From Acidobacteriota bacterium (GTDB lineage: Bacteria; Zixibacteria; MSB-5A5; GN15; FEB-12): a stretch of 64,000 nt of DNA. Position 1 is the first letter of the stretch. Every line of letters starts with the position of its first letter. The notes beneath the pieces are model-generated. The model saw only the letters and a program-made list of their open reading frames with translations, did not search any database and was not told the DNA's origin. The position numbers were made by a program, and so were the translations under genes. The DNA is taken from contig DATKXK010000011.1 in assembly GCA_035529075.1 (NCBI GenBank), forward strand, positions 1 through 64,000. Reading direction: 5' to 3'. This document shows positions 1-64,000 of this stretch, piece after piece.

Positions 1-2
1 CG

Positions 3-1136
3 CCAATACTGGCGGCTATCGGTCCCAAGGCGGTCCAGGAAGATCAGTTACTGACGTTTGGTATCTCGGCAACCGATGCCGACGAGACAATCCCGGTGCT
101 TACGACCTCGGCTCTTCCGACCGGCGCCTCATTTATAGATAACCTTGACGGGACAGGGACGTTCAGCTGGACACCAGACTTCACTCAAGCCGGTGACCAC
201 TTTGTGACTTTTTACGCCACTGACGACAGTGCGGCTGTTGATTCAGAAATAGTGACCATTGCAGTCGGCCAGGTCAACCTGCCGCCAATACTGGCGGCTA
301 TCGGTCCCAAGGCAGTCCAGGAAGATCAGTTGCTGACGTTTGGTATCTCGGCGACCGATGCCGACGAGACAATCCCGGTGCTTATGACCTCGGCTCTTCC
401 GACCGGTGCCTCATTTATAGACAATCTTGACGGAACAGGGACGTTCAACTGGACGCCTGATTTCACGCAGGCCGGTGACCATTTCGTGACGTTCTACGCT
501 ACTGACGACAGCGCCGTTGTCGACTCTGAAGTCGTGACCATAACCGTCTTCCAGGTTAACGTGCCGCCGATACTTGCCGCCATAGGTCCTCAGTCGGTCT
601 TTGAGGGTCAGTTGCTCACAATCGGCGTTTCGGCAACGGATCTTGACGCGACAATCCCGGTGCTTACGACCTCGACTCTACCGACCGGAGCCTCGTTTAC
701 GGACAATCTTAACGGAACGGGGACGTTCAACTGGACGCCTGATTTCATCCAGTCGGGCGACCACTTTGTCACGTTCTATGCGACTGACGACAGCGCCGCT
801 GTGGACTCGGAAGTTGTCACGATCACGGTAGTCGAGGCCGGTAACCAGACCCCGGTTCTGGCCCCGATCGGTCCCAAGTCCGTGGCCGAGGCGGATCTGC
901 TCAGTTTCTCGGTAAGTGCCAGCGATCCGGATAGCACTATTCCAGCCCTGTCAACCTCGACCCTGCCCGCCGGTGCGAACTTCGTTGACATCGGTGACGG
1001 CACGGGGACGTTCGACTGGATACCGGGCTATGACCAGGCCGGACCGCATGAAGTTACGTTCTACGCCGCCGATGGTTTTGCGGTAGACTCGGAGATTATC
1101 ACGATCACGGTGGTTGACGTCAACCGTCCGCCGGTC
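3..1136 (+). repeat. Tandem 282-bp coding repeats
   Basis: Units begin at 3, 285, 567 and 852. The first two differ at only a handful of bases, mostly synonymous. Later units are more diverged. The same unit recurs in the neighbouring gene from 3286. Confidence 0.85.
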
Positions 1137-2264
1137 GCAGATGCCGGTTTTGATCAGTTTACGGTGCCGGCTAACAGCCCGGTAACGCTCGACGGCACCG
1201 GCTCGTTCGATCCGGACGGCGATGTCATCACGTATCAATGGCTGCAGATCGGCGGCCCGGCGGTTTCGCTGTCCAGCGATACCGCAGCCATGCCGACGTT
1301 CACGCCGGGCATCCCGGATGATTACTTCTTTGAACTGACGGTCAGTGACGGCCCACTGTTCTCCGGGCCCGACACCGTGTTGATAAACGTCGTCAACGGC
1401 GCGCCGCCGCTGGCCGTAAACGACCTGGCCATTCAGATCGTCGGGGACAATATCGATCTCTCGTGGTCGGCCGTGTCCAGCGACACCTCGGGCTTTGCGA
1501 TCACCGTGGACCGCTACGTGGTGTACCGCGGCACCTCGGCGTATTTCAACCCGACGCCGGCCGACTCCATCGGCGCCACGGACGGTGCTCTGCTTAGTCT
1601 GACGGATGACAACATCGGCGGTGTCAACGTCGTCGGCGACACGTTGAATCAGTATTTCTACGTGGTGCAGGTGGTCGATATCTATGGAAACCGTTCGGCG
1701 CCGTCAAACCGCGTCGGCGAGTATGATTACCAGCTTCTGGAGACCGCGACCACGAACTACAACCTGGTAGCAGTGCCGTTTGCCAACACGGGCATTACGA
1801 CCGCGGATGACCTGATCACCGCCATCGGTTCGAGCAACGTGTTCACCGTCAACCAGTTTATCCCCGCGTCGCAAAGCTACCAGTCGCGGTTTGCCGCCGG
1901 TTTCGGCGTAAACTTTGCCGTCATCCCGGGTGGCATTTACCAGGTGAATGCCGCGACCGATACTCTGTTAAGCGTGGCCGGTGATATCCCGGACTCCGGA
2001 ACCGTCAGTTACACGCTGATCACGACGGCCACGACGGACTTTGGGTTCATGATGATCCCGTTTGAATTGGAGAGCGATTTCTCGGTCGCTCAGGATGTCA
2101 TTGATGCCATCCCGGGCGTTCTAAATACACTCAACAACTTCGTTGCCAGTTCGCAGAGCTACGTTTCGCGCTTTGCCGCTGGTTTCGGTACGAACTTTAC
2201 GGTTCGTGCCGGCAAGCCGTACCAGGCAAATGTGGCCACCGATGGCACGTTTCCGGGACCGTAG
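3..2264 (+). CDS. Ig/cadherin-repeat, PKD and FnIII secreted protein (5' truncated by window)
   Basis: The reading frame is open from the first bases, so the true start lies upstream. Visible order: four Ig/cadherin-like units of about 94 residues starting at bases 3, 285, 567 and 852 (PILAAIGPK...FYATDDS...VTI), a PKD-like domain (RPPVADAGFDQF to about base 1400), a fibronectin-III-like segment (about 1410-1725, ending VGEYDYQL), and a C-terminal pair of about 90-residue modules sharing SQSYxSRFAAGFGxNF. The first two units are almost identical in DNA. No dockerin or NYPNPFNP tail is present. It is probably an extracellular adhesin or surface protein. The next gene begins about 50 bp downstream and has the same repeat family, so the two are likely co-transcribed paralogues. 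Function is inferred from domains only. Confidence 0.85.
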   Translation, partial: PILAAIGPKAVQEDQLLTFGISATDADETIPVLTTSALPTGASFIDNLDGTGTFSWTPDFTQAGDHFVTFYATDDSAAVDSEIVTIAVGQVNLPPILAAIGPKAVQEDQLLTFGISATDADETIPVLMTSALPTGASFIDNLDGTGTFNWTPDFTQAGDHFVTFYATDDSAVVDSEVVTITVFQVNVPPILAAIGPQSVFEGQLLTIGVSATDLDATIPVLTTSTLPTGASFTDNLNGTGTFNWTPDFIQSGDHFVTFYATDDSAAVDSEVVTITVVEAGNQTPVLAPIGPKSVAEADLLSFSVSASDPDSTIPALSTSTLPAGANFVDIGDGTGTFDWIPGYDQAGPHEVTFYAADGFAVDSEIITITVVDVNRPPVADAGFDQFTVPANSPVTLDGTGSFDPDGDVITYQWLQIGGPAVSLSSDTAAMPTFTPGIPDDYFFELTVSDGPLFSGPDTVLINVVNGAPPLAVNDLAIQIVGDNIDLSWSAVSSDTSGFAITVDRYVVYRGTSAYFNPTPADSIGATDGALLSLTDDNIGGVNVVGDTLNQYFYVVQVVDIYGNRSAPSNRVGEYDYQLLETATTNYNLVAVPFANTGITTADDLITAIGSSNVFTVNQFIPASQSYQSRFAAGFGVNFAVIPGGIYQVNAATDTLLSVAGDIPDSGTVSYTLITTATTDFGFMMIPFELESDFSVAQDVIDAIPGVLNTLNNFVASSQSYVSRFAAGFGTNFTVRAGKPYQANVATDGTFPGP

Positions 2265-2316
2265 GGAGTAGGTTGGTATGAAAAAAGTTGATTGTAACAT
2301 ATACGGAGGTGCCGCA

Positions 2317-5300
2317 GTGCGGTTTAACAGTAAGTACCTCAGGACGAGTTTATTTCCGGGACTTGTCTTCCTGATAGTGCTGACGTGGTCATCCTCTGCC
2401 TTCGCACAGGGCTCGATTTTCGGCGGCGTCAGCAACTCCGATGCCTCGACTCCGACCAACGGGGAGATCAGCTTCGTCGGCTTCCTCGATGACACCGACG
2501 AGGAGATCAGGATCGAGACCTCGGATGGGGCAGGGTACGACAACGGGAACTGGTTTGATGATTTCCAGAACTATCTGACCGAGGCCCCGTTCAACCCGTA
2601 CGACTACTACTTCTACAATGTGGTCAACGGGGAGGGATATCACCTGTCGGGGTTGATTCCCAACAACTCCTTCCAGCAGGAAGACGTGACGCTGGCGCCC
2701 GACGGCTGGCCGGCCATGCCGGTCGGTCTGACCGGCAGTGCGCTCTCGTCCTCTCGTGTTCTGGTAGAGTGGAACGGCGTACCCGGACTGACCTACCACG
2801 TCTACCGCCGTCTGTCCAGCTCGAACGGCTCGTTCTTCAGGCTTGACAATGCCGCCGGAGATCTGGCCGATCCGGGCGTGACGGACAGCTTCTTTGTGGA
2901 CAACACGGTTGACGGCGTCAGTTCATATGACTACTTCATCATTGCAGAGAACGCCTCGGCCGGCTATTCGCCGCACTCGGCCTTAATCGTGATAAACTCG
3001 GCGAGCCCCGTCGCTCCCGCCATTGCGTCTGTTGACCCGGACAACGGGCCGGCGGTCGGCGGCACGCCTTTCAACGTCTACGGCAGCGGGTTCGACCCGG
3101 GCGGCGTTTCCGTCCAGATCGGCACCTCCACTCCCGTCGCCGGGACGGTCATCTCGCCTTACCACGTCACGGCCACCACGGCGCCCGGCACTATCGGTGC
3201 CGCCGACGTCACCGTTACCAATGATGCCTCCAGTCTGATTTCGAATGCCCTCGCCGGGGCATTTACATACAACGCCAACGCCGTGCCGGTCCTGGCCGCA
3301 ATCGGCCCCGAGTCGATCGACGAAGGCCAGTTGCTGTCGTTCGGCGTTTCGGCATCCGATCCCGACGGGACAATCCCGGTGCTTACGACCTCGGCCCCGC
3401 CGACCGGCGCCTCGTTTACGGATAACCTGGACGGCACCGGCACGTTTACCTGGACGCCCGATTTCACGCAGTCGGGCGACTACTTCGTGACGTTCTACGC
3501 CACGGACGACAGTCTGGCCGTCGACTCGGAAATTGTGACCATCACGGTCAACCACGTCAACCTGGCACCGGTGCTGGCGGCTATCGGCGGCCGGACGGTT
3601 GACGAGGGCCAGCCCCTGACGATTGGCGTTGCCACGACCGATGCCGACGGCACGATTCCGGTACTGACGACCTCGGCTTTACCGACCGGGGCAACATTCA
3701 CGGATAATCTCGACGGTACCGGGACGTTCAACTGGACGCCGGATTTCACGCAGTCCCGCGACCATTTTGTCACGTTCTACGCTACAGATGACAGCGCGGC
3801 TGCTGACTCTGAGATTGTTACGATCACGGTCAACCAGGTGAACCTGGCCCCGGTGCTTGCGGCTATCGGTGCCAAGGCGGTTGCCGAGGACCAGTTGCTG
3901 ACGTTCGGTGTCTCTGCGACCGATGCCGACGGCACGATTCCGGTGCTGACGACTTCGACTTTACCGACCGGGGCAACATTCACGGATAATCTCGACGGGA
4001 CAGGGACGTTCAACTGGACGCCTGATTTCACTCAGTCCCGCGACCATTTTGTCACGTTCTATGCCACTGACGACAGTGCTGTCGTGGACTCTGAAGTCGT
4101 GACGATCACGGTCGGCCAGGTGAACGTGCCGCCGGTGCTTGCGGCCATTGGCGCCCGGACGATTGACGAGGGTCAGATCCTGGCGTTCGGTGTTTCGGCA
4201 ACGGATGCCGACGGTATAATTCCGGTGCTGACAACCTCGGCTCTTCCGACCGGCGCCTCATTTACAGACAATCTTGACGGGACCGGTACGTTCAGCTGGA
4301 CGCCTGACTATTCTCAGTCGGGCGACCACTTTGTAACGTTCTACGCCACGGACGACAGTGCGGCGGTGGATTCGGAGATCGTGACTATTACGGTTAACCA
4401 GGTCAACCTGCCGCCGGAGCTTGCGGTCATCGGCGCCCAGGTGGTCGACGAGGGTCAGTTGCTGACGTTCGGTGTGTCGGCGACCGATCCTGACGCGACG
4501 ATCCCGGTGCTGACGACTTCGACGCTTCCGGCCGGTGCCCTGTTTGCGGATAATCTCGACGGCACCGGCACGTTTAGCTGGACGCCCGATTTCACCCAGT
4601 CCGGGCCGTACGACATTACATTCTACGCTACTGATGACAGCCTGGTCGTGGATTCCGAGTTGGTGATCGTCACCGTCAATCACGTGAATCTGCCGCCGGA
4701 GCTTGCTCTTATTGGTCCGCAGGCGGTCGCCGAGGGCGAGTTGCTGGCGTTCGTGACGTCGGCTTCGGACCCCGACGGCGATATACCGGTGATGACCAGC
4801 ACGGCTTTGCCGGGCACGGCAACCTATATTGACAACGGCGACGGTACCGGCGCATTCAACTGGCAGACCACCTTCGCCGACTCCGGCTCCTACACGGTGA
4901 CGTTTTACGCGACCGATGCCGTTGATCCGCTTGCCGTTGATTCCGAGGTGGTGACAATAAGTATTGGCGAGGTGGGCAACCACTCGCCGGTCCTGACCCC
5001 TATTGCCGACACTACCGTCGCGGAAGGCTCTAACCTGGCTTTCACGGTCACGGCGTCGGATTCCGATCTTGAGATTCCGTCACTTTCGGCCTCCGGCCTG
5101 CCGGCCAACGCCACCTTTACGGACAACCTTGACGGTACCGGCCTGTTCGACTTCAACCCGGATCTCACGCAATCAGGCGTTTATCCGGTCGTCTTCAAGG
5201 CCGTCGACGCCGCGCTCGAGGTCGACTCGGCAGTCGTACAGATCACCGTCACGGAGACGAATCAGCTTCCGGTGCTGGCCGCGATCGGCCCCCGGACGGT

Positions 5301-8300
5301 TCTCGAGAACGACACCCTGAGATTCCTCGTCAGTGCCACCGACGGAGACGGCACGGTGCCGCTCCTGACGACCGGTGTTCTGCCCGCCGGGGCGGTGTTC
5401 ACTGACAGCCTTAACGGCAGCGGTTTGTTTGAGTGGGTGCCTGATTTCACGCAGGCCGCACCATACGACGTGATGTTCTACGCTACTGACGCCGTTTACG
5501 CGACTGACATTGATTCAGAGCTTGTTGTCGTAACCGTCGACGAGGCGGGTAACCAGCCGCCGGTGCTGGCGGCGATAGGGCCGCAGACGGTGGCCGAGGG
5601 CGACAGCCTGATTCTTACTATTACCGCGACCGATCCGGACGGGATTCCGCCGACTATGTTGGCTCTGGATGTCCCGGCTAACGCCACCTTCCTGGACAAC
5701 GGCGACGGCACCGGCTTGTTCGAGTTCGGGCCGGACTTCTACCAGTCCGGACCGTACTCGGTGACTTTCATCGCCGATGACGGCCTGCTGGCCGACTCCG
5801 AGGTGGTCGATATCACCGTCAACGAGGTTGGCAACGTGCCGCCGGTCTTTGATCCCATCGCCGATACCACGGTGGCTGAAGGAGCGACCCTGGTCATGAC
5901 CGTCAGCGCGGTTGACCCCGACGGCGGCACTATCTTCCCCGCCCTGTCGGTCAGTACCGCCCTGAACAATTACACCTTTGTGGACAACCATGACGGCACC
6001 GGAGCCTTTACTTACTCTCCCGACTTCGTGAGCGCCGGTGCAGATTCCGTGTTCTTCTTTGCCGTCGACTACGGGACTCCGCAGCAGAGTTCATCGGTCG
6101 GCATCGAGATCACGACCGCCGATGTCAATCAGCCGCCCGTGTGGGCCGAAGCCGGTCCGTTCGGCGTCTCCATCGGCGAAACCCTCGTGTTTACCGTGAG
6201 CGCTTCCGATACCACGGACCCGATTACGATACACCGTCTTTTCCTCTCGGTGCTGTCCACTCCGCCCAACGCCTCGTTTGCGGACAACGCGGACGGAACC
6301 GGAACCTTCACGTTCGCCCCGGACGCCTCGCAGGCGGGGCTGCTAACGGTCACCTTCCTTGCCGTGGATCTGGGCATTCCGATGCAGTCGGCGTCGCTGG
6401 CCGTGGACATTACGGTCGCGGTGGAGAACATTCCGCCCATACTGGATTCGATCGGTCCGCAGACGGTGGTCGAGGGTGACATTCTCCTGGTCAACGTGTC
6501 GGCCGCCGATCCGGACGGCCCGCCGCCGCAATTGCTCGCCGATAAGATGCCGAACAACTCCAGTTTCGACGATAACGGTGACGGCACGGGTGTCTTTACC
6601 TTCTTCCCGAACTACGTGCAAGCCGGTCTGGCCAGCGTGACGATAAAGGCCTACGACGGCTTTGCAATCGATAAAGAAGTTATCCTGATTCAGATATACG
6701 AGGCCGGCGACCAGGCTCCGGTGTTTGACTCCGTGCCGTCGGCGTCGGTCACTGAAGGCGAAACGGCGACGCTTGTCATCACCGCCTACGACCCGGACGA
6801 GATAGGTGTCAGTCTCTCCGCTGACGATGCCACCATGCCCGAGTTTGCCTCGTTCTCGGACGACGGTGGCGGTGTCGGTACCTTCACCCTGACGCCGTTG
6901 TTTGCCGATGCCGGCACGTACCCGATTGACGTGATCGCGGATGACGGCAGCATGGCCGATACCGTTACGGTCACCGTCACCGTCATTGAGGCCGGCAACC
7001 AGCATCCGTTCCTCGATCCAATAACCGCCGAGCAGACCATCCCTGAGAAGGCGACGGTGGCCTTTACCGTGACCGCCTACGACCTGGATGAGACCTTCCC
7101 CATCCTGTCGACCTCGCTGCTTCCGGCCAACGCCACGTTCACCGACAACAATGACGGCTCCGGTGACTTCTCCTTCACGCCCGACTTCGATCAGGAGGGC
7201 GTGCACGAAATCACCTTCTACGCCACCGATAACATCGAGACTGATTCGGCGCTGGTGACTATCACGGTCACGGACAATAACCAATTGCCGTTCGTTTACC
7301 CGACCGGCGGCCGGACCCTCTACGAAGGCGACACCCTCATCTACGAGGTTACGTCGTTCGATGCCGACGGCTCGACACCCTTTGTGGATGCGTTCCTGTC
7401 CGGTACGGCGGATTCGTTGCCGCCGAACATGACGTTTGTCGACAATCGGGACCTGACCGGTACCCTGACGTTTATGCCGGACTACCTGCAGGGCGGCCCG
7501 GCCAGCAACCCGGAGCTGTATAATATCGTGTTCAGCGTTGCTGACGAGCGGTATCCCACCGTGATCCAGACCTCCGGCACGGTGACCTTCCAGGTCATTG
7601 ACCGTAACGCGCCTCCGGAAATCGCACTGCCTGACGGCCCCGGCCCCTATTCCGTGACGGAGGGAGCCACCCTCTCCTTTACCGTCGGGGCCACTGATCT
7701 CGATAGTTCGATGGATCCGTTGATTTTCGCCACCGACATACCGCCAAACGCCACGTTTGAGGGCACTTCGAGCATTAAGGAGTTCGTGTTCACTCCGGAT
7801 TACACTCAGGCGGGCACCTATTTCGTGACGTTCTGGGCCTATGACGATGATGGTGACCTTGACACGGAGGTTGTGCAGATCGACGTGCTCGAAGCCGGGA
7901 ACCAGGCCCCGGTCTTCACGTCCGTGCTCGAAGAGTTCAGAAATGTGCCGGTCAACACCCTGTCTCAGATTGTCGTGACCGCCGTCGATCCTGACCTGGA
8001 TCCGGTGATACTGACGGCCGAGCCGATATGGGTGAACATGTACGCATCCTTTGTCGATGCCGGCAACGGCACCGGCACCTACTCCGTCATGCCTGATCCG
8101 CTCGACGTCGATTCCGTTTACCCGGTCAGTTTTGTGGTCACTGATCCTTCCGGTCTGACCGATACGATCACCACCAGCCTGAGGGTAGTGACGGTGCTCA
8201 GAGGCGACCTTGATGACAACAGCACCTATACGATGAACGACCTGGCCTGGCTGATCGCCTACCTGTTCCGGGATGGCCCGGTGCCGGCCACCGTGGAGGC

Positions 8301-8394
8301 GGCGGACGTTGACGGTGACGGCGACGTCAACGTCGGGGATGTCACCTACCTTATTAAATTCCTCTACTACTACGGTCCGGCGCCACCGAACTAA
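2317..8394 (+). CDS. Giant secreted Ig/cadherin-repeat protein with C-terminal dockerin
   Basis: I chose GTG 2317 because GGAGG at 2305-2309 sits 7 bp before it and the product then begins with a compact signal peptide (LFPGLVFLIVLTWSSSAFAQ). The in-frame ATG 2278 has only a weak site and would add 13 residues. Domain order: signal peptide, a roughly 240-residue N-terminal region with an FnIII-like part, an IPT/TIG-like domain (ASVDPDNGPAVGGTPFNVYG), about 17 Ig/cadherin-like units of 90-100 residues (each with an xEGxxLxFxVxAxDxD start and an FxxDxxDGTGxFxxxPD core), then a dockerin-like tail with two EF-hand-type loops (DLDDNSTYTMNDLAWLIAYL and DVDGDGDVNVGDVTYLIKFL). The calcium-rich repeats suggest a long rod on the cell surface. 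The dockerin suggests docking to a cohesin-bearing partner; a cohesin-like protein is encoded at 37.5 kb. Ligand unknown. Confidence 0.9.
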   Translation: MRFNSKYLRTSLFPGLVFLIVLTWSSSAFAQGSIFGGVSNSDASTPTNGEISFVGFLDDTDEEIRIETSDGAGYDNGNWFDDFQNYLTEAPFNPYDYYFYNVVNGEGYHLSGLIPNNSFQQEDVTLAPDGWPAMPVGLTGSALSSSRVLVEWNGVPGLTYHVYRRLSSSNGSFFRLDNAAGDLADPGVTDSFFVDNTVDGVSSYDYFIIAENASAGYSPHSALIVINSASPVAPAIASVDPDNGPAVGGTPFNVYGSGFDPGGVSVQIGTSTPVAGTVISPYHVTATTAPGTIGAADVTVTNDASSLISNALAGAFTYNANAVPVLAAIGPESIDEGQLLSFGVSASDPDGTIPVLTTSAPPTGASFTDNLDGTGTFTWTPDFTQSGDYFVTFYATDDSLAVDSEIVTITVNHVNLAPVLAAIGGRTVDEGQPLTIGVATTDADGTIPVLTTSALPTGATFTDNLDGTGTFNWTPDFTQSRDHFVTFYATDDSAAADSEIVTITVNQVNLAPVLAAIGAKAVAEDQLLTFGVSATDADGTIPVLTTSTLPTGATFTDNLDGTGTFNWTPDFTQSRDHFVTFYATDDSAVVDSEVVTITVGQVNVPPVLAAIGARTIDEGQILAFGVSATDADGIIPVLTTSALPTGASFTDNLDGTGTFSWTPDYSQSGDHFVTFYATDDSAAVDSEIVTITVNQVNLPPELAVIGAQVVDEGQLLTFGVSATDPDATIPVLTTSTLPAGALFADNLDGTGTFSWTPDFTQSGPYDITFYATDDSLVVDSELVIVTVNHVNLPPELALIGPQAVAEGELLAFVTSASDPDGDIPVMTSTALPGTATYIDNGDGTGAFNWQTTFADSGSYTVTFYATDAVDPLAVDSEVVTISIGEVGNHSPVLTPIADTTVAEGSNLAFTVTASDSDLEIPSLSASGLPANATFTDNLDGTGLFDFNPDLTQSGVYPVVFKAVDAALEVDSAVVQITVTETNQLPVLAAIGPRTVLENDTLRFLVSATDGDGTVPLLTTGVLPAGAVFTDSLNGSGLFEWVPDFTQAAPYDVMFYATDAVYATDIDSELVVVTVDEAGNQPPVLAAIGPQTVAEGDSLILTITATDPDGIPPTMLALDVPANATFLDNGDGTGLFEFGPDFYQSGPYSVTFIADDGLLADSEVVDITVNEVGNVPPVFDPIADTTVAEGATLVMTVSAVDPDGGTIFPALSVSTALNNYTFVDNHDGTGAFTYSPDFVSAGADSVFFFAVDYGTPQQSSSVGIEITTADVNQPPVWAEAGPFGVSIGETLVFTVSASDTTDPITIHRLFLSVLSTPPNASFADNADGTGTFTFAPDASQAGLLTVTFLAVDLGIPMQSASLAVDITVAVENIPPILDSIGPQTVVEGDILLVNVSAADPDGPPPQLLADKMPNNSSFDDNGDGTGVFTFFPNYVQAGLASVTIKAYDGFAIDKEVILIQIYEAGDQAPVFDSVPSASVTEGETATLVITAYDPDEIGVSLSADDATMPEFASFSDDGGGVGTFTLTPLFADAGTYPIDVIADDGSMADTVTVTVTVIEAGNQHPFLDPITAEQTIPEKATVAFTVTAYDLDETFPILSTSLLPANATFTDNNDGSGDFSFTPDFDQEGVHEITFYATDNIETDSALVTITVTDNNQLPFVYPTGGRTLYEGDTLIYEVTSFDADGSTPFVDAFLSGTADSLPPNMTFVDNRDLTGTLTFMPDYLQGGPASNPELYNIVFSVADERYPTVIQTSGTVTFQVIDRNAPPEIALPDGPGPYSVTEGATLSFTVGATDLDSSMDPLIFATDIPPNATFEGTSSIKEFVFTPDYTQAGTYFVTFWAYDDDGDLDTEVVQIDVLEAGNQAPVFTSVLEEFRNVPVNTLSQIVVTAVDPDLDPVILTAEPIWVNMYASFVDAGNGTGTYSVMPDPLDVDSVYPVSFVVTDPSGLTDTITTSLRVVTVLRGDLDDNSTYTMNDLAWLIAYLFRDGPVPATVEAADVDGDGDVNVGDVTYLIKFLYYYGPAPPN
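3286..4977 (+). repeat. Six in-phase 282-bp coding repeats inside the giant gene
   Basis: Units start at 3286, 3568, 3850, 4132, 4414 and 4696, exactly 282 bp apart. They are highly similar to each other and to the units at 3-850, while the 11 later units in the gene are much more diverged and vary in length. This points to recent duplication or homogenisation of one block. Confidence 0.8.
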
Positions 8395-8428
8395 TCGGTC
8401 GTCGGCAACTCCTCAGAGACTGCTCTGG

Positions 8429-8462
8429 CAGGACCGCCCCCGCAAGGGGGCGGTCCTGGTTT
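8429..8462 (+). terminator. GC-rich hairpin after the giant gene
   Basis: A 13-bp perfect stem (8429-8441 with 8446-8458) closes a GCAA tetraloop. It is followed only by GTTT, so termination by intrinsic hairpin is plausible but the U-tract is weak. Confidence 0.55.
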
Positions 8463-8671
8463 GGCTCCGATGGCCCCATCGAGGCCCCGGACCGCGCGGA
8501 CCGCAGCCGAAACTTACCGCCGATGACGCGGCCTGCCGCAGAGTGCCTCCGGCACCCGGCGCCGCCGCCGGGCCGTGGTGAAGGCGGACTCTGAGCACGG
8601 CTGCCGGCCTGCAAACCGGCCGCCATTTGTCCCCAACCTTCCTTTTATTGGCCAGGCTCGGAGTTTTTTTA
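8459..8671. other. Gene-free GC-rich stretch
   Basis: The gap between the giant gene and the next gene is about 450 bp in total. Apart from the hairpin, and the promoter at 8672-8700, this part is very GC-rich with short inverted repeats (for example GCCGG at 8603 with CCGGC at 8616). I see no convincing gene in it. Confidence 0.4.
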
Positions 8672-8700
8672 TTGACTGCCCTGCCCGACGGGGGTATTGT
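8672..8700 (+). promoter_or_regulatory. Sigma-70-type promoter
   Basis: TTGACT (8672-8677), a 17-bp spacer and TATTGT (8695-8700) lie in an otherwise GC-rich region, preceded by a T-rich stretch. It would give a leader of about 140 nt for the gene at 8847. Confidence 0.6.
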
Positions 8701-8846
8701 TCGCCGGAGAAGCAATGTCTGCTTGAGGCAGGCCAATACCGCATGCGGTACGTGAGGAGGTGAGGCTTACTGAGACTAAGCTAAATGACGCTGAAATGGA
8801 TTTTCAACTGAATGACGATGTGAATATGGATGGAGGCTCAGATCAC

Positions 8847-9725
8847 ATGAAGCTTAAATTGTTAATGGTCTTTTTTTCCATTTTGTTGCTAGCCGGAGCG
8901 GTTTCCGCCCAGGTAACGAGTGTGTCGATTGATACAGTGACTAATCTCTGGAACGTCGACACGCTTAAAGCCGGCGAAACCCACAAGGTATACATCCATC
9001 TGACCAACTTCAGTAGCTTCAGCTACAACGTCTCCAACGGTTTTGTCGTCTACTCGCCTGATGGCGCCGGTTGGTCCGGTCTTGCAGGCGGCTTTCTCCC
9101 GACGCTGACCAAGGCTGATAATTTCGATGTCGTTTACTCAATCAACGTCTTCGATACTGATGGTAGCAGGGACTCGGTCGGTTTCGCCGGCGCCGCGGGG
9201 GCGGATGGGGACGCGCTTTTTATAACCTTCGACGACACCGCGTGGACAGTGACCTTTACTACAAGCATCGAGGATACTACCAAGACAATCTGCATCGACA
9301 GTTGTGGTTTTGATCCGACTAACACATGGTCCTGGGCGCCTCGCCCCTCGGGCACGAAGATCAAACCGGACTGGTCGGGGCCGTATTGCTGGACGCTGTA
9401 CAACGTTGTCACGGATGTACCTGACGGCGCGGCACCGCTGCCGGACAAATTCGCGCTGGCTCAGAACTATCCCAACCCCTTCAACCCCAAGACGGCCATA
9501 AAGTTTGACGTGCCGTATGAGACCCACGTCAAGCTGACCGTTTTCAACATGCTGGGCCAGGAGGTCATTACCCTGGTGGACGAGGTAGTGCCGCCGCAAT
9601 TCGGCAAGCAGGTTGAATGGGACGGCCGTTCGGCTAGCGGCCGAACAGTGGCTTCAGGTGTGTATTTCTACAAGCTGGAGACCGACTCGTTCGTGCAGAC
9701 CAGAAAGATGGCATTGCTCAAGTAA
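8847..9725 (+). CDS. Secreted protein with FlgD-like (type IX-type) C-terminal sorting domain
   Basis: ATG 8847 is preceded by GGAGG at 8832-8836 and starts a clean signal peptide (MKLKLLMVFFSILLLAGAVSAQ). Upstream in-frame starts would add a hydrophilic 29-residue extension. Mature residues 23 to about 200 form a beta-rich domain with no family I recognise; it has one tight cysteine pair (TICIDSCGF). The last 85 residues are a FlgD-Ig-like sorting domain: LAQNYPNPFNP, VFNMLGQEV, SGVYFYKLETDSF, ending KMALLK. Such tails direct outer-membrane export and anchoring in FCB-group bacteria. The gene has its own promoter and terminator, so it is probably monocistronic. The passenger's function is unknown. 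Confidence 0.88.
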   Translation: MKLKLLMVFFSILLLAGAVSAQVTSVSIDTVTNLWNVDTLKAGETHKVYIHLTNFSSFSYNVSNGFVVYSPDGAGWSGLAGGFLPTLTKADNFDVVYSINVFDTDGSRDSVGFAGAAGADGDALFITFDDTAWTVTFTTSIEDTTKTICIDSCGFDPTNTWSWAPRPSGTKIKPDWSGPYCWTLYNVVTDVPDGAAPLPDKFALAQNYPNPFNPKTAIKFDVPYETHVKLTVFNMLGQEVITLVDEVVPPQFGKQVEWDGRSASGRTVASGVYFYKLETDSFVQTRKMALLK

Positions 9726-9748
9726 CAACTTGGAATGAGCATCTTGGC

Positions 9749-9775
9749 AACCCCCCGTTCGCGGGGGGTTTTTTT
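9749..9775 (+). terminator. Intrinsic terminator
   Basis: Stem AACCCCCCG/CGGGGGGTT around a TTCG tetraloop, followed by an uninterrupted T7 run. It closes the FlgD-tail gene. Confidence 0.9.
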
Positions 9776-9855
9776 ATGCAGTAGAGACGACGAAGGCAAT
9801 CCGGGCGGTGCGGGCAGGTTATGTTGCTTCATGGCAACGGGTTACAAGATTTTTA

Positions 9856-9884
9856 TTGACATCATGGTCTGATTTAAGTATGAT
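9856..9884 (+). promoter_or_regulatory. Near-consensus sigma-70 promoter
   Basis: TTGACA (9856-9861), a 17-bp spacer and TATGAT (9879-9884), with an AT-rich flank. It drives the GH35-like gene from about 9891, giving a leader of about 50 nt. Confidence 0.85.
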
Positions 9885-9941
9885 AATAACTCACCCTGCA
9901 CTTGATGGCGTGTCGTAACCTCTTGATTTACAGGGAGTTAT

Positions 9942-12122
9942 ATGCTTGGAGTCATCGGTAACAAGTTCTCGATTGGCAAAGAAACGTACCAGCCCTTCGC
10001 GGCGGAACTGCATTATTTCAGAATCGACAAGCGGCACTGGTCCATCTGCTTTGAGCGGATCAAGCGAGCCGGATTCCGTATAATTGCCACCGCCGTGCCC
10101 TGGAATATTCACCAGGACGACTCCAAGCACATCGATTTCAACGGCTTTAATGATCCCCGTAAAGACCTCATCGTCTTTTTAGAGCTGGCCCGAGAGTTCG
10201 GCTTTAAGGTGATTCTCCGGCCCGGCCCCTGGGTGGGCGGACAACTAAGGCATGGAGGTCTGCCGAAGTTTCTGTTTAACGACATCAAGGTCTTTGCTCG
10301 TGATGCCCAGGGTCGGGAAATCAAGCTGCCGGACAGTTACGGGGTGGAAGGCGGCTTCCTGCCCAGTTACATGCACAAGACTTTTCAGTTTCACCTCAGG
10401 AGCTTTTTTCGGGCCCTGATTGAAACGACCAAGAACTATGTCCACCCGAGAGGTCCGGTATTCATGGTAGAGCTCGACTACGAGACTTCGTTCGGGCGGA
10501 TACTCCAGCCGGACGGCGCTGACTTCAATCAGGATGTCCTTTCTGCCTACTACGGGCCGTTTCTCGAATCGATCTACGAGGATATCAAGAAGCTCAATGC
10601 CAGGTATCGGGAGAGAAATGCCGACTTTGCCGGCGTAGAGCCCCCCAGGCAGGTAGCAGGCCTGGCCCTGAAGGACTACCCCAAGGTGCTTGACTGGTTT
10701 CGCTTTCGTGAGCACATGCTCAGACAGTACCTCGAAATACTGGAAGATATTTTCAAATCCTATACGGTCGAGCCGCTCTTTTTCCGGTCGCTCTATTTTC
10801 AGTCCGGTGACCTGCTGCCGGCCTTCAACCTCGTTCCTGACGACAGATCACCCTTTCTGGGCGGCAATGTCTTCCCCGAAGGCACCTATTTCGACCTGGT
10901 GAACAAGGCGCGGTTTCTCAAGGCCGAGTATGGTTTTGCCTTTGCAACCTCCTTTACTTCCGGCATTGCCTCGTCCGACCCGGAGCGCGAGAGAGAGATA
11001 TCACCCCTGAAGCCCAATGTGCGCCGGTTCTACTTCGCGGCCGGCCTAGCGGCCGGTTTCAAAGGGCTGAATCACTACATGTTTGTTGACCGGGACCACT
11101 GGTACGGGGCTCCGTTGCACAACGACGGTACGGTCTCGGAGGGTTACGAGACGGCCAAGAACTTCAATCTGGCCATCTCCTCGGTCGGGTTTGAAGAGAT
11201 GGATGCCCGCCCTGAGATCGCTGTTCTCGGCAATCGTCTGTATTACTGGCTTCGCGAGACGGAGGGAGCCAAGCAGTTCGAGTACATTCGTCGCCTTATG
11301 GGCGAGTCCGTTGTCGGTTTCTGCCGGGATCTGCTGCGGCTCAAGCTGCCGTACGGTATTCGTGAGAACCGTGAATGGGACACCATGAGCCAGTTCAAGC
11401 TGCTCTTCGTTCCGACCGCCGAGATTATGGCTCAGAGGGATCAGGAAGCCCTGGTCGAACTGGCCAAATCCGGCGTCACCCTCGTGCTGTGCGGTCTTAT
11501 GCCGAAGTACGATGAGAATTTCAGGGACTGTCAGGTGTTGGCCAATCACTTCCGCATCAAGACGACGGTTGACTGCCGGATCGGGACGATCGCGCACAAA
11601 ACTGATTCGTTCATCAGCAACGTGTACGGCTCCATTCGCTCCGTCGACGACGCCAAGGTCAGGAAACTGTGCAGATCGGAGAACAAGATCGTAGGCGTCT
11701 GTTCCACCCGGGCCAAGGGACATGTTTACATGTTCAGCTTCGACGTCGCCTCCGGTGGAAATCACAAGAAGCTCTCCTTTGTGGAGTCGATCCTGGCCGG
11801 AGAGAAAATCACCAGCTACGTTCAGTGCAATGACCCCTCGGTGGATGTCTCCTTTCAAATGGGTGCCAAAAAGGGCATTCTGTTCGTGGTTGTGCCCCCC
11901 CCGGGAGAACTGTCGGACGGTCTGGATTCCCAGCGCAAGGAAGTGATTGTCCAGGCGGACCTCAAACGGCTCGGTTTCTCCGCTGCTAAGCTCAAGCTGA
12001 CCAACATCCTGCAAGGCGAAGAGGCCAAGCCCATCAGGACCACCGCCCACGATCTCAAAGTCGGTATGCCGTTGGAGGTTGACTACCCCGATGGTCTCAT
12101 TTTCCTGGTTGAGAAGCGGTAG
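9942..12122 (+). CDS. GH35-like (clan GH-A) glycoside hydrolase homologue, cytoplasmic
   Basis: The start has GGGAG at 9933-9937. No signal peptide is seen. The first 400 residues match the beta-galactosidase GH35 barrel: AELHYFRI (about 21-28), PWNIHQ (53-58), a long stretch around VILRPGPWVGG (90-100), HGGLPKFL, and a late strand GLNHYMF (375-381). The acid/base motif, normally NE, reads VELDYETS: Glu181 is kept but Tyr180 replaces the near-invariant Asn. Glu329 (AEYGFAFATSF) is the likely nucleophile by position. The C-terminal 320 residues resemble the accessory domains of beta-galactosidase-type proteins. Substrate unknown. The 44-bp overlap of the following open frame suggests coupling to the gamma-glutamyltransferase gene. 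Confidence 0.75.
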   Translation: MLGVIGNKFSIGKETYQPFAAELHYFRIDKRHWSICFERIKRAGFRIIATAVPWNIHQDDSKHIDFNGFNDPRKDLIVFLELAREFGFKVILRPGPWVGGQLRHGGLPKFLFNDIKVFARDAQGREIKLPDSYGVEGGFLPSYMHKTFQFHLRSFFRALIETTKNYVHPRGPVFMVELDYETSFGRILQPDGADFNQDVLSAYYGPFLESIYEDIKKLNARYRERNADFAGVEPPRQVAGLALKDYPKVLDWFRFREHMLRQYLEILEDIFKSYTVEPLFFRSLYFQSGDLLPAFNLVPDDRSPFLGGNVFPEGTYFDLVNKARFLKAEYGFAFATSFTSGIASSDPEREREISPLKPNVRRFYFAAGLAAGFKGLNHYMFVDRDHWYGAPLHNDGTVSEGYETAKNFNLAISSVGFEEMDARPEIAVLGNRLYYWLRETEGAKQFEYIRRLMGESVVGFCRDLLRLKLPYGIRENREWDTMSQFKLLFVPTAEIMAQRDQEALVELAKSGVTLVLCGLMPKYDENFRDCQVLANHFRIKTTVDCRIGTIAHKTDSFISNVYGSIRSVDDAKVRKLCRSENKIVGVCSTRAKGHVYMFSFDVASGGNHKKLSFVESILAGEKITSYVQCNDPSVDVSFQMGAKKGILFVVVPPPGELSDGLDSQRKEVIVQADLKRLGFSAAKLKLTNILQGEEAKPIRTTAHDLKVGMPLEVDYPDGLIFLVEKR

Positions 12123-13872
12123 CATACCCTCACCGCCGGCCGCCCGCAGCCTCTCGTTGTCCCGGCTCCGCCCGATAAAGCCTGCGGTGCATAACTGCCT
12201 GCCTGCTTTGCTTTTGCTCCTGGCAGCAGTCACCCTGGCCTGCAATTCCGTCAATGTCAGCCCGCTGTACCGGCATGGGGCTGTCGCGACCACCTCGCCG
12301 GTCGCCTCTGAAGTCGGACGCCAGGTGTTCATCGACGGCGGTAACGCCTATGACGTTGCCGTGGCGGTGGGGTTTGCGCTGGCCGTTGCTTACCCGCAGG
12401 CGGGCAATCTTGGGGGCGGCGGCTTTGCCGTGGTGCGCGACGGCCGTTCCGGCCGGATTCAAGCTCTGGATTTCCGCGAAACCGCCCCCGGTTCCGCCGA
12501 CGAAACCATGTACTTGGACGATACCGGTGCAGTCATACCCGGCCTGTCCACCTATGGGGCCAGGGCCTGTGGCGTGCCCGGAAGCGTAGCCGGTCTTTAC
12601 GAACTCTGGAGAGATCGCGGCGCTCTGGAGTGGTCCGATCTCGTCCTGAGGGCGGCCCGGTTGGCCGATACAGGCTTTCTTATCGATGAATTCCTGGCTG
12701 GGGCTCTAAGCTCTTATCGTGTCGAACTCTCCAGCTTTCCGGAGACGGCGGCGATCTTTCTGCCCGGCGGGGCCCTGTTGAAACCCGGGGACAGGCTGGT
12801 GCAGAAAGACCTGGCCCGAACCCTGTATCGGATAGCCGAGGAGGGCCCGGGCGCCTTCTACCAGGGTCCCATTGCCGTCCTCATAGACTCCTGCATGCGC
12901 CGTCACGGGGGCCTGATCACCCTGTCCGACCTGCAGAGCTACGTTCCGGTCTGGCGGGAGCCGGTTCACTTCGTATTTGACTCCCTTGACGTCTACTCGT
13001 CACCTCCTCCGAGTTCCGGTGGTATTGCCGTCGGCCAGATCCTCACGCTCCTCGAACCGTACGACTTCTCCCGGTACAATCCGGCGTCGCCCGAGTACAT
13101 GCACTTGTTCTGTGAGGCCTCGCGACTCGTCTTTGCCGACCGTGCCGAGCACCTCGGGGATCCGGGATTCTATGACGTCCCCGAGGGCCTTGTAAGCGAG
13201 GCCTACCTGGCCGCCCGACGCGAGCTGATCCAGGCCGGGCGTGCCGGATCGTCGCAGAACGTTGCGGCCGGACGCCCCCCGCACGGTGAGTCCGATGAGA
13301 CGACGCACTATTCAGTATGTGACGGCGATGGTAACATGGTGGCGGTCACGACGACAATAAACACGAGCTTTGGGTCGAAGCTGGTGGTTGAAGGGGCCGG
13401 GTTTCTGCTCAACAACGAAATGGACGACTTCGCAATCAAGCCCGGCTTCGCCAATACCTACGGACTGGTCGGCAGCGAAGCGAACAAGATCGAGCCGGGC
13501 AAGCGGATGCTGTCGTCAATGGCCCCTACGCTGGTGCTCAGGCAGGGCGAGCCGTTCCTGATCACGGGTTCGCCGGGGGGCTCGAGAATCATCACCACGG
13601 TGGCGCAGAGCATATTGAACTACACGCGATTCGGGCTGCCGCTGGCCGATGCGATCGCGCGGCCGCGCTTCCACCATCAATGGTTGCCGGACGTCGTTTA
13701 CCTGGAGGAGGGCGGGTATGACGTCGCGGTCATGCAGACGTTGATCAAGTATGGGCATAATCTCGAAGAGCGGTCGGCGTACGGCGACCTGCAGATGATA
13801 GCGGTGGATGCCGGCGGTTTTATGCAGGCGGCGTCGGATCCGCGCCAGGGCGGCGCTCCGGCCGGTTACTGA
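12091..13872 (+). CDS. ggt: Gamma-glutamyltransferase, predicted lipoprotein
   Basis: The enzyme transfers or hydrolyses gamma-glutamyl groups, for example from glutathione, and matures by self-cleavage. The autocleavage/nucleophile threonine is the first Thr of TTHYSV (codon 13300-13302). Family motifs include GNLGGGGFAV, DFRETAP, NNEMDDF and GSPGGSRI. The N-terminus has a hydrophobic run ending LAAVTLAC, a lipobox, so the protein is probably anchored in the envelope. Start choice is uncertain: ATG 12091 lies 12 bp after GGAGG (12074-12078) and inside the preceding gene; TTG 12157 and GTG 12187 would also retain the signal. It overlaps the stop of the convergent gene by 7 bp. Confidence 0.9.
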   Translation: MVSFSWLRSGSIPSPPAARSLSLSRLRPIKPAVHNCLPALLLLLAAVTLACNSVNVSPLYRHGAVATTSPVASEVGRQVFIDGGNAYDVAVAVGFALAVAYPQAGNLGGGGFAVVRDGRSGRIQALDFRETAPGSADETMYLDDTGAVIPGLSTYGARACGVPGSVAGLYELWRDRGALEWSDLVLRAARLADTGFLIDEFLAGALSSYRVELSSFPETAAIFLPGGALLKPGDRLVQKDLARTLYRIAEEGPGAFYQGPIAVLIDSCMRRHGGLITLSDLQSYVPVWREPVHFVFDSLDVYSSPPPSSGGIAVGQILTLLEPYDFSRYNPASPEYMHLFCEASRLVFADRAEHLGDPGFYDVPEGLVSEAYLAARRELIQAGRAGSSQNVAAGRPPHGESDETTHYSVCDGDGNMVAVTTTINTSFGSKLVVEGAGFLLNNEMDDFAIKPGFANTYGLVGSEANKIEPGKRMLSSMAPTLVLRQGEPFLITGSPGGSRIITTVAQSILNYTRFGLPLADAIARPRFHHQWLPDVVYLEEGGYDVAVMQTLIKYGHNLEERSAYGDLQMIAVDAGGFMQAASDPRQGGAPAGY

Positions 13873-15161
13873 ACCGGCCCGGGTTGCGACGGCCCTGCAC
13901 CTTGCACGGACGCCTCTGTCCCCTGATTGGTTTGGACTTCCGCTTTGCGGCAGTACTTGATCCCCAGCAGGATAGCCCCGGTTCCGGCGATGGTCACCAG
14001 CAGATACAGAAGGGTGCCGACGTACGGCAGCCAGAAGACCAGGGTGAGCACTATCAGGCCAGAGAAGAGCGACGAGGCGTTCAACAGCTGACTGTCCGGC
14101 CTGGCCAGTTTCTTTATGACGAAGCCGACCAGGAACGCCACCACGATGGCGCCGGAATACAGGATTATCCCGCCGGACACCGTCGCGAAACTGGTGATGG
14201 GGATCAGTAAAATCGACACGATCAGCAGGAGAGAGCCCGGTATCACCAGGTCGCTGTGGATGAGAACATACCCGATCACCGCAGAGCCGACCGAGGCCAG
14301 GAATGCGACCACGCAGACGCCGAGAACCAGAAGGCCCAGGAAGCCGGCGGCCAGGGAGACCGTCATTCGATGCCTGAGTTGATCGACCGCCTCTTCAGCG
14401 TATGGGCGGAACAGCCGGACGACTATAACGCCGAACAGGAACGCCGCCAGAAGACTTGAGCCCTTCAAGGTTATCCTGGTGAAGAGGCTTGTCTCCTCCT
14501 CTTTTTTCTCCGGCTGTTTCCAGGTTGTTGCGCCGACGATCGTCACGCCCGTAGTGTCAATGGTGAGCTGCTTGCTCGACGTGTACACGAGGTTTCCCTC
14601 AATGAACGCCGGGGGGGAGAAGACAATCCGGTCACCAGTGAGCACAACGTCGCCCTGAATGAGGCCGGCGATGCTGATCCTGGGGCCGGTGATCCGCACG
14701 TTGCCGTTGACGACACCGTCGATGCTGACGTCGTTTCCGTAAAGGTTCACGTCTCGCTCGATAACTGACCCCTTGCTCAGCCGGATGTTGTCCCCTGCGG
14801 CGATCAGTGAACCATCCACCCTGCCCTTGATCCTCACGTATTGGGCTAAGACCCTGAGTGAGCCCCCGACGTGGCCGGAGTGATCGACGCTGCGGGCGAA
14901 CAGGTTGGCTGAACGCGTGACCGTCCCCTGGAGGAGGCAATCGTATACAAAAGCCGTCAGGTCGCCCTCGATTTTGCCGTCGACGCGCACCTGCTCACCA
15001 AAGGCATAAAAGTCATCCTGGATCGTGTGCAGGTTGGAAATGTGAATGTCATCGCCGGATTCAAACACGGACGCCGCGAGTTGCGCCGGCAGCATCAGTG
15101 TCACGGCCAGAACAAGTGTGCGAAGGCGAGTGCAGCCTGCCGCTTCAGAACGGATCGACAT
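13866..15161 (-). CDS. Bactofilin-like beta-helix domain fused to a polytopic membrane domain
   Basis: ATG 15161 has GGGAGGGAA at 15170-15178 and begins a signal peptide (about residues 1-30, ending LPAQLAAS). Residues 30 to about 210 are short hydrophobic-periodic repeats typical of polymer-forming (bactofilin/DUF583-like) beta-helices: VRVDGKIEGDL, VRIKGRVDGSL, VSIDGVVNGNV, ISIAGLIQGDV. A charged linker (KQPEKKEEE) precedes about six transmembrane helices (residues 240-405), and the tail is polar. With a signal peptide the beta-helix should be periplasmic, unlike classical cytosolic bactofilins. The gene is divergent from cstA and convergent with ggt. Role unknown; an envelope scaffold is a guess. 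Confidence 0.75.
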   Translation of the reverse strand: MSIRSEAAGCTRLRTLVLAVTLMLPAQLAASVFESGDDIHISNLHTIQDDFYAFGEQVRVDGKIEGDLTAFVYDCLLQGTVTRSANLFARSVDHSGHVGGSLRVLAQYVRIKGRVDGSLIAAGDNIRLSKGSVIERDVNLYGNDVSIDGVVNGNVRITGPRISIAGLIQGDVVLTGDRIVFSPPAFIEGNLVYTSSKQLTIDTTGVTIVGATTWKQPEKKEEETSLFTRITLKGSSLLAAFLFGVIVVRLFRPYAEEAVDQLRHRMTVSLAAGFLGLLVLGVCVVAFLASVGSAVIGYVLIHSDLVIPGSLLLIVSILLIPITSFATVSGGIILYSGAIVVAFLVGFVIKKLARPDSQLLNASSLFSGLIVLTLVFWLPYVGTLLYLLVTIAGTGAILLGIKYCRKAEVQTNQGTEASVQGAGPSQPGPVQ

Positions 15162-15372
15162 CGTTAGCTTCCCTCCCAAGGTCCAATTGCCGATACGAAT
15201 GCACCATCGTAAGGTTGCCGGTTTGCCCCCGAAAATCAACTTAAAAAGTTTGCCGTTGTTACCTCGTTCCTTCCATGTTATGTTGGAAGTGATACGCCGC
15301 GGGTCGCGTTTTTCGGTGACGCGATTCATGCTGAGGCGGTCGTAAAACCGACCGGGTTTGACAGCAGGTGCC

Positions 15373-17121
15373 ATGAACGTTCTGGCTTATTTCCTGGCTG
15401 CGGTGCTCTGTTTTGCCGTGGCTCTCCGTTTTTACGCTCGCTATATCGGGCGTTCGCTCGGAGAGATGCCGGATCGGAAAACTCCCGCCGTCGAGATCAA
15501 TGACGGCAGAGATTTCGTTCCCACCCGGCCATCAGTGCTGTTTGCTCACCACTACTCCACGATTGCCGGCGCCGGTCCGATCGTAGGCCCCACGCTCGGC
15601 ATCCTTTACGGCATCGGGCCCGCCTGGATGTGGATCGTGCTCGGGGCGATATTCATTGGCGGTGTTCATGATTTCGTCGCGCTGTTCGCCTCCATTCGCG
15701 AGCGCGGCAGCTCGATGGCGGAAATCGCCAGAAAAGCCCTTGGTCCCGCCGGCTTTCTGCTCTTCATGATCTTTACTATCATCCTGATTATCCTCGTTAC
15801 CTCGGCCTTTCTTTCGTTGACCGCAATATCACTGACCTCGCTCCGGCCGCTGGCTGACCTGGGACTGTCGGAGGGCCAGACCATGTTGCGAACCACCGTC
15901 ATAAACGGTGAGACGCACGGCATCATCGGCGGCATCGCCTCCATGTCGGTCATCATAATCACCGCCCTGGCACCGCTTCTCGGCTACCTGGTTGTCAAGC
16001 GCGGCATTCCCACCTGGCTGGCCTACCTGTTGGCCGCACTCATCTGCTTCTTCTCCGTGCTGGTCGGACTGCGGGTGCCGGTGGCGCTGGATCCCGGGGT
16101 GTGGATGGTTCTGATTGCCGTGTACACGCTTTTTGCCTGTCAGGCTCCCGTCTGGTTCATTTTGCAGCCGCGCGATTTTGTCAACGTCCAGATCCTGTAC
16201 GCCGGAATGGCCGCGATGATAGTCGGCGTTGTCATCTCGGGCGCACAGGGGTTGCAGGTCTCTTTCCCCGTGGCCAACCTCGCGGTCGGCCAGGCCAGGA
16301 TGGGTCCGGTCTGGCCGTTCCTGTTCATTACCATCGCCTGTGGGGCCATTTCCGGTTTCCATGCTCTGGTAGCGGGCGGAACGTCGTCCAAGCAGTTGGC
16401 CAGGGAACCGCAGGCAAGAACTATCGGGTACGGCGGGATGCTCCTCGAGGGTCTTCTGGCCGTTCTCGTTCTCGTGACCATCGGATCGTCGCTGGGCTAC
16501 GAAAACTACATGGCCATCACCTGGCCGGAGGGGAAACCCGGCAACCCGATCCTGGCCTTCGCCCTGTCCATGGGCCATCTGCTTCATTCATCGGTGGGCC
16601 TCTCCATGGCCTTTGGAACCGTCATGGGTATCCTGATCGTGGAAGGTTTTCTGATCACCACTCTGGATTCCGCAGTGCGCCTGAACCGGTACCTGTTCGA
16701 GGAGCTGTGGAAGACAATCATGGCCCGCCCGCCGTCTATTACGAGGAAGTTCTGGTTCAATTCCGGGCTTTCGGTCGTTCTCATGTTGTTGCTGGCCTGG
16801 AATCAGGGTTACAAGCTGATCTGGCCGCTGTTTGGCTCCACCAATCAGCTTCTGGCTGCGCTGACCCTGATCGCTGTAACCGTCTGGCTGCACCGGGCCG
16901 GAAAGAGTTTCTGGTTCACTCTCGTTCCGGCCGTCGTAATGCTTGCAACTACAATCGCATCTTTGACTTACTCGCTCATAGCGAAGTACCTGCCCGGAGG
17001 GAACACACTCCTGGCCGTGACCGACATGGCTCTGCTGGCGCTCTCCATCGGCGTGCTGGTCTTGTCCGTAAGGTCGTTTGTGCGGGTTGAACTCAGCGCC
17101 GATCCCCCTGTATCCTCCTAA
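15373..17121 (+). CDS. cstA: Carbon starvation protein CstA family transporter
   Basis: A hydrophobic protein of 582 residues with many transmembrane segments. It carries CstA signatures near the N-terminus: YARYIG, DFVPT, LFAHHYSTIAGAGPIVGP, GGVHDF. Later motifs include GAISGFHALVAGGTSSKQ and LWPLFGSTNQLLAA. CstA proteins import peptides or pyruvate during starvation. It is shorter than the 700-residue E. coli protein but normal for the compact CstA group. ATG 15373 follows AGGTG at 6 bp; an in-frame TTG lies 15 bp upstream. It is the first gene of the long plus-strand run to 24379. Confidence 0.92.
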   Translation: MNVLAYFLAAVLCFAVALRFYARYIGRSLGEMPDRKTPAVEINDGRDFVPTRPSVLFAHHYSTIAGAGPIVGPTLGILYGIGPAWMWIVLGAIFIGGVHDFVALFASIRERGSSMAEIARKALGPAGFLLFMIFTIILIILVTSAFLSLTAISLTSLRPLADLGLSEGQTMLRTTVINGETHGIIGGIASMSVIIITALAPLLGYLVVKRGIPTWLAYLLAALICFFSVLVGLRVPVALDPGVWMVLIAVYTLFACQAPVWFILQPRDFVNVQILYAGMAAMIVGVVISGAQGLQVSFPVANLAVGQARMGPVWPFLFITIACGAISGFHALVAGGTSSKQLAREPQARTIGYGGMLLEGLLAVLVLVTIGSSLGYENYMAITWPEGKPGNPILAFALSMGHLLHSSVGLSMAFGTVMGILIVEGFLITTLDSAVRLNRYLFEELWKTIMARPPSITRKFWFNSGLSVVLMLLLAWNQGYKLIWPLFGSTNQLLAALTLIAVTVWLHRAGKSFWFTLVPAVVMLATTIASLTYSLIAKYLPGGNTLLAVTDMALLALSIGVLVLSVRSFVRVELSADPPVSS

Positions 17122-17189
17122 GACCTTTGCACTCAATAAACAAAGCACCGGTCCGACCGATATACGAGGTAGGACGGGGTAAACCGCGC

Positions 17190-18749
17190 ATGAAGTTCTT
17201 CATGGATCGGAACAGAACGCTGCTGCCGCGCGTCGACGTCATTTACCTTCTGACCCGGATAATGACGCTGGTGGGCGTGGTCTGGTTTGCCCTTGTCGGC
17301 GACCATCCGATCTATGATACTCGCATATCTCTCATTGTGGTAGTCACCTACACGCTTCACCTGGCCGTGTTCGCGGCGGCTATACGCGGTCGCTTCGACC
17401 TCAAACTCGCCTACCTCTCGGCCATCATCTACGACATCCTTTCGGTGCCGTTGTTTGTTCACTACACGGGCTCGGTGTTCTCGGCGTTCTATCTCGTGTT
17501 CTTCCTGACGGTGTCGGCCGCAGCTTACGTGCTGACGTTCTGGTTCGCCATGGTCGTGATCATCATCGTCACCCTTGCCTACCTCGCCATCCTCTTACCG
17601 GACGTGACAATCGGCGTTCTGCACACCATCTCCATGCGAATCGGCTTTTTGTGGGTCTGGTTCCTCGCCATATCATACGCCTCGGACTACCTGCGACGTT
17701 CCGAACGGCGGCTGCTCAAGCTCTTTGATACGCTCAACATGCGTACTTCCGAGCTGGAGAAGTCCCAGGCCCAACTGGAGATGAACTATGAGAACACGCG
17801 CATTCTGGCCTCCATACTGAAACCCGACGCGGTGGTAACGGAGATCATGCGGATCATGGGCTGGCGACTGCAGTTTGAGCACTTTGCCGTCATATTTCAG
17901 AACAATGCCGGAGCCTTTTACTACCGGGCGCGCTCCGTGAACGGCCACAACAACTTCCACTTGAAAGCCATCGATGCGGCCAGGAGCGAGCTTATCCGGA
18001 AGGTGTGCGAGCTTGATGAGCCGATTCGCATCAAGAACCTTGCGGACCGCGACGACTACGTCCCCGTCAAGGAAGGCGCCCGGTCGGCCATAATCGTTCC
18101 GTTGACGGCGCACGGCAACATGCAGGGCCTGCTTATCACCGAGTCGTGCGCCGAGGATGCGTTCACGGACAAGGACGTGCAGACGCTGACAATCGTAGCC
18201 CGCTCGGCCGCTCTGGCCCTGGAGAACGCCGAACTGCACAGGCGGACGGAGGAACTGACCATCATTGACGACCTGACGGATACCTACAACTACCGGTACT
18301 TTGTTCAGAAGCTCCAGGAAGAGCGGAAACGTGCCATGCGCTATAACCTTCCCCTGTCAATCATCATGGTGGATATCGACTGGTTCAAGAAGCTGAACGA
18401 CAGCCACGGGCACGAGGTGGGCAATCTGGTGTTGACAGAGCTGGCTCGGGTCATCAAACGCTGCATTCGCGACGTGGACGTGTTCGCGCGCTACGGTGGA
18501 GAGGAGTTCGTTATCATACTGCCGCAGACGGCCCAGGTCGAAGCTTCCGTCATCGGTGAGCGAATCCGCCAGCAGGTCGAAGAAACCGTGGTCGATTCCG
18601 GGCCGACCGGCAAGGTGGGCATAACGGTTTCAATCGGAGTCAGTTCATATCCGGAAAACGGTAAATCAGCTGAAGACCTGGTGTCAGTCGCCGACCAGGC
18701 CCTGTACCGTGCCAAAGGATCGGGCAAGAATCTTGTATGTATAGTGTAA
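17190..18749 (+). CDS. Membrane GAF-GGDEF diguanylate cyclase
   Basis: Makes cyclic di-GMP from GTP. The N-terminal 170 residues hold about five transmembrane helices, followed by a short coiled coil (SELEKSQAQLEMNYEN), a GAF-like sensor (about 210-365) and a GGDEF domain (about 370-519). The active site is GGEEF, with the inhibitory I-site RDVD placed exactly five residues before it, so product feedback is expected. The metal-site VDIDWFKKLND is present. ATG 17190 was chosen; the upstream TTG 17127 has no ribosome site. It sits between cstA and nagZ in the putative operon, with the next gene 48 bp away. Confidence 0.92.
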   Translation: MKFFMDRNRTLLPRVDVIYLLTRIMTLVGVVWFALVGDHPIYDTRISLIVVVTYTLHLAVFAAAIRGRFDLKLAYLSAIIYDILSVPLFVHYTGSVFSAFYLVFFLTVSAAAYVLTFWFAMVVIIIVTLAYLAILLPDVTIGVLHTISMRIGFLWVWFLAISYASDYLRRSERRLLKLFDTLNMRTSELEKSQAQLEMNYENTRILASILKPDAVVTEIMRIMGWRLQFEHFAVIFQNNAGAFYYRARSVNGHNNFHLKAIDAARSELIRKVCELDEPIRIKNLADRDDYVPVKEGARSAIIVPLTAHGNMQGLLITESCAEDAFTDKDVQTLTIVARSAALALENAELHRRTEELTIIDDLTDTYNYRYFVQKLQEERKRAMRYNLPLSIIMVDIDWFKKLNDSHGHEVGNLVLTELARVIKRCIRDVDVFARYGGEEFVIILPQTAQVEASVIGERIRQQVEETVVDSGPTGKVGITVSIGVSSYPENGKSAEDLVSVADQALYRAKGSGKNLVCIV

Positions 18750-18797
18750 CGGAAATTGATTGAAGTACATAGAGGGGTTATACTGACAGGTGGTTAC

Positions 18798-19796
18798 ATG
18801 GATCAGCTATTAGAGAAAATCGGCCAGCTGTTCATCATCGGTTTTCCCGGTGAGGCGCCGCCTTCGCGCTTTCTGGATTTCGTCTGCGAGAGCCAGATTG
18901 GCGGTGTTATTTTGTTCGAGGAGAACTGCCCGACGCACCTGCAGGCCAGAGAGAACATCGAACGTGTCCAGGCATTCCTGCCGTCGGCCATGCCTTTCGT
19001 CGCCGTAGACCAGGAGGGCGGGCGGATTTGCCGTCTCCGTGGTGCTCCGGCGGAACTGAGCGCGCCGGCCGACTACGGCAAGCGCAACGACCTTGAGCGT
19101 TTCCGCGAGGATTACTCTCGCTCTGCCGTCTACATGGCTTCTCTCGGCGTAAACCTCAATCTGGCCCCGGTGGCCGATATTCTTCTCCAGCTGGACAACC
19201 AATGCCTGAAGGGTCGGTGTTTTGGGGATACGCCGGAGCAGGTCGCTCTGTTCGTCAGGGCGGCGGTCGAGATTTCGAGGTCGAAGGGTCTGTACTCCTG
19301 TTTGAAGCACTTTCCCGGCCTGGGCGCAGCGACGGTCGATCCGCACGAGGCCACGGCCACTGTTGATTACGATCGAATCCTCTGGCAACAGCGTGAGAGA
19401 CTCCCGTTCGAGGCGGGCGTCAAGGCGGGGGCGGATCTTCTTATGACGACGCACGTGATTGCCCCCCGGCTGGACTGCGAGATAGTGACGGGCTCAAGCC
19501 GCGTGATTTCACAACTGGCGCGTACGGAACTCGAGTTTGACGGTCCGATCATGACCGATGATTTGACCATGAAGGGAGCAGCTTCCCTTGGTTCTTACGG
19601 CGAGCGGGCCGTCAAGGCGTTCAACGCGGGACATGATTTGCTGCTCTTCGGCCGGGACTACGAGGCGGCCATGCAGGCGTACGAGCACTTTGTGAAGGGC
19701 TGCCGGGGCGGTGACGTGTCCGCCGGACGCCTTGAGGAGGCTTTGAACCGCGTGGCCGGGTTGAAGTTCAAACTGGGGCGTTCTGTAGTTCACTGA
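18798..19796 (+). CDS. nagZ: Beta-N-acetylglucosaminidase NagZ (GH3)
   Basis: Removes N-acetylglucosamine from anhydro-muropeptides during peptidoglycan recycling. Seen: VDQEGGR (substrate site), LAPVADI, KHFPGLG followed by VDPH (acid/base Asp-His dyad of the loop), and MTDDLTM carrying the nucleophile Asp. The usual KHFPGHG has Leu in place of the second His, a local oddity. The 332-residue length and lack of a signal peptide fit cytosolic NagZ. ATG 18798 follows an AGGTGG site. The next gene, anmK, begins 1 bp after its stop; it acts on the same pathway, which supports the call. Confidence 0.92.
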   Translation: MDQLLEKIGQLFIIGFPGEAPPSRFLDFVCESQIGGVILFEENCPTHLQARENIERVQAFLPSAMPFVAVDQEGGRICRLRGAPAELSAPADYGKRNDLERFREDYSRSAVYMASLGVNLNLAPVADILLQLDNQCLKGRCFGDTPEQVALFVRAAVEISRSKGLYSCLKHFPGLGAATVDPHEATATVDYDRILWQQRERLPFEAGVKAGADLLMTTHVIAPRLDCEIVTGSSRVISQLARTELEFDGPIMTDDLTMKGAASLGSYGERAVKAFNAGHDLLLFGRDYEAAMQAYEHFVKGCRGGDVSAGRLEEALNRVAGLKFKLGRSVVH

Positions 19797-19797
19797 C

Positions 19798-21009
19798 ATG
19801 TCTCTGCAAAAAACCCTGGCGAAAAAAACGCTGGTCATAATCGGCCTGAATTCAGGCACTTCCGCCGACGGCCTGGATATGGCCGCCCTTCGCTTTGCGC
19901 AGTCCAGGCGCGGCACCGCCATCGAACTGCTCGGCGGGCGCACCCGGACCTTCGATCCTGACCTGCGACGAGCGATCCTGCGGACGGCCGACGCCGCTGA
20001 CGTTACTTTCCGGCAACTGATTCATCTGGACAACATGCTGGGCATGTTCTTCGGCCGGACCGCCGCCTCCTTCGTCAGGTCGCTGGCCGCCAGGGGCGTG
20101 GTCGTGGACGCAATCGCCTCACACGGGCAGACTGTCAGCCATCTTCCGGGCAAAACGAAAATCGGGAAGTACTCCGTCCACGGAACCCTTCAACTGGGGT
20201 CGCCGGAGCAAATCAGCGCTCTTACCGGCAAACCGGTGATCGCCGATTTTCGGCAGGCCGACGTAGCCCTGGGAGGCGAGGGTGCCCCGATAACCGTCGA
20301 GGCTATGCGCCGGCTGTGTGCGCACCGCAGCGAACCGCGCCTGATTGTCAACATCGGCGGTATGGCCAACTACTTCTATTTCCCGACCGGGCGGAACCAC
20401 ACGAACGTGCGGGCGGCCGACTGCGGGCCGGGTAACGTCCTGTGCGATCTGCTCAGTCGGCGCCTGTTCGGTGAGAAGTATGATCGCTCCGGGCGGCGCG
20501 CCTGCTCGGGGACGGTTTCCGATACGCTGCTCGCACGCCTGCGCCGGCAGCGTCCCTTCCGGGAGTTGCGGCCTTCCGTCGGCCGGGAGGACTTCGGCCC
20601 GAAACTCGTTGCGCGCATACTTCGGCTGGCCGAGCGGCTTGGCCTGGACAAGTCCGACCTGATGGCGACCGTGGCTGAACTGACAGTGGCCTCGATCGTC
20701 AAGCGTGTGCGTCCCATTATCCGGCGAGATGCGGGCGTGAGAAAATTATATTTGACTGGCGGGGGGTCACGTAACAAGTTCTTTATGCAGCGCCTGCAAG
20801 CCGTCCTGCCGGGCGTTGGCGTGAGCACGGTCCGGGACCTGGGTCTCGATCCGGATCTTGCGGAGGCAGCCTGCTTTGCCGTATTGGGATACGCAACGCT
20901 GCGCTCTGATCCGATGCCGACGCGATTTGACGGACGCCGACGCCGGCCGCTCCGGCCGATTCTCGGGAAGATTGTGCAGCCGCCGCAAAAAAACGTGAAC
21001 CATGGCTGA
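19798..21009 (+). CDS. anmK: Anhydro-N-acetylmuramic acid kinase AnmK
   Basis: Opens and phosphorylates 1,6-anhydro-MurNAc to MurNAc-6-phosphate, using ATP. Motifs: GLNSGTSADGLD (phosphate-binding start), SHGQTVSHLP, IADFRQADVALGGEGAP, IVNIGGMANYFYFP, DCGPGN, LYLTGGGSRN. Length 403 against the usual 360-390. There is no obvious Shine-Dalgarno site; translation is probably coupled to nagZ, whose stop lies 1 bp upstream. The gene overlaps the next one by 8 bp. Confidence 0.93.
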   Translation: MSLQKTLAKKTLVIIGLNSGTSADGLDMAALRFAQSRRGTAIELLGGRTRTFDPDLRRAILRTADAADVTFRQLIHLDNMLGMFFGRTAASFVRSLAARGVVVDAIASHGQTVSHLPGKTKIGKYSVHGTLQLGSPEQISALTGKPVIADFRQADVALGGEGAPITVEAMRRLCAHRSEPRLIVNIGGMANYFYFPTGRNHTNVRAADCGPGNVLCDLLSRRLFGEKYDRSGRRACSGTVSDTLLARLRRQRPFRELRPSVGREDFGPKLVARILRLAERLGLDKSDLMATVAELTVASIVKRVRPIIRRDAGVRKLYLTGGGSRNKFFMQRLQAVLPGVGVSTVRDLGLDPDLAEAACFAVLGYATLRSDPMPTRFDGRRRRPLRPILGKIVQPPQKNVNHG

Positions 21010-22291
21010 CATCGGGACAGGACGCCTATCTGTGATATCGATTATGAAGCTGTTACTGCGCATCGGCACGGGGATACTCCTTTTGGTGGTTATCTGGAGC
21101 TGTGCTTCAATCCCGGGGTTGCGCGAGGAATCGACCAGCACGTACATCCGGGTGCCGTTTATACGCGTTCTGCTTCAGGAAGGTACTGATCAGGTTGCGG
21201 TTACGGCGGATGCCGCCTTTGCCGTCGAGTGCCTGCGACAGGGAACCCAGACGGTCTACTACTCGAGCCAGCCGGTGAGGATTGAGAACCGGGTGCGGTG
21301 GTTGACGGTGCGGGATCGAAAGGACAATGTCATCGAGTCATCGCTTGACGAGATCAACATCATTCCGCGCGGGGCGGGCAATCGTGTCAAGCTCAACGGC
21401 AGGCGCTATCGTGGCATTCTGAAAATCCTCCCGCACGGCCAGACCATGCGCCTGGTGAACATCGTCTATCTCGAGGACTACCTGCAGGGAGTCGTCCCGC
21501 CGGAGATAGGCCCGCGCGCGGAGGAAGAACTGGAAGCCGTCAAGGCCCAGGCCGTGGCCGCGAGGACGTACGCAATGGCTCATCTCAAGCAGTATACCGG
21601 TGAACCGTTCGACGTCAAATCGAGTATCATCGATCAGCTTTATGAGGGTGCGACCGTTGAAGACGGGCTGGTCAACCGGGCCATCGAGGAGACCACCGGT
21701 CGGGTGATAATGTACCAGGACGGGTTCATCAACGCCTATTACCACTCCACGTGCGGCGGCAGCACCGATGACGTCGCGGACGTCTGGGAGCGCCGCGAGG
21801 TCCCCTACCTGAAATCAGTCGATGACGGTACCGCCTGCGCCTGGTCAAAATACTATACCTGGCGGGAAGTGTTCACGGAGGAGCAACTTCGCGGGCGCGT
21901 GGAGCAGTACCTGTCCAGTGACCGCGGGCGCGACCTCAGGATCGGACCGATTACCGACGTAAAGGTTATGCAGCGAACGGCAGGCGGCCGGATTGCCAAG
22001 CTCGCTGTCACCACGGAACGGGAGACGTTTAATTTCTACAAAGATCGGATTCGGTGGGTGATAGGCCGAACCTCCAACCCGGAGTTGATCCTGCCGTCCG
22101 ATCGTTTCGAGTCCGTCATTGAGCGTGACGCACAGGGAAACATCAGATCGGTGACGTTCACGGGCCGGGGTTACGGCCACGGGGTCGGCATGTGCCAGTG
22201 TGGGGCCATTGGGCGGGCCCGCGCGGGATGGGATTTCGCAGCGATTCTCGCGCATTACTATAGCGGTGTCGAGATAAAGAGGCTCTACTGA
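21002..22291 (+). CDS. SpoIID/LytB-domain lipoprotein (peptidoglycan glycan-strand processing)
   Basis: SpoIID-family proteins are lytic transglycosylases or amidase enhancers that act on denuded glycan. Seen: EDYLQGVVPPEIG with the expected catalytic Glu, VKAQAVAARTYA, YHSTCGGST and the GRGYGHGVGMCQCGA signature. The N-terminus contains a hydrophobic run ending VVIWSC, a lipobox, placing it at the periplasmic face. It starts inside anmK (8-bp overlap); an alternative ATG at 21044 would still keep the signal. With nagZ and anmK it forms a muropeptide release and recycling set. Confidence 0.9.
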   Translation: MADIGTGRLSVISIMKLLLRIGTGILLLVVIWSCASIPGLREESTSTYIRVPFIRVLLQEGTDQVAVTADAAFAVECLRQGTQTVYYSSQPVRIENRVRWLTVRDRKDNVIESSLDEINIIPRGAGNRVKLNGRRYRGILKILPHGQTMRLVNIVYLEDYLQGVVPPEIGPRAEEELEAVKAQAVAARTYAMAHLKQYTGEPFDVKSSIIDQLYEGATVEDGLVNRAIEETTGRVIMYQDGFINAYYHSTCGGSTDDVADVWERREVPYLKSVDDGTACAWSKYYTWREVFTEEQLRGRVEQYLSSDRGRDLRIGPITDVKVMQRTAGGRIAKLAVTTERETFNFYKDRIRWVIGRTSNPELILPSDRFESVIERDAQGNIRSVTFTGRGYGHGVGMCQCGAIGRARAGWDFAAILAHYYSGVEIKRLY

Positions 22292-22340
22292 TGCAACCCG
22301 TGTACACAGTCGTGTCGCCGGGTGCACGGGTGCCGGAAGA

Positions 22341-23804
22341 ATGCGCTTAGAGCAAAGCAGATTATCGGGCGTAATACTGGTCGCGGTCCTCGCGTGCGCT
22401 TCTGCCTCGGCGGGGGATTTCTCATACTCGGCAGGTGGCGGAGCCGGCATGGCCATGCTGACGGGCGGCGACTTTTTCAGTTTTGACCACGCCGGCACGT
22501 TTACTGCCCGGCTTGGCCACCGCCTCAGCGACCGGTGGCGGCTCAACCTGGAGTACGCGGCCTTTTCCTTTTCGAATGATACCCAGGCGGATTCCTTGTC
22601 GTCCATCGCCGGTCTGAGCAACAACTCGCCGCTCGACTTCGAAGCCACCCGGCTTACCGCCGCCGTCGATCGCCTCCTTTTTCCCGGTGGGCGCTGGCTC
22701 AACGTGACGGCGGGGCTGGGCGGCGGCCTTCTTGTCTGGCGGGCGGTTAACCCGAACACCAACACCACCTACGAGGTCCTGGGGATCAGGAAGCAGTCGA
22801 CCGACTTTGCCGCCAGCGAACTGATAGCTCAGACCTCAGCGGGCATCATGGTGGCTCCGTCATCGCGCTGGTCCCTGCACTTTCGCGGCTCAGCAGATTT
22901 CCTCACCGGGGCAGGCGCCGAGTTCGAGGACGCCATGTCCTCGTCCCGCGACCGCTGGCTTCTTGGAGCCTCCGCCACTCTGGAGGTTCATTTTGGAGCC
23001 ACCACGTCCGGGCCCAACTGGCCTTCCGAGCAGGCCTGGAACCAGCCTCTCGAAGTTAGCCCTGCGCCCCGGACGTTCGGGTCACCTGACAGTGACGGTG
23101 ACGGCGTGCCTGACCAGATTGATCGGTGCCTGAACAGCCCTCGGGGCGTGACGGTTGACCGAGCCGGGTGCCCGATTGACACTGATCACGACGGCGTGCC
23201 TGACGGGCTCGATGACTGTCCCGGCACCGACGTCGGCGGGCAGGGTGCGGTGGATATTTACGGCTGCCCCGTTGACTCTGATTTCGACGGAATCCCTGAT
23301 TTTCGGGACGCCTGTCCCGACGGCCCCATCGGCGGGCGGATCGACTCGACCGGGTGTCCGACGGATGCTGACTCCGACGGGGTGCCTGACGGCCTGGACG
23401 ACTGCCCGCTCACGCTCCCGGGCCTGGCGGTGGATCGGAACGGCTGCATTGACCTGTCGATGTTTGCGGCACCCATGGTGCTCAATATCGATTATCCTCC
23501 GGGCTCGTTTGAGATCGATCCCAACAACAAGAAGCGGGTTACGAGGCTGGCCGGCCTGCTGAACTTCGTCCCGGACATCAAACTGGAAGTCAACGGTTAC
23601 ACCGACAACATCGGGACCTCGGTCGCCAATAAACGACTCTCCGAGAAGCGTGCCCGACGGGTTCGGGATTTCCTCGTCACGCTCGGCGTGGCACCCGACC
23701 GCATCAAGGTATTCGGGTGCGGTGAGACCGATTTTGTCGCCTCCAATCAAACGGCCGAGGGACGTGCCAAGAATCGACGTATCGAGATAAAGTTCTACCG
23801 GTGA
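22341..23804 (+). CDS. OmpA-family outer-membrane protein with thrombospondin type 3 repeats
   Basis: Signal peptide (ILVAVLACASASAG), then an approximately 190-residue beta-barrel-like region (alternating hydrophobic strands, LGHRLSDRWRLNLEYAAF), four TSP3-type calcium repeats (DSDGDGVPDQIDRC, DTDHDGVPDGLDDC, DSDFDGIPDFRDAC, DADSDGVPDGLDDC) and a C-terminal OmpA peptidoglycan-binding domain (VNGYTDNIGTSVANKRLSEK, GRAKNRRIEI). It should tether the outer membrane to peptidoglycan. GGAAG precedes the start. The stop overlaps the following start codon. Confidence 0.93.
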   Translation: MRLEQSRLSGVILVAVLACASASAGDFSYSAGGGAGMAMLTGGDFFSFDHAGTFTARLGHRLSDRWRLNLEYAAFSFSNDTQADSLSSIAGLSNNSPLDFEATRLTAAVDRLLFPGGRWLNVTAGLGGGLLVWRAVNPNTNTTYEVLGIRKQSTDFAASELIAQTSAGIMVAPSSRWSLHFRGSADFLTGAGAEFEDAMSSSRDRWLLGASATLEVHFGATTSGPNWPSEQAWNQPLEVSPAPRTFGSPDSDGDGVPDQIDRCLNSPRGVTVDRAGCPIDTDHDGVPDGLDDCPGTDVGGQGAVDIYGCPVDSDFDGIPDFRDACPDGPIGGRIDSTGCPTDADSDGVPDGLDDCPLTLPGLAVDRNGCIDLSMFAAPMVLNIDYPPGSFEIDPNNKKRVTRLAGLLNFVPDIKLEVNGYTDNIGTSVANKRLSEKRARRVRDFLVTLGVAPDRIKVFGCGETDFVASNQTAEGRAKNRRIEIKFYR

Positions 23805-24379
23805 TGTACAGGCGACTTGCGGACACCAGTCACAGTTTCAGCTGCCAGGACTTCTCCGGGCGGCGGTCCAGTCGTTATGCCGTGGTCATATTCCTGCCGC
23901 CCGAACTGGACTCCATTGTAGCTCCTCTGCGCGAAAGGTTTGACCCGGACTACGGCGTGATCAGTTCTCATGTCACCATTGTCTTTCCTTTTGAGAGCAC
24001 CAAATCCCTGGATGACGTCTCCTTGATCGTGCGAGACGAGATTGACCGCATCAGGTCCCTGGAGATCGAACTGAGTTCAATCGGAGATTTCTATCCTTCC
24101 TTCCCGGTGATTTGCTGGAGGGTGAAGGATAACGTGACGCTGACGACCGCACACCGGAGGCTGTACGCACGCCTCGATCTCCCGCTGCCGCACAAACAGT
24201 ACAGCCCGCACGTGACGGTCGCGCGTGAGATATCGCATCACCGGGTGATGCTGGTCAAGGAGAAGATTGTCAGCTATCTGCCCGACGAGAAATTCCGTGT
24301 CCGCGCGGTGGATCTCGTGTCTCCGGTGGCTGACCACAACTGGGTCTCCGTTCGTACTTTCCCGTTGGCTGCCGGCTGA
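23804..24379 (+). CDS. 2H phosphoesterase (LigT / 2'-5' RNA ligase-like)
   Basis: Two HxT motifs, SSHVTIVFP (about residue 53) and SPHVTVARE (about 134), define the 2H phosphoesterase fold, which handles 2',3'-cyclic or 2'-5' phosphodiesters. ATG 23804 overlaps the previous stop by one base (TGATG); an in-frame GTG is immediately upstream. It is the last gene of the run before a shared terminator. Its link to the envelope genes may be positional only; substrate unknown. Confidence 0.85.
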   Translation: MYRRLADTSHSFSCQDFSGRRSSRYAVVIFLPPELDSIVAPLRERFDPDYGVISSHVTIVFPFESTKSLDDVSLIVRDEIDRIRSLEIELSSIGDFYPSFPVICWRVKDNVTLTTAHRRLYARLDLPLPHKQYSPHVTVAREISHHRVMLVKEKIVSYLPDEKFRVRAVDLVSPVADHNWVSVRTFPLAAG

Positions 24380-24401
24380 GCCTTTCTGCCCGGGGCCGAG
24401 C

Positions 24402-24431
24402 AAAAAAAAAGCGGCCGTGCGGCCGCTTTTC
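24402..24431. terminator. Bidirectional intrinsic terminator
   Basis: AAAAGCGGCC / GGCCGCTTTT around a GTGC loop. It has A and T runs on both sides and lies between two convergent genes, so it serves both. Confidence 0.9.
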
Positions 24432-24455
24432 CTGATTTTACTATGCCGGGAGTGA

Positions 24456-24992
24456 CTATTCCATGGGCTTTTCAGCCGCCACGGGATGGACGAGCGGCTT
24501 TGACTTGGCGAAGTCGAACGGCTTGAAATTCGGGTTACCCTCTTTCTTGTGGCACCGCGTGCAGTTCTCTTCCTTGGGGTAGATCAGTCCCGCCTCGATC
24601 GCCAGCTTCTTCTGCGCTTCCCGATCCTCGGCCCACTTTTTCTTGCTTTTGATCGTCGGGGATTTGTAGTCGCTGCCAGGACCGTGGCATGCCTCGCATT
24701 GCACCCCTTCCAGCAAGGTTGTATCGGCGGTCGTGCCGGTAACGTGACACCCGGTGCACTCCGCCTTCTTCTTTTCTTCCGCGGAGAGACCCTCGAAGGC
24801 CTTGGCGTGGCCGGTTTCGGCCCACGCCGTGTACTGGGGCTTATGGCAGACCTTGCACTTGGCTGCTCCGACATATTCGTGGGCGACCTTTTCGGCTTCC
24901 TTGGCACCCTTGGTTTCCTCGGCCATGGCCATGACCGTCCAGACTGCCAGCAGGCCCACGAAGAGTACAGCAATAATCGCTAGTTTCTTCAT
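24456..24992 (-). CDS. Tetrahaem periplasmic cytochrome c (c554-like)
   Basis: Signal sequence (MKKLAIIAVLFVGLLAVWTVMA) followed by four CxxCH haem sites: CKVCH, CTGCH, CEACH and CTRCH. The first lies in YVGAAKCKVCHKPQYTAW and the family-typical TGHAKAF follows. This arrangement resembles small c554-type electron-transfer cytochromes. ATG 24992 has GGAGG 8 bp upstream on the coding strand. No redox partner is encoded nearby, so its donor and acceptor are unknown. A possible promoter (GGGACA, 17 bp, TATAAC) is seen upstream. Confidence 0.9.
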   Translation of the reverse strand: MKKLAIIAVLFVGLLAVWTVMAMAEETKGAKEAEKVAHEYVGAAKCKVCHKPQYTAWAETGHAKAFEGLSAEEKKKAECTGCHVTGTTADTTLLEGVQCEACHGPGSDYKSPTIKSKKKWAEDREAQKKLAIEAGLIYPKEENCTRCHKKEGNPNFKPFDFAKSKPLVHPVAAEKPME

Positions 24993-25149
24993 ACGCAACT
25001 ACCTCCACGTACCTTTGCTACTCGTTATACAATGAACCGGTGCGAATGTCCCTGTCCTCTTTGCAGACTGAAAATATCAGGTATAGGATTTGGTGTCAAG
25101 TCGTTTGCCGCAGTACGCAGAAAAAAGCCGCCCCGGACCAAATAAAGGC

Positions 25150-25178
25150 TTGCCAAGCCATTGAAAAAGGGGTAGAAT
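25150..25178 (+). promoter_or_regulatory. Sigma-70-type promoter
   Basis: TTGCCA (25150-25155), a 17-bp spacer and TAGAAT (25173-25178). It implies a very short leader, about 9 nt, before the glycosyltransferase ATG with its GGGAAGG site. Confidence 0.65.
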
Positions 25179-25193
25179 TCCCGCAGGGAAGGT

Positions 25194-26405
25194 ATGAATA
25201 TACTCGTTGTATCGCAGCACTTTCCGCCTGAGCGTGGGGCCGTCAGGCGGCTTTTTGAATTCTCGCGCTTTTTCGTTCAAAACGGACATAACGTTTCGGT
25301 TCTGACGGCAGTGCCGAACTACCCCGACGGCGTTGTCCCTCCGAAATACCGGGGCAAGTTCTTCTGTACCGAGGAGATGGACGGGGTAAAGGTGTACCGC
25401 AGCTGGGTCCTGCCGGCCTCGAACCGTTACCCGGGCAGGCGCATGATCGGCTTTGTCATCTTTCTGTTCACGGCGCTGATCAACTCTTTCCGGATTCGGG
25501 GCCGCTGTGATCTCATTCTGGCCTCCACGCCGCCGGTGAACACGCCCGTCATCGGCTGGGTGCTGAGCAAATTGTGGCGCTGCCGGTTCGTAATCGAAAT
25601 CCGGGACCTTCAGCCGGAGTCGAGCGAAGAATTCGGAAACCTTGACCGTTCGCTCTTCACGCGGATGTTAAGGAAGCTCATGCACGGGCTGTACCGCCGC
25701 GCCGAGAAGCTCGTGGCGGTGACCGACGGTATCAGTGACTACCTGCAGGTACTCGGTGTTCCGGCTTCCAGGATAGCAACTATCAAGTCCGGATTCAGCA
25801 GCGAGTTCGTTACGGCCGACCATAACGGCATCCGACTCAAGTACGGCTGGGAGGACAAGTTCCTGATCCTGTATGCCGGGACCCTTGGCTGGGCGCACTC
25901 ACTGGAGACCCTTATCGAGGCGGCCCGCCAGTTGACGGATCATCCCGACCTTCAGTTTGTGTTCGTGGGTGACGGCGGCAAGCGTGGCGGCCTTGAAGGT
26001 ATGGTCCGTGATTACGGCCTGAAGAACGTCCAGTTTATCGGTGCGCAACCGCTGGAAAGCATCCCCTATTTCCTCAAGGCCAGCGACGTACTGATCGAGA
26101 TCCTCAAGGAAGCCCCCGTAACCAAGGGCACATTTCCCTGCAAGCTGTTCGAGTACATGGCCTCAGGGCGCCCCATCCTGTTCGGAGCCACCGATTGTGA
26201 AGCCGTCCGGGAGCTGCGGGCGGCCGGTAAGGCCCTGTCCTTCAGAACTGACGACGTCGAGGGGCTGTGTGACCTTATCCTCAAGCTCAAGTCAGGGCAC
26301 ATTGACGGCAACGGACTCGGGCAAAGATATCAGGAGCACGCCCTTCGTTTCCACTACCGCGAGCGCTGGGCCAAGCAGTATCTGAAACACCTCGAGCAAG
26401 ACTGA
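25194..26405 (+). CDS. Glycosyltransferase family 4 (WbuB-like)
   Basis: Retaining GT-B glycosyltransferase for surface polysaccharide or lipid-linked glycan. N-terminal Rossmann half begins MNILVVSQHFPPERGAVRRL. The C-terminal half has LILYAGTLGWAHSLETLIEA, FVFVGDGGKRGGLE, VQFIGAQPLESIPYFLKASD and the nucleotide-sugar site around FPCKLFEYMASGRPIL. A central hydrophobic stretch (GFVIFLFTALINSF) is typical of WbuB/WcaI-type enzymes and may touch the membrane. It has its own promoter and no glycan-cluster neighbours, so acceptor and donor sugars cannot be assigned. Confidence 0.9.
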   Translation: MNILVVSQHFPPERGAVRRLFEFSRFFVQNGHNVSVLTAVPNYPDGVVPPKYRGKFFCTEEMDGVKVYRSWVLPASNRYPGRRMIGFVIFLFTALINSFRIRGRCDLILASTPPVNTPVIGWVLSKLWRCRFVIEIRDLQPESSEEFGNLDRSLFTRMLRKLMHGLYRRAEKLVAVTDGISDYLQVLGVPASRIATIKSGFSSEFVTADHNGIRLKYGWEDKFLILYAGTLGWAHSLETLIEAARQLTDHPDLQFVFVGDGGKRGGLEGMVRDYGLKNVQFIGAQPLESIPYFLKASDVLIEILKEAPVTKGTFPCKLFEYMASGRPILFGATDCEAVRELRAAGKALSFRTDDVEGLCDLILKLKSGHIDGNGLGQRYQEHALRFHYRERWAKQYLKHLEQD

Positions 26406-26485
26406 CCGCGACGCTTCATTTTGCTTTCTCTACGAATTCCGCATATATTTAGCCGGACCTTGCCAACCGGATCGGAGTTTTACGT

Positions 26486-27913
26486 ATGTGTTCACGCGTC
26501 AAGCAAGCCATCAGCGAACTGAATGTGACGATTGCAGATCTGCCCGACCTTCTGCTCGGTGCCGACACCGTCGTTCCCACCATGCACGGGCCGAAACGAT
26601 ACATAAACTTCGACAACGCTGCGTCGACTCCGACCTTTCGGCCCATTGCCGAGGCCGTGGTGTCGTTCCTGAAATGGTATTCGAACGTGCATCGCGGCAC
26701 CGGGTTCAAGTCGCAGTTGTCGAGCTGGGCTTATGACGCCTATCGCAGCATCGTGGCGGACTTCGTCGGCGCCGACCTCGAAACGCAGGTTGTCCTTTTC
26801 ACCAAGAACTCCACCGAAGCCATCAACAAACTGGCGCAACGGCTGAACCTGAGCAGGGACGACGTCGTTCTGACAACGCTGATGGAGCACCATTCCAACG
26901 AACTGCCCTGGCGGCGGGTGGCACGAGTGGAGCACGTCGGTTTGAATGAAGACGGCACGATTGACAAGGACCACTTCCTGTCGCTGCAGAAGCGGTTTGG
27001 ATCGGCGGTGAAAGTGGTGGCCATCACCGGCGCGTCAAACGTCTCCGGGTACATCAACGACGTGGACTTCTTTGCCCGGGAGGCCCACCGCGCCGGGGCG
27101 AAGATCATCGTCGACGGAGCCCAGTTGATGCCGCACCGGCCGGTTGACGTAAAACCGGACGACCCCGAACACCGCATCGATTACCTCGTCTTCTCGGCCC
27201 ACAAGATGTACGCCCCCTTCGGCGTGGGCGTGCTCGTAGGTGACAGGAAAACGTTTGAAGAAGGCGACCCGTTCGAGGTCGGGGGCGGCGTCGTGGACAT
27301 TGTAACGCTCGAGAACGCCTACTGGGCTGATCTTCCGGAGAAAGAGGAAGCCGGCACCCCGGACATCATCGGTGTCGTCGCCCTCGGCAAGGTCATCCGG
27401 CTGTTTCAGGCGCTTGGCTGGGACGGGATCATAGGCCACGAGTCAGCGTTGATAGCCCACGCTCTCACCGAGCTGAAGAAGATCCCGCAGGTGACCATAT
27501 ACGGTGACACCGACCCGGCGAACGCCTCGCGGAGGCTCGGCGTCTTTTCGTTCAACCTCGAGAATATCAGCCATGCCCTTGCGGCGGCGATCCTCAGCTA
27601 CGAGGGCGGCATCGGGGTCAGGGCTGGCTGTTTCTGCGCTCACATGTACGTAAAGGAGCTGCTGCACGTTACGCCGGAGCAGTCAGAGGTGTACGAGGCG
27701 GAAATCCTGGCCCGCGACCGGTCGCATCTGCCGGGAGCCGTACGCGCCTCGTTCGGAATCTACAACACCAGGGATGAGGTTGACCGCCTCGTGTCAATGG
27801 TCAAAAAGATGGCCGCGGGGGACTATTCCGGCGACTACGTGCTTGACAGGGAAAAGGGTGAGTACGCGCCGAAAAACTTCAAGTATCACTACGACGAATA
27901 CTACCGTCTCTGA
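26486..27913 (+). CDS. Aminotransferase class V, cysteine desulfurase (SufS/Csd)-like
   Basis: PLP enzyme; the internal aldimine lysine is in VFSAHKMYAPFG, with FDNAASTP near the N-terminus, EHHSN (PLP-stacking His), and VDGAQLMPH. The C-terminal loop reads GVRAGCFCAHMYV with two cysteines; SufS/Csd enzymes use one cysteine in an RxGxHCA-type loop. At 475 residues it is longer than SufS (about 405), with an extra tail. No SufE, SufU or cluster-assembly genes lie nearby, so true desulfurase activity is likely but unproven. Confidence 0.82.
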   Translation: MCSRVKQAISELNVTIADLPDLLLGADTVVPTMHGPKRYINFDNAASTPTFRPIAEAVVSFLKWYSNVHRGTGFKSQLSSWAYDAYRSIVADFVGADLETQVVLFTKNSTEAINKLAQRLNLSRDDVVLTTLMEHHSNELPWRRVARVEHVGLNEDGTIDKDHFLSLQKRFGSAVKVVAITGASNVSGYINDVDFFAREAHRAGAKIIVDGAQLMPHRPVDVKPDDPEHRIDYLVFSAHKMYAPFGVGVLVGDRKTFEEGDPFEVGGGVVDIVTLENAYWADLPEKEEAGTPDIIGVVALGKVIRLFQALGWDGIIGHESALIAHALTELKKIPQVTIYGDTDPANASRRLGVFSFNLENISHALAAAILSYEGGIGVRAGCFCAHMYVKELLHVTPEQSEVYEAEILARDRSHLPGAVRASFGIYNTRDEVDRLVSMVKKMAAGDYSGDYVLDREKGEYAPKNFKYHYDEYYRL

Positions 27914-28084
27914 CCCCGGAGTGCGGCCCTGCCCCGGCGCCGGGTCGTGCGGCCCGCCGCCGGTCTGCCGTTCACGTGCAGAAATCAGTGTTGCAAGTCG
28001 GGAAAACCCGCTATATTGAGTGTGGTGTGCGACTCTTCTCGGTCTCTCAATGATGTCATTGTAGATAGTGATTCGACGAACCAG

Positions 28085-28114
28085 TTGTGTCCGCAAAAGA
28101 TTTGCGAGTATGAC
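28085..28114 (+). promoter_or_regulatory. Possible promoter of the GYD gene
   Basis: TTGTGT (28085-28090), an 18-bp spacer and TATGAC (28109-28114), 24 bp before the ATG. A second candidate lies upstream (TTGCAA 27991, TATATT 28012, spacer only 15 bp). Confidence 0.35.
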
Positions 28115-28137
28115 TATATGATTCAAGGAGATTTCTC

Positions 28138-28458
28138 ATGAAGACGTTCGTCATGATGACGAAAGTGGCTTCGCAGGACGCTGCGCTTGTCGAGGTTGCC
28201 TCGCGCCTGCAGCACCGGGAACGGCTGGGAACCACCTGGGTGGACAAGGTCAAGGAGAAGTGCCCGCAGGTGAAGTTCCTTGCTCACTACCTTCTGCTGG
28301 GACCGTGGGACTACATGGACATCTATGAGGCACCCGATGAGGAGGTGGCGGCCATGGTCTCCATCATCAGCCGGGCGCACGGCGCCCACCAGGTGGAAAG
28401 CTGGGTAGCTATTCCCAATAAGCAACTGGACAAACTCGGCGAGGCGTGCGACGAATAG
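28138..28458 (+). CDS. GYD-domain protein
   Basis: A 106-residue ferredoxin-like fold protein. The family motif region LLGPWDYMDIYEAPDEE and the following ISRAHGAHQVESWVAI match the GYD domain, with the name-giving glycine-aspartate-tyrosine pattern in a PWDYMD variant. AAGGAG precedes the start. Such proteins are widespread and have no established function. It stands alone between a promoter candidate and a bidirectional terminator. Confidence 0.8.
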   Translation: MKTFVMMTKVASQDAALVEVASRLQHRERLGTTWVDKVKEKCPQVKFLAHYLLLGPWDYMDIYEAPDEEVAAMVSIISRAHGAHQVESWVAIPNKQLDKLGEACDE

Positions 28459-28534
28459 CGCCGGCATGGTTTGACACGCCATCGGTGTGCCCTCCCGGCC
28501 CGCGGCCGGGACGGGGATGCGACGGCCAGGTAAA

Positions 28535-28566
28535 AAGCCGGAGACCCGAAAGTCTCCGGCTTCTTA
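28535..28566. terminator. Bidirectional intrinsic terminator
   Basis: AAGCCGGAGAC / GTCTCCGGCTT stem with CCGAAA loop, flanked by A-rich and T-rich tracts. It separates the convergent GYD and P5C dehydrogenase genes. Confidence 0.88.
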
Positions 28567-28615
28567 TTATCACCCGGTTCCCGATTAAGTCGGCGCGCTG
28601 CCGAAAACCGCCACC

Positions 28616-30235
28616 CTATCCCATGAACGGGTACCGGTAATCTTTGGGCGGAACGAAGTTCTCTTTGATTGTGCGCGGTGAGGTCCATCGAAGCATGTTC
28701 TGGATCCCGCCGGCCTTGTCGTTCGTGCCGGAGGCGCGGCCGCCCCCGAACGGCTGTTGTCCGACGACCGCCCCCGTGGGCTTGTCGTTGATGTAGAAAT
28801 TGCCCGCCGCGTTCCGGAGTGTTCGTTCCCCCAGCGCAATCGCCTTTCGGTCGGTGCCGAAAATCGCCCCGGTCAGGGCGTACGGAGAGGTCTGGTCGCA
28901 CAGGTGCAGGGTGTTGGCGTACGCCGCGTCATCGTAAACGTAAATCGTCACGACCGGCCCGAAGATCTCTTCCTTCATGAGCTTGAAGCTCGGGTCTTTC
29001 GTCACGATTACGGTCGGCGAGATGAAATATCCTTTCGAACCGTCATAATCGCCCCCGCACAGGAACTCCGCGTCTTTGGATTCTCTGGCGTAATCGATGT
29101 ATGCCGTTATCGACTTGAACGCGTTTTCGTCAATGCAGGCGTTCACGAAATTCCCGAAATCCTCCGGGTCGCCCATTTTCAGCTCGCCCACCTGCTTGAC
29201 CAGCAGCCGGCTGACCTCGGGCCAGATCGATTTCGGTATGTAACAACGCGAGGCGGCCGAGCACTTCTGTCCCTGGTATTCGAACGCACCCCGGGTGACG
29301 GCCGTCGCCACCGCCTCGACGTCGGCCGAGGCATGCGCAAATATGAAGTCCTTCCCGCCGGTCTCGCCGACGATGCGCGGGTAACAGCGGTAGCCGGCGA
29401 TGTTCGTGCCGACGGTCTTCCACATGTGCTGGAAAGTGGCCGTCGAGCCGGTGAAGTGAATCCCCGCCAGGTGCTCGTTTTTCAGAACGAGGTCGCCGAT
29501 ATCGGCGCCACGGGCGAAGACTATGTTGATCACGCCGTCGGGAAGGCCCGCCTCCCGGAGGATTTGCATCAGGAAGTGCGAAGTGTACGCGGCCGTGGAG
29601 GCCGGTTTCCAGACCGACACGTTGCCGATCATGGCCGGGGCCGTGGGCAGGTTGCCGTTGATGGAAACGAAGTTGAACGGTGTCACGGCAAAGACGAACC
29701 CTTCCAGCGGACGATGATCCAGGCGGTTCCATATCCCCGCCGCGCTGCCCGGCTGAATCCGGTATATCTGTTCCATGTAGTGCACGTTGAAGCGCCAGAA
29801 GTCGACCAGCTCGCAGACGGCGTCAATCTCGGCCTGAAAGACATTCTTGGAATGGGCCAGCATGGTGGCGGCGTTCAATAGATAGCGATACGGTCCGGCC
29901 AGCAGGTCGGCCGCCTTCAGGAAAATGGATGCCCGGTGTTCCCACGGCATCAGGGCCCAGGTTTTCTGCGCCTCCAGGGCCGTGTCAATAGCCGTCTGAA
30001 TCTCGGCTTCGCCCGCCTGGTAGTAATGACCGAGCACGAGATCAAGATTATGTGGCGCTCGTATCTCCACCTTTCGGTCGGTGCGAACCTCTTTCCCGTT
30101 AATGATCAGCGGAATGTCCAGCGGGTCGGCTTTGAGCCGTTCGATGGCCTGCTCGATTCCGGTACGGTCAACCGAGCCGGGTGCGTAGTTTCTTACCGGC
30201 TCGTTCCCGGGAACCGGCGTAGCATAAATGCCCAT
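28616..30235 (-). CDS. pruA: L-glutamate gamma-semialdehyde (P5C) dehydrogenase
   Basis: Oxidises glutamate-gamma-semialdehyde to glutamate with NAD+ in proline catabolism. Aldehyde-dehydrogenase motifs: FAVTPFNFVSINGNLP (Asn of the oxyanion hole), FTGSTATFQHMW (NAD site), ETGGKDF (general base Glu), GQKCSAASR (catalytic Cys) and EEIFGPV. Length 539 and the N-terminal PVRNYAPGS match the long P5CDH type shared with eukaryotic ALDH4A1. ATG 30235 has GGAGG 5 bp upstream; the GTG two codons earlier overlaps that site. No proline dehydrogenase is in the window. Confidence 0.95.
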   Translation of the reverse strand: MGIYATPVPGNEPVRNYAPGSVDRTGIEQAIERLKADPLDIPLIINGKEVRTDRKVEIRAPHNLDLVLGHYYQAGEAEIQTAIDTALEAQKTWALMPWEHRASIFLKAADLLAGPYRYLLNAATMLAHSKNVFQAEIDAVCELVDFWRFNVHYMEQIYRIQPGSAAGIWNRLDHRPLEGFVFAVTPFNFVSINGNLPTAPAMIGNVSVWKPASTAAYTSHFLMQILREAGLPDGVINIVFARGADIGDLVLKNEHLAGIHFTGSTATFQHMWKTVGTNIAGYRCYPRIVGETGGKDFIFAHASADVEAVATAVTRGAFEYQGQKCSAASRCYIPKSIWPEVSRLLVKQVGELKMGDPEDFGNFVNACIDENAFKSITAYIDYARESKDAEFLCGGDYDGSKGYFISPTVIVTKDPSFKLMKEEIFGPVVTIYVYDDAAYANTLHLCDQTSPYALTGAIFGTDRKAIALGERTLRNAAGNFYINDKPTGAVVGQQPFGGGRASGTNDKAGGIQNMLRWTSPRTIKENFVPPKDYRYPFMG

Positions 30236-30538
30236 AATCACCTCCGCGCAAGGCCGGTGTGCCGATGGAAGCCCGTTCGAGGGAGCACGGCACGCGGCCG
30301 GATAAGAATCGAATCATCTTCCGCCCGGCCGAAGAGGTCCGACCGGAACGAACAAGTTCACTATGATAAATAGAAAGAATACCCGGGGCAAGAGGCGCGT
30401 GGCGCGAAAAACATCCCTGACGTATCGACTATCAGGCAGACGCGGTGCCTCCTGTCGAGCATGCATTCACGGTCCGGGATTCCTGCGGGGATTGCCAATC
30501 TCGAAGTACTTGCGACCTTTGCCGCGGCCCGACAAAAA
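30236..30538. other. Intergenic, no gene seen
   Basis: About 300 bp between the P5C dehydrogenase start and the tRNA 3' end, both on the minus strand. It must hold the dehydrogenase promoter, but I see no strong -35/-10 pair. The open frame at 30363-30863 crosses the tRNA and is not credible. Confidence 0.4.
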
Positions 30539-30611
30539 TGACCCCTACGGGACTCGAACCCGTGTTGCCGCCGTGAAAGGGCGAAGTCCTAGACCACTAG
30601 ACGAAGGGGTC
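30539..30611 (-). tRNA. tRNA-Glu (UUC)
   Basis: Full cloverleaf of 73 nt on the minus strand: acceptor GACCCCT/AGGGGTC with discriminator A, D-arm with GTCTAGTGGTCTAGGAC, anticodon loop CTTTCAC giving UUC, and TpsiC arm GGGTTCGAGTCCC. CCA is not encoded; a T5 run follows and may end transcription. Confidence 0.97.
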
Positions 30612-30637
30612 ATTACTGGTGTTTCCGTGCGCAGGGT

Positions 30638-30665
30638 AGTATACGCTTTTTCCGCGACCTGTCAA
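30638..30665 (-). promoter_or_regulatory. tRNA-Glu promoter
   Basis: On the minus strand TTGACA (30665-30660), a 16-bp spacer and TATACT (30643-30638), about 27 bp before the mature 5' end. Confidence 0.85.
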
Positions 30666-30836
30666 GCACGTACCGTTCCTGCTTCGTTCGTGCCCAAAGC
30701 CGTGCTTTCCCCCTCACGCGCGAACGGCTCCCTGCCGGGAGCGGGTTTCGGGACGTGTCGCCGTGCTTTCGGCCACTTTAAGTCCTACCTGCAATATCCT
30801 TGCAGGCAGCCGGTTAGCAAATTCAGGGATTTGCGC

Positions 30837-30866
30837 TTGACATACACCTGGGAATTCGGCTAAAAT
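30837..30866 (+). promoter_or_regulatory. Orphan sigma-70 promoter
   Basis: TTGACA (30837-30842), an 18-bp spacer and TAAAAT (30861-30866). No plus-strand gene begins for more than 650 bp, and transcription would run into the 3' end of the thioesterase gene in antisense. Confidence 0.6.
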
Positions 30867-30873
30867 ACGGCGC

Positions 30874-31010
30874 AGTCTCGAAAACAATTCCTATAACGTA
30901 TTTTGTTCCGACCGGGCTATACCTGCAGATGGTAACCTGTCTTTCCAGGGTGACGCAAGGATGCGCCCCGGTCGGAGAAGAGCCATCAGACCGACCTGCC
31001 GCGCCGACCG
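30874..31010 (+). ncRNA. Candidate structured RNA
   Basis: Downstream of the orphan promoter, a perfect 9-bp helix (30908-30916 with 30967-30975) encloses three small hairpins: TACC/GGTA (30919-30934 area), CCTG/CAGG (30936-30949) and CGCA/TGCG around 30954-30965. The 3' strand GGTCGG (30970-30975) can pair instead with CCGACC at 30991-30996, giving mutually exclusive folds. I do not recognise a known class. It overlaps the thioesterase 3' end in antisense. The 3' boundary is a guess. Confidence 0.3.
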
Positions 31011-31471
31011 GAATCCTCATCACGATCAGACCCCTGCCGGGGTGCCGACGTCATCACAATGGCTGCCCGGGCAAGCGGTTCTTCCGCTGACCTGTTTTCG
31101 TCGAACAACACGGCTTCCGTGAAGTACAGGCGCCTGCCGGCGCTGACGACTCGCGCGTCGGCCGTGATGCATCCCCCTTTGGCGGGCCGCAGCAGCGACA
31201 GGTTCATGTTTACCGAGAGCACGGTCTCGCCCTCCGCCATCAGCGAATAGGCCGCCAGGCCGCAGGCGATATCGGCCAGTGTTGCCATGATGCCGGCGTG
31301 AACGTAGCCGTGCTGCTGGCCGTATTCCGCCCTCACGTCCATGTGGACAGTCACCTGCCCCGGCCCGACCTGGTCGAGCACAACTCCCAAATGGCCGGCC
31401 AGGGGTGTCACCTTGTGAAGCTCCTGGACCGCCTTTCTGTACTCCGTTCGTTTCGGCGAGAGTGCTGCCAC
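30986..31471 (-). CDS. PaaI-type hotdog thioesterase
   Basis: A 161-residue acyl-CoA thioesterase of the PaaI family. The active-site helix is in HGYVHAGIMATLADIACGLA (the Asp in the helix acts in catalysis), preceded by the beta-strand GQVTVHMDV and followed by LSVNMNLSLLRPA. GTG 31471 is chosen because GGGAGG lies 7 bp upstream on its strand; the in-frame TTG six codons earlier precedes that site. It is divergent from the histidine kinase gene. The C-terminal tail is Arg/Asp-rich and poorly conserved in appearance. Substrate not predictable. Confidence 0.85.
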   Translation of the reverse strand: MAALSPKRTEYRKAVQELHKVTPLAGHLGVVLDQVGPGQVTVHMDVRAEYGQQHGYVHAGIMATLADIACGLAAYSLMAEGETVLSVNMNLSLLRPAKGGCITADARVVSAGRRLYFTEAVLFDENRSAEEPLARAAIVMTSAPRQGSDRDEDSGRRGRSV

Positions 31472-31498
31472 GGGTCCGCCTCCCTGCAATTGTTGAGG

Positions 31499-31527
31499 TT
31501 GATTTGCTTTTAACCTGTCACCATAAT
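31499..31527 (+). promoter_or_regulatory. Promoter of the histidine kinase, apparently leaderless
   Basis: TTGATT (31499-31504), a 17-bp spacer and CATAAT (31522-31527). The expected start of transcription is at or next to the A of ATG 31534. No Shine-Dalgarno sequence precedes this ATG. Confidence 0.55.
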
Positions 31528-31533
31528 ACTACA

Positions 31534-32862
31534 ATGTTGTCCGGCACGAAAAAGCTCGTTTTGATCGCCATGTTTGCGGTCTTCTTTATCATCCTGGTTA
31601 ACCTCGCGTGGTGGTTCTACTATCAGAAGACGGCGCAACTGCTGGACGACCAGCTCAGCCGCAGGCTGAGTGCCGTGGCGGCCTCTGCTTCCGTGATGAT
31701 TGGGCCGCTGAAGATCGATGGTCTTCTAACCGGTGACATCGAGGCCTACGCCCACGTGACGTCGTTACTGGCCGATTTGCAGGTCGCCGATTCTCTGGCT
31801 GAATTGTTCATCCTGGACGAGGACTACCGCTATCTTGCCACGACGGCCATTGAACCTGACACGACCTATTTCCTTGCGGCGCTGAACGGACGGTACATCG
31901 ATTCCCTCTTCTTCGGCCGTTCTTCCAGACCCGTAGTCACGCCTACCTACCGGACCGGGCGGCTTTTTCTGAAATCCGCTTTTGCGCCCCTTTACGGCCC
32001 GGAGGGGTATGTCATGGCCGTTCTGGGAGTCGAGGCTAACGTTGACTATTTCGACGTTCTGGCCGAACTTCGGCGAAACCTGTGGTACGCCTCTCTTTTC
32101 TCCGTCCTCGGGGGGTTGATTCTCGGAGCCGTTTTTCTCCTCTTGCAGCGCCGAGTCGGCCGGGCGGAGCAGCAGCTTTTTCTGGGGCAGACGCATGCCT
32201 ATCTCGGCAGGATGGTCGCGGTCGTGGCCCACGAACTTAAGAATCCCCTGATGATTATCCGTGGTTCGGCCGAACGCCTCGTCAAGACTGGCGACGCTCC
32301 CGAGGCCCGCTACGTAGTCGAGGAGGTTGACCGTCTTAACCGGATCGTATCCGGCTACCTGGAGTTTGCCAGAGCCGACCGTTCACTCCTTTCTGCCGAC
32401 CCCCCGGAAGACTTCGACCCGATACGGCTCCTCGCGGACACGAAGAAGCATTTCATGGAGCGGTACCGGGCCGAACAGGTAAGCTGGCTCAGCCCCGAGC
32501 CGGGCGGATCGACATCTATGGTTGGGCACCCGCGGGCTTTGCGGCAGGTTCTGCTTAACCTGCTTTTCAACGGAGCCGAAGCCTGCCAGCAGGCAGGCAA
32601 GCCCATCGCGGTGGGCATCGAAATGAAAGACCGGGCGGCGCTGGTGGAACTGGCTGTGATCGATCACGGAGCCGGGATGTCCCGCAAAGAGGCCAGAAAA
32701 GCCTTTACGCCGTTTTTCACCACCAAGCAGAAAGGCTCGGGCCTCGGCCTGTACCTGAGCCGGAAAATAATCGCCGAGATGGGTGGCGATATCGAGATTC
32801 GCTCCGTCGTCGGCGAAGAAACGCGAATCGTAATCCGTCTGCCGAGAAAGCCGAAAACCTGA
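31534..32862 (+). CDS. Membrane sensor histidine kinase
   Basis: 442 residues: transmembrane helix 1 (about 8-30), a periplasmic sensor of about 150 residues, transmembrane helix 2 (about 185-206), a HisKA dimerisation domain with phospho-acceptor His233 in VVAHELKNPLM, and an HATPase_c domain with NLLFNGAEA (N box), DHGAGMS (G1) and KGSGLGLYLS (G2). The N-box Asn and both glycine boxes are intact. The response regulator starts 2 bp after its stop. The sensor part has an ILDEDYRYLATT stretch as in dCACHE-like domains; ligand unknown. The ATG was chosen from promoter position rather than a ribosome site. Confidence 0.9.
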   Translation: MLSGTKKLVLIAMFAVFFIILVNLAWWFYYQKTAQLLDDQLSRRLSAVAASASVMIGPLKIDGLLTGDIEAYAHVTSLLADLQVADSLAELFILDEDYRYLATTAIEPDTTYFLAALNGRYIDSLFFGRSSRPVVTPTYRTGRLFLKSAFAPLYGPEGYVMAVLGVEANVDYFDVLAELRRNLWYASLFSVLGGLILGAVFLLLQRRVGRAEQQLFLGQTHAYLGRMVAVVAHELKNPLMIIRGSAERLVKTGDAPEARYVVEEVDRLNRIVSGYLEFARADRSLLSADPPEDFDPIRLLADTKKHFMERYRAEQVSWLSPEPGGSTSMVGHPRALRQVLLNLLFNGAEACQQAGKPIAVGIEMKDRAALVELAVIDHGAGMSRKEARKAFTPFFTTKQKGSGLGLYLSRKIIAEMGGDIEIRSVVGEETRIVIRLPRKPKT

Positions 32863-32864
32863 CT

Positions 32865-34199
32865 ATGGCCAGAATACTTGTTGTCGATGACGAACCCAAG
32901 ATGACTTCGCTGGTGTGCGGGGCGTTGGAGGACGAAGGCCACGACGTAACGACCACGATCTCCCCTGACGAGGCGTTGCGCCTGATTGACGAGCACGCCT
33001 TTGATATTGTCATTACCGATCTGGCCATGCCGGAGATCTCAGGCATGGAGATTCTTGACAAGGCGCTCGAAAAAGAGGGTGTCGACGTTATCATGATGAC
33101 CGCTTACGGGACGGTCGATACGGCCGTTTCGGCCATGAAAAAGGGCGCCGCCGACTACCTGCTCAAGCCCTTCTCCCTGGAGGAGCTGACCATTTTAGTC
33201 TCCAAGCTGGTCGAGAAACAGAAACTCAGTTCGCTGGCCGGGCACTATGCGCAGCAACTGAAGCAGCAATGCGCCTCCGAGTTCGTCGGATCATCGCCGG
33301 CCGCCGAGCGGGTCCGGCGAATGGTGCGACAGGTGGCGCCGACCGATACCACCGTACTGCTGGCCGGTGAGTCGGGAACGGGCAAGGAACTGGCCGCAAG
33401 AATGATCCATGACCTGTCGCCTCGGCGCGACAAGGCCTTCATCGCGGTCAACTGCGCCGCTATCCCGGAGACCCTGCTGGAGTCCGAGCTTTTCGGGCAT
33501 GAAAAAGGAGCCTTTACCGGCGCCGTCGGCCGCAAGCGGGGGCGCTTTGAGCTGGCCGAAGGAGGCACCCTGTTTCTTGATGAGATCGGTGAAATGTCCC
33601 CTGCCATGCAGGCAAAGATGCTCCGGGTTCTCGAGGAGAAGAAAATCGTTCGGGTCGGCGGCGTGGACAGCTTTCACGTCGATGCCCGGCTGGTGACAGC
33701 CACCAACCGGGATCTCAGGCAGGAAATCACGACCGGGCGTTTCCGGGAGGACCTGTATTTCCGGCTCAACGTCTTCCCGATCGCACTGCCCACCCTTAGC
33801 GAACGTGGCGGCGACGTTCTCGAACTGGCCAAATTCTTCCTCCGACAGCAGAATTTTCCTTACCCGGAGCTTGACCCGGTCGTAAAGGAGACTCTGCTCG
33901 GCTATGACTGGCCGGGCAACGTCCGTGAATTGCGCAACGTTCTGGAGCGGGCGGCCATCCTGTCCGGCGGCGAGCCGCTGGCCGCTGAGGATCTCGCTAT
34001 TGCGCCGCAGGACACCCCGATCGTGCAGACTGAATCCGGGAGCACGCGGGAGCACGTGGGCCTGGAGAAGGCGGAGAAGGTGATGATCCTGAAGGCACTT
34101 GAGCAGGCTGGTGGCAACAAGACCGAGGCGGCGCGTCTGCTCAGGATATCGCGGCGCCGGCTCTACAGCCGGATGAAGGTGCACGGTATCAGTCCGTAA
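32865..34199 (+). CDS. NtrC-family sigma-54-dependent response regulator
   Basis: Receiver domain (residues 1-120) with phospho-acceptor Asp52 (ITDLAMPE) and conserved Lys101 (LLKPFS). AAA+ domain with Walker A GESGTGKE (168-175), the sigma-54 contact loop GAFTGA (215-220) and Walker B LFLDEIGEM. The C-terminal Fis-type helix-turn-helix (KTEAARLLRISRRRLYSRMK) binds DNA. It pairs with the kinase 2 bp upstream. I found no clear GG-N10-GC promoter in the next intergenic region, so its targets are probably elsewhere. Confidence 0.95.
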   Translation: MARILVVDDEPKMTSLVCGALEDEGHDVTTTISPDEALRLIDEHAFDIVITDLAMPEISGMEILDKALEKEGVDVIMMTAYGTVDTAVSAMKKGAADYLLKPFSLEELTILVSKLVEKQKLSSLAGHYAQQLKQQCASEFVGSSPAAERVRRMVRQVAPTDTTVLLAGESGTGKELAARMIHDLSPRRDKAFIAVNCAAIPETLLESELFGHEKGAFTGAVGRKRGRFELAEGGTLFLDEIGEMSPAMQAKMLRVLEEKKIVRVGGVDSFHVDARLVTATNRDLRQEITTGRFREDLYFRLNVFPIALPTLSERGGDVLELAKFFLRQQNFPYPELDPVVKETLLGYDWPGNVRELRNVLERAAILSGGEPLAAEDLAIAPQDTPIVQTESGSTREHVGLEKAEKVMILKALEQAGGNKTEAARLLRISRRRLYSRMKVHGISP

Positions 34200-34368
34200 A
34201 TGACTGTGATTATGTGCCCGTTGGGACAGACATTTGTACTATATGGTACACGAGGAGGGTCAACGATCTCGTGCCGTCATCGCAAGTGGCCACTCAGTAG
34301 TGAGTTACTGGCAAACCCTGACCCGGCACGGGAGTTGATTCTTTAGCGGTCGGATGGAGGTGCAAACT

Positions 34369-35418
34369 ATGAAGATAAGATACATCACTGCAACCACGAC
34401 CCTCGTGCTCCTGTGTCTGCTTTCCGGTCCCCTGCGCGCTCAGGGCGGGCACGGCGATCCGGGCATCGTGGACAAAGTCGAACAGCAACTGAGAGAAACC
34501 GACGACGTTCTCCAGCGAGCCAGGAACGCGGTACGGTCGTCAAACAACCCGATTGCCGAGCAGACGCTCGTTCAGGCTATCAGACTTCAGGAAAGCGCGT
34601 GGGAGAGCTTCGCGGCCGGCTCTTACCAGACGGCCATGTTCCTGACCCGCCAGGCTCGGGAGAGGGCCATGAGCGCGCTGACCGTGGGTCGCCAGGCTCA
34701 GCAGTATGAGGGCGTGCTCCAGCGCCGTCTGGAACGTGCCGCCGATATGCTCGATCGAGTCAGGGATCACCTGTCCGAATTGAAGGACGAGCCGCTGAAT
34801 GCCATCTACGAGAATGCTCTCACCAACCTTGACCGGGCCTGGGAGTTCTACCGGACGGGACAGCATCGTCCTGCGGTCAAGCTTGCCGATCAGGTGGAAA
34901 AAGCCGCCGAGAAGCTTCTCAGCCGCCGCAACGCCGAACTGCGCAACCGCCAGCAGTTCCGACAACGCCTGGAGAACATGGAACGCCTGCTGGAGCAGGC
35001 TGAGATTACGACAGAAAATTGTGAATCCGAGGTTGCCCCTCGCCTTATGGAAAGGGCTGAAAACACCGTAAGAGTGGCTGAGGAGCTGGGCCGACAGGAC
35101 CGCTATCTGGCTGCCCTGCAGTCGCTTCGCCAGGCCCGTCAGATGGTTCTTCAGGCGTCGCGCGAGTGCGAAGGACCGGATCAGCTTATACGACGGTACG
35201 AACGGCTGAAGAAACACGCGGATGAACTGAGCGAGCTGCTTTCCTCGGGTCCTGGAGCAACCGATGACCCTGCTCTGAAGCTGGTCGAGCAGGCCCGTGA
35301 GCAGTTGAAAATAGCCCGGGAGCAGCTCGACCAGGACCGGCTTGAGGCGGCCTCGGCTCCGCTGCAGGCAGCCCAGCTTGCTCTCAGGCAGGCGCAAAAG
35401 CATCTGGAGAGTCGCTGA
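34369..35418 (+). CDS. Secreted helical coiled-coil protein, family not recognised
   Basis: ATG 34369 has GGAGGT 8 bp upstream and begins a signal peptide (TTTLVLLCLLSGPLRAQ). The remaining 320 residues are almost wholly helical, rich in Gln, Arg, Glu, Ala and Leu, and contain repeating units of about 85 residues with related beginnings (VRSSNNPIAEQTLVQAIRLQ, LKDEPLNAIYENALTNLDRA, LSSGPGATDDPALKLVEQA). One pair of cysteines is far apart. It is followed 20 bp later by an outer-membrane barrel gene, so a periplasmic partner role is possible. No enzymatic motif is visible. Confidence 0.75.
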   Translation: MKIRYITATTTLVLLCLLSGPLRAQGGHGDPGIVDKVEQQLRETDDVLQRARNAVRSSNNPIAEQTLVQAIRLQESAWESFAAGSYQTAMFLTRQARERAMSALTVGRQAQQYEGVLQRRLERAADMLDRVRDHLSELKDEPLNAIYENALTNLDRAWEFYRTGQHRPAVKLADQVEKAAEKLLSRRNAELRNRQQFRQRLENMERLLEQAEITTENCESEVAPRLMERAENTVRVAEELGRQDRYLAALQSLRQARQMVLQASRECEGPDQLIRRYERLKKHADELSELLSSGPGATDDPALKLVEQAREQLKIAREQLDQDRLEAASAPLQAAQLALRQAQKHLESR

Positions 35419-35438
35419 CAGGCGGCTCGGGCCGAGGT

Positions 35439-36716
35439 ATGCCGGTTAAGTTTCGCTGCTGGACCAGCTACGCGGGTTTTCTCCTGCTGACTGTCTCTTG
35501 GGGATTTGCCCTCGGCGGCAACCTGGATCTGGCTGCCGGTTTTGGATACGAATTCATATCGCAGAACTTCTTCCTGGATTCGCTTGACCAGGCGGGCCGT
35601 GACCTGCTGGAGACAACCACCGCCATTGAAACAACCTACCTCGATGATGCCAAAGCTCATGTCTCCCTCGGATACCGGCCGTTTGAGGATCGGCGGCTGG
35701 AGTTGCGATCCCGGTTTGAGATGACTCCCCGGTTTGTCAGGGGAAAGCTCTATACCGATCTTCGCTCGAAGCTCGGTCGCTGGCGCCTCGACCTTGATTC
35801 TGAACTGGACTGGCGGTCGTGTCACAAAGACTCCGCACGTTCGGGCGATGACTACTTGTACGGCAAGGCACGGGCGCGCCTGACTCTGCCGCTTGACAAC
35901 TCGTGGTCGGCCTGGTGGGAAGTAAGGGGCGACTTCGTCACCTTCGACTCCGTCTCTGCGCTCAGCTACGACTATTACCGTCTCGGCGGCAGAAGCGGTG
36001 TCGGCATACTCTTTGGTGACCTCTCCATGCTGGACATTGATTTGTTCGTGCAGGCCAGGAGCGTGCCGGACACTTCCGAGCTTGGTTATGTCGACCTTGG
36101 CCTTGAGAGTTCTTTCCTTGGGCTGTACGGCCGTGGTCAGATCGATCTGCTCGGACGTCTAGAGCGAAAGGATTACCGCCAGCCCGGCGGTGAGGATGAC
36201 TACTGGCGGGCGGAAGTTCAGGGGCGGCACAAGCTGCGGCTAGGCGAGACGTATTTTTTCAACCAGCGGCTCGCCTTTGAAGCCAGTTTCTTTAGCGCCG
36301 ACGACCTGATAAACTACGACTATACGCGGACCCGGCTGACTCTTCTGGCCGGCCGTGACCGCGGGGGGCTGTCCATGGGCGCGGGCGGCGATCTCGAATA
36401 CCAGGCCGAAGTCGAGAGTGAGCTGTTCCCCGACGACAGTTATCTGCAGGCAGGTTTAGCGGTGGAGGTTACCTATTTCGACTCAGACCGCTTTTTCGGC
36501 TCGCTGGAGTCGATTCTAGGCCGCCGGAACCTGGAGCACGAAAGCTACCTGCAGACGGACTTCGATTTTGAGCGGCTGAATCTGCTCTCGGACTGGCGGC
36601 TGAGCGGGGGCTTGCGCCTGAGCCTGTTGCTTTCCGCAGAGTGGGAATGGCACGGAGATGCGACCGAGAACAGCCGGATTCTGCTTGTGTCTTCGGGTCT
36701 TACGATCGGTTTTTAG
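35439..36716 (+). CDS. Predicted outer-membrane beta-barrel protein
   Basis: N-terminal signal peptide (YAGFLLLTVSWGFALGG). The rest alternates hydrophobic and polar residues in about 10-residue strands with aromatic girdles (LDLAAGFGYEFISQNF, RFEMTPRFVRGKLYTDL, YLQAGLAVEVTYFDSDRFF), and it ends SSGLTIGF with the C-terminal Phe typical of barrels inserted by BAM. Length 425 would suit a 14- to 18-strand barrel. No specific family recognised. It starts 20 bp after the coiled-coil gene and is probably co-transcribed with it. Confidence 0.72.
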   Translation: MPVKFRCWTSYAGFLLLTVSWGFALGGNLDLAAGFGYEFISQNFFLDSLDQAGRDLLETTTAIETTYLDDAKAHVSLGYRPFEDRRLELRSRFEMTPRFVRGKLYTDLRSKLGRWRLDLDSELDWRSCHKDSARSGDDYLYGKARARLTLPLDNSWSAWWEVRGDFVTFDSVSALSYDYYRLGGRSGVGILFGDLSMLDIDLFVQARSVPDTSELGYVDLGLESSFLGLYGRGQIDLLGRLERKDYRQPGGEDDYWRAEVQGRHKLRLGETYFFNQRLAFEASFFSADDLINYDYTRTRLTLLAGRDRGGLSMGAGGDLEYQAEVESELFPDDSYLQAGLAVEVTYFDSDRFFGSLESILGRRNLEHESYLQTDFDFERLNLLSDWRLSGGLRLSLLLSAEWEWHGDATENSRILLVSSGLTIGF

Positions 36717-37070
36717 GCCGGTCTGCCTATGCTCCCCGGCGTTTGTCAGTGTCGCCGCCAGCCGGTGTGTTCCCTGTATCCATCTTTGATTTCTCGATCC
36801 GATCCGCCATCCAGCCGTCGCCTGCTGAGCACATGGTGCAATTGATGCTCCCGGGAGCATGCTGTCTATTGGGAGCAGGACGCCCTGGTTGTGCCGGGCT
36901 TGGAATAAGGTGTCACCGGCCACCGCCCGCAGTGATTAGAGACGGGTTGGCGGGGCTGACAGGAGAGCAGATCAGTGGCAGGACAACCGCGTATCGGGGA
37001 GCCCGGCCGGCAGGATTATTTCTACGGAGTGTAGTATATGGACATTCAGGGGTTTTTGGCAAAAAAACTC
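36717..37070. other. Long gene-free intergenic region
   Basis: No credible gene is seen. It contains a perfect 16-bp palindrome at 36845-36860 (ATGCTCCCGGGAGCAT) and, at its end, an A7 tract just before the downstream -35 box that could act as an UP element. Confidence 0.5.
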
Positions 37071-37099
37071 TTGACAAAATACGGTCTTGGGGTTATACT
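37071..37099 (+). promoter_or_regulatory. Consensus sigma-70 promoter of the cohesin/dockerin gene
   Basis: TTGACA (37071-37076), a 17-bp spacer and TATACT (37094-37099), preceded by AAAAAAA at 37061-37067. It is one of the two or three closest matches to consensus in the window and implies strong expression. Confidence 0.88.
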
Positions 37100-37105
37100 C
37101 GAGTT

Positions 37106-37492
37106 GTCTAGGGAAAATAGTTGTGTTAAACGCGCTTCTGTTTTGCGTACATCGCACCTTTGGTAACTTTAAGACAAAGTTAAAGTTACTCTGATTCAAG
37201 CTCTTCTTTCAGGATCGTTCAAAAGATTTGAAGGTCTTACCCGGGTTTTTCTATCTGGGTGGATCCACGATCTTTCATAGAGATCTCCTATCCAATTTTG
37301 AATTCGACTTCTCATGCATGTCATTCTGGAGCAGCTGTTCCGGTTTGACAGAGATTTCGGATCTGAATTGGCCAGTGCCGATGCTCCCTTTTGTGAGGGA
37401 GAATTGGTACGGGAAGGTAAGAGTTCGGGAAAGCGATTTCCTGGCAATTACCTAAAACTTTGGTGACCTTTACTGGATTAAAGGAGCATTGA
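37106..37492 (+). promoter_or_regulatory. Long structured 5' leader
   Basis: About 390 nt separate the promoter from the start codon. The region is less GC-rich than its surroundings. A perfect 10-bp hairpin lies at 37163-37189 (GTAACTTTAA, 7-nt loop, TTAAAGTTAC) and a 6-bp hairpin at 37384-37401 (CTCCCT/AGGGAG). No leader peptide stands out. It may stabilise the mRNA or act as a control element. Confidence 0.45.
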
Positions 37493-40102
37493 ATGATGCA
37501 AAAAAGAACCCTATATTCTTTGCTACTCATCTCCTTTATAGTGGCATTTGCGGCGTCTGTGTCGTTTGCCAACACGGTCACTATTGAGTCGAAATCAAAT
37601 ATCTTACGTTGTGACAATCAGGCGTCCAACGTGGATATTGAAGTCACGTCGCCGGACGGCGTCGACGCAATCGAATTTGTATTCGAGATTGTCGAAGGCC
37701 CGGAAGGCGGTTTCTTAACGGTGACCGATGTTGTATGGGATGTTGATCTGCTCAACCTGATGGATCGTATCGTCGATCTGAGTCAGGTCGACGGAGTATC
37801 CCCGGATTATATCCGCTTTGCCGCTATGAAGCTGCAGCCGACTGACGCGCCGCTTCCGGCGGGTTCGTATACTGTAGCCCAGATTAAATTCACCACCAAC
37901 GACAATTGCGGTGACGATGTCGCCATCGACAACACGGTGTTCCCCTACGTGATAGGCGGAATCACCACCCAGTTTGTCGATGCGGCCACTAATTTACAAG
38001 TCGCAGTGTCGGTCACGCCAGCTACCATCGAAATCGTCAATCAGCTTCCTGAGATTGCCGATATCGATGATGTCACGTTGGAGTGGGGTGATTTCTACTC
38101 CGGCCTGGCGACGGCCACCGATCCGGACGGGGACAACAGCTGTGAAGAGCTGAAGTACTACAAGGTGTCCGGACCGGATGACTTGGTCGTCGGCGAGACC
38201 AGTGGTGTCATCACGTGGCTCACGACCGGCGCTGACGTGTGTGAGCACGTCGTGCAGGTCAAGGTGGTGGATGCGTGTGGAGCGGAGGATGTTACGTCCT
38301 TCACAATCTGCGTCCACAACTTCGCACCTATCATCACCTGCCCGGATGATCAGATGATCTTCTTCGGCGAGGCTCTCCAGACGCAGGTGACGGCTACAGA
38401 TGACGAGGACCCGCATGGTCCCGGCCCGTATCCTCTGATCTACAAGCTGGTTTCGTTCGATGGCCCGGGGATGGTTATGGTCGACCCCGGCAACGGCGAG
38501 ATCGTTTGGCAGACTGAGACAACCGCTAACTACACCGGTGTCTTCAACATCTGTGTTGAGGTAACGGACAGCGCTAACGTCTGCGTGGATTGCAGCCCGA
38601 AGAACGCTGACACCTGCTGCTTCCAGGTTGAGGTGGTCTCAATGGCCATCGCTATTGAGAAGCAGCACGGCGACGGTATGGGCGTGCCTCAGGGTCAGGA
38701 GACCACGGTTGAAGTCACGATGCTTCCTATGAACTTCAACAACTATCCGATTGGTGGCTTCAATTTCCTGATTCAGTACGACGCGACCGCGCTGAGCTTC
38801 CTGTACGCGGAAGAGGGCGAATTCCTGCTCGACTGCGAATGGGAGTACTTCACCTACCGGTTTGGCCCGGACGGCAACTGCGGTGATGGGTGCCCGAGCG
38901 GCTTGTTACGCGTCGTGGCTATAGCAGAGACTAACAACGGTGCTATTCATCCGGAATGCTTCGTAAACGACGGGTCGGTTACTGACGCTGATCAGCTCGT
39001 TATCTTGCACTTCATGGTCTCGAACGACCGGCTTCTGGAGTGCCAGTTCGTGCCGATCAAGTTCTTCTGGATTGAGTGCGGTGACAATACGCTCTCGTCC
39101 GTATCCGGTGACACGCTGCTGATCTCGCGCGATGTCTATGACTACATCGGCAGCGGCGGCATTGACACCTGGTATCAGATCGACTCTCTCGATTACGAGC
39201 TCCCGGGTATCTGGGGCGCCAACTACACCTGCGACGTCAGCGATAAGGGCTACCCGATTCGCTGGGCTGACTTCTGGAACGGCGGTGTTGACATTATTTG
39301 CAGTAAGGACATTGATGCACCTGGCGACGTGAACGCCAATGGCTGGGCATTTGAGATCGCGGACGCGGTCATGTTCAGCAACTACTTCGTCGATGGTCTC
39401 GGTGCCTTCCTGGGTCATGTCGATGCCTCTATTGCCGCCACCGACGTCAACAAGGACGGTATCACCCTGTCAATAGCTGACCTGGTGTACCTGATCCGTG
39501 TCGTTGTCGGCGATGCTCAACCGTATCCGAAGGAAGTCATTCCTGAGAACGTCCGCTACACCCATGATGCCGGTGTGGTGACCACCCAGGGTGACGTCGT
39601 TATCGGCGCTGCGTATCTTGTTGTTTCAGGTAACGTCTCGCCTGAGCTGTTGGCTGACAACATGGAGATGGCGTATCGTTTCGACGGCCAGAATACCCGC
39701 ATCATCGTGACGCCGCGGGTTGATAATGTCGTTACTGAAGGCTTCACGGGCGAGTTCCTGGGCGGCATTGACGGTGACATTCTTACCATTGAAATGGCCA
39801 CCGTTGCTGCTCTGCCGATCGTGGCGACCAACGTCCCGACGCATTACGGCCTGAGCCAGAACTACCCGAACCCGTTCAACCCGACTACCAAGATCGACCT
39901 CGCGACTCCGGAGGCTGGTTCTTACAGCGTGACCATCTATAACATTCAGGGTCAGGTTGTGGACGTCATCTCCGGTGTGGCCGACGCTCCTGGTGACTAC
40001 ATCGTTGAGTGGGATGCTTCGAACAATGCGTCCGGCGTGTACCTGTACAAGCTGGAAATCAACGCATTTACAAGCGTCAAGAAGATGGTACTGCTCAAGT
40101 AA
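37493..40102 (+). CDS. Cohesin-like, dockerin and FlgD-tail surface protein
   Basis: GGAG lies 7 bp before ATG 37493. Signal peptide (SLLLISFIVAFAASVSFA), then a cohesin-like beta domain (about 30-180), two Ig/cadherin-like domains (about 185-375), a second cohesin-like domain (about 385-560; VTMLPMNFNNYPIGGFNFLI), a dockerin-like pair of EF loops (DVNANGWAFEIADAVMF, DVNKDGITLSIADLVYLI), and a C-terminal FlgD-type sorting domain (LSQNYPNPFNPTTKI ... GVYLYKLE, ending KMVLLK). Cysteine is unusually frequent (over 20), suggesting disulphides. Strong promoter, long leader and strong terminator point to an abundant monocistronic surface protein. Domain names are from motif pattern, not a profile search. 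Confidence 0.85.
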   Translation: MMQKRTLYSLLLISFIVAFAASVSFANTVTIESKSNILRCDNQASNVDIEVTSPDGVDAIEFVFEIVEGPEGGFLTVTDVVWDVDLLNLMDRIVDLSQVDGVSPDYIRFAAMKLQPTDAPLPAGSYTVAQIKFTTNDNCGDDVAIDNTVFPYVIGGITTQFVDAATNLQVAVSVTPATIEIVNQLPEIADIDDVTLEWGDFYSGLATATDPDGDNSCEELKYYKVSGPDDLVVGETSGVITWLTTGADVCEHVVQVKVVDACGAEDVTSFTICVHNFAPIITCPDDQMIFFGEALQTQVTATDDEDPHGPGPYPLIYKLVSFDGPGMVMVDPGNGEIVWQTETTANYTGVFNICVEVTDSANVCVDCSPKNADTCCFQVEVVSMAIAIEKQHGDGMGVPQGQETTVEVTMLPMNFNNYPIGGFNFLIQYDATALSFLYAEEGEFLLDCEWEYFTYRFGPDGNCGDGCPSGLLRVVAIAETNNGAIHPECFVNDGSVTDADQLVILHFMVSNDRLLECQFVPIKFFWIECGDNTLSSVSGDTLLISRDVYDYIGSGGIDTWYQIDSLDYELPGIWGANYTCDVSDKGYPIRWADFWNGGVDIICSKDIDAPGDVNANGWAFEIADAVMFSNYFVDGLGAFLGHVDASIAATDVNKDGITLSIADLVYLIRVVVGDAQPYPKEVIPENVRYTHDAGVVTTQGDVVIGAAYLVVSGNVSPELLADNMEMAYRFDGQNTRIIVTPRVDNVVTEGFTGEFLGGIDGDILTIEMATVAALPIVATNVPTHYGLSQNYPNPFNPTTKIDLATPEAGSYSVTIYNIQGQVVDVISGVADAPGDYIVEWDASNNASGVYLYKLEINAFTSVKKMVLLK

Positions 40103-40131
40103 ATTGTTAGCTTGAGTTTTACCCTACAGAT

Positions 40132-40162
40132 AAGAGCCCCGCTCCGGCGGGGCTCTTTTTTT
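40132..40162 (+). terminator. Intrinsic terminator
   Basis: AAGAGCCCCGC/GCGGGGCTCTT stem with TCCG loop and a T7 run. Confidence 0.93.
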
Positions 40163-40247
40163 GCCTTGCCATGCAGGTTTGTGGTTGCCTCAGAACGGTC
40201 CGTCGGCTAACTGCGGTCAGCAGCGCCGTACCGACCCGGTCGCAATC

Positions 40248-41018
40248 TCAGTTGGCCCCCGTTCCGGTGCCCACCCCGTGGCGACCGAGCAGATCAAGGA
40301 ACTCACTGGCCCTGAACGGCTTGGACAGAACATCATCCACCGCGGCGCTGCCGGCGCTCCCTTTGATACTCTCCGGCGAAATCGAACTCCCCGTCAGCAC
40401 CGCCAGCATGTCCGGGTAGCGCTGCTTGATGGAATTGATCAGCGTCACGCCGTCCATGTCCGACAGCCGGTAGTCCGTGATTACCGCGTCGATGGTGCCG
40501 TTCTCCAGTTCGCGCATGGCCGCCTTGGCGTGCGGGACGTGAAAGGGAAGGCACTGACTGTAGCTCAGGGCGTCGGCGAGCGTGTTCCGGAACTCCTCGT
40601 CTTCATCGACGATAAGAACCCTCGGCATCCGCGACGCGAAGCTGTCCACCTTGCGGGCCAGCGCGTTTTCAATCAGTTGCTCTATCTGGGAGATGCGAAA
40701 GGGTTTGGCCAGGAAACCGTCCGGCGACGCCTGGCCGATGATGTCGCGCGTCGCCACGCCCGTTATGAAAAGCACCGGCATCCTGGCGTAATGGCGCCGT
40801 ACTTTCTTCAGAAGCTGCAGGCCGTCCACGTCCGGCATCCTGATGTCGGTGATCATCAGGCTGTAACTGGACTCCCTGAGCTTCGCCAGCGCCTCCACGC
40901 CGCCGGAAGCCCCCACCGCCTCATAGCCTATGGTGTCCAGCGTGTCTACCAGCAGTTCCAGCAGATCAGCGTCGTCATCAACCACCAGGATCTTCGGTTT
41001 GCGTTCTCTCGGGTTCAT
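40248..41018 (-). CDS. Double-receiver protein without output domain
   Basis: 256 residues made of two CheY-like receivers: ILVVDDDADLL with acceptor ITDIRMPDVDG and KPFRISQ, then VLIVDEDEEFR with acceptor ITDYRLSDMDG and KPFRASEF. No DNA-binding or enzymatic domain follows. The ATG at 41018 overlaps the stop of the phosphomannomutase gene (ATGA), so translation is coupled. An upstream start would lie inside that gene. It may be a phosphotransfer hub or control a partner by protein contact. The kinase is not known. Confidence 0.88.
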   Translation of the reverse strand: MNPRERKPKILVVDDDADLLELLVDTLDTIGYEAVGASGGVEALAKLRESSYSLMITDIRMPDVDGLQLLKKVRRHYARMPVLFITGVATRDIIGQASPDGFLAKPFRISQIEQLIENALARKVDSFASRMPRVLIVDEDEEFRNTLADALSYSQCLPFHVPHAKAAMRELENGTIDAVITDYRLSDMDGVTLINSIKQRYPDMLAVLTGSSISPESIKGSAGSAAVDDVLSKPFRASEFLDLLGRHGVGTGTGAN

Positions 41019-42358
41019 GACCTGATAAGTTTGAGTAGTTGTGCCGTTTTCTCGTTGAGCAGCGGCTGGGTATCGGCCTCGACGTTGAGTCTCAGGAGCG
41101 GCTCCGTGTTGGAGGGCCGGACGTTGAACCACCAGTGCTCGTACTGGACGGTCAGGCCGTCCAGCGTGTCTTGTTCTCCGTCATCGTAGGCTCTCCTGAT
41201 GGCCTCGATCTTCTCCGGGATTGATTTGACCCGGCTGTTCTGCTCGCCCGAGCGGAAGTAGGGGTCGATATCCCTGACCATCTCGTGCAGCGGGCGATTC
41301 TCCCTTGATATCAGTTCCAGGCACACCAGCAGGGCGATCATTCCGGAATCGGCAAACCAGTTGTCGCGAAAGTAGAAATGCCCCGAGTGTTCGCCACCGA
41401 AGATGGCGTTGTGCCGTTTCATGAGCGGTTTGATCAGGGCGTGGCCTACCCGCGTACGGATGGCCCTGCCGCCCGACCTTGCCACCAGTTCCGGCACCGC
41501 CCGGGAGCAAATAAGATTGTACAGGATGGTCTCACCGGGGTGCCTGGCCAGCAGCGATTTGGCCACCAGCGCCGTCACCATGTCTCCCCCGAGTTGTTTG
41601 CCGAACCTGTCCAGCAGAAACATCCGGTCGGCATCGCCGTCGAACGCCACCCCGAAATCCGCCCCCTTCTGCGCAATCTCCTTCTGGAGATCGACCAGGT
41701 TTTCCAACTCGATGGGGGAGGCCGGGTGATTGGGGAAGGTGCCGTCCAGCTCGAAGTACAGGGGCATCACCTTCACCGGCAGTTCTTTCAGGACGGGCGG
41801 GAGGGTGTAGCCGGCCATACCGTTGCCGGCATCGATGACGATGCTGAACGGCTTGACCGTCGCCGGGTCGATGAAGGAAAGGCAGTGCCGGGCGTAATCG
41901 CTGGAAATGTCCCTGCGGACAATCATTCCTTTGGAGGGCGCCTGCTCCAGGTAGGCATCGTTCTGGATCATCTCGAGGATCTGCTTCAGACCCTCCTGGC
42001 CTGAAAGCGGCTCCGCGTTCTGGCGGCACATTTTAAAGCCGTTATACTGTCGGGGGTTGTGGCTGGCCGTGATCATTACGCCGCCATCGAAACCGTACTT
42101 GCCGACCGCGAAGTAGAGCCCGTCGGTTGAGATCAGCCCCAGGTCGATCACGTCCACGCCGTTGGCGTTGATTCCGCGGGCCAGAGCGTCGAACAACTCA
42201 TCGGAACTGCTCCGCATGTCCCGCCCCACGGCGATTGCTTTCGGCTTGAGAAACCGGGCCAGGGCGGCTCCGATCATAAAGGACGTGTCACCGTGAAGCT
42301 GGTCAGGATAGGTTCCCCTGATGTCGTACGCTTTGAATATAGAAGGATCGATGGCCAT
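41015..42358 (-). CDS. manB: Phosphomannomutase/phosphoglucomutase
   Basis: Interconverts hexose 1- and 6-phosphates for nucleotide-sugar supply. Alpha-phosphohexomutase motifs in order: YDIRGTYP near the start, TASHNPRQYNGFK (phosphoserine loop, active Ser), DGDADRMFL (metal site), GGEHSGHFYF (sugar-binding loop) and RPSNTEPLLRL (phosphate-binding). 447 residues fits the AlgC/ManB type. ATG 42358 follows a GGAAGGGG site. It overlaps the double-receiver gene by 4 bp. It could feed the glycosyltransferases of the cell surface. Confidence 0.95.
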   Translation of the reverse strand: MAIDPSIFKAYDIRGTYPDQLHGDTSFMIGAALARFLKPKAIAVGRDMRSSSDELFDALARGINANGVDVIDLGLISTDGLYFAVGKYGFDGGVMITASHNPRQYNGFKMCRQNAEPLSGQEGLKQILEMIQNDAYLEQAPSKGMIVRRDISSDYARHCLSFIDPATVKPFSIVIDAGNGMAGYTLPPVLKELPVKVMPLYFELDGTFPNHPASPIELENLVDLQKEIAQKGADFGVAFDGDADRMFLLDRFGKQLGGDMVTALVAKSLLARHPGETILYNLICSRAVPELVARSGGRAIRTRVGHALIKPLMKRHNAIFGGEHSGHFYFRDNWFADSGMIALLVCLELISRENRPLHEMVRDIDPYFRSGEQNSRVKSIPEKIEAIRRAYDDGEQDTLDGLTVQYEHWWFNVRPSNTEPLLRLNVEADTQPLLNEKTAQLLKLIRS

Positions 42359-42615
42359 CCGTGGTCCCCTTCCCATCACAGCCCGGCGACATTCTCGCCC
42401 GGACTGACTGGTCCACCTGATACACCCTATGGCAAGCCCGGTTCCAAATCAACAAGAACTTTGGGAGGCCGTTGTTCGAAAACGTTAAGATGTTTGGTGA
42501 CAACAGGATGTGCGGTCAATCTGGTCAAAAGGCTGGGCTCAGCGGGATCCACGGACTCGCCACCATAGATGCTGACGGCATAAGGCGGAAAAGAAGACCC
42601 GCGATGTCGGGCTGG

Positions 42616-42879
42616 TTATTCGGTGGAGGTCCGCCGGCCGACGAACAGGTTGTAGACCCATCCGAATATCGCGCCGCATATCAGGCCGTCGACCAGCCCC
42701 CAGATCAGTCCGACCAGGCTGCCAAGGGGGGTGATGCTGTATCCGCGATAGATCCTGCCTATTATGGTGGTCTCTGCACTGGCGCCGTCGAAGAGTATCA
42801 TCCACCAGGTGCAGCCGAATACGGCAAGCCCCCAGAGCAGGCTCGATGTGAGAGCCAGTGCCTTGACGTTGAGTTTCAT
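42616..42879 (-). CDS. Small holin-like membrane protein
   Basis: 87 residues. ATG 42879 has GGAGG 6 bp upstream. Three hydrophobic segments: ALTSSLLWGLAVFGCTWWMILF, LGSLVGLIWGLVDGLICGAIF and a short end. The pattern RIYRGYSITPLGSLVGLIWG matches a family often labelled 'bacteriophage holin' in genomes, but no phage genes are near and the family is chromosomal in many bacteria. Function unknown. Confidence 0.7.
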   Translation of the reverse strand: MKLNVKALALTSSLLWGLAVFGCTWWMILFDGASAETTIIGRIYRGYSITPLGSLVGLIWGLVDGLICGAIFGWVYNLFVGRRTSTE

Positions 42880-43009
42880 CGTGACCTCCGGTGTTCTCCT
42901 GGTGTTGGCAGTTGCCGACCGTTTCAATCATCATATGCCGCCGCGCTTTTTCATAGCTTTATCAGAAGCGCGGTCGGCCTGCTTGGACCGCCGGTGCCGG
43001 TGCAGTGGC

Positions 43010-43477
43010 CTATCGGCGCGAAGAGAAGCGCATGACGATGGGTCCGACCAGGGTTTCGAAGTCGCGGTATTTCAGCTTGATCAGTTCCGTGTGCGATCCG
43101 GCATTGAAAGCGATCTCGTCCTCTTCAGCCAGGCTTTCGGCCACGTAAACCTCCATACCGTAGAGATTTCCAAACGGTGGCATGGCGCCCAGTTCGCACT
43201 CCGGGAACATGTCCTTGAACTCCTGTTCGCTGGCCAGCTCCACCTTCTGAGCCATTGCCGCCTCTTTCAGCAGGTCGAAATCCACCTTGTAGGAGGCGGG
43301 CAGTACGGCCATGGCCATCTTGCCGTCCAGCTTGATCATCACCGTCTTGGCCAGATCCTTACCGGGGACGTGGGCCGTTGCGGCGATCGTCTGAGCCGTG
43401 TAAGCCGGCGAGTGGCTCATCGTCACGTAGCTGATGTTGTTCTTTTCCAGAAACTGCTTGAGCTTCTTCACGGGCAT
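43010..43477 (-). CDS. YbaK/EbsC-type aminoacyl-tRNA deacylase
   Basis: 155-residue editing-domain protein that hydrolyses mischarged tRNA. Matches: SPAYTAQTIAATAHVPGKDLAKTVMIKLDG (with the active Lys in KTVM), ELASEQEFKDMFP, and GAMPPFG with the Gly-Ala-Met-Pro-Pro loop of free-standing deacylases. AAGGAGG precedes the start by 8 bp. The C-terminal half after GNLYGMEVYV is normal in length. Which tRNA it edits (Pro, Ala or other) cannot be told. Confidence 0.88.
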   Translation of the reverse strand: MPVKKLKQFLEKNNISYVTMSHSPAYTAQTIAATAHVPGKDLAKTVMIKLDGKMAMAVLPASYKVDFDLLKEAAMAQKVELASEQEFKDMFPECELGAMPPFGNLYGMEVYVAESLAEEDEIAFNAGSHTELIKLKYRDFETLVGPIVMRFSSRR

Positions 43478-43809
43478 CGCGATATCCTCCTTGGGTTGTA
43501 GTTTTCTTCCTGTTACGAACGTGCGTCCTCTTTACCTGACGTGCGCTCTCGGGCGGCGCCCGAGAAGTCCGGCCAACGATGGAAGAGACGGTGTCCCACG
43601 CAACGTGAGACGTTCGTTCACAATAGTAATGAATGACTGCGGGCCAGGAAGATATTACGATCGGCAAAGACCACGAGCCGTGTTACTGGATGCGGTCGGC
43701 TCGCCGGCCCGTTAGTGTATAGAATAGACGTATTCGTGCTCGTCGATCAAGCGATTTTTTGCCTGAGGCCACTGATACCGGCCTGCCGCCCGATGTGGCA
43801 CCGGGGCAC
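43478..43809. other. Intergenic region with one hairpin
   Basis: About 330 bp between ybaK and the propeller gene, both minus strand. An 8-bp perfect hairpin (TCTCGGGC/GCCCGAGA, 43547-43565) lies upstream of ybaK. No gene or clear terminator is seen. Confidence 0.4.
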
Positions 43810-45639
43810 TCACGGTGCGAGGCGCAGAATGATGCCCCGCTCGCCCACGCAGTAGACATGGCCGCCCGCCGTGCCCCGGATTCCGGTAAGCCGAAAATCC
43901 GTGCCGGTCGCCATCGGAGTCCAGTCGCGGCCGTCGTAACGTACGATGACACCGTCGGTTCCGGCCGCAAAGACGTCGTCGGCCGAGCGGCCGCTGACGG
44001 TCAGAAGATCCTCGGTCGTAACGGCCGGCATCCGGCTCCAGCTCTCGCCGTCATAGTGCAGGATGGTACCGGCCCAGCTGACTGCCCAGACGTCACTCGA
44101 TGACGATCCCCATATGTCGGTTATCGTCTCAGGTGTGGAAGGGGGGAGTTCCAGCAGACTGATTTCAGACCATGTGCCGCTCTGGTAGTGAAGTCGTGTA
44201 CGCTCGCCCGTGGCATAGATGTCGTCCCCGGAGCTTCCCCAGATGCTGGACACGATCGGGCCGATGGGTCCGGATGCCTTGCTGTAAGCAACGCTCCACT
44301 GGGTGCCGTCATAATGGACGATTATTCCGCTGGAGAAGTTCTCCCTGCCCACGGCCCAGAGGTTGGAATCGGAAGTCCCCCATATGTCTCTTAGCGACAA
44401 CGTACCCGATACCGTAACCTCGTTCCATCCGGTGCCGTCGTAGTGCAGGACCTTGCCGTGTAAGCCGTCGCTGCCGACCGCGTATACGTCATCGGGTGAA
44501 AGACCGAACACGCCGTAAAGCGTGGCCGCCGTGCCGCTGTTCATGACCGACCACTGGTCTCCATCATAGTTAACGATGGTGCCGAGATTCCCGACCGCAA
44601 AGACGTCATCGTCGGTGCTTGCCCAGACGGCCCGAAGGTCCTCCGATACCACTGAGTAGTATTCGTTCCTCGTCCAGGAACTTCCGTCGTAGCGCAGTAT
44701 GGTCGCCTGCGAGCCGACGGCACTGACGTTACTCTCGTCGCGGGCCCACACGCCGAACAGCGCCGTTCCTTCGTAAGCGGTCATTTGACTCCAGGACTCG
44801 CCGTCGTGCCTCAGGACCTGGCCGGCGGTTGTGACGGCAAAGACGGCCGTATCCGCAAGGCACCACATGTCGGTGATTCGGCCGCTCGTGGGCGGGCGCT
44901 CGAGAATCCACTGGCTGCCGTCGTAGTGACGAACGGAGCCGACTGAGCCGAACGCGAACATATTGCTGTCGGACGTTCCCCAGATGCCGCCGAAATAGTC
45001 GGCGGTGTCGAAAACCTGCATCCACTGGGCACCGTCGTACTCGTATATGCTTCCTTCTCTCGAGGAAAGGAATGCGCTGCCCGACGGGGCGACCCACACG
45101 CCGGTGAAATCCTCGATGATACTGGTTGATATCAGATCCCATACGATTCCGTCGAAATGAACGACGCGCCCCCCGTCGCCCACGGCGAAGACATGGGAGG
45201 ACGAAGTGCCGTGGACAGACTGCAGGTCATAGGACGTCACGCTGGAGTCTATGTGCCACGAGGAACCGTTATCCTGGAGCAGTCCGCGGGCAACCAGCCC
45301 TCGTCCGCCCACCGCGAACGCCCGATCATCCGGGCTCTTGTAGATGGCCGAAAAGTGGTTATCTGCCTCGCGCAACACCCGCGTCAGGACGGAACCGTCG
45401 TAGTGGAAAATCCCTCCGCCGAGGCTGGTGATATACATGTCGTCCGGTGACCTTCCCCAAACGTCGCTGAAGAACTGAAGTGTCGGCGGGCCGCTGACAC
45501 GCTGCCACGTCGCCTCGGGCGGTATCGGTTCGGAAGGTTTCGTAACGTCATCCCCGCAGGCACCGAGGAACAACAACAGTGCCCAGAGCGGAATCAGTAT
45601 CAGTGTGTGATAGCCGCGAACGAGGTGTTTGGCCGGCAT
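43810..45639 (-). CDS. Lipoprotein with about 14 propeller-type repeats
   Basis: ATG 45639 has GGAGG 6 bp upstream and starts a lipoprotein signal (LILIPLWALLLFLGAC). The remaining 570 residues are about 14 units of 36-48 residues with the pattern VWGxSxDDVYAVGxxGxIxHYDGxxW, for example DIWGTSDSNLWAVG and ILHYDGESW. Fourteen units suggest two 7-bladed propellers or one open array. Proteins of this type are common surface lipoproteins in environmental bacteria; ligand unknown. It ends the minus-strand run that begins with the MBL gene but is separated from DUF169 by about 140 bp. Confidence 0.82.
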   Translation of the reverse strand: MPAKHLVRGYHTLILIPLWALLLFLGACGDDVTKPSEPIPPEATWQRVSGPPTLQFFSDVWGRSPDDMYITSLGGGIFHYDGSVLTRVLREADNHFSAIYKSPDDRAFAVGGRGLVARGLLQDNGSSWHIDSSVTSYDLQSVHGTSSSHVFAVGDGGRVVHFDGIVWDLISTSIIEDFTGVWVAPSGSAFLSSREGSIYEYDGAQWMQVFDTADYFGGIWGTSDSNMFAFGSVGSVRHYDGSQWILERPPTSGRITDMWCLADTAVFAVTTAGQVLRHDGESWSQMTAYEGTALFGVWARDESNVSAVGSQATILRYDGSSWTRNEYYSVVSEDLRAVWASTDDDVFAVGNLGTIVNYDGDQWSVMNSGTAATLYGVFGLSPDDVYAVGSDGLHGKVLHYDGTGWNEVTVSGTLSLRDIWGTSDSNLWAVGRENFSSGIIVHYDGTQWSVAYSKASGPIGPIVSSIWGSSGDDIYATGERTRLHYQSGTWSEISLLELPPSTPETITDIWGSSSSDVWAVSWAGTILHYDGESWSRMPAVTTEDLLTVSGRSADDVFAAGTDGVIVRYDGRDWTPMATGTDFRLTGIRGTAGGHVYCVGERGIILRLAP

Positions 45640-45776
45640 GATTACCTCCGTTGGTGCGAGATTCGTTTGAGCCGCACACCGCACGTCCAGGCACCTGAAC
45701 TGAGGCGCCCGGGCGGGGCTGGCGCCAGGCCCTGGTCGTACTATACACCTGACGAGCGGGCGAATCAATCCGCCCA

Positions 45777-46535
45777 TCACTTTTGTGAGTCGATTCTCGC
45801 CCTGACCTCCTCCCACGACCCGGTGATAAGGAAACTCTCGTCCATGTTACGGACCATCGATACCAGCCTGGCCCAGGGGACTGCGAACGTGAGCACTCGC
45901 GACGGCACACAGGGTCGGGCCGAGACATCAAACATGCCAAGCACCGCCCGTGGTTCCTGCGAAAGCCCCTCCTGATATGGGGAATACACGATCGATGCAC
46001 ACCCGGCGCACATGGGTGCAATCACGCCGTGGGGGTGGGGGATGTCGAAATTCGCCAGCGTGAACAGGCCGGAAAGTACATCCGGGGTGGCAAAGAACAC
46101 GGCGGCCACCGGGTCGTCCCGTTCTTCCAGCAGGTCCCATCTCTTGAACACTATGTACCGGCCCGGCGCGTCAAACGTCGACTGGTGCTTCAGCAGCTCG
46201 TTCACCAGTTCCGGTGATTTCTTGTACCGCTCGCCTTCCAGTTGACCCGGTATCCCGCATGACAGGAAGTACTCGAACTGCGGACGAAGCTCCTGGGTGA
46301 AGCCCAGGTATCTCTGGCCTCCTCCGCAGCCGATGCTGTCCAGTTCGAAGCAGACCGTCTTTCCGTTCCGAACCTTCGCGAGATCGCAGATGATGCACCG
46401 ATGCCCGGTTGGTTTCGATGCAGCTTCACCGTGTCCTTTCTCATCGGTGTAGTAGAAGACGACCGGCAGTTCCGCGCCGGGGAAGTATCGTTCCCATTGC
46501 CGAATGAACTCTTGCTTGAACGTCATCGTGTCCAC
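45777..46535 (-). CDS. DUF169-family protein
   Basis: 252 residues with the DUF169 core: CIICDLAKVRNGKTVCF, SIGCGGGQRYLGF and FLSCGIPG, so cysteine-rich in the N-terminal half, and GVIAPMCAGCASIVYSPYQEG in the second half. The cysteine pairs suggest metal or cofactor binding; the family has no proven function. GTG 46535 comes after a GAGGAG site and 1 bp after the nudix stop; ATG 46526 is an alternative. Lies in the MBL-Nudix-DUF169 set. Confidence 0.8.
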   Translation of the reverse strand: MDTMTFKQEFIRQWERYFPGAELPVVFYYTDEKGHGEAASKPTGHRCIICDLAKVRNGKTVCFELDSIGCGGGQRYLGFTQELRPQFEYFLSCGIPGQLEGERYKKSPELVNELLKHQSTFDAPGRYIVFKRWDLLEERDDPVAAVFFATPDVLSGLFTLANFDIPHPHGVIAPMCAGCASIVYSPYQEGLSQEPRAVLGMFDVSARPCVPSRVLTFAVPWARLVSMVRNMDESFLITGSWEEVRARIDSQK

Positions 46536-46536
46536 T

Positions 46537-47010
46537 TCACTCCTCCTCGGCCGGCCTGTCGGCCACGTCTGTCTCCAGGGTGCTTATCCATAGACCTTTC
46601 GTCGGCTGCCTGCAAATCTCGGGAATCAGGGATACCAGCGGCGGCGGTCGCAGCTTTGCCTCTTTGAGTCTGTCGACGGGTTGCCATGAGAATTCGAGAT
46701 CGGCCTCGCGGGATGACGGCACCTCCGGATACGTGATATTCAGAAGGCGCGCGGTGAACAACTGGTTCAACTCATGGTGCATCCGGCCGCCCTCATGCCA
46801 GGTGTGCTCAATGACACCGACAAACGCGCCGATCTCGGCCCGGCCGTCGAACTCTTCCCGCAGTTCCCGCGCGATAGCGGCCCGGACGCTCTCGCCGTGT
46901 TCCACGTGGCCGCCCGGGAGATGCGTGTGCTCATCCGTAATCTCACGAGCCAGCAGGATATGGCCCCGGCTGATTATTGCTGCCCTGCCTATGATCTCGA
47001 TCTCTGCCAT
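46537..47010 (-). CDS. Nudix hydrolase
   Basis: 157 residues with a nudix box GGHVEHGESVRAAIARELREE, carrying the essential REx2EE pattern that binds Mg2+. ATG 47010 has GGAAGGG upstream; a longer open frame upstream lacks such a site. Nudix enzymes cleave nucleoside diphosphates linked to another group. The terminal region (WISTLETDV) is acidic. The DUF169 start follows 1 bp after its stop, indicating co-translation. Confidence 0.88.
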   Translation of the reverse strand: MAEIEIIGRAAIISRGHILLAREITDEHTHLPGGHVEHGESVRAAIARELREEFDGRAEIGAFVGVIEHTWHEGGRMHHELNQLFTARLLNITYPEVPSSREADLEFSWQPVDRLKEAKLRPPPLVSLIPEICRQPTKGLWISTLETDVADRPAEEE

Positions 47011-47047
47011 AGCCCTTCCGTGACGTAATCCGGGATCGTTCGTTCCC

Positions 47048-47785
47048 TCAGCCCGGGCGGGGTGCCTTGTGAACAAGGATGAATTCTCGCGCCAGCCGGC
47101 CGATCTCACGCGCCACGTCCTCGGAGAGGTGCACCTTCTCCAGTGACTCGCGGTCCACGTCCGTACTCTTCTCGTAGGTCGCCTCCAGGATGGCGAAATC
47201 GGCCCCCCGCACCAACTCTTTCAGTCCGGGGCAATTGCCCGTATCACCGGTTATCGCGACCGTGTCTCCTTCACAGGTAATGCGGTACCCCAGGGCCGGT
47301 ACCGGCTCGAGCGCGTCAGATCCCTCAATGCTTCCGCAGTGAACCACGGGGTAGGCAACGATAGACATCCCGACGATTTGCAGGCATGAGCCGGGCTGCA
47401 ACTCCCGGTAATTGATGGAGAACGGAACCGTACCATGATAGCACCGCCTGAACAGGTCAACGGCGCGGGGCACCTCCACGCAACCGGCCGGGGCGTAAAT
47501 CGGCACCGCGTCCGTCCTGCCGACCATCCGCAGGAACCCGAGCAGCGAGTGCAACCCGCCCATGTGATCGAAATGGCCGTGGGTGAAAAGAATGCCACGG
47601 AGGCTCTCAAGGTCCAGACCGCCGGACAGGATATCTCTGAGCGCTCCGTCGCCGGTATCAACGAGCAGGGCACCGGTGCGGTTGCTCAGCCAGATATGCT
47701 GGGCTACTCCGGCCGCCGAGAATAAGACCCTGACGTTCAGACTCGTGCCGCGCCATGTCCGGAAGTCAGTTTCTCGATTCTGCAT
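47048..47785 (-). CDS. MBL-fold metallo-hydrolase (RNase Z-like)
   Basis: 245 residues. Metal-binding motif THGHFDHMGG (HxHxDH), VHCGSIEG, ITGDTGNC (Asp bridging metals) and a late KVHLSEDVAREIG ... ILVHKAPR, the layout of RNase Z and related phosphodiesterases or arylsulphatases. A strand HIWLSNRTGALLVDTGDG precedes the metal site. It is the first gene of the minus-strand run and is divergent from arsR. Substrate cannot be assigned. Confidence 0.85.
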   Translation of the reverse strand: MQNRETDFRTWRGTSLNVRVLFSAAGVAQHIWLSNRTGALLVDTGDGALRDILSGGLDLESLRGILFTHGHFDHMGGLHSLLGFLRMVGRTDAVPIYAPAGCVEVPRAVDLFRRCYHGTVPFSINYRELQPGSCLQIVGMSIVAYPVVHCGSIEGSDALEPVPALGYRITCEGDTVAITGDTGNCPGLKELVRGADFAILEATYEKSTDVDRESLEKVHLSEDVAREIGRLAREFILVHKAPRPG

Positions 47786-47958
47786 CAACCTGTCTCGTTG
47801 GGGCCGTGTCTTCGGCCGTGCCTGTACGTTGCCGACGTGACCAAGGTACTATAAGTCCATCCGTCTTTCAAGTTCCCTGAATCGGCGGTCGTCTCGGTAT
47901 TGAAAGTGCTCAAGCCGCGATGACAGGTCGGGGGTCGGTATCTCTCCGGATTCTCTTC

Positions 47959-47988
47959 TTGACAGCCGAATGCGGGTCCGGATATATT
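47959..47988 (+). promoter_or_regulatory. ars operon promoter
   Basis: TTGACA (47959-47964), an 18-bp spacer and TATATT (47983-47988), with the likely start of transcription near 47995. The operator overlaps its -10 end. Confidence 0.75.
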
Positions 47989-48005
47989 TCGTCAATTGGC
48001 GAAAT
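47986..48005. promoter_or_regulatory. ArsR operator
   Basis: Inverted repeat ATTTCGTCAATTGGCGAAAT, palindromic except for one pair, overlaps the -10 box and the transcription start. Position and symmetry fit an autorepressed arsR gene. Confidence 0.7.
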
Positions 48006-48018
48006 GGCGAATTGAATT

Positions 48019-48390
48019 ATGAACGATTTTCCTGCTGTTAACCTGTTCAGGGCCCTCGGTGACGAAAGCAGGCTTCGTGCCGTCCTCGTGTTGAGGCGGC
48101 ACGAACTGTGTGTCTGCCAGATTGTGGAACTCCTGGGCCTGGCGCCGTCCACTGTCTCGAAACACCTGGCTATTCTCAGGGAGGCCGGGCTGATCGAGGC
48201 CCGGAAAATGGGCCGGTGGGTGCACTACCGCACAGCGCCGGCACCGGGTGGAGGCCTGCCGGGGGATCAGCTTTCAGCCATTCTGGATTCTCTGGCGACC
48301 ACACGCCCGGCGCATCGGGACGACCGGAGACTGAAAGAGATACTCAAGCTTGACCCGGAGGTGCTGTGCGAGAAGCAAAGACGCGGCTGA
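48019..48390 (+). CDS. arsR: ArsR-family arsenic-responsive repressor
   Basis: 123-residue winged helix protein. ELCVCQIVELLGLAPSTVSKHLAILREAGLI contains the ELCVC metalloid-binding motif in helix alpha-3 and the recognition helix. It should repress its own operon and release on As(III) or Sb(III). ATG 48019 lacks a strong ribosome site. It overlaps arsC by 25 bp. Confidence 0.94.
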   Translation: MNDFPAVNLFRALGDESRLRAVLVLRRHELCVCQIVELLGLAPSTVSKHLAILREAGLIEARKMGRWVHYRTAPAPGGGLPGDQLSAILDSLATTRPAHRDDRRLKEILKLDPEVLCEKQRRG

Positions 48391-48821
48391 AAGTGCTGTT
48401 CCTCTGTACCGGGAACTCCTGCCGCAGCCAGATGGCCGAAGGATGGGCAAGGCACCTCCTGCCGGACGTTCTCGAGGCACGGTCCGCAGGGACAGAGAAG
48501 CGCGGGCTTGATCCCGTGGCCGTCAAGGTGATGGCGGAACGGGGAGTCGATATCTCCGGTCATAAGTCCAAGATGTTGGCAGAAGTGGCAGGCGTGGATT
48601 TCGACTACGTGATTACCGTGTGCGCCGACGCCGACGCAAACTGCCCGGTTTTTCCCGGTCGGACGATCAAAATCCACCGGGGTTTCGACGACCCGCCGGC
48701 GCTGGCCGGGGACGCGAAGACGGACGAGGATGCTCTCAGGGAATATCGTCGCGTGCGGGACGAGATCCGCGACTTTGTGAAGACGCTGCCGGAATTGTCT
48801 GGCACGGTCAGGCGGGAATAA
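48366..48821 (+). CDS. arsC: Arsenate reductase, LMW-phosphatase (thioredoxin-coupled) type
   Basis: Reduces arsenate to arsenite. CTGNSCRS (Cys14, Cys19, Arg20) is the phosphatase-type active loop, and [11 protein letters not shown] carries the two further cysteines used to relay the disulphide to thioredoxin. Length 151 is slightly above the 130-140 of the family. The GTG start has GGAGG 4 bp upstream within arsR. Confidence 0.95.
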
Positions 48822-48900
48822 CGCACCCGCTCATAGTTGTGCCGGCAGCCGCGCGCAAGCGAGGATACGGCCAATTGATATACTCGAGGAAGGACCTGCC

Positions 48901-50004
48901 ATGTCAGCACCCGTTATGGTTACAAAGCGGCTGAGGCTGCTTGACAGATATCTGACGGTGTGGATTTTCCTGGCCATGGGCCTGGGCGTGCTGCTGGGGT
49001 ATGCCGTCACCGGCATTGAGCAGTTCATCGACACGTTTCAGGTGGGCACGACCAATATCCCCATCGCCATCGGCCTGATTCTCATGATGTACCCGCCGCT
49101 GGCCAAGGTCAGGTACGAGGCTATCGGCACGGTCTTCCGAAACGTTCGCGTGCTGCTGTTATCTCTGGTTCAGAACTGGGTTGTCGGGCCGCTCGTAATG
49201 TTTGCTCTGGCCGTTGTTTTCCTGTACGACCTGCCGGATTACGCCGTCGGACTTATCATGGTAGGGCTGGCCAGATGTATTGCCATGGTTCTGGTGTGGA
49301 ACGACCTGGCCGCGGGAGACAAGGAACTGGCCGCCGGGCTGGTGGCCTTTAACGCCATATTCCAGGTGCTTTTCTACGGCGTCTATGCCTGGATCTTCCT
49401 GACCTTTCTGCCCCCCCTGTTCGGATTGAGCGGGGTGGTCGTGGACGTGGGCGTCGGCCAGATTGCCACGACGGTGCTGATCTATCTCGGGATTCCGCTG
49501 GTCGCCGGCCTGGTCAGTCGGCTTGTGTTGATGCGGGCCAAAGGGCGCGACTGGTACGAGCAGACGTTTGTGCGCCGCATCAGCCCGATTACGCTCGTCG
49601 CCCTGCTGTTTACGATCGTCGTGATGTTCTCGTTAAAGGGTGAGCTTATCGTCAGGCTGCCGCTGGACGTGCTGCGTATCGCCGTTCCGCTGGTGCTCTA
49701 TTTCGTGGCCATGTTCCTGATCACCTTCTTCACGGCCAAAACCAAGCGAATCAACGCCGGGTACTCGCAGAACGCCACCGTGTCGCTGACTGCCGCCAGC
49801 AACGACTTCGAGCTGGCCATCGCCGTCGCCGTGGCCGTTTTCGGCATCAGTTCCGCTGCCGCGTTTGCGACGGTCATCGGCCCGCTGGTCGAGGTACCGG
49901 TGCTGATCACGCTGGTGAACGTGTCGCTGTACTTCCGCCGGCGCTACTACGGCTCGACGGAAGCTCTCAGCGCGAGGCCCGAGAAGCCTCCCGCTGCCCC
50001 GTGA
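48901..50004 (+). CDS. acr3: ACR3-family arsenite efflux transporter
   Basis: About ten transmembrane helices over 367 residues. ACR3 marks: [28 protein letters not shown] and the cysteine that is essential for As(III) transport in [20 protein letters not shown]. The [18 protein letters not shown] stretch near the end is typical. It is the last gene of the arsR-arsC-acr3 set, 79 bp after arsC. Confidence 0.95.
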
Positions 50005-50085
50005 TTGGGTCTTGCGGGAGGCGTGCGATACGCGATTCCGGGAGTCGCCGGCGGCCGGGCGCGTAATCCCGCCCCCGAAAGAGCA

Positions 50086-50114
50086 TTGCTCTTTCTTGTG
50101 GATTGGAGTAACTT
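50086..50114 (+). promoter_or_regulatory. tRNA-Leu promoter
   Basis: TTGCTC (50086-50091), a 17-bp spacer and TAACTT (50109-50114), placing transcription start next to the tRNA 5' end. An AAAGAG/CTCTTT hairpin (50078-50094) overlaps the -35 and may end the ars transcript. Confidence 0.5.
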
Positions 50115-50121
50115 AGTGCAG

Positions 50122-50203
50122 GCGAAAGTGGCGGAAATGGTAGACGCGCTGGATTTAGGATCCAGTTCCGGCAGGAGTGGGGGTTCGAATCCCCCCTTTC
50201 GCA
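50122..50203 (+). tRNA. tRNA-Leu (UAG)
   Basis: 82-nt class II tRNA: acceptor GCGAAAG/CTTTCGC with discriminator A, D-arm GGCGGAAATGGTAGACGC, anticodon stem CTGGA/TCCAG with loop TTTAGGA (anticodon UAG), a short variable arm and TpsiC arm GGGGGTTCGAATCCCCC. CCA is not encoded. Confidence 0.96.
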
Positions 50204-50339
50204 TTTCCGCCAGACGGCCCGGGTGCAATGGAACGCCGGCGGCACGCAAGCGGTCCAATCTGACAGAGACACCCGCGTAACAGATGGGTAAACTGCCTGC
50301 CGCCGGTGGTAGCCGGTGCCGGCGTTCAGGGTGAGTAGC

Positions 50340-51599
50340 ATGAAAGTAGATTTGAAAGAAACGACGGAACTCGAGCGGGAACTCAATATCGAAGTCGAGC
50401 CGGAGACCGTTCAGTCTGCGCTGGAGAAAAAGCTCCATGAAATCAGGCAGACCGTGACGCTCAAGGGTTTTCGCAAGGGGAAGGCACCGCTTGATCTCGT
50501 GAAGTCGCTGTATCATGACCAGGCCAAGGCCGACGTCGCCGACAACCTGATCAGAGACACGTACCCCCGGGCGGTGCAGGAGAAGACCCTCCGCGTGGCC
50601 GCCCGTCCGACCGTCACGGACCTGAGTTTCGACGACAGCGGCGGCTTTGCTTACACGGTCAGGGTCGAGGTCTTTCCCGAGGTGACGCGGGTGGAATGCG
50701 AGGGCTTGACGCTCGAGGCCATCGACACGGAGCCGACCGATGAAGAGGTCGAGGCGATGGTCGCAAATTACCGCAGGCAGTTCTCGGACCTTCGGCCGGT
50801 GGACCGGCCCGCCGAGGACGGCGACGTGGTCCTGGCCGACCTGCACAAGCTTTTCGATTCCAAGGAGGCGCTGGTCGGAGATTCCTTTGACAACTCCGAG
50901 GTCGATCTCGGCAGCCCGCTGACGGTCAAGGAGTTCAAGGAGGAACTGCCGGGCATGAGTGCTGGTGATTCGAAGGAGTTTACGGTGCATTACGACGAGG
51001 GTTACGCCGACTCCAGGTTCGCGGGTGCCCAGATCAGGTACAACTGCACGGTCCGGGCGGTCCAGGAGCGCGTCCTGCCGGAGTTCGACGATGCGTTCGC
51101 CAAACGCACCGGTGTTGCGGAAACCGCGCTGGAATTGAAGCTGAAGATGCGAGAGGATATCAGGAGACAGAAAGAGGAGAACCGGACGCGCCGGGACAAG
51201 CGCGTGGTGGTCCGACAGATCTGCGAGAAAAACGAAATCCCCGTCCCGGAAGGAACGGTCAACGCGTACCTGGATGCGGTCGTGGAGGATCTCAGGCAGC
51301 ACCGGTCCGAGGTAACCGAGGAAGAGATACGTCAACAGTATCGACAGGCCGGGATCAATTCCGTCCGCTGGGATATTCTGTGGCATGCGCTCTCGGAGCA
51401 TGAAAGCATTGAAGTTTCACCCGAGGATTCCGAAAACTGGATAAACGGGTTCGCCGCAGCCAATAAGATGACCCCGCAGCAGGCCCGCCAGGCCCTCCAG
51501 CAGTCCGGCAAGGCGGCCGGTCTCCGCGAGTCGTTGCTGGAAGACAAGGTCATGGCCTTTCTGGTCGGGAAGGCGACAAGGGAACCCGCGAGAAAATAG
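50340..51599 (+). CDS. tig: Trigger factor
   Basis: Ribosome-associated chaperone of 419 residues with peptidyl-prolyl isomerase domain. N-terminal ribosome-binding loop TLKGFRKGKAP, then the FKBP-like domain (about 145-240; EDGDVVLADL, GMSAGDSKEFTV) and the helical C-terminal arms (VAETALELKLKMREDIR to the end). ATG 50340 follows AGGGTGAG. First gene of the classical tig-clpP-clpX order. Confidence 0.95.
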   Translation: MKVDLKETTELERELNIEVEPETVQSALEKKLHEIRQTVTLKGFRKGKAPLDLVKSLYHDQAKADVADNLIRDTYPRAVQEKTLRVAARPTVTDLSFDDSGGFAYTVRVEVFPEVTRVECEGLTLEAIDTEPTDEEVEAMVANYRRQFSDLRPVDRPAEDGDVVLADLHKLFDSKEALVGDSFDNSEVDLGSPLTVKEFKEELPGMSAGDSKEFTVHYDEGYADSRFAGAQIRYNCTVRAVQERVLPEFDDAFAKRTGVAETALELKLKMREDIRRQKEENRTRRDKRVVVRQICEKNEIPVPEGTVNAYLDAVVEDLRQHRSEVTEEEIRQQYRQAGINSVRWDILWHALSEHESIEVSPEDSENWINGFAAANKMTPQQARQALQQSGKAAGLRESLLEDKVMAFLVGKATREPARK

Positions 51600-51650
51600 A
51601 ATATGGAGGTTCGAACCCTTGCGGCCCTTGGGCGCAGGGTGAAGGTGCTT

Positions 51651-52268
51651 ATGAAGGACAAGTTACACGACAGTTACCTGATTCCGATGGTGGTTGAGCA
51701 GACCGGTCGTGGTGAGCGCGCCTACGACATTTTCTCTCGCCTGCTCAAAGACAGGATAATCTTCATCGGGACACCGATCGATGATCAGGTTGCGAATGTG
51801 GTCATTGCCCAGATGCTGTTTCTGGAAGCGGAGGACCCGGAGAAGGACGTTTTCGTGTATATCAATTCTCCGGGCGGTTCGGTTACGGCCGGCATGGCCC
51901 TGTACGACACCATGCAGTTCATCAAGCCGGACATTGCCACCACCTGCGTGGGCCTGGCCGCGTCGATGGGCGCATTTCTGCTGGCCGCCGGGACCGAAGG
52001 CAAACGCGCGGCGCTGCCGAACGGCCGGATCATGATTCACCAGCCCATGGGCGGGACCCAGGGGCAGGTGTCCGATATCGTGATCATGACGGAAGAGTTC
52101 GCCAAGGCCAAGAAGCGGCTCAACGAGTTGCTGGTCATGCATACCGGCCAGCCCCTCGAAAGGATCGAAAAAGACACCGATCGGAATTACTTTATGTCCC
52201 CGGAAGAAGCCCGGGAATACGGCCTGATCGACAAGGTCTACGAGTTCAAGCGCGAGATAAAGAAATAA
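51651..52268 (+). CDS. clpP: ATP-dependent Clp protease proteolytic subunit
   Basis: 205 residues. Seen: [35 protein letters not shown]-type [11 protein letters not shown], active Ser105 ([11 protein letters not shown]), His130 (MIHQPMGG), and the third triad position. Counting against E. coli (Ser97, His122, Asp171), the third position is residue 179, which is Asn (DTDRNYFM, codon 52185-52187). Listeria ClpP1 is known to carry Asn there. ATG 51651 has AAGGTG upstream and matches the usual N-terminus; ATG 51603 would add 16 residues. Confidence 0.94.
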
Positions 52269-52327
52269 GACGCCCCGCCGGTCGGTCCGGCACGTGACGG
52301 CGCCGCCGCTGCGGGGAACCAACTAAC

Positions 52328-53608
52328 ATGCCGAACGACGAGTTTGAACCACGCCTGCCGCAACGCTGTTCGTTCTGCGGCAAAGAATACGGGCAGGTGA
52401 AACGGCTCTTTGCAGGGCGCGATGCGCACATTTGCAGCGAGTGCGTGACTCTCTGCTTTGACCTGCTGGAGAGCGTCCCGGACGAGCAGCCTGCCGAGCA
52501 GATAGCGGATCTTCCCCGGCCGGCCGATGTCAAGAACTCCCTGGATCAGTACGTCATCGGCCAGGAAACGGCCAAGGTTACGGTATCCGTGGCCGTGTAC
52601 AACCACTACAAGCGCATAAACCACCTGCAGGCCCTCCGGGCAAAAGGTAAGCTTGAGCCGCAGGACGAAGACGTCGAACTTGAAAAATCCAACATCCTGC
52701 TGCTTGGTCCCACCGGTACCGGCAAGACCTTGATCGCGCGAACGCTGGCGAAGTGCCTGAAGGTGCCGTTTACGATCGCCGACGCCACGGTGCTGACCGA
52801 AGCCGGGTATGTCGGCGAAGACGTGGAGAATATCCTGGTGCGTTTGTTCCATGCGGCTAATTTCAACGCCGCCAGAACCGAACGCGGAATCATCTACATT
52901 GACGAACTGGACAAGATCGCCCGCAAGGACGGAAATCCGTCGATCACCCGTGACGTTTCCGGCGAGGGCGTGCAACAGGGGCTGCTGAAAATCCTCGAAG
53001 GGACGGTTGCCAATATCCCCCCCAAGGGAGGCAGGAAGCACCCGGAACAGTCGTTCGTGCAGATCGATACGACCAACATCCTGTTCATCTGCGGCGGCGC
53101 CTTTGACGGATTGGAAAAGATTGTGGCCCGCCGGCTGGGGAACAAGGTGGTCGGGTTCGAGGCCGACAAGAAATACGTCAGCGAATCCAGCGAGGATATT
53201 CTGGACCATCTCGTCCCCGCCGATCTGATCGAATACGGGCTGATTCCCGAGCTTGTCGGGCGCGTACCCGTCGCAGCCGCCCTTCGACCGCTGGACGAAG
53301 AGGCGATGCTGTCCATACTGACCGAACCCAAGAACGCCCTGGTCAAACAGTACGCTCGTCTGCTCGAGATGGAAGGAGTGGAGCTTCAGTTCGAACCCGA
53401 GGCGCTCAAGGCGGCTGTCCGACTGGCCCGGGAGCGCAAGACCGGTGCCCGGGCGCTCCGCTCCATTTTCGAACGCGCCATGCTCAACGTGATGTATGAA
53501 ATCCCCTCAAATCCTGAAGTTGCCGAGGTCGTGGTCACCGGTGAGACGATCACCGAGGGCAGCCCGGCACGCCTTATCACCCACGCCCAGAAGAAGAAGG
53601 CCGGTTGA
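52328..53608 (+). CDS. clpX: ATP-dependent unfoldase ClpX
   Basis: 426 residues. N-terminal zinc-binding domain with CSFCGKEY and CSECVTLC, Walker A GPTGTGKT, Walker [12 protein letters not shown], sensor and pore regions including GYVGEDVEN, and the C-terminal small domain ([12 protein letters not shown]). The order tig-clpP-clpX matches many bacteria; the ClpP partner is encoded 59 bp upstream. It overlaps nothing and ends 14 bp before a convergent gene. Confidence 0.96.
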
Positions 53609-53622
53609 GGCGGCGGCGACGT

Positions 53623-54219
53623 TCAGCCCAGGTCGAGCCGGTAGACCGGTCGGCTCGGTGCCAGGCGCTGCACCTCTTTGAACCCCAGGCGGGTGAAGAT
53701 CACCTCGGGCCCGGTAAAAGAGAATGCCGGCGGCAATCGTTTGCCGTTTCTCGTCAGAGTCACAGGATACGCTTCGACGATCTTTCCTCCGCGCCTGCGG
53801 ATGGCTTTGACCGCTTCGCCTGCCAGGAGTTGGCCCAACCCGATGCGACGGTATTCTTTGACCAGGTAAAAGCAGTTGATCGCCCACAGGCCGGCGGCGC
53901 TTTCCGTCCGGTATGACCTGGTCGTCTCCAGGCCCGGGAAATGGGCCTTGGGTCCGAACGAACACCATCCCACCGGTTCCCGGTCGTCAAGTGCGAGGAT
54001 TCCGTGTGCCTTCCCGGATTTCACGAGTTTCCTGAAGGCCTGTTGATTGGGTGCTCCCTTGACCCTGCTCCACCGCTTGCGGGCATCAGTCAGTCGCCAG
54101 AACATGCACCAGCAGCCTCCGCATGCGCCTTTCGTACCGAACAGGCTTTTAACGAGCGGCCAGTCCGTTTCGGTGAGTTCGCGTACGGTGAGCCGTGCGA
54201 TGTCAGCCGGACTGCACAT
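53623..54219 (-). CDS. GNAT-family N-acetyltransferase
   Basis: About 198 residues. The acetyl-CoA pyrophosphate site is in FYLVKEYRRIGLGQLLAGEAV. An N-terminal cysteine-rich motif GACGGCWCMFWR marks a subgroup of GNATs with unknown substrate. A beta-bulge strand VGWCSFGP is present. Start uncertain: ATG 54219 or the in-frame ATG 54264; neither has a strong ribosome site. Convergent with clpX. Confidence 0.8.
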   Translation of the reverse strand: MCSPADIARLTVRELTETDWPLVKSLFGTKGACGGCWCMFWRLTDARKRWSRVKGAPNQQAFRKLVKSGKAHGILALDDREPVGWCSFGPKAHFPGLETTRSYRTESAAGLWAINCFYLVKEYRRIGLGQLLAGEAVKAIRRRGGKIVEAYPVTLTRNGKRLPPAFSFTGPEVIFTRLGFKEVQRLAPSRPVYRLDLG

Positions 54220-54317
54220 GTGCGTATGGTAGAGCCGGGACCGGCGGCGGGCAATCACAAACATGGGCGGGTCTCAGTGTCCAGACCCGCCCGTCGGGCG
54301 CACGGGGCAGAAACTCC

Positions 54318-54345
54318 TTGATTTTGACTTCGCAGGGGCTATCTT
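54318..54345 (+). promoter_or_regulatory. Possible promoter of the STAS gene
   Basis: TTGATT (54318-54323), a 16-bp spacer and TATCTT (54340-54345), 115 bp before the ATG. Confidence 0.35.
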
Positions 54346-54460
54346 GCGGCGGTTTCTTCCGAACGGCCGGCTCGGGCGCCAGGACTTTGTCTCGGCCCTG
54401 GCGGGTCGCAGCACCGGCAAAGAGAGAACAGCAAACCGCAAATACAGAAGGTGAAGACAC

Positions 54461-54799
54461 ATGAAATTCGGCGACAAATTACAGGGTGATATTGTCATTA
54501 TTGAGATATCGGGCAAGATCATGGGGGGCGAGGAGACGACCATGTTCCACGGCAAGATTCACGAGTACATCCAGATAAAGAAGAGCCATATCGTGCTCGA
54601 TCTGGCCAAGGTCGAATGGATGAACTCGGTCGGGCTGGGGATGCTGATTTCCGCCCTGACGACCGTCAAAAACGCCGGCGGCCGTCTCGTGCTGGCCAAT
54701 ATCACCAAGATCGAGTCTATTCTGACTATCACACGGTTGATTACGGTTTTTGAGCACTACGACAGCCGCGAAGAGGCAATCAAGTCGTTCGCAGCTTAG
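54461..54799 (+). CDS. STAS-domain anti-sigma-factor antagonist (RsbV/SpoIIAA-like)
   Basis: 112 residues with the STAS fold: IVIIEISGKIMGG, HIVLDLAKVEWMNSVGLGMLI and LVLANITKIESIL. Ser56 in WMNSVGLG is the expected phosphorylation site switched by a serine kinase of the RsbW type. Neither the kinase nor the sigma factor is in the window. It stands alone, closed by its own terminator. Confidence 0.88.
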   Translation: MKFGDKLQGDIVIIEISGKIMGGEETTMFHGKIHEYIQIKKSHIVLDLAKVEWMNSVGLGMLISALTTVKNAGGRLVLANITKIESILTITRLITVFEHYDSREEAIKSFAA

Positions 54800-54831
54800 G
54801 ACCTGGCGTAAGTGCGCTATCAGTCTGGAGC

Positions 54832-54859
54832 AGGCCCCGGTCAGGGGCCTTTCCTTTTT
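54832..54859 (+). terminator. Intrinsic terminator
   Basis: AGGCCCC/GGGGCCT stem, GGTCA loop, then TTTCCTTTTT. It closes the STAS gene. Confidence 0.8.
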
Positions 54860-55009
54860 GGGATCCTCCCGGAATGTCAGAATCTGCCTTTCGTGCAAGA
54901 TTGCGCGGCAGCGCGTAAGGCATTGAACGAAATGCAACTTCCGGCAGTCATATGGCGTAAATAACAATCTACCCGGTGAATACGCTTATCATGTGACGGG
55001 GAGTCTTCC

Positions 55010-57394
55010 ATGTGGTACCGTGCTGTCCTGCTGCTTACAGTCACGCTGACGCTCGTGCAGATCTCGGCCATGACTGGCCCCGTTCTGGCTGACGAAACCT
55101 TCACCGCTGTGTATCATCCCACGATCCGTGTGCCGCGCGGCGACGGCGAGATCAGAGTTGACGGCGAACTGGACGAGATGATCTGGCGCCAGGCCGCCAG
55201 GGCGACGGGTTTTGTGGAGACCAATCCCGGCGACCAGATCAAACCGGGCGTCAGGTCCGAAGCGCTTATCACCTACGACCAGTCCAATCTGTACGTGGCC
55301 CTGATAGCTTGGGACGATCCCTCGGAAATCAGGGCCTCTATGCGGGAGCGAGACGCCATCTTCAGTGATGACTACTTCGGGATAATGCTGGACACGTACG
55401 GCGATCAGGCCTGGGCATATGAGTTTTTCGTTAACCCGCTCGGCCTCCAGGGGGACCTGCGCATGCTGGCCAGCGGGAATGAGGACATCTCGTTGGACGT
55501 GGTGTTCAACTCGTATGGCAAGGTGACCGACAGCGGTTACCAGGTAGAACTGGCGATACCGTTTGCCTCGCTACGGTTTCCCAACAGGCCGGTTCAGACC
55601 TGGCGGGCCAATTTCTGGAGAGATCGGCAGCGGGAAAACCGCTACCGGTACTGCTGGGCGGCACAGGACCGCAACGACCCCTGTTTTATCTGCCAGTGGG
55701 GGTACTTGACCGGCATCGAGGGCATCGAACCGTCCAGCAACATAGAGATCCTGCCCAACGTGATCGGTTATCAATCGGGTGCGCTGGCCGATTCGGACGA
55801 TCCCGCCTCAGTTTTTGACAACGCCGATCCGGACGCCGAGCTGGCACTGAACGCCCGCTACGGCATCTCGTCGAACTCGTCGGTGGAGATAGCCGTCAAC
55901 CCGGATTTCAGCCAGGTCGAATCGGATGCCGGACAGATAGACGTCAACAATCCATTCGGCCTGTGGTTCCCAGAACGTCGACCCTTCTTCCAGGAGGGAA
56001 GTGACCTGTTCAGCACGTTTATCGATGCGATCTATTCACGTTCGGTCAATGACCCCATTGTCGCCGGTAAGTTCACGGGTCAGTATGGCCGGACATCGCT
56101 GGCCTACCTGGTGGCTCGGGACGAGAATTCACCGCTGCTGTTGCCGTTCGCAGAGCAGAGTATCCTGGCTCAGGCGGGATTCTCCACCGTCAACATCTTT
56201 CGTATTCGACAGACGTTTGGCCAGAATTCCTACATCGGTGCCATGGCCACCGACCGCCGCCTCAGCACGTTTTCGCGGGGTGGAGTGGGCGGCGGCTCCG
56301 GTTCCGGGTCCACGTACGGAATGGATGCAGCCTGGCGCTTCCTGACCAATTACCGTCTGGAGTTTCAGGTCCTGGGCAGCCACACCGTGGAGCCGCAGGC
56401 TCCCGACCTGATCGACACCACCTGGGCGGACGGCCGTGCCCAGGAATCTTTCGACCGGGGACGGCATACCGTTGCCCTGGACGGTGAGGTCTACGACGGC
56501 CATGCCGTCTATGCGGGCTTCGAGCGCTCCGCCCGCCACTGGGATGTCGACCTGCATTATGCGGAATTCAGTCCCACCTTCCGGACTGATAACGGCTTCA
56601 CCACCCGAAATGATTTACGCCGGGCCATGTGTGGCGTTGGGGTCGGCTTCCGGCCAAACAGGGAATGGCTGATTTCCTGGTGGTCGGAGCTTGACGTCGC
56701 TCGGATCTGGGATCACGGCGGCCCCATCAATCTGGATCCGTTTTCATTTGTTGAGGGCAACAGAGACGAATGGATCACGGTGGAGATGGGATGCGAGTTG
56801 AGGAATCGGACACAGTTGTCTGTCAGCTACCTCAACAGTCAAGAGCGGTTCGCCGGCAGCGTGTTTCCGGGGATCAGCAGGCTGTTCCTGGCAGTTGACA
56901 GCCGCCCCGGCGAACTGATCATCAGTGGCCTGAACTACACGGTCGGACGATCGATCTGTCGCGACCGCAGGAGTCCGGAACTGGGTTGGATCAACGACGT
57001 CAATGCCTTCGTAACCGTAAAACCCACCCAGCGGCTCCTGATCAACCAGAATCTCAGCTTCTCCAGGATGGAGCATCTTGACCGCTTCCTGCAGGCGCAT
57101 CCCGGTGTCGGCAGGAAGATCTACTCCGGGTATATCCTTCGCACGCGGCTTACCTATCATTTCACTCGAAAATGGAATCTCCGGCTGGTCGCACAGTATG
57201 ATGATTTTGACGAGAGGTTTGACCTCGAACCGCTGCTGACCTGGCGGCTGAACCCCTTTACGATCTTTTACGTTGGCGTCAACAACCGCCTTCAGCACTT
57301 TGACCCGGACAAGTATACGTCGGTATCCGATTCGCAGTGGGAGACGTCGTCCCGGCAGTTCTTCGCCAAGCTTCAATACCTGTTCAGAATTTGA
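55010..57394 (+). CDS. DUF5916-domain protein with CBM9-like N-terminus (outer-membrane barrel)
   Basis: Signal peptide (LTVTLTLVQISAMTGPVLA), then a carbohydrate-binding family 9-like beta sandwich (residues about 35-235: VDGELDEMIWRQAARATGF, LYVALIAWDD, YEFFVNPLG), then a large beta-barrel region that carries DUF5916 landmarks: NPDFSQVESDAGQIDVN and ERRPFFQEGSDLF. It ends LQYLFRI. Such proteins are common in FCB bacteria and probably bind glycans at the outer membrane; the true role is unknown. Confidence 0.88.
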   Translation: MWYRAVLLLTVTLTLVQISAMTGPVLADETFTAVYHPTIRVPRGDGEIRVDGELDEMIWRQAARATGFVETNPGDQIKPGVRSEALITYDQSNLYVALIAWDDPSEIRASMRERDAIFSDDYFGIMLDTYGDQAWAYEFFVNPLGLQGDLRMLASGNEDISLDVVFNSYGKVTDSGYQVELAIPFASLRFPNRPVQTWRANFWRDRQRENRYRYCWAAQDRNDPCFICQWGYLTGIEGIEPSSNIEILPNVIGYQSGALADSDDPASVFDNADPDAELALNARYGISSNSSVEIAVNPDFSQVESDAGQIDVNNPFGLWFPERRPFFQEGSDLFSTFIDAIYSRSVNDPIVAGKFTGQYGRTSLAYLVARDENSPLLLPFAEQSILAQAGFSTVNIFRIRQTFGQNSYIGAMATDRRLSTFSRGGVGGGSGSGSTYGMDAAWRFLTNYRLEFQVLGSHTVEPQAPDLIDTTWADGRAQESFDRGRHTVALDGEVYDGHAVYAGFERSARHWDVDLHYAEFSPTFRTDNGFTTRNDLRRAMCGVGVGFRPNREWLISWWSELDVARIWDHGGPINLDPFSFVEGNRDEWITVEMGCELRNRTQLSVSYLNSQERFAGSVFPGISRLFLAVDSRPGELIISGLNYTVGRSICRDRRSPELGWINDVNAFVTVKPTQRLLINQNLSFSRMEHLDRFLQAHPGVGRKIYSGYILRTRLTYHFTRKWNLRLVAQYDDFDERFDLEPLLTWRLNPFTIFYVGVNNRLQHFDPDKYTSVSDSQWETSSRQFFAKLQYLFRI

Positions 57395-57492
57395 AGAACG
57401 GATGAGCGACGGACTTCGGACCGTCGCACGACACCGGCGCGGTCCCGCATGCGCCGCAGTCTCGGTACACGATAAGGTGGAGGAGAAATACG

Positions 57493-58287
57493 ATGGGACA
57501 GCAGATCATACAGGTAGATTCTTTTACCGACCGTCCCTTTGCGGGTAATCCTGCGGCCGTCTGCCTGATGTCGGGACCGGCCGAAGAAGGTTGGATGCAG
57601 GCAGTGGCGCGGGAGATGAATCTCTCGAATACCGCTTTTTTCTACCCGGACGGCGACCGGTACCAGTTGCGATGGTTTACACCCCGGGCCGAGGTGGAGT
57701 TGTGCGGCCACGCCACGCTCGCCAGCGCTCACGTTCTGTGGCAGGACGGGCACCTGGCCCTCGATGAGGCGGCCCGATTCATCACCAAGAGCGGTGAACT
57801 CGTTGCCCGCCGGGACGGCGATTGGATAGAGATGGATTTTCCCGCCACCCCGGTGCAGGAGGCGGCCGCCCCCGCCGAGTTGAGTTCTGCACTCGACGTC
57901 GTCCCGAAGTTCGTGGGCAAAAGCAAGTTTGACTACCTCGTGGAGATCGACTCGGAGCAGACCCTCCGTGCGCTCAAGCCGGATTTCGGTCTGCTGGCGC
58001 AAGTGCCGTCGCGCGCTGTTATAGTGACCGCCGCCTCAGCGGATCAGAAGTACGACTTTGTTTCCCGCTGTTTCGCTCCCTCGGTTGGCGTTCCCGAAGA
58101 TCCGGCGACCGGCTCGACACACTGTGCCCTGGGGCCATACTGGAGCCTGCGCCTGGGCAAGCAGAGCATGGCCGCCTGCCAGGCCTCGGAACGGGGCGGC
58201 GTGCTGCGAGTTACGGTCGACGGCGAGCGGGTTCGCCTGGGCGGGCAGGCGGTCACGGTGCTGCGCGGCGAGCTTGTTTCGCCCTGA
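57493..58287 (+). CDS. PhzF-family isomerase/epimerase-like protein
   Basis: 264 residues with a two-lobed diaminopimelate-epimerase-like fold: VDSFTDRPFAGNPAAVC, CGHATLA (His of the active site), DPATGSTHCAL (Asp and Ser of the substrate site). The catalytic Glu that normally sits in NLSETAF is Asn46 here (NLSNTAFF, codon 57628-57630), matching position 45 of PhzF. It may be inactive or use another mechanism. AGGTGGAGG lies upstream of the start. Stands between DUF5916 and a helicase; no pathway context. Confidence 0.86.
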   Translation: MGQQIIQVDSFTDRPFAGNPAAVCLMSGPAEEGWMQAVAREMNLSNTAFFYPDGDRYQLRWFTPRAEVELCGHATLASAHVLWQDGHLALDEAARFITKSGELVARRDGDWIEMDFPATPVQEAAAPAELSSALDVVPKFVGKSKFDYLVEIDSEQTLRALKPDFGLLAQVPSRAVIVTAASADQKYDFVSRCFAPSVGVPEDPATGSTHCALGPYWSLRLGKQSMAACQASERGGVLRVTVDGERVRLGGQAVTVLRGELVSP

Positions 58288-58446
58288 GCACCGGCCGTTG
58301 ACTTGAGTGACGGCCGTACTGCTTCCGGCTCTTCTTGCCGGGTCGCTCCAACCCGCCGCGCTGCCGGCATCGGCGGGTGGTGCGGCCACATCTGGCGGAA
58401 ATCTGATTGCGGAATCCGAGAGGTCATCTATATTCCTTAGCACGCC

Positions 58447-60633
58447 ATGAATCGCCTGCTAAGTGACCTCAACGACGCCCAGCGCGAGGCCGTGACGACT
58501 ACCGAAGGTCCGGTGCTCGTTATCGCCGGCGCCGGATCCGGCAAGACCCGCGTGCTCACCCGACGTCTCGCCTACCTGCTGACCGAACGGCTGGCGGAGC
58601 CGCACCAGATCCTCGCGGTGACTTTTACCAACAAGGCGGCAGGTGAGATGAGAGAGCGGGTCGCCCGGCTGATGGGCGGCGAACTGCCCGGATCGCAGGT
58701 ATCGACGTTCCACTCCTTCTGCGCCCGGGTTCTTCGCCGTGAGGCGCAGGTTCTCGGCTACAGCTCGGATTTTACGATATTCGATGCTGACGATTCGAAA
58801 ACCCTGATCAAGAACTGCCTGAAAAAACTCGGCTTTTCCGAAACCCAATTTCCCCATCGAGGCCAGTTGCGCACGATCTCGGGTCTGAAAGACCGGATGA
58901 TCAGTTCTGAAGCTTACGCCGCGACGGCATCCGGTTACTTTGAAACCCGTAGCGCCCAAATCTACTCGCTGTATCAGAAACGTGCGCGCGAGTGCAATGC
59001 CATGGACTTCGATGACCTCCTCTTTAACGCCGTCTGGCTTCTCAGGAACGACCCGCAGGTGGGCCGGAAGTACCGGCAACGTTTTCGGTACCTGATGGTC
59101 GACGAGTACCAGGACACCAACCACGTGCAGTATCTCCTTCTCAAGGAGCTTCTGGACCACCACCAGAACCTCTGCGTCGTCGGGGACGAGGACCAGTCGA
59201 TCTACGGATGGCGGGGGGCCGATATTCGCAACATCCTTGATTTCGAAAAGGACTTTCCCGGCGCCAGGGTAGTAAAGCTCGAGCAGAACTACCGTTCCAC
59301 CGGTACCATTCTCAAAGCAGCCTCGGCCGTGATCGCCAACAACGAGATGCGCAAGGGCAAGACCCTGTACTCCACGCTCGAGGAAGGGGCCGAGCTGGAC
59401 CTGGTGATGGTGGACAACGCCGAGGAGGAGGCGGCATGGGTAGTTGACCGGATCGTTGCCTCCAACGGTGCGCTGAAGGAAACGGCCATCCTGTACCGTA
59501 CGAACGCCCAGTCCCGGCCACTCGAAGAACAACTCAGGCGTCGAGGCATCCCCTACCAGGTTTTCGGCGGCGTGGCATTCTACGCGCGAAAAGAGATCAA
59601 GGATCTGCTGGCCTATCTCAGGTTGACGTGCAACCCTGCCGACGACGTCGCCTTCGAGCGCATCATCAACTACCCCAGGCGCGGTATCGGTGCCAAGACG
59701 CTCGGGCAGATCGCCGCCATAGCCCGGGACAAGGGCGTCTCCCTGCACCAGGTGGCCGTCGAAGCAGAAAACTGCCCCGAACTGACGGGAAAGGTCAAGC
59801 GAATAGAACCGTTCGTGCAGATCATCGAGAAGTACCGACTACGCTACCGCGATGAGCCGGTGGACCTGGTGACGCAGGACCTCGTGGAAGAACTCATGAT
59901 TATTCCCGACCTGATGACCGAAGACCCTGTTTCGGGACAGACGCGGGTGGAGAACGTCGAGGCCTTTATCGAGGGTATCGTCGAGTACGCACAGACCCGG
60001 GCCGAGCCAAGGCTGTCCGAGTACCTGCAGGAGATATCGCTGTTTACGGATATCGACGCGTACCGCGAGATCGATGACAAGGTGGTGCTGATGACGATTC
60101 ACTCGGCCAAGGGACTTGAGTACGATACGGTCTTCATGGTCGGTTTGGAGGAAGGCCGTTTTCCGCTGCAGCGGGCTATTGTCGAACCGGCCCAGCTTGA
60201 AGAAGAACGCCGGCTGTTCTACGTTGGCATGACACGGGCGCGCAAACGGGTGTACCTGTCGCTGGCGGCAGTTCGGTTTCAGTTCGGCGAGGTTGAATCC
60301 ATCCCGTCACGTTTCGTCCGCGAGATTCCCGGTGAGCTGGTTGTGAAATGCGACCAGCGGACCGGGTCGCATCTGCATCGTCCCGCCCCGGGCCGGGCCG
60401 CCGGCCGCACGCTTCCGGCCGATTTATCCGGCGATATCAGCGGCACTCACTACGAGTACGAGGGCCAGGAGATGTTCCGCGTGGGCTGCATAGTGTCGCA
60501 CCCCACCTTTGGCAGGGGCAAAATCGCCAGGGCCGAGGGGTTCGGCGAATCGCTCCGCCTGGAAATCATGTTCCCCGGCGTGGGCATGAAGAAAATCATG
60601 GCCAAGTATGCCCGGCTCAGAGTGATCGGCTGA
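58447..60633 (+). CDS. pcrA: UvrD/PcrA-type superfamily 1 DNA helicase
   Basis: 728 residues. Motif I GAGSGKTRVLTRR, motif Ia AVTFTNKAAGEMRER, motif II VDEYQDTNHVQY, motif III GDEDQSIYGWRGAD, motif IV LEQNYRSTGTILK, motif V MTIHSAKGLEYDTVF and motif VI FYVGMTRARKRVYL. The last 50 residues (MFRVGCIVSHPTFGRGKI) are the Tudor-like RNA-polymerase-binding tail of PcrA. Start at ATG 58447. Functions in DNA repair and removing proteins or R-loops from DNA. Confidence 0.95.
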   Translation: MNRLLSDLNDAQREAVTTTEGPVLVIAGAGSGKTRVLTRRLAYLLTERLAEPHQILAVTFTNKAAGEMRERVARLMGGELPGSQVSTFHSFCARVLRREAQVLGYSSDFTIFDADDSKTLIKNCLKKLGFSETQFPHRGQLRTISGLKDRMISSEAYAATASGYFETRSAQIYSLYQKRARECNAMDFDDLLFNAVWLLRNDPQVGRKYRQRFRYLMVDEYQDTNHVQYLLLKELLDHHQNLCVVGDEDQSIYGWRGADIRNILDFEKDFPGARVVKLEQNYRSTGTILKAASAVIANNEMRKGKTLYSTLEEGAELDLVMVDNAEEEAAWVVDRIVASNGALKETAILYRTNAQSRPLEEQLRRRGIPYQVFGGVAFYARKEIKDLLAYLRLTCNPADDVAFERIINYPRRGIGAKTLGQIAAIARDKGVSLHQVAVEAENCPELTGKVKRIEPFVQIIEKYRLRYRDEPVDLVTQDLVEELMIIPDLMTEDPVSGQTRVENVEAFIEGIVEYAQTRAEPRLSEYLQEISLFTDIDAYREIDDKVVLMTIHSAKGLEYDTVFMVGLEEGRFPLQRAIVEPAQLEEERRLFYVGMTRARKRVYLSLAAVRFQFGEVESIPSRFVREIPGELVVKCDQRTGSHLHRPAPGRAAGRTLPADLSGDISGTHYEYEGQEMFRVGCIVSHPTFGRGKIARAEGFGESLRLEIMFPGVGMKKIMAKYARLRVIG

Positions 60634-60803
60634 CGCACTTCAGAGCCCTCTGCCCGGCTCCCGCGCGGGCCTGAAACCTATCACCTCCCGGAGTGATAGA
60701 GCCGCACGGCGGCCGCGTCTACCGACTTCCTTTTTAAGTTGCATCCCTACTGGCGGCAGTGCTTTGTCATGGTTGGATACCGTTCCACAGGAATCAGGTA
60801 GCT

Positions 60804-61727
60804 GTGGACAAGCTGCTTCATTACACTATTTCCAGAAAGCTCGGCAGGGGAAAACACGGCGACGTGTACGTGGCCCTCGATACCGGGCTGGATCGTGTCG
60901 TGGCCATAAAGTGCCTCACCCCGCCCCTGTTGACCGGACAGCACCGCGAGAGGTTCCTCGACGACATGGATACACTGCTGTACCTCGATGATCCTCATAT
61001 CGCGTCTTTCTACTCGCTGGAGGACATTGACGGACAGCAGTACATCATCCGCGAATACGTTGAAGGACAATCGGCCAGCCAACTGCTGGCGTCCGGGCCC
61101 GTCCCCTACGAGCGTGCCCTGGCGCTCGGCCAGCAGGCCGCTTCCGGACTGCAACACGCTCACAGACGGAACGTGCTGCACCTGAACGTCACCTCTTCGA
61201 ACCTCTTCGTGACTCGTCGGGGTCCGGTGCGACTGCTCGATTTCGGTCTGCCGTTTGCTCCTCCCGATACCGATCCTGCCTGTGCCGATCCCGCCGACCT
61301 GGTCTATCTGGCGCCGGAGCAGATCGCCGGAAAGCCGGTCGATCACAGGGCCGACCTGTACGCGCTCGGCGTCGTCATCTACGAAATGCTTACCGGCAGG
61401 CCGCCGTTCTCGGGAGACGACGCCGGTTCGATCATGGACAGTATCCTGCACCGGGCACCCGACCTTGCCTGTGCGGAGGTCAAGGCTCTCCCTGACGAAG
61501 CCCGGCTCCTGCTCGGTAAGCTCCTGTCGCGGGACCCGGCTGATCGATTTTCCGGCAGCGACGAGTTGCGTGCGACCCTGCAGGCCATGACGGCGTACCT
61601 GTCCGAGGACCGTGTGCCTGTGCCTCCGGAGCCTCGCTCGGGTACCGGCCGTCAATACCTGCTTATCGCTCTGTTGATTGTGCTGTTGTTGGTCTTCTGG
61701 GTGGTCGTGACAACGGTATGGCGATAA
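60804..61727 (+). CDS. Membrane-anchored Ser/Thr kinase-like protein, probable pseudokinase
   Basis: 307 residues starting at GTG 60804 (AGG 6 bp upstream). Kinase fold: glycine loop KLGRGKHGDVYVA, Lys36 in VAIK, LLDFGLP with the DFG Asp146 present and YLAPEQIAGKPVD. The catalytic loop HRDLKPEN is replaced by HLNVTSSN: the catalytic Asp is Asn128 (codon 61185-61187) and the Lys two residues later is Thr. A C-terminal helix (LLIALLIVLLLVFWVVVTTV) anchors it with the kinase inside. Probably a non-catalytic scaffold or sensor; ATP binding may remain. Confidence 0.85.
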   Translation: MDKLLHYTISRKLGRGKHGDVYVALDTGLDRVVAIKCLTPPLLTGQHRERFLDDMDTLLYLDDPHIASFYSLEDIDGQQYIIREYVEGQSASQLLASGPVPYERALALGQQAASGLQHAHRRNVLHLNVTSSNLFVTRRGPVRLLDFGLPFAPPDTDPACADPADLVYLAPEQIAGKPVDHRADLYALGVVIYEMLTGRPPFSGDDAGSIMDSILHRAPDLACAEVKALPDEARLLLGKLLSRDPADRFSGSDELRATLQAMTAYLSEDRVPVPPEPRSGTGRQYLLIALLIVLLLVFWVVVTTVWR

Positions 61728-61801
61728 TCGGCCATTAAGTCGCAGACCTGCCATTGAGGCAAACGGCCGCATATGGTGAACGGGGCAGTGGGGGAAAGTA
61801 C

Positions 61802-61830
61802 TTGGTCCGGCGGGCGGATTGCGGTATCTT
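61802..61830 (+). promoter_or_regulatory. Possible lon promoter
   Basis: TTGGTC (61802-61807), a 17-bp spacer and TATCTT (61825-61830), about 55 bp before the lon start. No heat-shock-type operator is recognised. Confidence 0.45.
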
Positions 61831-61884
61831 TCAGGGTTTGGCGGAGTTTTCCGCAGCACAACACAAGTTGCAGGTTATTCGACT

Positions 61885-64000
61885 ATGAAACTTCAACACA
61901 ACTCTGAAGAGATAGAGATCAGACCGCGTCTGCCCGTCATTCCGCTTCGGGACGTGGTGATGTTTCCGCACATGATCTACCCTTTGCTGGTCGGTCGGGA
62001 TTTCACGGTCAAGGCGCTCCAGGAGGCTATGGTCCTGCACAAACAGGTCTTCCTCGTCGCCCAGCGATCCTCGACCGTCGACAGCCCGAAAGCCGCCGAC
62101 CTGTACAGCGTCGGTGTGGTGGCGCGCATCCTGCAGGTGCTCAAAATGGCCAACGGCACCCTTCGCGTCCTGGTCGAGGGACTGGTTCGTGCCGAGATCG
62201 TACGCCTGAGCCGTTCCGAGGGCCACTTCTCCGCCCACCTGCGCATCCAGCCGCGCCAGCAGGCTGCCAAGGATCGCGAAACGGAGGCCCTGTCGCGGGC
62301 AATCTCCGAGCAGTTTGCCGAATACGTGAGGCTTAACCGCCGGATTCCCGATGAGGTCCTGGTTTCGATAGCGTCGATAGAAGAGCACGATCATCTTGCC
62401 GACACCATATCCGGCCACATCCTGCAAAAGATCGAAGCCAAGCAGCACCTTCTCGAGGCGCCGACGATCAAGGAGCAGTTCCAACTGCTGTCCAAGACGC
62501 TTCGTGAGGAGATAGAAATACTCAAGATCGAGTTGAAGATCGACGGCACGGTGCGGGAATCGATGTCCCGGGGCCAGCGTGAGGTCTACCTCCAGCAGCA
62601 ACTGAAGGCGATCAAGGACGAACTGGGGCAGGGGGAGGAGCCCGGCGCCGAGATCGAGGATTTGTACGCACGGCTCGATGAGGGCGAGTACCCCGACGCC
62701 GTGCGCACCCGGGCCGAGGAGGAGATCCGGAAACTCTCACGGATGCACCCGTACTCGGCGGAGTCGGGCGTCGTCCGGTCGTATCTTGACTGGCTGCTGG
62801 TGCTGCCGTGGAACGTGCGGACCGAGGATCGGACGGATTTCGCGGAGGTGCAGTCAATACTTGACGGTGACCATTACGGCCTGGAGAAGCCGAAGAAGCG
62901 CATCCTGGAACATCTGGCGGTCATCAAGCTGGCCGGTAAGGTCAAGGGTCCGATTCTCTGCCTGGTGGGGCCGGCCGGCGTGGGCAAGACCTCCATAGGC
63001 CGATCGATCGCACGCGCCCTGGCCAGAAAATTCGCCCGCATGTCGCTCGGCGGGATTCACGACGAGGCGGAGATTCGGGGACATCGCCGTACCTATATCG
63101 GGGCAATGCCGGGACGGATCATTCAATCGCTGAAGAAGGCCAAATCCTCATCACCGGTATTTCTGCTGGATGAGGTCGATAAGATCGGCAAGGATTTCCG
63201 TGGCGATCCGGCGGCGGCGCTGCTGGAGGTCCTTGACCCGGAGCAGAACAACACGTTCTCGGATAACTACCTCGAGGTGGAGTACGATCTTTCGGACACC
63301 CTGTTTATCACCACCGCAAACTCGCACGTTTCGATACCGCAGCCTCTGCGCGACCGCATGGAGATCATCCACCTGCCGGGTTACCTCGACTTCGAGAAAG
63401 CGGCCATCGCGCGCGACTACCTGATTCCGAAACTCGTCCGGGAACTGGGGCTGCAGAAACTTCGATTGGAGTTGCGCGAGGAGGCGCTGTTCGAGATTAT
63501 CCGCTTCTACACGCGGGAGGCCGGAGTTCGCGAGCTTGAACGTACGCTCGCTGCCGTTCTGCGCCGGACGGCGGTGGATCTGGCCAAAGGCAGACGGATC
63601 CGGCAGCTGGTGTTAAACAAGAATCGCGTGCACCGGGCGCTCGGGCCGCGAAAGTACGTGGAAACAAACATCAAGTCTCAGCCTACCGTCGGCTATGCCG
63701 TCGGCCTGGCCTGGACCGAACTCGGCGGCGATGCGTTGCCCGTTGAGGTCGTGCCCATGCGCGGTAAAGCCAGGTTGACGCTGACCGGGTCGCTGGGCGA
63801 CGTCATGCGCGAGTCGGCGGCGGCGGCTCTGTCGTATATCCGCAAGCACGCCGCGAGCTTCGGCCTGCCGGAAGATTTTTACGAAAAACTGGAGCTGCAT
63901 GTGCACATCCCCGAGGGAGCGGTGCCGAAGGACGGGCCCTCGGCAGGCATTACCCTGATGACGGCCCTGCTGTCCGCGGTGACCGGGATTCCGGTCTGCA
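61885..64000 (+). CDS. lon: ATP-dependent protease Lon (3' end outside window)
   Basis: The open frame runs to the window end (705 codons). N-terminal LON domain begins [18 protein letters not shown]; a coiled helical linker has [23 protein letters not shown]+ domain: Walker [30 protein letters not shown], Walker [12 protein letters not shown]. Protease domain reaches PKDGPSAG with catalytic Ser686 (codon 63940-63942). The catalytic Lys lies beyond the window. With tig-clpP-clpX about 9 kb upstream it completes a proteostasis set, though it is a separate unit. Weak AGG ribosome site. Confidence 0.96.

Follow-up and report, generated by a model that had tools for sequence, protein, structure and literature searches.

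A gene encoding a predicted exported protein of 869 amino acids lies on the forward strand at 37493-40102 of the window, the whole 64,000-nucleotide stretch of DNA that was analysed. The gene stands behind a near-consensus promoter and a leader of about 390 nucleotides, and it ends in an intrinsic terminator, whose strength had been claimed in an earlier note and is borne out by its 11-pair stem. The translated reading frame contains 20 cysteines, where more than 20 had been reported. The features of the locus, together with a second protein of the window that is taken up below, are as follows.

2278-8394, + strand: rod protein of 2038 aa with many Ig/cadherin-like repeats and a canonical C-terminal Dockerin_1 domain (over cut-off, 9.3e-7)
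37020-37036, + strand: dyad operator TTCTACGGAGTGTAGTA (consensus TWCTACNNNNNRTMGTA), candidate activator site (12 of 12 positions matched)
37071-37099, + strand: sigma-70-type promoter, TTGACA-17-TATACT (11 of 12 positions matched)
37103-37194, + strand: 5' domain of the leader (model R1), comprising the P1 hairpin, a conserved GCACCUU and the P2 hairpin (20 pairs; 88.9 bits and one copy in the source genome)
37106-37492, + strand: structured 5' leader RNA of about 387 nt (z = -7.54; covariation; no Rfam match)
37367-37420, + strand: P4 element, in which GCCGAU pairs with a downstream AUUGGU, with an inner hairpin and an overlapping P4a helix (double changes, 26 sequences)
37420-37466, + strand: P5 long hairpin, GGUAA...UUACC (double changes in 12 of 12 pairs)
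37467-37487, + strand: P6 hairpin, CCUUUA/UAAAGG, covering the Shine-Dalgarno sequence AAAGGAG (89% of cells paired, 26 sequences)
37493-40102, + strand: predicted T9SS-exported protein, 869 aa, with a type A tail (orthologues 45-59% identical over full length)
37493-37570, + strand: signal peptide, aa 1-26, MMQKRTLYSLLL... (unusually strong conservation among orthologues)
37571-38044, + strand: N-terminal cohesin-like module, aa 27-184 (profile A10 and hhalign)
38045-38629, + strand: two Ig/cadherin-like modules, aa 185-379 (He_PIG and modelled beta strands)
38630-39295, + strand: second cohesin module, aa 380-601, with a Cys-rich insertion and 8 conserved Cys (Foldseek, Cys columns, profile A11)
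39302-39520, + strand: pair of dockerin-like EF repeats with 13-residue loops, aa 604-676 (repeat profile; modelled helices)
39521-39849, + strand: beta module between the dockerin-like pair and the tail (modelled strands)
39863-40099, + strand: type IX (type A) C-terminal sorting domain, aa 791-869 (PF18962, 4e-10; TIGR04183, 2.5e-10)
40132-40157, + strand: intrinsic terminator (11-pair stem, T tail)

The exported protein and its modules

The FlgD-type, type IX-like tail described in the earlier note is readily recognised. The sorting domain passes the curated cut-offs of both type A families, PF18962 (40.3 bits, cut-off 27) and TIGR04183 (40.2, cut-off 23), and a Pfam search finds FlgD_ig in the tail with E = 3.7e-6. 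The source genome (3.04 Mb, 100% complete) encodes SprA (578 bits), the PorU sortase (632 bits) and several PorV proteins over cut-off, and about 40 other places in it match the type IX tail. With its signal peptide, its sorting domain over cut-off and SprA, PorU and PorV in the genome, the protein resembles known type A cargo of the type IX secretion system (T9SS; PF18962/TIGR04183), but here the cargo is a cohesin/Ig rod without a recognised enzyme domain. No enzyme or carbohydrate-binding module (CBM) was matched in the 869-aa protein by the Pfam search, nor is it a cellulosome component in the sense of a multi-cohesin scaffoldin with enzymes or CBMs. Elsewhere in the window, a short reading frame (8760-9725, + strand) carries the same kind of T9SS tail at its end (9408-9722).

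Searches with single sequences against Pfam, NCBIfam and the PDB were too weak for cohesins and dockerins, and the assignments rely on homologue profiles and folds instead. The claim of cohesin-like modules finds no backing in the protein's own Pfam score for PF00963 (single-sequence search, 12.6 bits, cut-off 24.1); it is upheld by the fold and by the relatives. PF00963 is matched at E<=0.01 by 21 of 45 full-length homologues, and, at 1.1e-14, by a paralogue from the source genome whose modules come in the same order (L031:4479-6959). The family profile of the second module, A11, reaches solved cohesins (E ~1e-3). An AlphaFold model of residues 380-676 (89 homologues; pLDDT 91.7, pTM 0.85) was compared with the PDB in Foldseek: every one of its 50 best matches is a cohesin, with target TM up to 0.81 and with 2xdh included. 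When the full-length model served as the query, cadherin-like rods swamped the result. By its modelled fold, the second module is a cohesin, and the family alignment places an insertion and eight conserved cysteine columns in it. The reading of the N-terminal module as cohesin-like has moderate support from sequence profiles: profile A10 reaches cohesin 5m2s_A with E = 0.0094, and hhalign aligns the module to the second one with E = 3e-4 and a probability of 40%. He_PIG matches the first Ig/cadherin-like module in the Pfam search at 3.1e-4, which is under its cut-off. In the source genome, three paralogous cohesin/T9SS proteins also stand in a row (C17:33500-44422, L031), one of which lacks cysteine and has two cohesins that pass the Pfam cut-off.

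Two EF-type repeats follow the second cohesin, and their loops have 13 residues in all members that were parsed (60 and 63 of 89). The motif is duplicated as in a type I dockerin, but the loops are not of the 12 residues that define the calcium loops of that type. This length is consistent with the sub-cut-off score of the protein for PF00404 (Dockerin_1; E = 0.21, 12.2 bits, cut-off 22.9). Dockerin_1 is found at E<=0.01 in one of the 45 full-length homologues, and the dockerin-like repeat profile reaches dockerins weakly (E = 0.011). Of the dockerin-like EF pair that had been proposed, the duplicated repeats and the modelled helices thus hold good, while the PF00404 cut-off and the 12-residue loops do not; with such non-canonical loops, neither calcium binding nor docking can be taken for granted.

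With few exceptions, namely the first copies in the C15 paralogue and in L114, which lack the pair, the second cohesin and the pair occur fused. The cohesin-dockerin unit occurs in 60 of 61 relatives, commonly at about 10 places per genome and at up to 26. The direct fusion in nearly all relatives, together with one confident model (pTM 0.85), favours a fixed intramolecular unit, which on the modelled structure is at least as likely as a free docking pair. The same unit ends two giant paralogues of 3084 and 3435 aa (L032:1145-10399 and L034:1355-11662), both of which consist of Cys-rich tandem repeats and close in cohesin, dockerin and T9SS tail.

It had also been proposed that the cohesin and dockerin of separate molecules bind each other, which would give a head-to-tail surface lattice or capture the rod protein encoded at 2278-8394. 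The cohesin fold of the second module speaks for this idea, as do the 12 cohesin places (6 of them over cut-off) and 39 dockerin places of the source genome, which suggest a wider cohesin/dockerin network with more docking pairs than the one described. The rod itself is present at 2.3 kb as claimed, with its terminal dockerin over cut-off, though with 2038 residues rather than 2025; no T9SS tail was matched in it. However, the second cohesin and the dockerin-like pair come fused in nearly all cases, a single confident model spans both, and the pair's 13-residue loops differ from the canonical 12-residue loops of the rod's dockerin. Docking between molecules, whether as lattice or as capture, is an unlikely arrangement.

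Noncellulosomal cohesin and dockerin proteins have been described in archaea, including single ANME proteins that hold a dockerin and several cohesins (PMC9012536). The protein studied here shares with those of Archaeoglobus fulgidus and ANME (PMC9012536) the presence of cohesin and dockerin modules in organisms without known cellulosomes, and the noncellulosomal cohesin of A. fulgidus (PDB 2xdh) is among the top structural matches of the second module. It differs from the archaeal proteins in that a Cys-rich cohesin is fused to a pair with 13-residue loops, in that its sequence predicts T9SS export, and in that the arrangement is found in almost all relatives. A literature search of partial coverage returned nothing tying Zixibacteria to dockerins, T9SS or the leader RNA described below.

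The promoter region and the leader RNA

The near-perfect, strong promoter reported earlier is confirmed by the 11 matched positions at 37071-37099, though it is part of a larger conserved control region. In orthologous loci, a near-consensus TTGAC promoter is kept immediately 5' of the leader, 366-439 nt before the ATG. Upstream of it lies the dyad operator, matched at no fewer than 11 of 12 positions in 22 of 34 orthologous loci and at 10 or more in 26, while it is weak or absent in 8. By chance, such a site would be expected in 0.7% of 95-nt stretches. Nearly all sites lie at one of two distances before the start of the -35 element, 51 nt or 40-42 nt, which are one helical turn apart. A genome holds 0-4 exact operator sites, and the one found in many of them is that at the surface-protein gene. 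This rarity and location suggest, from the distribution of the motif, a dedicated activator acting at the operator. The source genome holds a second exact match (C11:82907), which has no promoter at the right distance.

The stretch of about 390 nt between promoter and ATG, passed over in the earlier note, is a conserved, structured and probably cis-regulatory leader RNA. When the window's own leader is folded alone, it reaches z = -7.54, and none of the shuffles is as stable. In the 5' domain, with 20 pairs compared over 17 sequences, 91.9% of cells are paired, against 40-49% when the pairing is slid, and none of 500 shuffles matches its covariation on any measure, in a test that is blind to kinship, with all sequences from one order. 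The 3' half (26 sequences, 33 pairs) shows changes on both sides in 27 pairs and 79% of cells paired versus 36-51% when slid; again no shuffle in 500 equals its covariation, by the same kinship-blind test and within one order. The helices P4a and P4b cross to form a pseudoknot, with double changes in 5 of 5 and 6 of 6 pairs, respectively (26 sequences); the window's own leader retains just three P4a pairs. The P6 hairpin over the ribosome-binding site (RBS) shows no double changes among the 26 sequences, and several genomes carry changes in its 5' arm. In the 5' domain, the unpaired stretches GUCUAGGGA and GCACCUU are strongly conserved.

For the middle of the leader, RNAalifold on a plain MAFFT alignment of the whole leader was of no use, as that part was lost. 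A blind search for pseudoknots proved too permissive when set against simple shuffles (85% versus 50%), and covariation counts from the alignment were used instead. Several alternative stretches of the leader are complementary to the RBS; long-range pairing of GCACCUU or AAGCUCUU with it was considered and set aside, as it is not consistently kept across loci. In the Rfam search, a tRNA alone reaches the gathering score in the window, hits to the leader are at chance level, and none has E<=1 in seven other leader loci. The leader thus matches no known RNA family, and it probably controls the amount of protein made. Over the first codons (37493-37525) and in orthologues (MMQKRTLYSLLL), nucleotide conservation exceeds what a signal peptide needs, so the RNA structure may run on into the coding region.

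Model R1 is found in 43 of 61 relatives and in 51 of 132 genomes of the phylum, all from one order and usually in single copy, the relatives being metagenome assemblies, mostly of Candidatus Zixiibacteriota, that may be misassigned. As most of the named relatives carry that label, the window very likely comes from this uncultured phylum too. Each of the 34 leaders inspected is followed directly by the same orthologue, which was assigned by BLAST in 33 cases and, in the last, cut by a contig end, by its signal peptide. Full-length orthologues of the 869-aa protein, at 45-59% identity, occur in many genera across Zixibacteria. A few genomes have two copies of the gene that share one leader type. 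In several genomes (G001, G003, G007, G056 and G085; loci L201-L210), contigs break inside the leader and the upstream flanks differ, which points to two gene copies sharing promoter and leader; phase variation was considered for these breaks, and two copies with a common promoter and leader are the simpler explanation.

How the leader may act

Genes for S-layer proteins combine a strong promoter, a long 5' leader and a terminator in a single-gene transcript for a major surface protein. The locus is like them in its promoter, long leader, terminator and single gene; the differences are that no S-layer domain is recognised here and that the leader has much more structure than a plain stabilising hairpin. 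The leader could be a static stabiliser of an abundant mRNA that senses nothing, as the near-consensus promoter, the terminator, the single gene and the very stable fold would lead one to expect. The conserved unpaired nucleotides and the pseudoknot, however, surpass the needs of simple stabilising hairpins, and this role is best regarded as a real possibility that stops short of being the probable one.

Alternatively, the leader could be a true switch, in which binding of a small molecule, an ion or a protein alters access to the RBS of the surface-protein gene. It resembles riboswitches and other cis-regulatory leader RNAs of Rfam in its several conserved helices, its pseudoknot and its RBS hairpin. 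The unpaired and conserved GUCUAGGGA and GCACCUU would fit such a role, as would the alternative stretches complementary to the RBS, but those pairings are inconsistently kept. The leader differs from the Rfam classes in matching no family and in being tied to one surface-protein gene only, so that no pathway hints at a ligand. A switch is a tentative proposal. Equally tentative is its fuller form, in which a new Zixibacteria-specific class of cis-acting switch would sense a ligand, an ion or the state of secretion, act through the pseudoknot-linked RBS hairpin and so set how much of one widespread T9SS surface protein is made. That the leader is simply a slowly diverging untranslated region kept by common descent, as the origin of every sequence in one order might suggest, is highly improbable given the compensatory changes at most pairs, the 0 of 500 shuffles, the 36-51% pairing when slid and the z of -7.54.

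The account that probably holds is that of a T9SS-delivered envelope protein, widespread in Zixibacteria, with dedicated control through both its transcription and its leader RNA. A regulator would bind the dyad operator and activate the near-consensus promoter. The transcript would begin with the folded leader of about 390 nt, with the 5' hairpin domain first, then the pseudoknot and the long hairpin, and the RBS hairpin last. Since that terminal hairpin covers the RBS, the leader would act in cis on translation, and probably on the life of the mRNA as well. The signal peptide would take the protein across the inner membrane, and the T9SS would export it and attach it through its type A tail, displaying at the surface a rod in which two modules are cohesin-like and two Ig-like. 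In this rod, the distal cohesin and the dockerin-like pair may pack into one disulphide-rich, calcium-dependent unit. The protein may be abundant. Nothing in its codon usage points to high expression, but this says little on abundance, as even ribosomal proteins score about as an average gene does here.

The fused cohesin-dockerin unit is a testable case of such modules beyond cellulosomes, and the leader is a defined RNA for in vitro probing; if it is a switch, it would represent a new class. For the Zixibacteria themselves, the wide conservation of a control region for a single gene, with operator, promoter and 390-nt leader, suggests that the surface protein is of particular importance.
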